IMG/VR virus record: IMGVR_UViG_3300023179_000301
Location: 1-34,018 of that record
DNA from: a virus
Direction: 5' to 3' (one strand)
DNA length: 34,018 nucleotides
Shown: piece after piece, positions 1 to 34,018 of the stretch
Layout: each line of letters opens with the position of its first letter
How positions within the stretch are numbered: position 1 is the first letter of the stretch
Made by a program: the position numbers and the translations under genes
The notes under the pieces: generated by a model
What the model was told of the DNA's origin: nothing
The model's input: only the letters and a program-made list of their open reading frames with translations
Databases searched by the model: none

Positions 1-47
1 CAACAACCGGCGATGTCGACAAAGATGAACGACAGATGTATTTGTAA
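1..47 (+). CDS. C-terminal end of an upstream gene (partial)
   Basis: An open frame enters from the left edge and ends at a TAA at 45-47, directly before the ATG of the next gene at 48. The visible residues are about 15 and polar (ending DKDERQMYL). The tight TAAATG junction is the same arrangement used elsewhere in this window (for example at 11743-11748), which suggests a real gene end. Nothing can be said about function. Confidence 0.35.
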   Translation, partial: TTGDVDKDERQMYL

Positions 48-1511
48 ATGGGATATGCCGTCAACATTGGAATGTCAAAATCCATAGGAAATGGCCATGG
101 ATCACAAGAAATGCGACCCTTAAGCGAGGAAGTGGGACTTGACAAATTTATACAAGATCGCAATAGTCAAACATATCTGGACTCTGTATTTTCTGGAGAA
201 AACATAAAATTTAGCGATGATATTGCAACAAGAGAAAAACAAATAAAGGCAGAATTATTTTCTAGGATATACATGAATCATGTCATTCAACAAATATCGG
301 GAAAAATTATATTTCCTGAAGTCAATCAAACTCAGGGACTGAGTCAAGAATTGCAAGATACATTGAATGACATAAAAACCAGGATTCATACAATTGGAGA
401 TGTTCACATGTCTTCGGCATTTACTCCGTCAAGATTTCCTGGTTTTTCCGCTGGAAGAAAAATGACGGATGACATCGAAAAAGAAGGAAGTGAAGGAGAA
501 ATCAGAGTCAGAAATAATACATTTTACAGCCGTATTGAATACGCAAGACAAAAAGCAGATAGATACAAAAGAACCTCATCTGTTACTCCCGATAATTTTA
601 CTGTGGAGTCCATTTATTCTCCGGAAATGGAAAAATCAGAAAATCCCCAGTACGATGTGTTGGACGCAGTAGCGAGGAACTCGCACGCATTGATTGAGCC
701 TTCATGGTTGATTATGAGGGATATTATTCCCGGTATAAATTCATTTAAAAATGGAACACCACAGCCTTTTTTTGAACAAGTGGTAAAAAAAATACAGTAT
801 GTGCGCACACCTCAAGGTGTAAAAATTTCAATACCAGGAAATTCACCAAGCGACTTGTTAAAAAACGCCGCATTGGTGCTTTATGACAAATATCTTGAAG
901 AAAAATCAGAATACGAAAACTGGGCAAATAATCCTCAATATAATGATATTCGCAATAAAATACTAACAACCATATTTGAAGAAGCACAAAAAGATCCAAA
1001 TTTAAAAAATAAAATATCTCCACAAAATCCTAACATAACAGTTCAAGATGTTGCAGATTATCTTGTAGATTTTAATAAATCAACAAGATCAGACGTAATA
1101 TCACTAATAAAGAACGCTACTCAATCAACCGGTATTAATGCGAGTGATGCAAATAGGGCAATGCTTTGGGGCGTACATCTTGCAAGCAAAAGGGAAGGAA
1201 TCGAACAATTAACACCACAAAGAAGGGCAGTACAAGATTCCAATGACATTTACATGTTATTTCCTCAATTAACTGCAGCCATGACCGGTTGTTTTGAGAT
1301 AGAAAAAAGCAGAGTGGGATTGGGAGTATTTTCCAGTGCAAATGATAGACAATCAAAAATAGACACGGTAAAAACAAACTTGACTTTTGGAGACTGGGTT
1401 AAAAAATCATTAGAAAAAATAACAAATTCTACAAATAGAACGCCGCAGCAACAGCAGCTAGCGCAATTGTTCAAAGATGTTGATAATGCGATGCAATTTG
1501 GATTTTCCTAA
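48..1511 (+). CDS. Hypothetical phage protein, 487 aa
   Basis: I do not recognise this protein. It has no signal peptide, membrane segment or obvious catalytic motif. It is polar and predicted mostly helical, with a Gln-rich stretch (RTPQQQQLAQ) near the C-terminus at about residues 465-475. The start at 48 immediately follows the upstream stop codon. No strong ribosome binding site is visible, and an in-frame ATG at 72 is an alternative start. It is the first of a run of large unknown proteins ahead of the head genes. By position it could be a virion, portal-associated or internal head protein, but the sequence does not show this. Confidence 0.75.
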   Translation: MGYAVNIGMSKSIGNGHGSQEMRPLSEEVGLDKFIQDRNSQTYLDSVFSGENIKFSDDIATREKQIKAELFSRIYMNHVIQQISGKIIFPEVNQTQGLSQELQDTLNDIKTRIHTIGDVHMSSAFTPSRFPGFSAGRKMTDDIEKEGSEGEIRVRNNTFYSRIEYARQKADRYKRTSSVTPDNFTVESIYSPEMEKSENPQYDVLDAVARNSHALIEPSWLIMRDIIPGINSFKNGTPQPFFEQVVKKIQYVRTPQGVKISIPGNSPSDLLKNAALVLYDKYLEEKSEYENWANNPQYNDIRNKILTTIFEEAQKDPNLKNKISPQNPNITVQDVADYLVDFNKSTRSDVISLIKNATQSTGINASDANRAMLWGVHLASKREGIEQLTPQRRAVQDSNDIYMLFPQLTAAMTGCFEIEKSRVGLGVFSSANDRQSKIDTVKTNLTFGDWVKKSLEKITNSTNRTPQQQQLAQLFKDVDNAMQFGFS

Positions 1512-1522
1512 GGATTATGAAA

Positions 1523-2176
1523 ATGAGCAATATATTGAATTTTTCTAATATTTCCAGTGCAGCATTTGGACATTGGATAGTGCTTCCAAATGGAAAAATA
1601 TCGTATATGTTAGGAAGCATGCATGAAAATCATCCTCACAAAAAAATTCGCGACACTACATCTAACATAAAAGGCATAAAAAAAATTTCTGTCCACGGGT
1701 TGGAATCTGAACATTACGAAGATGGATCATACAAAATTGGAATTCAAGTCGTAAAACATGGAAAACTTGAAGATTTATCAAATTTAATACAAAGAGAATT
1801 GCTTCAGCAATCCAAAATAATTCACTCAAAAATAAACGGACACAATTGCAAAACAATTTTATTTAAAAATTCAAACATAAAATTGCAAATTATTGATCAC
1901 GGAAGTTATCAACTTCTTGTGTTACGTGAAGCCAATCATCATCCGGTTTCGTGTCACATAAAAAAAACCGACAGTGAAGAAAACAATGACAATAATTTCA
2001 TAAAAATTGCCGCAGAATACCTTGCGCATGAAAATCACAGGACTTCTCTTGCAATACATGGAAATGGTATCATTAGTCATGCACCTGATCATATAATGTT
2101 TAATATAAGCCCAATATTATATTGGCCATCTCATGAAAGAAATCTGTTTTTTCGCACTCCAGATGTTGCATTTTAA
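1523..2176 (+). CDS. Hypothetical phage protein, 217 aa, His-rich
   Basis: The function is not recognised. An AAGGA sequence at 1510-1514 sits 8 bases before the ATG at 1523 but only 2 bases before the in-frame ATG at 1517, so 1523 is preferred. The N-terminal part (about residues 15-40) reads FGHWIVLPNGKISYM followed by several His residues. This faintly resembles small phage proteins that begin with a Gly-Trp-Ile/Asp-Gly-Lys pattern and a downstream His, but the match is too weak to name. The rest alternates beta-like and polar segments. It lies 11 bases after the previous gene and 23 bases before the giant HD protein, apparently in one operon. Confidence 0.7.
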   Translation: MSNILNFSNISSAAFGHWIVLPNGKISYMLGSMHENHPHKKIRDTTSNIKGIKKISVHGLESEHYEDGSYKIGIQVVKHGKLEDLSNLIQRELLQQSKIIHSKINGHNCKTILFKNSNIKLQIIDHGSYQLLVLREANHHPVSCHIKKTDSEENNDNNFIKIAAEYLAHENHRTSLAIHGNGIISHAPDHIMFNISPILYWPSHERNLFFRTPDVAF

Positions 2177-2199
2177 GAATTCAAGGACAGAGGAACAAT

Positions 2200-5100
2200 A
2201 TGCAGTCGACAACGGAGCAAGATGCAATCCCATTTTTTTCAATTCCAGAAAGAACGATGCCTTCTGTTGATTCGTTATCAAGTGATGAACTTTCAGGAAT
2301 TTTTGATTATCTGGATCCAAAATTTTTTCATTTGCCAATTGAACAAGTATTGCCTTCATACTTGAAAAAAGAATCGGCAGTATTGCATGAAGAAAAACAA
2401 TTTTCAAATGGATTAAAAGAAATTTTTCCGTCAAAGGTTTTTTCAGATCAGGAAATTCAAGAAATTTCTACAAAATTGTTTGCATTTATGAAAATGTATG
2501 CATATTGCAATAAAAAAAATATTCCCATACAAGATTGTGAAACATTGCTTTCCCTTATCACAAATATTTACACTTCTGACCAAATTATCAAATTTGGAAA
2601 TCTGATAACAAAAACATACAAAATTATCATGGGATTGCTTGATTTTCATCACAGAATCGGCAAGTTCAACTTCTATGTCAAAAATCCAGACATGCTTTTC
2701 CCCGAAGAAGATATTGAAGCGGAACAATGGGGACAAGGAGCATATTCAAAAACGGGTGTATGGTCTTATGGCAAGCAAGATATGGCATTTTTGCCAACTG
2801 TTCGTGCAACGTTTGTTGCAAATGGTCGTCACCCTCATCATGATTTTGAAATGTCGGTGTTGCAAGATGCCATCATGGAAGGCAAAATTATTGTCACTTC
2901 TGAGTTTATTGACAAGCAAATGATATTCACAAAACATGGATACATTGAAGAATCAGAAAGGAAGCAGCATCAACGCAGTGCATTTCTTTATGTATTCAAT
3001 CAAGCAAAACAAATGTCAAATTGGCATAAGTATTCAAACAAATACATGAATACGTTGCGATGTGAAATAAAAAACAACCGTCAAAACAAAATTTTTTCAG
3101 TTTCTTGCAGGACATTCAAAGGGCTATCTGGATTGGACGAACACTGGATATTGGAAATATATAATTTGCACGGCAAAAAAATTGGACACATTACCACAAA
3201 TTTCAAAGAAACAGATTTCATAAAACACGTTGCTCGTCCGTGCGCTGCATTCATTTCTTCGTACATGATGTCAGAACTGGCAGTGTATGTGTATTGTGCA
3301 GCAAAAAATGCTCCATTGCCTCATGAGGCCATTTGCGCTCCAAATTCGAATCCTTGGAGTGCCATGCGAATCGCAGGCAACATTCACTATTTGCCATCAT
3401 CTTCAACGGGACAACTTGCCTCTTCAGCAACAATGATTCAGCCATCGTATTTTCCGACAAGATCAATGCATCCTGTGTTGAATATATTGTTAAATGAAAA
3501 AGAAAATGAAAACAACAAAATTTTCAATCCTAATTTGTGGTGGGAAACATTTCAATCAGCAGTTTCAATAAAAAAAATATCACAGGATGCATATCGAGTA
3601 GAATATCCCGGAAGCAATTATCATGTTGATGTTGAAAAAAAGGAAATTCATAAAGGATATTTGATTACACTCGCAAATGATTTTTTTGAACAAATTCAAC
3701 AACTATTCATTCCTGCTGATCAAGAAGACGAAAATAACTTGCTGGGAATTGTTGCGTTTGCTCGATGCATGAAAATAAGAAATGCTCCATCTTTTGAAGA
3801 ATTTGGGTTTTTTGTCAATAATGATGAGCTTTTTTGGAATTCCAAGGAGAAACTTAATTCAGAGCCTTCAATTGGAATGCCAAATAAATTGCCGCCTTTG
3901 TCAATTCCAGAAAAACCTATTTCCTACAGTATAAATAATTCTTCAATGACATTTGTCAAATTTTCAAACATGAATGAAATAAACGGAAATCTTACAAAAT
4001 ATTTGAAAACATTTGAAAGAAATGAATTATTGGATGTTTCCCAGGAAACAAACTCAATAAATGATTATGAAAATTTTTTTCACAGCGTATTGAATTTCTA
4101 CGATTCAAATATTTTGTCAACTCGCATTGTTGATCAAGAAAATGCAATGCAAATGATAAATATTGCGCCAATTATTCAAGCAGTTCATTCATTGTCTGTT
4201 CATGCAAACAAAAAAATGATTGTTCCTCAATTGGTAAAAGTAAATGAATTTGGTCAACATGAAGACAAATCTGCAAAACCTACGCAATTTCAATTTATTA
4301 AAATTGAAAATCAAAAATTCAATTTTTCATACAAGATTATTCTGCATTCAGAAAAAATCATGAGGAATACTCGCTCTCCAAGCAAAGTAAAAAAAATAAT
4401 TGTAAGTGACTTTTCCAAGAATTATTCATTTTCAATAATATGCGAAGACATCAAAAACAATCCCATTTTTGTTTACAAGCCTCAAAGACAGTTTTCATTT
4501 GGAAACGTAGACATATTCTCAAACATAGAAATGATCATTTGCGGCTATCTTCCCGATTTTATTTTTTGGGTGAACACAGATGGCATGAACATCCACAAAA
4601 ACATGAGGATATCTACGGGAAATTACGCCAAAACAATGGAAAAGATATCAATTGCCTCGAAAGACGCGACAGTGAAATGGAACATGCCGTTTTCGCCGAG
4701 TTGCACCATGATGAGCGCTCAATACGAAACGGTAAAATCCTGGATCACCAGGCAGTTTCCCTCGCTGAAAGGAATGAAGCAAGGACCAGGACATGGAAAT
4801 TTTGATGTGTTAACACACATGTTGAATTGCGCAACCCTTGTAGACGTAGTGCGATCAGATGGATATTGTCCAGCAGCACAAATCAACAATGATCGCATGA
4901 CAATGATTCTTCGTGTTGCCGCAGTGTTGCACGATGTTGGAAAAGCCTCAAAGGAAGATGGAGGTGTTGGCGGAATTTCCGAAGATCATCCAAGATACTC
5001 GTCAATTCTTGCAGAGCCTCTTGCGTCAGAATTCTATTTCGATCCCGAAGAAAAAAATCTTTTATTGAAGCTTATCAGATATCATGATGTTTTTGGAAAA

Positions 5101-6291
5101 GCGCAAACAGGAAAAATAGGGTCAATTGACGAGGCAATTTCTCATGTAGCAAAAATCTCCGGAGATGTGTTGTCCGCAGACATGTTGTATCACATTTATC
5201 GTTGTGATGTGGACAGCATTCCTGCTTTGGGAATAGAAGGCAAGAATGTTGCCGAAGAAATATCTGAGCATACCTTGGTTTCTGCGGAAACATTATTAAA
5301 CATGGTAAAAGAATATATTTCGGTCAATAAATTTGAACCGATTGACATGCAACAAATATGGACCGAAGACAGAAAGTTGTTTTCAGGGAAAAAAATTCCT
5401 ACGCAAGGAAGAAAAACAATACTTTCCGGTGAATTTGTGCAAAAAGTAAATGATTTTTCGGAAACACATGCGCTGTTTACCGGAGAAAAACCAAATCAAT
5501 TATACAATCCACAATATTTTAAAAAAATAAAATTAATGATAAAACAAATTAAAATAAGTCCTGATATTTCACATGCGCGAGATTTGGGAATGCATTATGA
5601 TGGGGCTACTGGATCTGTGGCACGATGTTTCATATGGACAACTAGGGATTTTGTAAACAAGATGTTTTTCAATGGGGTAAAAAATTACATAGGATTGTCA
5701 TACTCTGGCATACACGCACTTGTAAACTCTCCCATTGGCAACAAGAAATCTATTGCCTCGATACTCAGTACAGAGAACAATTATGAAAAAATAATTGATG
5801 ATAAATTTCTCTTGGTATTTGATTATCATGCTGGAAAAATCATTGATCAAAATGATGCCGAAGAATTAATGACTGTATGGAAAAAATGGAAACAATACAA
5901 GGAAGGATTTTCTGCATTTTCATTGACTGTAAATGAAATAGACATGTTTGACATGAATTCATTGGCACTTCATCTGGGGTATTCAACAATAAGAAATAAC
6001 GACGGAACAATTGTTTGTCTTGATCCACGAAGAATTGCAATAATTGGAGCGTATGAAATAACAGATAGCAAATCGCAAGTTGCACCAAGTGTTTTTGCAA
6101 CCAAAAGTTACTATGGAAGTAATCCTGCAACCATTGAAGTGCTTCTTTCATCGGGTCACGCGGAAAAAGTGATTTTACCCAAAATTAATTTTTCAGAAAT
6201 ATTTCTGGAAACAAATCATACTCATTATTTTGACAAAAATGCATGGGATGGCGTTCCGATGGAAGAGTCATACAAAAGGGAATTAGCATGA
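2200..6291 (+). CDS. Giant HD-domain phosphohydrolase protein, possible C-terminal ADP-ribosyltransferase-like domain, 1363 aa
   Basis: The start is an ATG behind AGAGGAACAAT. Residues 1-860 are not recognised. Residues about 860-1010 carry an HD-superfamily metal phosphohydrolase pattern: H865 and H873, then LHDVGK with H911-D912, then H930, then YHD with H962-D963, and D1003/D1005. In this family the His and Asp residues bind metal and hydrolyse phosphate esters of nucleotides or RNA. The spacing resembles the HD domain of bacterial CCA-adding enzymes. Residues about 1128-1290 end in ALHLGYSTI (1256-1263) and VCLDPRRIAIIG (1272-1283). This resembles the end of ART-like domains appended to phage head-morphogenesis (MuF-type) proteins, but no canonical R-S-E triad is assigned. 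The last codon overlaps the next start (ATGA). A virion or injected protein is inferred from context only. The HD call is fairly sure and the ART call weak. Confidence 0.8.
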   Translation: MQSTTEQDAIPFFSIPERTMPSVDSLSSDELSGIFDYLDPKFFHLPIEQVLPSYLKKESAVLHEEKQFSNGLKEIFPSKVFSDQEIQEISTKLFAFMKMYAYCNKKNIPIQDCETLLSLITNIYTSDQIIKFGNLITKTYKIIMGLLDFHHRIGKFNFYVKNPDMLFPEEDIEAEQWGQGAYSKTGVWSYGKQDMAFLPTVRATFVANGRHPHHDFEMSVLQDAIMEGKIIVTSEFIDKQMIFTKHGYIEESERKQHQRSAFLYVFNQAKQMSNWHKYSNKYMNTLRCEIKNNRQNKIFSVSCRTFKGLSGLDEHWILEIYNLHGKKIGHITTNFKETDFIKHVARPCAAFISSYMMSELAVYVYCAAKNAPLPHEAICAPNSNPWSAMRIAGNIHYLPSSSTGQLASSATMIQPSYFPTRSMHPVLNILLNEKENENNKIFNPNLWWETFQSAVSIKKISQDAYRVEYPGSNYHVDVEKKEIHKGYLITLANDFFEQIQQLFIPADQEDENNLLGIVAFARCMKIRNAPSFEEFGFFVNNDELFWNSKEKLNSEPSIGMPNKLPPLSIPEKPISYSINNSSMTFVKFSNMNEINGNLTKYLKTFERNELLDVSQETNSINDYENFFHSVLNFYDSNILSTRIVDQENAMQMINIAPIIQAVHSLSVHANKKMIVPQLVKVNEFGQHEDKSAKPTQFQFIKIENQKFNFSYKIILHSEKIMRNTRSPSKVKKIIVSDFSKNYSFSIICEDIKNNPIFVYKPQRQFSFGNVDIFSNIEMIICGYLPDFIFWVNTDGMNIHKNMRISTGNYAKTMEKISIASKDATVKWNMPFSPSCTMMSAQYETVKSWITRQFPSLKGMKQGPGHGNFDVLTHMLNCATLVDVVRSDGYCPAAQINNDRMTMILRVAAVLHDVGKASKEDGGVGGISEDHPRYSSILAEPLASEFYFDPEEKNLLLKLIRYHDVFGKAQTGKIGSIDEAISHVAKISGDVLSADMLYHIYRCDVDSIPALGIEGKNVAEEISEHTLVSAETLLNMVKEYISVNKFEPIDMQQIWTEDRKLFSGKKIPTQGRKTILSGEFVQKVNDFSETHALFTGEKPNQLYNPQYFKKIKLMIKQIKISPDISHARDLGMHYDGATGSVARCFIWTTRDFVNKMFFNGVKNYIGLSYSGIHALVNSPIGNKKSIASILSTENNYEKIIDDKFLLVFDYHAGKIIDQNDAEELMTVWKKWKQYKEGFSAFSLTVNEIDMFDMNSLALHLGYSTIRNNDGTIVCLDPRRIAIIGAYEITDSKSQVAPSVFATKSYYGSNPATIEVLLSSGHAEKVILPKINFSEIFLETNHTHYFDKNAWDGVPMEESYKRELA

Positions 6292-7061
6292 AAATCCCTG
6301 TTGTCTCACAAAATTTTACGTTGAATAATGATGAGTCTTCAATTGTTCAAAGTCAATTTGGTCAACTCTTGAAAGATACGGAAAACAAGGATTGGTCAAA
6401 ATTTTTCATTGATGATTTGTCAAAAAAACTCAAGCAATATAAATCAACAATTCCGCAAAACATTTTGTCTCGTCCCGAGCAAGTCAGGGAAATGATGGCA
6501 TGCTTGGGAGTTCAGCGAGTTGATTTGCCGAAAATGCCAAATGGGAATCATGTAACATGGTGGTATTTTTTGCAGTTTAAATCATGTCTTTCGTGTGTTT
6601 ATCTTTCAAAAAAAGATGCATCGTATCCATTGAAAAGAAAATGTCTTAATCCAAAAATTCAATTTCCAGAATTTATTGTGTATTCGTCAAGTCTTGACAC
6701 ATGTACTCATTGGCGAGCAGGATATGATGATGAACGAATCGAAGAACAGAAATCAATGGGCATGAATGAATCATCATTTATTTGGGCATCCCTTGTTGCA
6801 TTGGGAATATCGGAAAAGCCCACGACATTGCTTTTGCCGATGGTGGGAATCCCACAAATATTTCGTGCTACTCCCGAAGTTATTCACGCGACAGAAATAC
6901 ACAACAGTATTATTTATGATTATCTTCAATTGTATTACCTCAAGCAAGCAGGATACAAAATTGATGACGAAGAGTTTCAAAGTGCGCCTTTGGAAAATCT
7001 TCCAATCATAAAAGCTGAAAATTTTGACACAAATGTCGTACAATCTGGGGTAATGATATGA
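6288..7061 (+). CDS. Hypothetical protein with a Cys3-4/His cluster, 257 aa
   Basis: The start is the ATG of an ATGA overlap with the giant HD gene, which implies translational coupling. An in-frame upstream start at 6243 would overlap it by 49 bases and is less likely. The middle of the protein has C100-x2-C103, then C119, then C139-x-H141 followed by Trp. This spacing could bind zinc or an iron-sulfur cluster. The remainder is mixed alpha/beta, with no membrane segment. It ends in another ATGA overlap with the following gene, so three consecutive proteins (2200-8824) are probably made together. The family is not recognised, and a partner role for the HD protein is inferred only from coupling. 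Confidence 0.72.
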   Translation: MKIPVVSQNFTLNNDESSIVQSQFGQLLKDTENKDWSKFFIDDLSKKLKQYKSTIPQNILSRPEQVREMMACLGVQRVDLPKMPNGNHVTWWYFLQFKSCLSCVYLSKKDASYPLKRKCLNPKIQFPEFIVYSSSLDTCTHWRAGYDDERIEEQKSMGMNESSFIWASLVALGISEKPTTLLLPMVGIPQIFRATPEVIHATEIHNSIIYDYLQLYYLKQAGYKIDDEEFQSAPLENLPIIKAENFDTNVVQSGVMI

Positions 7062-8824
7062 CCATGAAAAATCTTAAAAAATCACAAAAAGATATCTTGC
7101 CCATTAATTGGTATTGGCCTAAGAACGAGGAGGATTTTTCTCGCCTGAGTGACAAAATTGTGGAAAACACAACCACCATAGACAATGACAAAAAAATTGC
7201 CAGTAATACCGAAAAAATCATCAATGACGCAAAAAAGAAGTTAAGCGGCAAAACGGTAGCCGGAAGACTTGTCACTGCTGACGATTTTGAAAAATTGCTT
7301 TCAAGTTCTGTTGAGCAAAACGCAAAAGAAATGGCTTTTGGAGAAAAAACAGGCAAACCCAAAGGATACAATGCGGCAATGCAAATAGCAATTTCCGGAC
7401 GAATGCTTGCAATGCAAAAAGCCATTGCAAGAGCCGGAATTCCTGATCAATTCATGTTTGTGGATGATGAAAACAAAGAACTTAAAAAAAAAATAAATAC
7501 TGATGTTTTGCAAAAAGCCAAAACAAAAAAACGCGATCTCTACACAAGAAACGGATTCTCGATTCCTCCGGGAAGTTTAAGCTACATGGATGTTCCCAAA
7601 AAAACGCTTGGGATCATTCCTGAAATCGTTCCTCAATGGGGAGCAGACCCCGTTGACCCGGCAAATCCTGAAAAAGTAACGTATTCAGGAGCCAAAGGAG
7701 CAATTGGAAGAGCGGCACAATTTCCATTAAACATTCTTGCATTTGCCGCAATGTATGGATTAGATATTGCAAATGCAACATATTCTGGTGCTACGGGAGG
7801 ACGCAGCATTCCCGGATTATACAGAAGGGAATACGCGAATGAAGGAGATGCTGCATACAATCCCAATCCAGCTGCACAACAGAATATAATATATGTAAGT
7901 CCTCTTCAAAGATTCTTGCAGGGACAGGGGGCTTTGGCATCAAGGGTCATGGGCGCACAAATTCGCGAAACAAATCCCAATGGCAGTCCAGTCACTGAAA
8001 AAGATCCAGGAATTTCATACAACAGCCAGAAAAACATATACGAGCAGAATCCCATGCCTCCTGCCACAATAACAGATTCAAAAGGAAATCAAATTCCCAA
8101 TCCGGATTATGAAAAGTTGCCAGACAAGCAAGTCTGGTCCAGAAATCCATGGTGGTGGGGAGGGGGATTCCCTACATTGCAACAAAGGGGATCAGAAGAT
8201 CCAAGTATCATTATCTCTAACGGAAGAAGAACTAGAGTATACACAGACCCTAAAATGAAGCAAAAGGCAAGGACCGAACACGAACAACAGTTCGATTCCG
8301 ATTCTTACAGGTCATATCTTAATTCTTTGTTTGATTCTTTGCGATTACAATATGGGAAAAGCTTTGCTGACAAAGACCAGAATCATCTGGATCATTGGAA
8401 TATCATACCGGAAGAATGGGAACAAGAAAAAGCCCAGCCATTTTTTAATTCAGTCAATTATGAAGCCTTGGAAAATCAGTACAAAAAAGACTTTGTTGAA
8501 AAACATGTCAATGAAGCAAAAGACCAATGGAACTCCATGTATGATCCGACAAAGGAAGGATTGACTGCCGCTTCGGGAAGAATAATTACCCCGAAGGCAA
8601 AACGTTTTTCCACAAAAAGAATTGTCGAAGGATTTCCAAGTCCAGATCCTACCAAATGGAAAGGTCATCAATCCGCCGTTTTGGATAATTTTCGCACAGA
8701 AATGTTGGATCCAAATCAAATTTCTCAAGATCCATTTTGGCAACATGCTTTTTCACATAGCATCGGTAACACTAAATTGCATGTTGCGACAAATCCAGAG
8801 TTCACGCATACTCCAAAACCTTAA
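7058..8824 (+). CDS. Hypothetical phage protein, 588 aa, with a Gly/Ala-rich hydrophobic segment
   Basis: It starts in an ATGA overlap with the previous gene; a second in-frame ATG lies at 7064. The first 150 residues are charged and helical. Residues about 205-250 hold a Gly/Ala-rich, moderately hydrophobic stretch (GAIGRAAQFPLNILAFAAMY) that might insert in or lie on a membrane, or pack in an assembly. The second half is rich in Pro, Asn, Trp and Gln, with a WWWGGG cluster at about residue 365, and looks like an extended structural protein. No catalytic motif is seen. The family is not recognised. A virion or ejected internal protein is plausible from context only. Confidence 0.72.
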   Translation: MTMKNLKKSQKDILPINWYWPKNEEDFSRLSDKIVENTTTIDNDKKIASNTEKIINDAKKKLSGKTVAGRLVTADDFEKLLSSSVEQNAKEMAFGEKTGKPKGYNAAMQIAISGRMLAMQKAIARAGIPDQFMFVDDENKELKKKINTDVLQKAKTKKRDLYTRNGFSIPPGSLSYMDVPKKTLGIIPEIVPQWGADPVDPANPEKVTYSGAKGAIGRAAQFPLNILAFAAMYGLDIANATYSGATGGRSIPGLYRREYANEGDAAYNPNPAAQQNIIYVSPLQRFLQGQGALASRVMGAQIRETNPNGSPVTEKDPGISYNSQKNIYEQNPMPPATITDSKGNQIPNPDYEKLPDKQVWSRNPWWWGGGFPTLQQRGSEDPSIIISNGRRTRVYTDPKMKQKARTEHEQQFDSDSYRSYLNSLFDSLRLQYGKSFADKDQNHLDHWNIIPEEWEQEKAQPFFNSVNYEALENQYKKDFVEKHVNEAKDQWNSMYDPTKEGLTAASGRIITPKAKRFSTKRIVEGFPSPDPTKWKGHQSAVLDNFRTEMLDPNQISQDPFWQHAFSHSIGNTKLHVATNPEFTHTPKP

Positions 8825-8848
8825 ATTATTAGCTCATTGGAGAAAATC

Positions 8849-9472
8849 ATGGAAACATCAGCACAAAAAAGATATGAAGCAAAATTAAAAAGCAGAAATG
8901 AAAGAAAAGCATTGTTAAATCTTCATAATGCAAAAAACAAAATGAGAAGAAATCCACTGGAACGAAGTTTGACGAACAAAATCAAAAACAGCGTTGCGCG
9001 TTTGGAAAAAAGCGGCAACTCGTTTGAAACGGCAATTCCCATGCCAACGATCATGGGAGGAAATGCCTTCGATTGGGACGCGCCAAAGGCAAATACATTT
9101 GTCATTGTTCCCATAAACAATAAGAAATCTTCTCTTCATGGAAGATTTGTTGTACTTGAAAAAATGGAAAATGGCTTGTACAAAATTGCGAAAAAAGATC
9201 ACCGCAAGAAAATGTCCGAGGAGGAGGAGAAAATGGAAGAAAAAAAGCGCAAAATTGCCGACACTGATCTTGACAAAGAACGTATCGAAAAGGCCAACAG
9301 GGCTGCTGCATATTCAAGATCATATATGGTCAATTCTCCCGGTGGAACACATGCAAGGGGTCTTGCTCCATCATCGGTAAGAAAAATGCGAAGATTGAAA
9401 ATGTCTCTAGCTGAACAAATTGTTCACGAAAGACGTAATAGATTGGAAAAAGCACTGGATAAATGGAAGTAA
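8849..9472 (+). CDS. Hypothetical basic, highly charged protein, 207 aa
   Basis: The start is the ATG at 8849 behind TTGGAGAAAATC. A TTG start 12 bases upstream would put the initiator on top of this ribosome binding site. Residues 1-60 are strongly basic (Lys/Arg/Asn). A short beta-like section follows (FVIVPINN, then GRFVVLEKMENGLYKI). From about residue 120 a Lys/Glu-rich helix, probably coiled coil, runs into a basic tail. The composition suggests nucleic-acid or acidic-protein binding, for example packaged with DNA, but no family is recognised. It ends 3 bases before the endonuclease gene. Confidence 0.68.
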   Translation: METSAQKRYEAKLKSRNERKALLNLHNAKNKMRRNPLERSLTNKIKNSVARLEKSGNSFETAIPMPTIMGGNAFDWDAPKANTFVIVPINNKKSSLHGRFVVLEKMENGLYKIAKKDHRKKMSEEEEKMEEKKRKIADTDLDKERIEKANRAAAYSRSYMVNSPGGTHARGLAPSSVRKMRRLKMSLAEQIVHERRNRLEKALDKWK

Positions 9473-9475
9473 TTC

Positions 9476-10024
9476 ATGAAAAGGGTTGGGCCAAGCTCAT
9501 CGTTGCCCCCAAAAAACTCGGGCATGAAAACGACAATAAGTTCCTTACCCGGTCAAAGAGGATCAAGGTATTACGGAGATCTTCCCAAAAATATTCAAAA
9601 AAAAATATCATCTTCTCCTTCGGGGGCAAAAGCAACAAATATAGAAAATCAGCTTAGATATGCATTACTTAGAAAAGGAATAAATTTTATTGAACAAGCT
9701 GACATAGGTCCATGGTCAATTGATTTTTTCTTGCCGGAACATAATGTTATTATCGAAGCAGATGGAGAATTTTGGCACAACAACATGAAGACAAAAATGA
9801 AAGACAGACGCAAAGATTCATGGTTAATGGCAAAAGGTTACAAGGTTTTTCATTTTGAAGGAAAGCAAATCACTGATGACGCCAATGCTTGTGTTGAAAA
9901 AGTGATAAAATCGCTTGAATATTTTATGATTGAGAATTTGGATGAAGCAAATAATGAGAAAATTCAGAAAATAGAAAATGAAGACGAAGATGAAGAATAC
10001 GAACGATGGATTACAAAACGATGA
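9476..10024 (+). CDS. Vsr-like / DUF559 (EDxHD-type) endonuclease
   Basis: This is a predicted DNA endonuclease of the very-short-patch-repair/DUF559 fold. The order of conserved residues is visible: E57 in a helix (IENQLRYAL), D83 in SIDFFLPE, E94-x-D96 in VIIEADGEFWH, H101, and D110/D114 in DRRKDSWL, followed by GYKVFHFEG. This matches the EDxHD homing-endonuclease relatives of Vsr. Residues 1-50 are Ser/Pro/Lys-rich, and the last 25 residues are Asp/Glu-rich. It sits in the virion operon 3 bases after the preceding gene, and its 3' end is overlapped by the next small gene. It may be a free-standing homing or mobile nuclease, or a DNA-processing enzyme. The fold is fairly sure, the role is not. 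Confidence 0.75.
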   Translation: MKRVGPSSSLPPKNSGMKTTISSLPGQRGSRYYGDLPKNIQKKISSSPSGAKATNIENQLRYALLRKGINFIEQADIGPWSIDFFLPEHNVIIEADGEFWHNNMKTKMKDRRKDSWLMAKGYKVFHFEGKQITDDANACVEKVIKSLEYFMIENLDEANNEKIQKIENEDEDEEYERWITKR

Positions 10025-10289
10025 ACAAAAATCTTTTCTTATTGAAAAACTTCAAAAAAGTCTTCAAAAACCGCATGTGTCTGTCTCTGGAAATTTTGTT
10101 TGCACCAATCCGCAATGCAAAACAAGAATGATAAAATCAAATGCAACGATTGAATTAAATTCTGTTGTTCACAAAGCTGTAATGATAAATTCAAAAACAA
10201 AAGTGTTTATTCTGGGAAAATCACTTGTTCTTGAATGTGTTTGTGGAACACGATATAGTATAGATAATCAAAAAGAACAGGAAAAATAA
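9978..10289 (+). CDS. Small Cys4 putative zinc-binding protein, 103 aa
   Basis: The gene overlaps the last 47 bases of the endonuclease gene in another frame. The ATG at 9990 is an alternative start, and neither has a strong ribosome binding site. The body has a C-x4-C pair (VCTNPQC) and a later C-x-C pair (LECVCGT) flanking beta-type sequence. This is the layout of a small zinc ribbon with non-standard spacing. Such ribbons bind nucleic acid or act as structural knobs. The overlap with the nuclease suggests coupled expression. The family is not recognised. Confidence 0.62.
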   Translation: MKTKMKNTNDGLQNDEQKSFLIEKLQKSLQKPHVSVSGNFVCTNPQCKTRMIKSNATIELNSVVHKAVMINSKTKVFILGKSLVLECVCGTRYSIDNQKEQEK

Positions 10290-10290
10290 A

Positions 10291-11745
10291 ATGCAAATAT
10301 CTGCTATGTCAATAAGCACCAATTTAAGCGAATATAGCAGGTACGAAGAAAGCAGGAATACCATTGATGTGCTTGTTTCATTTACAGGAACAGTGACAGA
10401 AGGGGAATCATTTATTGTTAGGGTTAAAAAAGTTTCTTCATTGAATCATCCTGATGAATTATGCACAGTAATGAAAAACACTGTCGTTGTTACTTCGCAA
10501 ATTGCTACAGAAAACAAATTTTCTGTTTCTTTTGTCATCGGTTCTGATGATTTAGACAAAGACTCGATAAATCGTGCAATTTCCGGGAAATACCGTATAT
10601 CGGTTGAAAATTCCATTGATTCTTCCCAATACTGGGAAATGTCCTCCAAAATCACGATTACGTTATTGACAACAAAGAAAATGAAAGAATCATGGTTATT
10701 TGGTGTTTCATTAAAGGCAAAAGAAATTCTCGCGCCAAAATTTCAACCAAAAATAATTACGGGGTTGAATATAGATGAGGTTTCCTATGGAATTATTCCG
10801 GGTGTAAAAGTCTTTACATTAAAATATCTTAATCCGAATTGGACACTTGAGTGGTCAGATGATGACCCAATAGTGATAGAACCGAATACAAATTCCCAAT
10901 ACATAATGACTGATCAATCGACAATAAATTACATGCTCGTTACAGTAGATTCATCATTGTTGCCAACTTCCGACAAAACGGAAAACATTCTTATTACAGA
11001 ATCAATGATGAGTGACGATATGATACAGGAAAGAATCAGAAATTCAATCAGAACCGTTGAGTCGAAATTGGGATTTCCTATTGAGCCATACATATACACT
11101 ACGCTTGCTGCAACACCTGGATACGAAAATGATCATATGGGCCAAATACGACAAGAGGCTTATTGGGACAGAATAGGGAGGCCCGTGGATTATCGCGTCA
11201 ATGTAAACTCAGGAAATTGGCCGGGATTTCGGTTTCCTCAGCAATGGTGCCTGAAAATTCACCGTCTTGTTGGATATTTCGGCGTGAACAAGCTTGTAGA
11301 AGTCGATGGAGATTGGTACAACAACACGGTTGACAGAATAAGCAGTTTTGTCACCCTTGTTCCTTCAATTCGAAGTTTTGTAAGTTGGACAGTATTTGCA
11401 AATCCCATGTTGTCTCCTTTTTACATGAGAAATGATTTGCCATCATTTTGGAATTACACGGCAACTTTTGGTTTGCCAGATTTGGAACAAAACGACCGAG
11501 CTGTTGTTCTTGAGCTTTTGGCACGAGTTGCGACCAGTGCCATTCTTACTGAAGCGGGAAGGGCATATCAAGGCGGCGTAGGCGGCGAATCCGCGTCCAG
11601 AGATGGATTGTCAACCAGCCTGTCCTATAATCCGGGTGGCCCTTATGCTACCACCATTCAGGCACATGAGCAATGGATACAGATGGAGATTCCAAGAATC
11701 AAATCCAAATTGGGCGGGTTTCTCATGGGTGTCATAGGAGCGTAA
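10291..11745 (+). CDS. Probable head-tail connector (adaptor) protein, 484 aa
   Basis: It starts behind GGAAAAATAAA, 1 base after the previous stop. Residues about 15-130 look like a beta-sandwich (alternating Val/Ile/Thr strands). From about residue 235 a helical section begins (MMSDDMIQERIRNSI) and leads to a Trp/Tyr/Pro-rich middle part, then a C-terminal helical region (LELLARVATSAILTEAG). The helical start and end resemble the helical bundle of phage head-completion adaptors (gp6-like), here enlarged. The next gene resembles a neck protein, which supports a connector role. The assignment rests on overall pattern and position, not on a catalytic motif. A different structural neck component is the main alternative. 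Confidence 0.6.
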   Translation: MQISAMSISTNLSEYSRYEESRNTIDVLVSFTGTVTEGESFIVRVKKVSSLNHPDELCTVMKNTVVVTSQIATENKFSVSFVIGSDDLDKDSINRAISGKYRISVENSIDSSQYWEMSSKITITLLTTKKMKESWLFGVSLKAKEILAPKFQPKIITGLNIDEVSYGIIPGVKVFTLKYLNPNWTLEWSDDDPIVIEPNTNSQYIMTDQSTINYMLVTVDSSLLPTSDKTENILITESMMSDDMIQERIRNSIRTVESKLGFPIEPYIYTTLAATPGYENDHMGQIRQEAYWDRIGRPVDYRVNVNSGNWPGFRFPQQWCLKIHRLVGYFGVNKLVEVDGDWYNNTVDRISSFVTLVPSIRSFVSWTVFANPMLSPFYMRNDLPSFWNYTATFGLPDLEQNDRAVVLELLARVATSAILTEAGRAYQGGVGGESASRDGLSTSLSYNPGGPYATTIQAHEQWIQMEIPRIKSKLGGFLMGVIGA

Positions 11746-12426
11746 ATGCCAATTCATATTCCTTTCCATACCCGAATGATATTGTCGCATGGAGAAATTG
11801 TCACACATTATCAAGGACAATTGTGCACGTGTTCTCCAACGGGAAAACCGGAAGATGCCAACATCACCTGTGTCCGGTGCAATGGCTTGGGAATGTATTG
11901 GATAAATCCCAAGAAAATCATTGCAGTCATCACTGGTCTTGATTCTGACAGAATAGGAAGAATGTGGCTGCAGACTGGCATGGCACTCCCTGAAGACATG
12001 TCCTGCTCTCCCTTGCCCAATAGCCAAAGAAGATTCAAGGATTATGACAAGATTATTCCAACGTGGAGCAGGGGGTTTCCATATCCAGGAGAATTGCTAA
12101 TTCGGGGAAAAAAGGAAAAGCTGATTTATACTCCGGTAAAGAAAATACTTCGCGTTTCCCAGGTAAATCCGGAAACGGGCACGGAGAAGACATGGGAACA
12201 GGATGTCGATTACGTGCTCGGAGGAAATGAAGGAAAGACTTTGATATGGAATTCCAATGAGACATCTCCTGCCTTCGAAACAACCTACGCGGTTGTCTAT
12301 GAGCCAACGTTTGAATTCGTGACGTGGACTCCTCCGGCTCCCCGATGGGAAAAAGGCAGAGATCTCGGTCTTCGTGTATTATTGAGAAAGGCGCATCTTC
12401 CGTGGCCGTCCAGCAACTGGGGGTAG
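11746..12426 (+). CDS. Probable neck / head-closure protein with a Cys4 knuckle, 226 aa
   Basis: The start abuts the previous stop (TAAATG), with AGGAG at 11736-11740. Near the N-terminus C27-x-C29 and C42-x2-C45-NGLG form a Cys4 knuckle, with the second half resembling a DnaJ-type CxxCxGxG element. A metal-stabilised loop at this place is seen in neck proteins of several large phages. The rest is beta-rich, with many Pro and Trp residues (YEPTFEFVTWTPPAPRWE), typical of virion parts. It follows the presumed adaptor and is noticeably richer in G+C than the first 10 kb. The structural role is likely; the exact neck position is inferred. Confidence 0.55.
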   Translation: MPIHIPFHTRMILSHGEIVTHYQGQLCTCSPTGKPEDANITCVRCNGLGMYWINPKKIIAVITGLDSDRIGRMWLQTGMALPEDMSCSPLPNSQRRFKDYDKIIPTWSRGFPYPGELLIRGKKEKLIYTPVKKILRVSQVNPETGTEKTWEQDVDYVLGGNEGKTLIWNSNETSPAFETTYAVVYEPTFEFVTWTPPAPRWEKGRDLGLRVLLRKAHLPWPSSNWG

Positions 12427-12448
12427 CGCACTAATCAGGAGTTAGGCA

Positions 12449-13051
12449 ATGTCAGCATACGGACAATCTGGTGGATTTCGCTCTTCGGGGGGAAGGGATT
12501 CCGGGCCATCTTACAATCATGTACTTCAGGAAATTCGCAATGCAGGAATGATTTCCACGGACACTTCCGTGGAGGTTGCTCCGACTCCCGCAAATGAGTA
12601 TCTTTGCGTGATCAAGGCTGAGGTGATCATGCCCCCATTGCGGGAAGGTGATCCTAACCGTCGTTACACGTCGATGGGAGCGGCATACCCTCGCAAGAAT
12701 GCAGCCAACGTGATTCATGGAGTTTCCAATCCCGCGTTTTACATGCATATTGCAGAATCACGTGCAAAGAAACGCGCATGGATGGATGCCCTTGGGCGCA
12801 ATGACGGGCTTGAAGAAAACATACGCGAGGAAGTGTTTGCAGAGCGGAATTCTTCAATTAGTCGCGCAACCGTTGTTCCTGCCCTTCCTGTGACATGGCG
12901 GATGTCTGATGATGCCGCAACGAGGATCAGCACCGCACTTGCCCTTTCGTTTGATGAGGCAAAGAACATGTCGCGCGAAGAGGCGGCAGCCGCTGTAGCA
13001 AAGATCAAGAGCATGTCTCAGCCACGAAACACGGAAAACGACCCTTTCTAA
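12449..13051 (+). CDS. Protein with a Rad52-like annealing-protein motif, 200 aa
   Basis: It starts after AGGAGTTAGGCA. A Ser/Gly-rich N-terminus leads to a beta region (LCVIKAEVIMPP) and then a helix AESRAKKRAWMDALG at about residues 107-121. That helix resembles the 'AETRAKARALRDA' helix of Rad52-fold single-strand annealing relatives found in many phages, preceded here as there by a small Gly/Ala loop and a short helix. The C-terminus is Met/Ala/Glu-rich with a negatively charged tail (ENDPF), as in many ssDNA-handling proteins. Such an enzyme would anneal DNA during replication or recombination, so its place between neck and protease genes is odd. A structural protein with a coincidental helix is the alternative. 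Confidence 0.5.
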   Translation: MSAYGQSGGFRSSGGRDSGPSYNHVLQEIRNAGMISTDTSVEVAPTPANEYLCVIKAEVIMPPLREGDPNRRYTSMGAAYPRKNAANVIHGVSNPAFYMHIAESRAKKRAWMDALGRNDGLEENIREEVFAERNSSISRATVVPALPVTWRMSDDAATRISTALALSFDEAKNMSREEAAAAVAKIKSMSQPRNTENDPF

Positions 13052-13073
13052 ATTTTAAAAACATCAAGGCTAT

Positions 13074-13101
13074 TTGACGAGAAAATAAAAGGTATTATAT
13101 A
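13074..13101 (+). promoter_or_regulatory. Putative sigma70-type promoter
   Basis: TTGACG (13074-13079) and TATATA (13096-13101) are separated by 16 bases, in the longest gene-free stretch of the window. Transcription would begin near 13108, about 30 bases before a strong terminator hairpin. Its product would therefore be either a roughly 90-base RNA or a read-through message for protease, scaffold and capsid. In A+T-rich DNA such matches can arise by chance. Confidence 0.4.
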
Positions 13102-13136
13102 GACAGTACGAAATAGGGTTATTGCAGATTGCAAAA

Positions 13137-13198
13137 GGACCATCTTCGTCGCTAGGAATGCATTTCATTTCCGGTGATAAAGATGGTCCGTTTTTTTT
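13137..13198 (+). terminator. Intrinsic terminator between the neck unit and the protease-scaffold-capsid unit
   Basis: GGACCATCTT (13137-13146) pairs perfectly with AAGATGGTCC (13180-13189) and is followed after one G by eight T residues (13191-13198). Within the loop a second small stem (GGAATG with CATTTCC) can form. The 165-base region 13052-13216 holds this hairpin and the promoter-like element, and no gene. Confidence 0.8.
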
Positions 13199-13216
13199 GA
13201 GGATGGCAACAATACA

Positions 13217-14263
13217 ATGAATCAACTTGAATCTTTGAAACAGCACAGGCAAAGTTTGATAAGCGAAGGCGTAACTGCGACATTTCAGGTTCCGCTCATG
13301 TTTAGCAAGGCATTCGTTGGTCAATACACAAATAAAACCGGCGATATTAAGACTGGGCGCATCATTGAGGGTATTGCATCAACTGAAGACAAAGATCAGC
13401 AAGGTGAAATTGTCATTCAGGACAAAATGGATTGTTCGTATCTGCTTGAAAAAGGATACCTAAACTGGAATCATAGTCACGCACCAGAAGATCAAATTGG
13501 AAAACCGCTTGAAGTCATCAAACTTCCGGGTGGACCAAATACACCAAATGGACTTCCTGCCACGTTTTTTCGTGCACTTCTTTTTGAAAGCATGCCAAGA
13601 TCTGAGGCAGTATGGGGCCTTTCCAAGGCTTTGGAGGATGCATCAGGGATTGGAGAGGATCGCTTTTTGGGATTTTCTGTCGAGGGCGGAGTTCGGGTTC
13701 GTCACGGAACTGTTCTTGCCGAGACGGTAGTTCGCCACATGGCAGCAACACATGAGCCTGTCAATGCGCAAGCCGTTGCGCGTTGTGTCATGGCAAAAAG
13801 TCAAGGATTCAGGGTTCAGGACTCGGTAATGATTGACACTCTTGACAACAACATCCCTCATTTCATTTTTAAAAACTTTGGTGAACTTGTCAAATCCTTA
13901 TATTTTGAGAAAACTTTTGGACTTGGGAACACGGGCAACATTGGACCAGGTTCAACTGGGCCTGCTGTCTTGACAACGGAAAATTTGGTTTCTCAAAATG
14001 GCCAAAGGAATAAAATGGATTCTGCAATGAAAAATTCCCGCCTTAAGAAGTCGTTGTATTCCATGGAAGATTTTAACGAAATCATATCAATGTTGTATGA
14101 TGATTGCATAGATGGCAACAATTGCAAAATGAATGAACAATTCAAGAAAGGATATCAAGGAGCATTAGATCATCTTGTATACTGTTGTGGAATACAGCCG
14201 ATGTTGGCTGCTGAAGTTCTTGCCAAGAACTTTAAATTATTCAAATCGCAAACTATCCATTAA
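13217..14263 (+). CDS. Prohead serine protease (S78/U35 family), 348 aa
   Basis: This is the capsid maturation protease that cleaves scaffold and capsid N-termini inside the prohead. The family pattern is clear. GIASTEDKDQQGE lies at about residues 52-64. NHSH provides the catalytic His (H86 or H88) followed by IGKPLE. GFSVEGG contains the catalytic Ser S154 and E156. The protease core covers about residues 40-200. The remaining 150 residues, helical at the end and with two adjacent Cys, are an extension not typical of the minimal enzyme. The start has a distant GAGGA (13 bases upstream), suggesting modest initiation. It is followed by scaffold and capsid genes, the usual order. Confidence 0.88.
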   Translation: MNQLESLKQHRQSLISEGVTATFQVPLMFSKAFVGQYTNKTGDIKTGRIIEGIASTEDKDQQGEIVIQDKMDCSYLLEKGYLNWNHSHAPEDQIGKPLEVIKLPGGPNTPNGLPATFFRALLFESMPRSEAVWGLSKALEDASGIGEDRFLGFSVEGGVRVRHGTVLAETVVRHMAATHEPVNAQAVARCVMAKSQGFRVQDSVMIDTLDNNIPHFIFKNFGELVKSLYFEKTFGLGNTGNIGPGSTGPAVLTTENLVSQNGQRNKMDSAMKNSRLKKSLYSMEDFNEIISMLYDDCIDGNNCKMNEQFKKGYQGALDHLVYCCGIQPMLAAEVLAKNFKLFKSQTIH

Positions 14264-14274
14264 GGAGAAAATTT

Positions 14275-15870
14275 ATGGCTAATGAAATGAACGCGGCTCG
14301 TGCCAAGTTGGAAAGAGAGTTGAATCAGCATAACATTCCTGATGCCTTGTCTGTTTTGGACAAGGCCGTTTCTGGATTGATTGATTTGGCCAAGAGTGGC
14401 ACGATCACCGACAAGGGAAATCTTCAGGGCAAATTGCTGACTTCGCCTTTTGGAAAACAAATTGATGGCGGATCACCTGATATCCTGAAAATGGGTAAGC
14501 GTGGATTGATCAACCCTGAGAAATTTGCGGGAGTCTATTCGGTTTCTCAAAATGTCGAAGGAAGCAGCAACAAGCGCAAAGGAAAGCATTCCAAGAATCA
14601 GCAAAGCACAGCTCTTCCCAAGATGGGCAAGGCCATGCCGGGCGGACCTCCTCCGGGTGGCCCGATGGGCGGACCTCCTCCGGGTGGCCCGATGGGCGGA
14701 CCTCCTCCGGGTGGCCCGATGGGCGGACCTCCTCCGGGTGGCCCGATGGGCGGACCTCCTCGGGACGATGATGATGAGGGCGGAGACATTCCTTGTCCTC
14801 CGGGCATTGATCCCGCCATGTGGGCAAAACTCACTCCAGATCAGAAGCAGATGGTCATGCAAGAATTGCAACGTCGAATGCAGGCTCAGCAAGGCGGCCC
14901 GGGCCGTCCGGACGGCAATCCTGATGGTGACCAGGGCGCTGAGGACGATATGGAGCCGCCTGAGAAGGAAGATGATGGGCAGCAGCCCATGGGCAAGGCA
15001 ATGAATCGTCGTCGTGCCGATGACGACGATGATTATGACGACGATGATGATGAAGACGACGATGATGAAGATGAAGATGAAGATGAAGATGAAGATGAAG
15101 AGGAAGAGGAAGAGGAAGATGAGGATGGCGACGGCATAGATGATGAGGAAGAGGAAGAGGAGGAGGAACAGAACTCGCGTTTTCGGGCAATGGCTCGTGC
15201 CAGAGCGAAGAAAAACACGAAGAAAAGCTTTGCTCCTGTTCAGCTCGGAGACATTCACAAGGCTCTCGTTGACGGACCTGATGGTGCACGAGTCGCAGAA
15301 GTGGTTGAAGCCAGCAAGGAACTTGCCCAGATGGTAAATGTTTTCGGACGTTTCCTCTCTGACATTTCCGAGCAGGTGGAGGCAGTTCGCGAAGAGCAGT
15401 ATCAGTCCACCGCAATGTTGGCCAATGCGGTCAGCACTGTTGTCAAGTCTCAGGCCGCACTTGCCTTGGGTCTTGAAAGAATGGCGAAATCCACAACGGC
15501 ACTCGCGCAAAACGGTGGGGCACTGAACAAGTCTTTCGCCGGTGGCAGTGAAGATATGCGCGAAGTGAATCCCGGAGTGCTCATGAATGGCAGGGTTCTT
15601 GTTGAAGGCCAAGCACTTCGCAAGGCAAATGTCATGATTGATGATACTGGTCGCGCAATTGTTGATGGGACAGATACTGAACAGCGTCTGACCAAGTCGC
15701 TAGTTGGTTCCATCATCCAGCAATCTGTTCTTGATGGCGAATTTTCGCCGAAAGAAGCCTTGCGGTGGTTAACTGAGACCGATAGTCCAACTACTGGTCC
15801 AGTGGGAGTGTTCAAGCAGCTTCCTCCGAAGTTGCAAGAGCGGATCTTGAATAAGGCGCAGTCTTACTAA
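14275..15870 (+). CDS. Probable scaffold / capsid assembly protein, acidic with repeats, 531 aa
   Basis: It has a strong ribosome binding site (AAGGAGAAAATTT) and lies between the protease and the major capsid protein, the normal scaffold position. Domains in order: a helical N-terminus (1-115); four Gly-Pro-Met repeats of nine residues (GGPPPGGPM, about 123-158); a Gln/Met-rich helix; an extreme Asp/Glu tract at 249-298, nearly unbroken; then a helical, coiled-coil-like half with Ala and Val heptads (about 330-410); and a C-terminal helical domain. The acidic tract contains a DxDGDGIxDxxE-like calcium loop (D282, D284, D286, D290). A high negative charge fits a scaffold. A capsid-associated internal protein is the alternative. 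Confidence 0.62.
   Translation: MANEMNAARAKLERELNQHNIPDALSVLDKAVSGLIDLAKSGTITDKGNLQGKLLTSPFGKQIDGGSPDILKMGKRGLINPEKFAGVYSVSQNVEGSSNKRKGKHSKNQQSTALPKMGKAMPGGPPPGGPMGGPPPGGPMGGPPPGGPMGGPPPGGPMGGPPRDDDDEGGDIPCPPGIDPAMWAKLTPDQKQMVMQELQRRMQAQQGGPGRPDGNPDGDQGAEDDMEPPEKEDDGQQPMGKAMNRRRADDDDDYDDDDDEDDDDEDEDEDEDEDEEEEEEEDEDGDGIDDEEEEEEEEQNSRFRAMARARAKKNTKKSFAPVQLGDIHKALVDGPDGARVAEVVEASKELAQMVNVFGRFLSDISEQVEAVREEQYQSTAMLANAVSTVVKSQAALALGLERMAKSTTALAQNGGALNKSFAGGSEDMREVNPGVLMNGRVLVEGQALRKANVMIDDTGRAIVDGTDTEQRLTKSLVGSIIQQSVLDGEFSPKEALRWLTETDSPTTGPVGVFKQLPPKLQERILNKAQSY
14641..14760 (+). repeat. 27-bp tandem repeat in the scaffold-like gene
   Basis: Four exact copies of a 27-base unit (14641-14667, 14668-14694, 14695-14721, 14722-14748) and a 12-base partial copy encode GGPPPGGPM. 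The copies are identical at the DNA level, so the array is recent or actively homogenised. Confidence 0.92.
15019..15168 (+). repeat. Asp/Glu-coding low-complexity tract with (GATGAA)6
   Basis: GAT, GAC, GAA and GAG codons run almost without interruption and encode residues 249-298 of the scaffold-like protein. Six exact GATGAA units lie at 15064-15099, followed by GAGGAA units. The complementary strand is an apparent poly-Ser/Ile open frame that is only a shadow. Confidence 0.88.
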
Positions 15871-15893
15871 AAAAAGGAAAAAGGAGAACCATT

Positions 15894-17630
15894 ATGTCGC
15901 TGTTAACAGAATTCCCTTCGGGGTATCGCAAACCGGAGCCATTGAACAAAAGCTTCGATATGACTGTCCGGGACTGGAGCCGTCAGCAGTTCGGAGGAGA
16001 TGACATTGTTGATGAGATTCGCAAGGCTCTCAACACGGGTATCGTCACTTCCACTGGAACGAATCAGTATGGTCCTGTCTATCCCAATTCAGGTGGCCAG
16101 GGAGCTGGACAAGGTAGCGCATTGCGCCTTGAGAACCTTGACAACACCATGACCTCCGTTCTTGCGACGGCAGAGCATCTCAAGATTTTCAGGTTCCTCC
16201 ACAAGGAGCCGAGCAAGCAGCCATTCTATCAGTGGAACCGTCGTGATTCCTATGGCTCCACCAGAGGACATTTCGGATTTGCCGAAGGTGGCGCTCCTAC
16301 GGGTGGAGCTGGCCAGTGGAGCCGTAATGGGGCGTACGTGAAGTTCCTTGGAACTCGCGGTGGTGTAACTCATCCGGCAGTGCTGACCAACATCCTTGGC
16401 GGAATGTCCGTTGATCCGGTTGCTGAGGATCAGCTTGGGCGCACCATGGATTTCATGCAAAGAATTGAGCGAGCCATCATGTATGGTGACGAATCGATTC
16501 TTGATGCTTCGGGCTCGGATTCGAACTATGATGGTCTTGTCAAGCAGCTTACCACCAAGCGCAAGAAGAACATCATTGACTTGAAGGGCAAGCCTCTTAC
16601 CATGGACATTATTGCAAATACAGCTTCGCGCTTGGTAACAGAGGGAAAGCTCCTTTCGTTCCAGGATGTCACATTGTTCATGAGTCCGCAGAACATTGAA
16701 GATTTTGGCAAGTTGCGTTATTCGACGCAGCTCGGCACAATCAACGGTACTGCGAACGTTCCATTCGGGCCGGGTACCAGTGTTGATCGTTCTGATCTTT
16801 CGACATCCGCACGCAACAATCTTCTGGCGGGTCTATCGATTGTCGGACAATCGACTTCTTTCGGTGTCATTCCGTTTGAGTGGAGCATCTTCACGGAACC
16901 TGTGGAGGGTGGTGCACCGCTTGTCGATGGTGACTCAGGAACGGGTGTTCCTTCGGCTGGTCCAGCCGCCGGTCAGCTGGTTATCACTTCGCTGCATAAT
17001 ACCTCCGCTGGCATTGTCTCCAACATGGAAGCCGGAGATTACGCCTATGCTGTCTCGTCAGTAAGCGATTCGGGAGAAAGCGCTCCTGCAAAGGTTGCAC
17101 TTGCCGTGGGTTCCGCCGGTACATCTACGACTTCCGATCCGACTCTTGCCAATCTTCCCTTGTCCAGCGTTGCCAATGGGGTCTCAGCAAATCCGCGAGT
17201 GTATGTAACCGTGGCTGCTGGCGATTCGGTCATCCTTTCGATTCCTGCGGTCGACAAGGCAAAGTCTTTCCGGGTGTATCGCTGCAAGTTGATTTCCAGC
17301 TCGGAAACTGCGCCTGGTTTTGGAGCTACCGACAGCGAAGGGAAAAACCGCTGGCAGTATGTCGGACATCTTCCCGGAACGGCTGGTACGTTCACGGATC
17401 GCAACGGCACGCCGGAGCTGTACAACAACTTCCGTCCGGGAACAAACATTGCACCGCTGATCTGCCGCAATTCAGCTGACCTTTGCATTGCTCAGATGAG
17501 TCCACTGCTCAAGATGCCGCTGGCTCCAACGAACACCACGTTTGAGTATTTGTTGCTCTTGTATCATACGCTCGTTCTCAAGTCGCCCGAGAGACAGTTC
17601 ATCTTCAAGAATGTTGGTGCTCTCAACTAA
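15894..17630 (+). CDS. Major capsid protein (HK97 fold) with an Ig/fibronectin-like insertion, 578 aa
   Basis: This is the main shell protein. It has a near-ideal ribosome binding site (AAAAGGAGAACCATT) and the most G+C-rich, regular codon use in the window, as expected for high expression. Residues about 85-335 have the look of large-phage HK97-fold capsid proteins (for example QRIERAIMYGDESIL at about 187-201 and VTLFMSPQNIEDFGK). Residues about 340-505 form a beta-rich insert with a fibronectin/Ig-type signature (GDYAYAVSSVSDSGESAP, and a later FRVYRC strand). The fold then resumes to the C-terminus (about 510-578). The N-terminal roughly 60-80 residues are polar and may be removed by the neighbouring protease. 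It is followed by a strong terminator. Confidence 0.88.
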   Translation: MSLLTEFPSGYRKPEPLNKSFDMTVRDWSRQQFGGDDIVDEIRKALNTGIVTSTGTNQYGPVYPNSGGQGAGQGSALRLENLDNTMTSVLATAEHLKIFRFLHKEPSKQPFYQWNRRDSYGSTRGHFGFAEGGAPTGGAGQWSRNGAYVKFLGTRGGVTHPAVLTNILGGMSVDPVAEDQLGRTMDFMQRIERAIMYGDESILDASGSDSNYDGLVKQLTTKRKKNIIDLKGKPLTMDIIANTASRLVTEGKLLSFQDVTLFMSPQNIEDFGKLRYSTQLGTINGTANVPFGPGTSVDRSDLSTSARNNLLAGLSIVGQSTSFGVIPFEWSIFTEPVEGGAPLVDGDSGTGVPSAGPAAGQLVITSLHNTSAGIVSNMEAGDYAYAVSSVSDSGESAPAKVALAVGSAGTSTTSDPTLANLPLSSVANGVSANPRVYVTVAAGDSVILSIPAVDKAKSFRVYRCKLISSSETAPGFGATDSEGKNRWQYVGHLPGTAGTFTDRNGTPELYNNFRPGTNIAPLICRNSADLCIAQMSPLLKMPLAPTNTTFEYLLLLYHTLVLKSPERQFIFKNVGALN

Positions 17631-17642
17631 TATTGATATACT
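17614..17642 (+). promoter_or_regulatory. Putative extended -10 promoter at the end of the capsid gene
   Basis: TTGGTG (17614-17619), a 17-base spacer and TGATATACT (extended -10 with TATACT at 17637-17642) straddle the capsid stop codon. Transcription would begin within a few bases of the following terminator hairpin. It could feed the neck-tail unit by read-through. Confidence 0.35.
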
Positions 17643-17655
17643 TAAATAGCGTTGA

Positions 17656-17702
17656 GGAACCGCCGGGGAAACGGGTAACCATTCCCGGCGGTTCCTTGTT
17701 TT
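17656..17702 (+). terminator. Intrinsic terminator after the major capsid gene
   Basis: GGAACCGCCGGGGAA (17656-17670) pairs with TTCCCGGCGGTTCC (17682-17695), leaving one bulged G and an 11-base loop, followed by TTGTTTT. The G+C-rich stem makes it the strongest hairpin in the window. It would cap the abundant capsid message while allowing some read-through into the neck and tail genes. Confidence 0.85.
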
Positions 17703-17719
17703 GAAGAAAGAGGATTTTC

Positions 17720-18166
17720 ATGGCTAGGAAAAATGCGCAACAACTTGCCGAAGAAGCAAAGGAGAGGTTGAGGATTGCAAACGAGAAACAGCAAGAAATT
17801 GCCTTGCAAGCAATACAGTCGATTGAGAATGGCGCTGACCCAAAACTTGCAATGATGATTGCGGAAGAAGCAGCAAAATCTGTTTCTTCGAGACGTTTAA
17901 CGCAAGAGCTGGATCAATCAAGCAAGAAAGTCATGCAGATATCTCCGGAAGAACAGGAAACAAGTCACATTCGTTGGATTCCCGAGGAAATTCCTGCGTA
18001 TTCAGAGGCTTCATCAATTGAGTGTCGTGTCTTGGAACGTCATCCCAATAACGAACTTATAGATTTTATTGTCAGGGATCATGATCCTATTGCTCTTCCC
18101 GAGTATGCAGCGGATTACATGATCAAAAAATATCCCAATCATTTTGCGAGAGTTGAGAAAAATTGA
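17720..18166 (+). CDS. Small post-capsid protein, 148 aa
   Basis: It starts behind AGAGGATTTTC. Residues 1-75 are charged and Ala/Gln/Glu-rich, predicted as long helices or coiled coil. Residues about 85-148 form a compact mixed domain ending in LPEYAADYMIKKYPNHFARVE. Small proteins in this position, directly after the capsid gene, often join capsid vertices or the neck, but the family is not recognised. The stop overlaps the next start (TGATG). Confidence 0.68.
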   Translation: MARKNAQQLAEEAKERLRIANEKQQEIALQAIQSIENGADPKLAMMIAEEAAKSVSSRRLTQELDQSSKKVMQISPEEQETSHIRWIPEEIPAYSEASSIECRVLERHPNNELIDFIVRDHDPIALPEYAADYMIKKYPNHFARVEKN

Positions 18167-18546
18167 TGGCTACATTAGGACAAGCACGATTAGCGAAACT
18201 TGATGCATTGCCAAGTGGATCTTTTGTCATTGACGATGTCAATGAGGCGATGAGATATTGGTATTTGTCCGGAATTCCAACGGTTATTCTGAATGCATTG
18301 AATGGATCTCAATCAAGTGACATTTATGATCTTCCGGGCCGAAACAGCTTTATCGTTGATAACAGGACAGCAGTAATTGTCAATGTGCAAGGCTCGCTTG
18401 ATGGAACAAGTTTCGTAAACATTTGCAGTACAACTGCAACGGCGACAATTCAGACATTCAATGTTGTTGCAGCAAGTGCATTCAGATACTATCGATTGAC
18501 TTCAGCATCGAATGCAACTGCCAATTTTTCTGCAGTGAGAAACTAA
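18166..18546 (+). CDS. Small beta-rich structural protein, 126 aa
   Basis: The ATG at 18166 overlaps the previous stop (TGATG), giving coupled translation. A TTG one codon upstream is less likely. The sequence is mostly beta (FIVDNRTAVIVNVQGSLDG, then FRYYRLTSAS), with Ala/Thr/Ser-rich strands and no Cys cluster or catalytic pattern beyond one Cys. It resembles small sandwich domains used as head decoration, neck or tail-completion proteins. The exact role is not recognisable. Confidence 0.65.
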   Translation: MATLGQARLAKLDALPSGSFVIDDVNEAMRYWYLSGIPTVILNALNGSQSSDIYDLPGRNSFIVDNRTAVIVNVQGSLDGTSFVNICSTTATATIQTFNVVAASAFRYYRLTSASNATANFSAVRN

Positions 18547-18550
18547 CACC

Positions 18551-19201
18551 ATGTCTGTTGCCGAGTACGTATTCATCAACAGGATCACTGATTTTTACAA
18601 ACGGATGCGTGCTGGAGAATTTCCTGAAAAGCTCGATGAAATTTTTTATTTTCTTGATGAAAAAAGCAAGGTCATGACCAAGAAATGGCTCATGGATGAA
18701 CGATTCGAGTGGACGATTGGCAAGGGATGGAGTTTGCTTACCCAAACCCCTCCCATTGTTGCGCAAACAATGGACATAGAATCAGATAGGCAGCAGGTTC
18801 TTGGAAATTACATGGGACAGGATACGTCTTATGACTCCAAAGGTGTCGAGACTGCGCATTACGACGTGCATGGAAGGATAAAAACGGCAAGATTCAATTT
18901 TTTTCTTGTCGCTCCAAACTCTGACATGATTACGGCAATGTACCTCGTGTTGCAACGCGCTCTTGCAGAAGGCGAAACTCCCACCAGCAATGAACCATAT
19001 ATTATTCCCTATGAACAAATGGGAATTACTGACTTGTCTTATTCCGGTGGAGATCTTCGTCCTGATCAGAATTTTCTTCCAAATGTTGCATTTGCCAGAA
19101 CACTTAGTGTCACTTGTAGCTATATACATCAATGGAGAGGTAGTTCCTTTGGAAAATATGGATTTGCCTCAAGCATTGAATTGGGTACGGTGAACACATA
19201 A
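18551..19201 (+). CDS. Probable tail-terminator / neck protein, 216 aa
   Basis: The N-terminal 40 residues are helical (FINRITDFYKRMRAGEFP). An alpha/beta core follows in which a strand-rich part (HGRIKTARFNFFLVAP) precedes a helix (MITAMYLVLQRALAE), and a closing strand reads LSVTCSYIHQW. Tail-terminator proteins share this sheet-plus-helix layout and lie between capsid/neck and tail sheath genes, as here. No motif proves the assignment. The ribosome binding site is weak, and the start lies 4 bases after the previous stop, suggesting coupling. Confidence 0.5.
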   Translation: MSVAEYVFINRITDFYKRMRAGEFPEKLDEIFYFLDEKSKVMTKKWLMDERFEWTIGKGWSLLTQTPPIVAQTMDIESDRQQVLGNYMGQDTSYDSKGVETAHYDVHGRIKTARFNFFLVAPNSDMITAMYLVLQRALAEGETPTSNEPYIIPYEQMGITDLSYSGGDLRPDQNFLPNVAFARTLSVTCSYIHQWRGSSFGKYGFASSIELGTVNT

Positions 19202-19221
19202 AATAGAATTGGAGAAAAAAA

Positions 19222-19623
19222 ATGGCAAGATCCAGAAAGGCATCAGTTCCTGATGCATTAAGTGAGGAAACAATTATGGAAGATGCACCAATTGAAGAAA
19301 TTCCAACTGAAAACACAGAGGAAGAAATTTCTGTGCCATCGAAGGAAGAAGAAGAGGAAGCGTTGCGCGAACACTTGTTCTTCCTTACGAGAGGAAGAAC
19401 TCCGGTTCCTGTTCAACCAATGGCTGAGTGGATTGGAGATCCTCCTTCAGAGCCGGAACCAGAAAAAGCTTGTTCATTCGATGAATGGATACAGGAATTG
19501 AAACATCATTCCCGCCCTTTGCTTGCTGCATTCAGGATCATAGCCACAAGGAACGGATGGTATTACGCGCCCCCTTCATTTTGGGAGCATCAATTTACAA
19601 GCTGGATGCATGAACCCATATAA
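19222..19623 (+). CDS. Small acidic hypothetical protein, 133 aa
   Basis: It starts behind TTGGAGAAAAAAA. Residues 1-55 are Glu-rich and probably disordered. Residues 55-133 are compact, with Trp residues and Pro (MAEWIGDPPSEPEPE, then FDEWIQELKHH and NGWYYAPPSFWEHQ). The family is not recognised. Its place directly before the sheath gene suggests a neck or tail assembly factor, from context only. Confidence 0.65.
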   Translation: MARSRKASVPDALSEETIMEDAPIEEIPTENTEEEISVPSKEEEEEALREHLFFLTRGRTPVPVQPMAEWIGDPPSEPEPEKACSFDEWIQELKHHSRPLLAAFRIIATRNGWYYAPPSFWEHQFTSWMHEPI

Positions 19624-19666
19624 ATGAGAAAATAACAAAAAGAAATAACATCAGAAGGAGAACAAT

Positions 19667-22600
19667 ATGGCAGTTTCATTTAATGGAGTAACATTGATCG
19701 CTCCGGGAGTTGCATCCTACATTGATGACAATAATGCATCATTTGCAGCGGCACCAAGCACTGGACCTGAAATGGTCATCATGGGCGAAGCTGTTCGAGG
19801 AGAGCCCGGCAAGCCATTGGCTTTCAGCAATTACAATACCGCACTTGCTTATTATGGAGATCCGAATCCTGTAACCAATCCTTTGGTTTTCGGTCTCAAG
19901 AGCGCATTCAATGCTGGCGCTCGAAGAGTCGTTGCTGTGCGAATTGGAAGTCCCATTTCGACAACCACTGCGTCAGGCTCGGCAATTGCCGCAACTGCCT
20001 CGCAGGCAACCGCTACGGTTTCGCCTTTTACCTTGACAGCCAATGAATATGGCTATTATGGAAATTCGTGGCTGTTGTCAATTGCAAACTCCTCCAATGG
20101 CAAAACAGGATACAAGAAAATCACATTGACCCGTGACGGAGGAGTTACTTTCGTGACGGACAATGTCGGGTTGGACCTGCTCAAGCTTGAGTATATCAAC
20201 AATGATGGAATAAATAATGTCGATGCGCAGGCAAACCTTACATCCCGTATTCCAAAGGTAAAGATAACAAGTACGGGAATAGAATTGACAGCAACATCAG
20301 GAAATCCCGCACAAACATCCACAGTAACAGCAGGAAATATTCAAGCTGGAAATACTTACACAATATCTTCTAACCCGACTCCATCAGACATCACAAAGAC
20401 AGCATCAATATCAGGCAACGCATTGGTTGCCAATTCGGCAATGACCATTGGAACAGTCACTGCAGGAACGAACGTGATTGCTGCAACATCGGCAAATACT
20501 GTTTCTCGATCCGGAACTACAGTAACCGGAACAGGATTTAACGGCATTATGACTGAAGGGAAGATTACCTTTGCAGATGGAGGAACATTCACTGGTTCAA
20601 TTTCCGGAACAACGCTGACTGTTACTTCCGCCTCAGCCACTCTTGCCGTAGGCACGGCGTTTGCGGGAACTGGAGTTCTTCCCGGAACAAAGATCAGCGC
20701 ATTCGGAACAGGATCCTCTGGTGTTGGCACATATACATTGCAAGTAAATGGTGTCAGTACCAATCAGACTGTTGCATCAACAACAATGGTGGTTTTTTCA
20801 ACCGTTGCAACGATTGTTAGTGTCACAAATGCGACAACCCTTGTTACGGACACAAGTGGAGCTATTGCATCCTGTCAGTATTCCATCGCTTATGGATGGA
20901 CGTATTCCCTTACTGGGGCATTGGTTTCCAATGGAATAATCAATGCGACTTCTTCAATGAGCGTGGGAACATTATCTACTGCAAATGTTGCCAATAACGG
21001 AATAACGACAAATGGAACATTGTGGACGGTTGTACATGACGGTTCATACAGGTTTCCTCCGGGAACTTTGGTAAAGTTGTCGAACTTTGCTAACACTAGC
21101 TACAATGGTACGTATGTGGTAAACACAAGTGTTTCCAGCACATCATTCACCATTGCAAACACTACCGCTCTTGCAAGCTCCGGAACGGGAACAATAACTG
21201 CTGTTTCTTCCCTCGGTGTAAATCCTGTCATTTCATCGGTAACAGATGACGGCACGGCATACACGATCAATGTAAGTGTTGCGGGGCAGACAGGATATGG
21301 AGTTCCGACTGCGCCCGTTGCTCCCATCGCTGCGGTTGTAGACAAGGTAACGTTTGCCACCAGTTATGCAACAGACTTCAAGTTGCTGGGATCCTCATCT
21401 AACATAGTGGGAACCAGTTTCCTGGCAAGCGCAACAGGAGGAAAGGGAACAGGTCAGGCCACTTTCACAAGTGTTCCTGCAAGCATTCCGGGATCGAATT
21501 TCAAACTGGATGATACTGCCAATCAATTGACGTGGGAAAAATACCCTCAAATTTCTTCACTTATACAAAAAGTCAATCAATGGTATCTTGCAAATGGAAC
21601 TGGTTGGAAATTGTCTCTTTCTTCTGGAAATCCAGACGCTGGATTTTTTTCATCAAATCTTGATTTGCTTGATGAAACAGTAGTGCCAAGCTCTTCAGCA
21701 ATTGTCTTGAATTCCAGTGTTGCAAACACTGTATTGAGAGGCAATGTATATAGCATCTATCAGGCATTGATCGGTAGTGTGTTTTCTCCGCATTTTTCCG
21801 TTGCAAAATCAGGCAATGCGTCATCGATAGCCAACGGAGTGTATGGATTTTCTGGCGCGGTACAGAGTGCAGTTACTGCCTATCATTGGGATTATGCATT
21901 GACACAACTTGAAAGTGCAGAAACGGTTGAAATCATATGTCCTATGACCTCCAATCAAGTCATTCAATCTGCAGTGCTTGAGCATTGCAAGAATATGGCG
22001 CTTCCAACTGGAAAGAAAGAGCGATTTGCGGTTTTTGGTGGTCCGGCAGGACAAAGTGTTACATCTGCCAAAACGCTTGCTTCCTCATTCAATGACAAGC
22101 GCGCCGTTGTTGTCTGGCCGGGAATCAAGGATTATGACAACGATGGCAATCTCGTGACATGGGCTCCGACATATCTCGCTCCATATATTGCTGGCCTTCT
22201 TTATTCGCAGCCAGATCCGTCAATTCCTCTTACAAACAAGACAATCAATGTGTTGGCATTGGAAACAATTGCCAAGCCTGCAGATATTGATGATCTTGTT
22301 TCAAATGGTGTGCTTGCAATAAAGTATGAGGCTTCTCGTGGATTTGTCATCTCCCAGTCATTGACAACATGGACAGGGGATACTCGTTATGTCAGACGTG
22401 AAATCAGCACAATGCGTTGCGCCGATATTGTCATGAAAAATGTCAGGAACTCCGTACGGAATCTTGTTGGATCGCGTCTGGATGGAGCGCTCATTCAAGA
22501 GATCTCCAGAAGAGTAAATACAACTCTTATTTACGCTACAGACGCAGGATTGATTGTTGGCAATGCATCCAATCCGTCGTATAAAAATCTTGATGTTCGC

Positions 22601-22687
22601 ACCGTTGGCGATGCGATATATGTGGATTTCTCAATAAGTCCGGCAATTCCCGCAAATTATCTGCTCATCACCGCACATATTCTATAA
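19667..22687 (+). CDS. Tail sheath protein with a large beta-rich insertion, 1006 aa
   Basis: This is the contractile sheath subunit that surrounds the tube and drives injection. It has a strong ribosome binding site (AGAAGGAGAACAAT). The N-terminal domain has the usual opening (GVTLIAPGVASYI), then MGEAVRGEPGKPL, FGLKSAFNAGARRVVAVRIG, and LTANEYGYYGNSW at about 125-137. The C-terminal domain (about 740-1006) has YLAPYIAGL, GVLAIKYEASRGFVISQSLT, RYVRREISTMRCADIV and SPAIPANYLLIT, which are the typical C-terminal elements. Between about 205 and 600 lies a Ser/Thr/Gly-rich insert containing GTGVLPGTKI (from G334) and YNGTYVV, which are surface beta modules. Most sheath proteins are about 400-700 residues, so this one is unusually long. 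Confidence 0.9.
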   Translation: MAVSFNGVTLIAPGVASYIDDNNASFAAAPSTGPEMVIMGEAVRGEPGKPLAFSNYNTALAYYGDPNPVTNPLVFGLKSAFNAGARRVVAVRIGSPISTTTASGSAIAATASQATATVSPFTLTANEYGYYGNSWLLSIANSSNGKTGYKKITLTRDGGVTFVTDNVGLDLLKLEYINNDGINNVDAQANLTSRIPKVKITSTGIELTATSGNPAQTSTVTAGNIQAGNTYTISSNPTPSDITKTASISGNALVANSAMTIGTVTAGTNVIAATSANTVSRSGTTVTGTGFNGIMTEGKITFADGGTFTGSISGTTLTVTSASATLAVGTAFAGTGVLPGTKISAFGTGSSGVGTYTLQVNGVSTNQTVASTTMVVFSTVATIVSVTNATTLVTDTSGAIASCQYSIAYGWTYSLTGALVSNGIINATSSMSVGTLSTANVANNGITTNGTLWTVVHDGSYRFPPGTLVKLSNFANTSYNGTYVVNTSVSSTSFTIANTTALASSGTGTITAVSSLGVNPVISSVTDDGTAYTINVSVAGQTGYGVPTAPVAPIAAVVDKVTFATSYATDFKLLGSSSNIVGTSFLASATGGKGTGQATFTSVPASIPGSNFKLDDTANQLTWEKYPQISSLIQKVNQWYLANGTGWKLSLSSGNPDAGFFSSNLDLLDETVVPSSSAIVLNSSVANTVLRGNVYSIYQALIGSVFSPHFSVAKSGNASSIANGVYGFSGAVQSAVTAYHWDYALTQLESAETVEIICPMTSNQVIQSAVLEHCKNMALPTGKKERFAVFGGPAGQSVTSAKTLASSFNDKRAVVVWPGIKDYDNDGNLVTWAPTYLAPYIAGLLYSQPDPSIPLTNKTINVLALETIAKPADIDDLVSNGVLAIKYEASRGFVISQSLTTWTGDTRYVRREISTMRCADIVMKNVRNSVRNLVGSRLDGALIQEISRRVNTTLIYATDAGLIVGNASNPSYKNLDVRTVGDAIYVDFSISPAIPANYLLITAHIL

Positions 22688-22702
22688 AAAAGGAAAAATG
22701 AA

Positions 22703-23473
22703 ATGTCAACAACTGCAAAACTTTGGAATACGGGAGTACGCACAGGCGGTAAAGTAGTCATCTACATGGATAATTATCCAATCGCATTTGCACAATCAGC
22801 TCGTTTTCGAGACGATTATGGACTTGAACCGGTAAACGTGATTGGCCAGCTTCAGACCATTGAGTACGTTCCGATGCATGCACGTCACGAAATCACCATT
22901 TCAGTTCTCGTCTTGAGAGGAACGAGTCTTTCAAAATTGGGTCTTGAACCCACAGGAGCTGGATCCTTTGGTCTTCTGCAGGCAGGAGGAGGAAAAAAGA
23001 CACTGGGAGATGGGTTCATGGAAATGGATCCGTCGTCTGCATACTACAACAAGCAAGTGTCAGAGTATGGCAAAACCAGTAAGGATACGGCTGCGGACAA
23101 TGATGACCTCCTTCCTGCGAGTGATGTCGGCACAACAAGAAACATTATTAGTGGGCCAGATTCCAGCAAGGATTTGTCCCAGGTTTGGCGAGTCATTCAT
23201 TCCAAGGTCTTTGACATTGAAGTCAAGGATGCTCAATTGTACACAGGTGCCGAGGCAACTGCCAACGCTTCTGGATCGGAGATAGCTGCAGCTGCTGCAT
23301 CTGCAGGTGCACCTGCGGTAAACAAATGGCCAAGAACAATTGTGAAATACAAAGATTGTTTCTTTGCGGGTGGGGATCTGAATATTGATGCAAATCGCGT
23401 TCTCATGCATAATGTAACGTTTTATGCAAGAGACAAGGATGCCACAAACAGCTCTCTGTTCTCCAGACCTTAA
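22703..23473 (+). CDS. Tail tube protein, 256 aa
   Basis: This is the inner tube subunit stacked inside the sheath. It directly follows the sheath gene with a good ribosome binding site (AAAAAAGGAAAAATGAA), the conserved sheath-tube order of contractile phages. The N-terminal region (GGKVVIYMDNYPIAFAQSARFRD at about 14-36) and strands such as IEYVPMHARHEITISVLVL fit the tube beta-barrel. The middle 90-150 region is a Gly/Asp-rich loop, and the C-terminus closes with YKDCFFAGGDLNIDANRVL. It is followed by a terminator, consistent with an abundant product. It is larger than minimal tubes (about 150-170 residues). Confidence 0.78.
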   Translation: MSTTAKLWNTGVRTGGKVVIYMDNYPIAFAQSARFRDDYGLEPVNVIGQLQTIEYVPMHARHEITISVLVLRGTSLSKLGLEPTGAGSFGLLQAGGGKKTLGDGFMEMDPSSAYYNKQVSEYGKTSKDTAADNDDLLPASDVGTTRNIISGPDSSKDLSQVWRVIHSKVFDIEVKDAQLYTGAEATANASGSEIAAAAASAGAPAVNKWPRTIVKYKDCFFAGGDLNIDANRVLMHNVTFYARDKDATNSSLFSRP

Positions 23474-23494
23474 CATGTTTTTGTCGCAAGCATT

Positions 23495-23530
23495 CACAAA
23501 AACCATCCGGACTTCCGGATGGTTTTTGTG
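23495..23530 (+). terminator. Intrinsic terminator between the tube gene and the chaperone/tape-measure unit
   Basis: CACAAAAACCATCCGG (23495-23510) and CCGGATGGTTTTTGTG (23515-23530) form a perfect 16-bp stem with an ACTT loop. The T-run lies in the 3' arm and the A-run in the 5' arm, so it may act in both directions. Confidence 0.8.
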
Positions 23531-23537
23531 TTATACT
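23529..23537 (+). promoter_or_regulatory. Putative extended -10 promoter element
   Basis: TGTTATACT lies directly after the terminator hairpin. It has the TGn-TATACT form also seen at 17634-17642. No clear -35 box is visible at the right distance. It would start transcription near 23543, just ahead of the TTG-initiated chaperone gene. Confidence 0.35.
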
Positions 23538-23552
23538 GAGGATGCATTTCGC

Positions 23553-23558
23553 AAGGAG
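23553..23558 (+). promoter_or_regulatory. Ribosome binding site that selects a TTG start
   Basis: AAGGAG (23553-23558) is 7 bases from TTG (23566-23568), the best spacing in this region. The upstream ATG at 23542 would place this site inside the coding sequence and has no ribosome binding site of its own. Confidence 0.65.
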
Positions 23559-23565
23559 AAATACA

Positions 23566-23997
23566 TTGAGCGAAGAAACATCACCTACCATTAATAAAGA
23601 AAGCATTACGGCTGTCATTGCAAAAGCTTCGGAAATTCCAAAGATTTCCTACACAAAAGATTCTATTCCATATGATCCTTCAAAATGCCACGAGATTGAG
23701 GGCCCATGCGGAACAATCGGCGTGGTCAGGGGACATCTTAATCTTCAAAGGACAGCAGGAAAAGCGGTTGCCCTTGCCTTGCAAGGAACAACCGTTGATC
23801 AACGCACATATGAAATGACATGGATGTCTATCATGCTTCAGATGGTTACACAATCTCCCGGATATCTTCCGGCATATTGCAATGGAAATATTGACAAATT
23901 CCTGGAAAACATTTACGAATTTGATGACTTGTCTCATTATTATCGTGAGTGGGAATCATGGAGGGGATCTTTTCGAGTTTCCAGACCCGGCAAGTGA
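23566..23997 (+). CDS. Tail assembly chaperone, upstream frame (gpG-like), 143 aa
   Basis: It lies between tube and tape measure genes, where tail assembly chaperones of the gpG/gpGT type are found. The start is set by AAGGAG before TTG at 23566. The protein is alpha/beta, with a helix ending FDDLSHYYREWESWRG. A second open frame (+1) overlaps the end without a credible start codon or ribosome binding site of its own, as expected for a frameshift partner. The candidate slip site is TCT TTT CGA at 23968-23976, 7 codons before this frame's stop. The short product would predominate and the fused one be minor. The role is known from lambda-like systems and inferred here. Confidence 0.72.
   Translation: MSEETSPTINKESITAVIAKASEIPKISYTKDSIPYDPSKCHEIEGPCGTIGVVRGHLNLQRTAGKAVALALQGTTVDQRTYEMTWMSIMLQMVTQSPGYLPAYCNGNIDKFLENIYEFDDLSHYYREWESWRGSFRVSRPGK
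23968..23976 (+). other. Candidate +1 programmed frameshift site (TCT TTT CGA)
   Basis: In the chaperone frame the codons are TCT TTT CGA. Phe-tRNA on TTT can move one base forward to TTC, and the next codon read becomes GAG in the downstream frame. The same logic is established for influenza PA-X (UCC UUU CGU). The resulting fusion would read ...WRGSF-EFPDPASEK... and be about 319 residues long. A second possible slip at AGA CCC GGC, nearer the stop, is less attractive. Frame geometry excludes the common -1 shift; only +1 or -2 joins the two frames. Confidence 0.55.
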
Positions 23998-24526
23998 AAA
24001 ATTCATCAAGAAACAGGCACTTATTGATGTCCTTTCTTCCGACATTCTTGAGTGGTACAGAATTCAATACAATCTTCCGATAAATGATCCTCGGTTTGTC
24101 GAAGTTTCCGAAGAAGAGGCCATGAAGGATTTTTACAGAAGGCAATATTATCATGAAATACAATGTGGTTTGCGTGATTTTAAAAACCAAAACATAGAAT
24201 TTAACATGCCATCTTTCATATTGTTGAAACAATTCGGAGGAGTGCTTCCTGCTCCCAATGGATTCAAGTACACTGATTCAAACACAATAAGCGCTGAGGA
24301 ACTGACAAGCAAGAAAAACAATAATAAATTTGAAGACGAAAAACTTGAAAATAGCAATTATGTTCCAGAAGAAAGCATCAATCCCAACATTCCTCCTCAT
24401 CTCACAGCTCCAGTCCGGGCTTCACATGGAGGAATGGTAAAAAATGAAGAAAGCGAATTCGGTCTTGATGATGAGGATTTCTGGAAGTGGGTCAAGGAAG
24501 AAGAAGAAAAATCTGAAGAAAGATAG
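23975..24526 (+). CDS. Tail assembly chaperone, downstream frame (T-like extension of a frameshift fusion), 183 codons
   Basis: The frame is open from about 23882, but its first ATG lacks a ribosome binding site. The plausible coding part begins at the candidate slip (GAG at 23975). It continues as EFPDPASEKFIKKQ, a helical middle (LEWYRIQYNLPIN, EEEAMKDFYRRQYYHEI), and a Glu/Asn-rich flexible tail (about 24300-24520). In lambda-type systems the T part of the fusion recruits the tape measure protein, and here the tape measure gene follows 7 bases later. If no shift occurs, this would have to be an independently started protein, for which no start site is seen. Confidence 0.65.
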   Translation, partial: EFPDPASEKFIKKQALIDVLSSDILEWYRIQYNLPINDPRFVEVSEEEAMKDFYRRQYYHEIQCGLRDFKNQNIEFNMPSFILLKQFGGVLPAPNGFKYTDSNTISAEELTSKKNNNKFEDEKLENSNYVPEESINPNIPPHLTAPVRASHGGMVKNEESEFGLDDEDFWKWVKEEEEKSEER

Positions 24527-24533
24527 ATAAATC

Positions 24534-27500
24534 ATGGGCGGATTTTTTCCATTACCTGCGTCAAATCTTACAAAAGGGATTTTGGGTGGTCCTCTTTTGT
24601 CTGCAGGTGTAACTACATCTTTTGGAGCCCAAAGTGTCGGTCTTACTGGAGAAGGGTACGAACGTCAGTTTCGTGAAGGGATCGTTGCAGGAAAAAGCAA
24701 TGATTATGAATTGGGACAATTTTCAAGACAAATTCGCGATTTGGGAATGTCGCTTGTTGATTTTCGCACGAAAGTTCAACAAGTGTCTACTGGACTTGGA
24801 ACGAGCGTTACAGAACATGTGCGGTTTCTTACTTCTTCCATGCGTGAAGTTCAAGGGTTCACTGACAGCATGCAAAACGCATCACGGGTGATCAGGGCTC
24901 GTGATTCCGCGCAGTCTACCATAGAAACGGCTCGTATGACAGGGATGAACCTTACTCAATACGGCCAAAGTGTTGATGCCATGAGGGCGTCAGGATTGAT
25001 TGGAAACATGGGACAACGCCAAGGATATGGCACTACTGAAATAGGATTCAATCAACAATTTGCCCGTGCAATTGGCATGGGAGGATTTGGGGCTTTGCGA
25101 GATCAGGCACTTCAATCTGTTGTAATGGGAGCAATAAGCCAGGTTAGCGCAGGAGGAAGGATGATTGACATTGCCAATTCAATTGGCACGCAAACATCAG
25201 TATTTCAAGCCGCAAGAGGATTTACTCTTCCAACAGGAGCGAAAATCGATCCTGATGCTTCAATGCTTACTTTCGGATTACAATCAATACAAAAATTTGA
25301 CACATCTCTTGTGGCCCGTGGAGCGACGGGATCGATGCAAATTCCAGGAATGATGGTTGCTGGATATGATATGGCTCGGTCTTCATTGATGCAGACAACA
25401 AATGAGGAACTGGATTCTGTAACCAATGAACTGAATCAGTACAAGGGAACAGAAGATCAGAATGCCGCGAAAATAGATGAGTTGAATTCTCGCCGGAAAA
25501 AACTTCTTGACCAGCAAAAAACATACGGCAACATGACAAATCCAATGGCCATCAACAGGGCATTCAGATCTGGCGACAAAAACCTTCAAGGCGAGCTTGT
25601 TGCTTCAATGGCAAAAGCATTTACCGGAAAAGATGATTCAGGATTGCTTGATGATAGCCTTGATAATGACATGATTTTTGGAATCATTTCCCAACAAATG
25701 GGAATAGAAGGTGGCGTTCCTGCTGTTCAGGCAATTCTCAAGGCTCGACAAGCGCGATTGGATCCCAAAAACATAGAGGCTGCCAATCGCACAAAAGCCT
25801 TGACCAGTGGAATGGCAGGATACAAATCCCTTGGCACGATGTTTGGCTCTGACAATACAAATACAGAATACGCAAGACAGATACAAACATCATTGGAGCC
25901 AATATTGAGTTCAGCGGCAACTGGGCAGGACTTCGATACGGAACTTGCAAGTTGGATTGACAGTTCCGGTTTGTACAGTGACGAAAAAACAAAGAATGAA
26001 TTAAAAAGAAAAGTAAGCAGAACACTGAATGCAACAGAATTTAACGACATGGATGAACTCCGAGCAAGAGATAAGCAGCTTAGCATAATATCGGAATTCA
26101 GCAGTGATTCGGAAAGAATTAGAAATGGAGCAGTAAGACCAAATTATGCCGGACAAAATATTCTGACTTCTTCTCAAATTCAAGGAGGAGAATTATACAA
26201 GTCATTTGAAATAATTGGAACGGCAACAAATGAGTTTGTTCAAAATTTTCGTGCTGGAGGACAATCACTTTCTGAAACTGTAGCAAATCTAAACAGAACA
26301 ATAGCCTCCGGCGGCGATGCATTATCCGCAATGATAAAGGTAGTAGGCTCATATGTTGATTTGGGACTCAAGGGAGCATTTGGGGTACCCAAAGCAGCAG
26401 CAGACATTTTGAATCCTGAAGGAGCAATCGCAAAAGGAGTAATAACCAATATCCCTGAACTTATGGGCGTAGCTATGGATGAAGCAAAAATAACGCTCGC
26501 AAGAAGCGTTGCCCCAAAAGATGAAAATAGAATAGATATAAACACAGGAGGTCCTCGCGCATTTGGTGGTCCTGTTTATGGAGGACTTACCGCATCAATG
26601 CAATCAGCAGAAAGTCTTGTTCCCCAGCAAAGATCTTGGAGCATGGCTTCAACGCTTGACGAGGAACATGCATTTGTTCCCAAATATGATTCGTATGTCA
26701 TGAGCACAAAAGATGTTCGAAACAGCATGAAAGATGTTAATTTCACCAAAGAAGAAATTGATCGAATACAAAATACGTATGGAATGGAATGGTATCAAGA
26801 CAGAGCCATACTTGCTTCTGCTGCATCAAGACGAGACAATCAGAGACCCATTGATCCCAGACTTATGTTTGCTCTCATGAAAGAGGAAAGTCACTTTGAC
26901 ACAAATGCAAAAAATGCAGACTCCTTTGCAACGGGTTTGTTTCAAGTCCTTGCAAATTCGGAAGAATTACGGAAGCCATTGCTTGATCCAGAAACAAACA
27001 CTCTCATGGCCGGGAAAATCATGGCTGACAAAATCAGCATGTTTGACAAAATTAGTTACGACAAAGACGGAAACAAACTTGAAATATCTTCATTGACACA
27101 TACGCAAAACAATGAATTCACGATGGGAAAGACCCGAATATTTGATGTCATTGACAAAACTCTTCTATTGTGGCATGGATCATATGCAAAATCAGGAAAG
27201 CCCGGCTTTAGCGATAACGATCCCGAGCATACACTGGCATGGTTGGACAGAATCAGGGACGCTTATAGCGCTCAAGGCGGGAAAAGTCGCGACAGCGGTG
27301 CAAAACTCGATGATCTTTTCTGGGACGAAAATGAAGCAAATGAGTTTTTTAATGCTTCGTATCCAAGACGTGCATATGGAGGACAAATTCTTGGTCGACA
27401 TCCTGTCATTGTCGGAGAAAAAGGGCCTGAGGTTTATGTTCCTGGAGGCAGCGGAAGCATCCTTCCCAATAATTTCCTCGCCAATCTCAACAACCGCGGA

Positions 27501-27653
27501 GAACAGATTGAAAAATCCATTTCCCATAAGATGACTATTGAATTTGTCACTTCATCTGGAGATTCACTCGGAAGCACAGAAATTGATCTTATGTCTGCAA
27601 TCAGTCATTATGCAATACTCAATCCAGCAAAACAGATTGCGAGGATGTCGTGA
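24534..27653 (+). CDS. Tail tape measure protein with a lytic transglycosylase domain, 1039 aa
   Basis: This protein sets tail length and is injected with the DNA. It is helical and Gln/Ser/Met-rich for most of its length, with coiled-coil parts (LDSVTNELNQYKGTED, KIDELNSRRKKLLDQQK at about 295-330). Near 770-830 it has a soluble lytic transglycosylase signature: LMFALMKEESHFD, with E785-S786 as the likely catalytic Glu-Ser pair, and ATGLFQV at 799-805. The C-terminal part has RRAYGGQILGRHPVIVGEKG and PEVYVPGGSGSILP, typical of tape measure C-termini. Using roughly 1.5 angstroms per residue, a tail near 150 nm is inferred. The ribosome binding site is weak; the stop overlaps the next start. 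Confidence 0.87.
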   Translation: MGGFFPLPASNLTKGILGGPLLSAGVTTSFGAQSVGLTGEGYERQFREGIVAGKSNDYELGQFSRQIRDLGMSLVDFRTKVQQVSTGLGTSVTEHVRFLTSSMREVQGFTDSMQNASRVIRARDSAQSTIETARMTGMNLTQYGQSVDAMRASGLIGNMGQRQGYGTTEIGFNQQFARAIGMGGFGALRDQALQSVVMGAISQVSAGGRMIDIANSIGTQTSVFQAARGFTLPTGAKIDPDASMLTFGLQSIQKFDTSLVARGATGSMQIPGMMVAGYDMARSSLMQTTNEELDSVTNELNQYKGTEDQNAAKIDELNSRRKKLLDQQKTYGNMTNPMAINRAFRSGDKNLQGELVASMAKAFTGKDDSGLLDDSLDNDMIFGIISQQMGIEGGVPAVQAILKARQARLDPKNIEAANRTKALTSGMAGYKSLGTMFGSDNTNTEYARQIQTSLEPILSSAATGQDFDTELASWIDSSGLYSDEKTKNELKRKVSRTLNATEFNDMDELRARDKQLSIISEFSSDSERIRNGAVRPNYAGQNILTSSQIQGGELYKSFEIIGTATNEFVQNFRAGGQSLSETVANLNRTIASGGDALSAMIKVVGSYVDLGLKGAFGVPKAAADILNPEGAIAKGVITNIPELMGVAMDEAKITLARSVAPKDENRIDINTGGPRAFGGPVYGGLTASMQSAESLVPQQRSWSMASTLDEEHAFVPKYDSYVMSTKDVRNSMKDVNFTKEEIDRIQNTYGMEWYQDRAILASAASRRDNQRPIDPRLMFALMKEESHFDTNAKNADSFATGLFQVLANSEELRKPLLDPETNTLMAGKIMADKISMFDKISYDKDGNKLEISSLTHTQNNEFTMGKTRIFDVIDKTLLLWHGSYAKSGKPGFSDNDPEHTLAWLDRIRDAYSAQGGKSRDSGAKLDDLFWDENEANEFFNASYPRRAYGGQILGRHPVIVGEKGPEVYVPGGSGSILPNNFLANLNNRGEQIEKSISHKMTIEFVTSSGDSLGSTEIDLMSAISHYAILNPAKQIARMS

Positions 27654-29590
27654 TTTCTTTTCGCCAGTCTCCAAGCGATGAGGTTTCATCATTCGATTCT
27701 TCAAAAAAAGTCAGAACAATATCTCAAAGAATTACCATTGGGAAATATGATATTTCAGAATTTGTGTTGCGCGGAAAAACAACAAAGGCTCTCGGAAATC
27801 CTGCAGGAGTATGGCAATTGGAGCTTCGACCATCCATACTCAACGGTACCGTGGTAAATCTTGGCGATATCAATGTAAATGACGTATGTGAAATACGATT
27901 GGGAGTCATAAGAGACAACATAAAGGACCCTCCAGTAATTATGCGAGGACTCGTTGATTCAATTCGTATAACGGAAGCAATTCAAAAAGGAGTTCCTTCA
28001 CGATCAATCATAATATCCGGAAGGGATTTTGGAAAAATATTTACCGAAAAAAATATTGTCCCGCCAGTTGAATACATCAATGAAATATCAAGATCAAGAT
28101 TGAAAATGTTTATCAAAACTGGAGTTGACACAGTAGTAAAAAATAATAATGTTGATAATGCAAGTTCACTAACAATGGCAAATGAAAAAAGTGAAATAAA
28201 AGCACTTGTTTCTTATGATGAATTTCTAAACAATATTTTTTCAAAAATTCTGTCAAGTCAATTCTTGGGTTTTGACGCAATAAACGAATTAATTGTAAAT
28301 AACAAAATACAATATGAAATAAATATTCCGGAAAATTCAGGACAAGAAGAATACATAATAAATTCCCAATTTACAATTTTGCAATCACAAGGAATGCTGT
28401 GGTCATGGTTATCTGCATTCATTCCTTCTCCCATGTTTGAATTTTTGGTGATTGATTACGACAATAATGATCCAACCGTTGATGAAAAATATCGAGGAAA
28501 GACATTCTGTCATTTGCGTTGGGCCCCGTTCCGAAACAAATGGGGATTTTATCCGCCAAAAGGCAGGATCATTGCGGATTCTCTTGCAGAAAACAATGTG
28601 AATGTATCTGAATCAAATGATTCGCTATTGCTTCAGACAAATTCCAGATTTTTTAACGAAGAAAATTTTGTCAAAGCAGGAAACAGGGCATTCATTGGAA
28701 GAAATGAAATCATTTCAAAAGATTTGCAACGAGATGATAATGACACCAGGACATTTTTTTTCACAAAATGGAGAGACTATGCCATTGACCAGGATCCAAG
28801 TTCAGGAAGTCAATTCCCGACAGAGGCGAAAAAATTCGACTGTCGCAGCTCTCCGCAGTTTACCAATTCCAGCGGTCCGGACAATTATGGATTACTGAAT
28901 TGTTCATTGAACAATGGAAACGATGGATTCAATCCCCTGTACGACATTCTTGGGATGTCAAGATTTGGTTTCAAGCCAATGATTGTTGCGGTTCCTTTCT
29001 GGAATCAAGGATTTTATAAAGACAAAAACAAGGTTGATGAAAAAAATACCATATCAAGAATATTAGATAATATAAATCAATGGATGTATGATGTGTTTAC
29101 TCAACAGCACAATATTTTTTCTGGAACAATTGTAATGATTGGCAATCCATATGTTCGTATTGGGCAAGAATTATTCATCATTCCGGATTCTGGGAAAAAT
29201 GCCGAGGCACGCTCAAGTCGAGATGATTACGAAATTTTTTATGTTGAGCAAGTCATGCATTCATGGAGCGTCTATCCTTCGCCAATTTTTCAGACTCAGG
29301 TAAAAGTTTCCAGAGGATCGAAAGTTCCTTATGCGTTGACTGGATTGTCTCAAGATATCATGACAGATCCGGGCATGCAATGGGAAGGACTTCCAATCGC
29401 GGGAACAAGTCTTGTCACCACATTGCCGTCTCCAGAAAGTCTTCTCGCTGGCTTGTACAATTTTTCATCGCCTGCTGAAACGCAAATTACCGCAGTCGAA
29501 GACGTTATTGAGGAAACAAACGAAAACAGCGGAGAAACATACGAATTCAGTTCCATGGATAGCGGAAGTGACACTGGAGGAGCTTTGTAA
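27650..29590 (+). CDS. Baseplate hub protein (gpD/gp27-like), 646 aa
   Basis: It starts with GTG in a GTGA overlap with the tape measure gene, so it is translationally coupled. The N-terminal part has a beta-domain pattern (RITIGKYDISEFVLRG, then VNDVCEIRLG and SRSIIISGRDFGKIF at about 122-136). The C-terminal part has GNPYVRIGQELFIIPD (about 498-513), YEIFYVEQVMHSWSVYPSP and FQTQVKVSRGSK, ending near 556. This order matches the hub/late-control gpD fold that caps the tube and carries the spike. A middle section (about 270-480) is phage-specific. The C-terminal 90 residues are Ser/Glu/Thr-rich and flexible. The next gene encodes the spike, as expected. Confidence 0.75.
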   Translation: MISFRQSPSDEVSSFDSSKKVRTISQRITIGKYDISEFVLRGKTTKALGNPAGVWQLELRPSILNGTVVNLGDINVNDVCEIRLGVIRDNIKDPPVIMRGLVDSIRITEAIQKGVPSRSIIISGRDFGKIFTEKNIVPPVEYINEISRSRLKMFIKTGVDTVVKNNNVDNASSLTMANEKSEIKALVSYDEFLNNIFSKILSSQFLGFDAINELIVNNKIQYEINIPENSGQEEYIINSQFTILQSQGMLWSWLSAFIPSPMFEFLVIDYDNNDPTVDEKYRGKTFCHLRWAPFRNKWGFYPPKGRIIADSLAENNVNVSESNDSLLLQTNSRFFNEENFVKAGNRAFIGRNEIISKDLQRDDNDTRTFFFTKWRDYAIDQDPSSGSQFPTEAKKFDCRSSPQFTNSSGPDNYGLLNCSLNNGNDGFNPLYDILGMSRFGFKPMIVAVPFWNQGFYKDKNKVDEKNTISRILDNINQWMYDVFTQQHNIFSGTIVMIGNPYVRIGQELFIIPDSGKNAEARSSRDDYEIFYVEQVMHSWSVYPSPIFQTQVKVSRGSKVPYALTGLSQDIMTDPGMQWEGLPIAGTSLVTTLPSPESLLAGLYNFSSPAETQITAVEDVIEETNENSGETYEFSSMDSGSDTGGAL

Positions 29591-32005
29591 ATGCCTGTCT
29601 CTCCGGCATACTCCGGTCAATCTGCAATACAGAATATTGATATCGGCAATCGACCTCCCGTTTCAAATTTCATTATTGCCCGAATAATTTCAATAAATAC
29701 GCAAAACACAACAATAAATTGTGTTGGAGAAGGCACGCAACAAGGCGTGCAATGGCAAAATGTTCCTGTCCTGAACACTGTCTATTCACAAAAAGAAGGA
29801 AGAAGTTGGCTTCCGCTTGTTGATCCGAGCAAACAGACGACTGATGATTTAATAGCAAAACCCACAGGAACTCGTGATGCATACGCAATGCTTTGTTTTG
29901 TTGAAGGAAATGCATCCATTCCAGTTTGCGTAGGATTTATTTCTCCCGGATTGAATGAACTTTCTTTTAATGAACCCGGAACAAGGATAGACAGGCATTA
30001 CAGCAATGTTTATGAAAGACTTACTGCAACTGGAAAATACGAAATGGTATTTCCAGACAAAACATATTTCCTTGTCACTGATGCTGATGGCCTAGATGTT
30101 CCTGACAATCTTGAAGCAAAAAATGCCTACAATGTCACGAATCCCTGGAACATTCCTTTTGACAGGGAAAGAAAAATAGTTCTTGGTTCTTCGCGAGGAA
30201 ATACATTGTCTTTGGGAAACAAAGGATTTGTTGTTACCTCAAAATCAGACGGTCAAGACAGTGCATTTCAAACAACACTTTTTGATTCATACGGAATAAG
30301 AACGTCTGGGACAATATATTTCAATGACGTTTCTCTTTCTGATGTGACGCAATCACAAATAAACAATTCTATTTCTTCAGTGTTCAACAATGGAACATTG
30401 CCATCGCTATCTGGATCTACATCTACTCCAATGAGCCTGAACGTTTCCGGCGCGAGCATTGCAGATGGATCAATTTCTCTTGCAAAACTTGACACGACGG
30501 TTGCGACATATGCCCAACTTCTTTCAACTAGCGCCACGATATATACCAGCATCAATAATTTGCAGGCAAGCACTCAAGCAAATCTTCTCGCGGCAACAAC
30601 TTCACTGCAATCAAATATCAATACTGTGTCAACAAATCTTTCCGCGCATGTGGCAGACACCACGATACATTTGCAGCTTGGAACAACACATACAACTGCT
30701 GCGTATGGAGATCATACGCATGATGCCTTGAACACAAATGGATCAGTAACATATGCAACCGGGACGAATATTCTTTCTGTTTCTTCGACTTCGAATTCAG
30801 CCGGAACATCGGCAACCGTTGCAAGAGGAGATCACGCGCATGGCTTGAACATTGTCGCGTTATCCGCAATACCCGGAAACATCACCATAGGCGCAACTGC
30901 CAGCACAGGAACATCAACGATTGCGTTTGCCCGAGCAGATCACGTACATGGCACTCCAAGCACATGGACTCCATCAACACATACGCATGCAGCACTTTCA
31001 AACACATCAAATTCAATAAATTTGAATTCCGACGGAACAATGGATATCACCGGTTCCTCGATAAATCTTACTGGTACATTGAACATTAATGGAACATCTT
31101 TGCAGAATATCATTCGGGCAAATCAAACCGATCAAAGTTATCTTCTTTTTGCGACCACAAATGACAATATAAACAGAACGTACCTTACAACAAGCGGTGG
31201 AACATACGTAACAAGCATTTTGTCTGGAACAAACCATGTCGTTGTTTCTCCCAATCAAGTTTGGGCATTTGTCGTTGATGTGGTTGCAAACGCACAATCA
31301 GGAACAAGCGGTGGAAGATGGACAGTCAATGGATTGCTCAGGAAAGGAAACACCATTGCTTCTACGCAATTTATTGGCACTCCAATGGCAACAACCGTCT
31401 CCGTTGATGCTCCGTTTGCCAATGCGGCAATTTATGTTGACATTGAAAATTCTTCTTTTGGATCATTGGTCATTTCTGTAATTGGAATTGCCTCCACATC
31501 GGTAACATGGGGTGCGGTGGTAACCATAAAGGGTGCGTACAATAATGCAAGTTCAACAGCGTATTCTTCCTATCCGATTCAGTCAATACCACCAGTTTCC
31601 GCATCAACCTCATACGATTTCACAACATACATGTTGCAAACTTCAACGTCTTCAAATGAAATTGCCACAATGACCATGGATGGATATTCTGTTTCTTCAG
31701 CTAACATGCCCGTGCTTGCCAATAATAGTGCATGGTTTGCCAAAATGACCATCATAGCAAACGCATCAGGCGTTTCTGCTGGAGCATGGACAATTTCAGG
31801 AATATATCGTCGCGCATTAGGTCCAGGCACAATAACTTTTGTTGGACCATTGACCTATGAACAACTCACTGACACTGCTCTTGATAATGCAAATGTAAGT
31901 GTTGACACAGATACAAACTTGGGTGCAGTGTCCATTTCTGTTCTTGGCGTGACAAACACTTCAATAAAATGGCTTTCAATTATTGAGGCAACAGAAATAA
32001 CTTAG
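29591..32005 (+). CDS. Baseplate spike / fibre protein with OB-like N-terminus, HxH motifs and C-terminal tandem domains, 804 aa
   Basis: GGAGGAG lies just before the start, which abuts the hub stop. Residues about 25-125 fit an OB-type gpV/gp5 spike domain (IIARIISINTQNTTINCVG, then GRSWLPLVDP and IPVCVGFISPG). A region at about 225-370 looks coiled-coil and fibrous. HxH motifs occur at H375/H377, H415/H417, H451/H453 and H464/H466, mostly as GDHxHG, which in other phage fibres can hold metal ions. Residues about 515-655 and 670-804 are two similar beta domains (for example GGRWTVNGLLRKGN and AGAWTISGIYRRA). The hub-adjacent spike role is likely; the C-terminal part probably contacts the host or other fibres. 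Confidence 0.72.
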   Translation: MPVSPAYSGQSAIQNIDIGNRPPVSNFIIARIISINTQNTTINCVGEGTQQGVQWQNVPVLNTVYSQKEGRSWLPLVDPSKQTTDDLIAKPTGTRDAYAMLCFVEGNASIPVCVGFISPGLNELSFNEPGTRIDRHYSNVYERLTATGKYEMVFPDKTYFLVTDADGLDVPDNLEAKNAYNVTNPWNIPFDRERKIVLGSSRGNTLSLGNKGFVVTSKSDGQDSAFQTTLFDSYGIRTSGTIYFNDVSLSDVTQSQINNSISSVFNNGTLPSLSGSTSTPMSLNVSGASIADGSISLAKLDTTVATYAQLLSTSATIYTSINNLQASTQANLLAATTSLQSNINTVSTNLSAHVADTTIHLQLGTTHTTAAYGDHTHDALNTNGSVTYATGTNILSVSSTSNSAGTSATVARGDHAHGLNIVALSAIPGNITIGATASTGTSTIAFARADHVHGTPSTWTPSTHTHAALSNTSNSINLNSDGTMDITGSSINLTGTLNINGTSLQNIIRANQTDQSYLLFATTNDNINRTYLTTSGGTYVTSILSGTNHVVVSPNQVWAFVVDVVANAQSGTSGGRWTVNGLLRKGNTIASTQFIGTPMATTVSVDAPFANAAIYVDIENSSFGSLVISVIGIASTSVTWGAVVTIKGAYNNASSTAYSSYPIQSIPPVSASTSYDFTTYMLQTSTSSNEIATMTMDGYSVSSANMPVLANNSAWFAKMTIIANASGVSAGAWTISGIYRRALGPGTITFVGPLTYEQLTDTALDNANVSVDTDTNLGAVSISVLGVTNTSIKWLSIIEATEIT

Positions 32006-32046
32006 GTGCTGTAAAATAAAACAAATACTGAAATTGGAGAAATAAA

Positions 32047-34018
32047 ATGGTTACATTTGTTGGTACAAACAAATCTCTCTTTAGCGTGCCACTTGAAGGC
32101 ATGGACGCAACAGTTGATGGATCTTACAAAGATGGGTTGATTCTGAAGCGTGATGGACAAGCAGGAAGTTCACTTTCCGGAACTGGTCATGCCGTTGCAA
32201 CTGTCAAGGCGATGACAGTGACAGGCAGTCCTGCTGTAGCATATGGACTGTATCTGAATGCGCCAACAGGAGCGACAACCAATTATGCACTGTACACCAC
32301 TGGAGCGGTTTCACTGGGAACGATCAGCACGGGAACATGGAACGCCACGATCATTGGTGCCTCCTATGGTGGTACAGGAATCAATAACGGTTCGAATACA
32401 ATCACTGTTGGTGGAAACATCAATACAGCCAACGCATTCACAACTGCCGGAAATTATGCGCTGACACTTACCACTACCAACACGACAAGTGTCACGCTTC
32501 CAACGTCGGGAACGCTGGCCACCCTGGCTGGCACGGAAGCCCTGACGAACAAGAGCGTCAACGGGTTGACCATCACGAGCACCACGGGAACACTTACCGT
32601 TGCCAATGGCGGCACACTTGCAACGTCTGGTGCATACAGCACGACATTGACGGCTACCGGAGCGACAAACGTGACGCTTCCAATATCAGGAACGCTGGCC
32701 ACCCTGGCTGGCACGGAAGCCCTCACGAACAAGACCGTCAACGGATTGAATGTCACCACGACCACGGGAACGTTGACCATCGCCAGTGGTGGCACACTTG
32801 CAACGTCTGGTGCATACAGCACGACATTGACGGCTACCGGAGCGACAAACGTGACGCTTCCAATATCAGGAACGCTGGCCACCTTGGCTGGCACGGAAGC
32901 CCTCACGAACAAGACCGTCAACGGACTGACCATCACCTCGACAAATGGAACATTGACCCTTGCAAACGGAAGCTCGATCATTACTTCTGGTGGAAATTCG
33001 ATCACTTTTGTTTCCACTGGAACGACAAGTGTTACATTGCCAACAAGCGGAACTCTTGCTACCCAAGCGTATGTTGATGCCGTAAAAGTAGGATTGGATG
33101 TCAAGGATTCGGTTCGTGTTACGACAACAACGAACATTGCCTCGCTCAATTCGACAATGACAATCGATGGAGTCTCGGTTGTTGCCGGAGATCGTGTTCT
33201 TGTCAAGGATCAAACTACTGCTGCAGAAAATGGTATTTACGTTGTTGTCTCTGGAGGAGCATGGACACGCGCAACTGATTTTGACACTAGTCAGAAAGTA
33301 ACACCGGGTGCATTTGCCTTCGTTGAAGAAGGAACTACTTATGCAGACACAGGATGGGTATTGACAAACAATGGCGCAATTACCGTAGGTACAACAGGAC
33401 TGTCGTTTACGCAATTTTCAGGAGCAGGATCGATTCTTGCTGGAACAGGATTGACCAAGACTGGTAATACCCTTTCGATTGATTCTACCGTTGTCACACT
33501 GACAGGAACACAAGCCCTTACCAACAAAACCGTCAATGGATTGACCATTACGTCAACATCTGGCGGAACATTGACATTGGCGAACAACAGTTCCTTGGTG
33601 ACCGCCGGTGCATACAGCACGACATTGACGGCCACTGGAGCGACGAACGTCACATTGCCCACATCGGGAACGCTGGCCACCTTGGCTGGCACGGAATCCC
33701 TCACGAACAAGACCGTCAACGGGTTGACCATCACGAGCACCACGGGAACACTTACCGTTGCCAATGGCGGCACACTTGCAACGTCTGGTGCATACAGCAC
33801 GACATTGACATCCACCGGAGCGACAAACGTCACATTGCCCACATCGGGAACGTTGGCCACCCTGGCTGGCACGGAATCCCTCACGAACAAGACCGTCAAC
33901 GGGTTGACCATCACGACGGGAGGAACTGCAACGCTGAACATTGCGAATGGAGGATCGCTTGTCACCAGTGGGGCGAATTCCATCACGTTCGTTTCCAACG
34001 GACCGACATCAGTCACAT
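32047..34018 (+). CDS. Tail fibre / adhesin, partial, with 60-residue tandem repeats (657 codons visible)
   Basis: The ATG at 32047 follows TTGGAGAAATAAA, and the frame stays open to the right edge, so the gene is incomplete. Residues 1-130 form an N-terminal attachment region. Residues about 155-335 hold three 60-residue beta repeats (SGTLATLAGTEALTNKTVNG and following, with GATNVTLP). Residues about 339-458 form a different conserved phage domain (YVDAVKVGLDVKDSV, GDRVLVKDQTTAAENGIYVV, DTGWVLTNNG). The same 60-residue repeats then resume to the edge. Such repeats build a trimeric beta fibre shaft, and the tip that binds the host would lie beyond this window. The product is probably a long tail fibre. 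Confidence 0.82.
   Translation, partial: MVTFVGTNKSLFSVPLEGMDATVDGSYKDGLILKRDGQAGSSLSGTGHAVATVKAMTVTGSPAVAYGLYLNAPTGATTNYALYTTGAVSLGTISTGTWNATIIGASYGGTGINNGSNTITVGGNINTANAFTTAGNYALTLTTTNTTSVTLPTSGTLATLAGTEALTNKSVNGLTITSTTGTLTVANGGTLATSGAYSTTLTATGATNVTLPISGTLATLAGTEALTNKTVNGLNVTTTTGTLTIASGGTLATSGAYSTTLTATGATNVTLPISGTLATLAGTEALTNKTVNGLTITSTNGTLTLANGSSIITSGGNSITFVSTGTTSVTLPTSGTLATQAYVDAVKVGLDVKDSVRVTTTTNIASLNSTMTIDGVSVVAGDRVLVKDQTTAAENGIYVVVSGGAWTRATDFDTSQKVTPGAFAFVEEGTTYADTGWVLTNNGAITVGTTGLSFTQFSGAGSILAGTGLTKTGNTLSIDSTVVTLTGTQALTNKTVNGLTITSTSGGTLTLANNSSLVTAGAYSTTLTATGATNVTLPTSGTLATLAGTESLTNKTVNGLTITSTTGTLTVANGGTLATSGAYSTTLTSTGATNVTLPTSGTLATLAGTESLTNKTVNGLTITTGGTATLNIANGGSLVTSGANSITFVSNGPTSVT
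32511..33050 (+). repeat. 180-bp tandem repeats in the fibre gene, first block
   Basis: Three units of 180 bases begin at 32511, 32691 and 32871. Bases 32611-32704 are identical to 32791-32884 (94 bases), with the following 40 bases nearly so. The third unit diverges in its second half. Each encodes one 60-residue fibre repeat. Confidence 0.9.
33489..34018 (+). repeat. 180-bp tandem repeats in the fibre gene, second block
   Basis: After a 360-base unrelated domain, a 183-base unit and then 180-base units (from 33669 and 33849) of the same type resume and run to the edge. Bases 33714-33809 are identical to 32556-32651 in the first block, showing exchange or recent copying between the two blocks. 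Confidence 0.88.

Follow-up and report, generated by a model that had tools for sequence, protein, structure and literature searches.

A probable +1 frameshift at a TTT CGN site in the tail assembly chaperone gene of an uncultured myovirus and its relatives

Two-form tail chaperones and +1 slip sites

The tail assembly chaperone gene of phage lambda follows a short/long logic with two products, G and GT (PMC5009743); it lies before the tape measure gene and uses a −1 shift. A +1 shift at such genes is not new in kind. In the Herelleviridae, gp10.2 and gp10.2-gp11.1 of phage SPO1 are encoded between the tube and tape measure genes, and the depositors annotate the longer form as a +1 slippage product, with the site TGG TAT CAT TCC TTT CGT. 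The +1 product is likewise annotated by the depositors of Adastra, and a product of frameshifting or slippage is entered in the Twillingate and Moonbeam records. For HF1-like haloviruses, which are archaeal myoviruses, a proposal of 2020 places a +1 shift of the chaperone at TTT-CGC, close to the first stop (PMC7230728); our re-check of HF2 reads AAG TTT CGC and agrees with the proposed site.

Outside the phages, a +1 shift at UCC_UUU_CGU in influenza A PA-X has been shown by mass spectrometry (PMC3498833), and no stimulatory signal is apparent there (PMC5009743). The anticodon of Phe-tRNA, GAA, pairs better with UUC than with UUU, an argument made for PA-X (PMC3498833), and UUU_Ynn is stated to be especially prone to +1 shifting in bacteria (PMC5009743).

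Here we describe a locus on a 34-kb fragment of an uncultured tailed virus (IMG/VR record IMGVR_UViG_3300023179_000301, positions 1 to 34,018); this whole stretch was analysed and is called the window in what follows. From sequence comparison, the locus very probably encodes a two-form myovirus tail assembly chaperone of 143 and 319 residues, the longer made by a +1 slip from TTT to TTC. It resembles lambda G/GT in its position before the tape measure gene and in its two-product logic, but has no −1 frame of useful length. It resembles SPO1 in lying between tube and tape measure and in having a Trp codon at −4, and the HF1-like haloviruses in site and shift, though not in the codon before TTT, which is TCT in the window. 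With PA-X it shares the UUU_C slip codon, CGN in the A site and a Ser UCN codon before; PA-X differs in being read by eukaryotic ribosomes from an unrelated gene, and the likeness is one of convergence. The window reads UCU UUU CGA, whereas the exact PA-X sequence UCC UUU CGU is found in SPO1, CampHawk, Sb-1 and LysYB1. A first-pass annotation of this DNA had called the site PA-X-like, which stands for the mechanism and not for descent; it had also taken the +1 shift as a departure from the usual −1, and the shift is indeed +1 but is normal for this phage group and no exception.

The locus in the window

The window carries a myovirus-type head and tail module with head maturation protease, major head protein, sheath and tube genes; all features given below are on the plus strand. 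The tail sheath gene (19667..22687, 1006 aa) matches phrog_279 tail sheath with an E of 4e-36; the protein is unusually long, and the best stretch of the sheath profile is at 727-1004. The tail tube or major tail protein gene (22703..23473, 256 aa) matches phrog_985 (E 6.5e-17), with ∼100 extra residues within the profile match, and its product has tblastn matches to the annotated major tail proteins of Aeromonas phage ST4 and of Dolphis. A 1039-aa gene at 24534..27653 occupies the tape-measure position; it is assigned by position and length, has a weak match to phrog_30701, and has a 51% identical homologue at the same place in the uncultured relative L005. In another relative (L004:5995-6300) the gene after the chaperone opens with tandem Pro-rich repeats, GPNPWTLP / GPNPQTQP. 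The chaperone frames sit between the tube gene and the gene in the tape-measure position, with the coordinates and frames of the first-pass annotation.

The zero frame (23566..23997, 143 aa) starts at TTG 23566 and its TGA ends at 23997. It is preceded by the Shine-Dalgarno sequence AAGGAG (23553..23558), which L002 also has before a TTG. The downstream frame, open between 23819 and 24526, is shifted by +1 against the zero frame. In the −1 frame at the first stop, both the window and its relatives have short open stretches only, and the locus does not conform to the lambda-type X_XXY_YYZ pattern. The slip site at 23968..23976 was read correctly to the base in the first pass: in the zero frame it is TCT (23968-23970), TTT (23971-23973) and CGA (23974-23976), with a Trp codon, TGG, at 23959..23961, four codons 5′ of the slip codon. 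Moving from TTT to TTC (23972-23974) makes the next codons GAG TTT CCA, or EFP. The putative extension comprises 183 aa past the shift (23975..24526) and is assigned by frame, third positions and ST4 homology; the computed fusion length is 319 residues, as had been estimated. The predicted +1 junction is ...WRGSF-EFPDP..., in the peptide GSFEFPDPASEK. The overlap in the window is 58 codons, for which ∼0.03 in-frame TTT CGN are expected by chance; in the window sequence taken alone the site is suggestive against this expectation, and its conservation in the relatives described below puts it at far more than chance.

Gene order and weak, uniform PHROG matches point to a tail assembly chaperone as the product. 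The profile phrog_1038 ‘tail assembly chaperone’ has a weak match in all 12 members (best E 0.006), and phrog_25000 matches 6 of the 12 (best E 0.001). In the cultured relatives, phrog_25000 spans both halves, which meet at the shift point (in ST4 the N-part runs to 124 and the C-part from 123). No match for the whole fusion was found in PHROGs and Pfam, nor in PHROGs for the extension in the window's family. The AlphaFold model of the short form is poor (pLDDT 50), and its order, a beta hairpin ahead of helices, is no more than suggestive. Among solved structures, a search yielded chance matches only.

Relatives and codon choice at the site

Searching the viral collection with the upstream half as query yielded three, then twelve contigs, comprising eleven distinct relatives of the window and one near-duplicate (L017, close to L016). 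The downstream half alone returned the same twelve, as did a second scan with a degenerate DNA pattern, which allowed TTT/TTC and CGN/AGR and thereby avoided selection for the codons of interest. In 12/12 contigs the halves occur together in the +1 relation, with TCN TTT CGN at equivalent codons and a +1-frame open reading frame of 180-233 residues past the site; with all three query types, none of the 12 has both halves in one frame, the arrangement that would have counted against the first-pass reading. The first frame of L016 reads TCG TTT CGT TAA, so that the shift must occur at or before that point. Differences among the relatives pile up at third positions of the +1 frame in the extension, which supports its translation in that frame. 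A search of bacterial genomes found no relatives of the window chaperone.

DNA and protein searches of GenBank phages with the window chaperone and tape measure gave no direct match, and the tail tube protein served as the link to ST4. The +1 frame after the first chaperone ORF of ST4 encodes DFWYRRQYRLTINDPRF, clearly related to LEWYRIQYNLPINDPRF of the window; for the first portion of the +1-frame part, hhalign gives 94% and E 8e-8. The first frame of ST4 has TCC TTT CGC. Like the window, the ST4/Dolphis/PHB04 group (Aeromonas, Pseudomonas and Bordetella phages) has the +1 overlap, with TCC TTT CGC (also in Dolphis/Jeremy) or TCC TTT CGA (PHB04); unlike the window, it has a shorter extension (about 95-105 aa) and no Trp at −4, and its halves are annotated as separate hypothetical proteins. 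ST4 and its relatives bridge the window and SPO1 groups. Between these two, the N-parts show only a remote relationship (hhalign 55%, E 1e-4), and for the C-parts the comparison gave no direct link. SPO1's own peptide patterns found no relatives of its chaperone in the viral collection.

In all, the slip site is found at the equivalent place in the tail genes of ∼30 other phages, SPO1 and further well-known laboratory phages among them. SPO1, Sb-1 and LysYB1 have TCC TTT CGT, Touem01 TCT TTT CGC, fHe-Yen8-01 CGA TTT CGA, phiT5282EW ACA TTT CGC and Mecenats66 CGA TTT CGC; TTT CGN also lies in the +1 overlap of Adastra, EalM-132, Goe26, LP-039, MDA2, A9, Lpa804, Lalka8, phiAGATE, Cumys, CampHawk and Twillingate. 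The cultured myophages with such an overlap include Listeria, Enterococcus, Brochothrix, Lactobacillus and Thermus phages. With an overlap of only four codons in Sb-1, LP-039, MDA2 and A9, the site in these phages is forced. The sole exception among the cultured relatives examined is Bacillus phage Moonbeam (L057:900-905), whose TTT CAA indicates that CGN is not strictly required, since the re-pairing C is kept and the A-site codon is not always Arg; its depositors annotate slippage at the last T of TTT. Bacteroides phage SJC03 (L035:21509-21910), which has a related capsid, shows neither an overlapping frame nor TTT CGN where its candidate chaperone gene ends.

Many Herelleviridae records label the +1 half ‘RNA polymerase’ or ‘RNA polymerase beta subunit’ (phrog_1316), for example L049:5935-6291, L051:5957-6429, L052:4492-5028, L053:2135-2602 and L055:1167-1439. 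To judge by frame, position and profile, this half is the C-terminal part of the chaperone fusion.

Given the relatedness of these sequences and the conservation of Phe-Arg at the protein level, codon choice is the more telling measure. In the window and the eleven distinct relatives (n = 12), the slip Phe is TTT in 12/12, while another invariant Phe, 24 codons upstream, uses TTC in 7 sequences and TTT in 5. CGN encodes the Arg that follows TTT in every case, whereas the invariant Arg at the third codon before TTT is divided between AGR (6) and CGA (6). Similarly, the Ser before TTT is always TCN (12/12), and another invariant Ser is AGY in 6/12. Failure of the slip codons to be conserved had been named in the first pass as grounds for rejection; they are constant where nearby conserved Phe and Arg codons vary, a synonymous constraint beyond amino-acid conservation. 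TTT is retained even where it makes up only 6-23% of Phe codons (ST4, Dolphis, PHB04, Touem01, Lalka8 and HF2). Over 23 representatives the product of the TTT fractions is ∼10^-9.4 and that of the CGN fractions among Arg codons 10^-4.5, figures that ignore relatedness and are guides rather than p-values. The number of in-frame TTT CGN expected per overlap is 0.001-0.05.

Alternative readings, mechanism and significance

A −2 shift, known for the tail chaperones of phage Mu (PMC5009743), is permitted by the frame arithmetic: it would lead into the same frame and add one residue. However, several different codons precede TTT (TCT, TCG, TCA, TCC, ACA, ACC, ACG, CGA or GCG), so that Phe-tRNA could not re-pair two bases back, and the C after TTT, which only a +1 shift requires, is invariant. 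We consider a −2 shift improbable on these grounds, which favour the +1 slip of the first-pass annotation. The two differ in their products: −2 would put an extra Phe at the window junction, GSFFEFPDPASEK, and the predicted tryptic junction of SPO1 would be AYDNWYHSF-VNQVNPEK for +1 and, with the extra Phe, HSFFVNQVNPEK for −2.

Somewhat less probable again is that the downstream frame is a gene of its own, translated from an internal ATG, GTG or TTG start or through re-initiation once the first stop has been reached. A separate CDS is annotated downstream in many records, and the window has candidate starts in this frame at ATG 23882, TTG 23891, TTG 23921, ATG 23924 and GTG 23945. None of these five is preceded by a Shine-Dalgarno-like sequence, however, and they are not conserved among the relatives. 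Moreover, L012 and seven cultured phages (Mecenats66, EalM-132, Sb-1, LP-039, MDA2, A9 and Lpa804) have no ATG, GTG or TTG over the stretch of the +1 frame that runs from the preceding stop to 30 nt (in the cultured phages ∼30 nt) past the site, and the sole +1-frame start of L014 is a GTG overlapping the site. Several relatives thus have a second frame without its own start, joined to the first by a shift near the first stop, which bears out the first-pass view that this frame has no usable start and runs against independent initiation. The least probable reading, an indel introduced in sequencing or assembly, or else slippage during transcription of the T run CTTTTC, could appeal to the four consecutive T of the window but is already contradicted by comparison: independent contigs and phage isolates sequenced by many different groups show the same frame relation, and most of the relatives have three T only (TCG TTT CGT).

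What comparison shows is the +1 relation and the site, and that several relatives have no independent start; from these we infer the slippage itself, its rate and the chaperone role. On this evidence Phe-tRNA almost certainly slips by +1, from UUU to UUC, to give the 319-residue fusion. The majority of ribosomes would terminate at 23997, which yields the short form of 143 residues. A minority would pause with peptidyl-tRNA-Phe on TTT (23971-23973) and CGA waiting in the A site; Phe-tRNA would move one base forward to TTC, GAG would be decoded next, and translation would continue to 24526, giving the 319-residue ...WRGSF-EFPDP... product. By analogy with lambda G/GT, the short form may act as a coat on the tape measure protein, and the extended one may recruit tube subunits.

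A forward slip with CGN in the A site would require only a C after UUU, and the zero/+1 overlap contains just such an arrangement, an in-frame UUU_C that places CGN in the A site. No conserved 3′ stimulatory RNA structure appears to be needed: in a search for one, the consensus fold reached only −3.1 kcal/mol and no 3′ helix was predicted. In 21/30 sequences the fourth codon before TTT encodes Trp, the same spacing as noted at a rhizobial ICE +1 site (PMC5009743); it is possible that this residue makes a nascent-peptide contribution, or it may simply be part of the protein. The sequence GGAGGGG occurs just before the slip codon in the window (23959-23967) and in L006, and GGAGG in L015; such an internal Shine-Dalgarno-like sequence was considered as an RF2-like stimulator and rejected, as it is absent in most relatives. 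A search of the literature brought up neither peptides nor reporter or ribosome-profiling results for the chaperone sites, and to our knowledge there are none for those listed here.

Within partial coverage of the literature, no paper was found that names UUU_CGN as a shared tail-chaperone site of bacterial phages. What is new, as far as this search shows, is a UUU_CGN site common to many bacterial myovirus groups and identical in some to that of PA-X. We think it likely that UUU_C(GN) is a widespread and probably ancestral +1 recoding site of myovirus chaperones, often with Trp four codons upstream, in several Herelleviridae lineages and in proteobacterial, Thermus and uncultured phages, matched in haloviruses. 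If so, one +1 slip motif would be common to viruses of bacteria, archaea and eukaryotes. Internal +1 sites are difficult to spot (PMC5009743), and annotation software had no general +1 motif as of the PRFect paper (PMC10885494); UUU_CGN in widely separated phages provides a large natural data set for one. The annotation of the downstream half, including the ‘RNA polymerase beta subunit’ of many Herelleviridae records, would be corrected. The broader pattern merits a proper survey, and easy laboratory models exist in SPO1 in Bacillus subtilis and Dolphis in Pseudomonas putida, which would permit a direct test of the features that set the +1 rate in bacteria.
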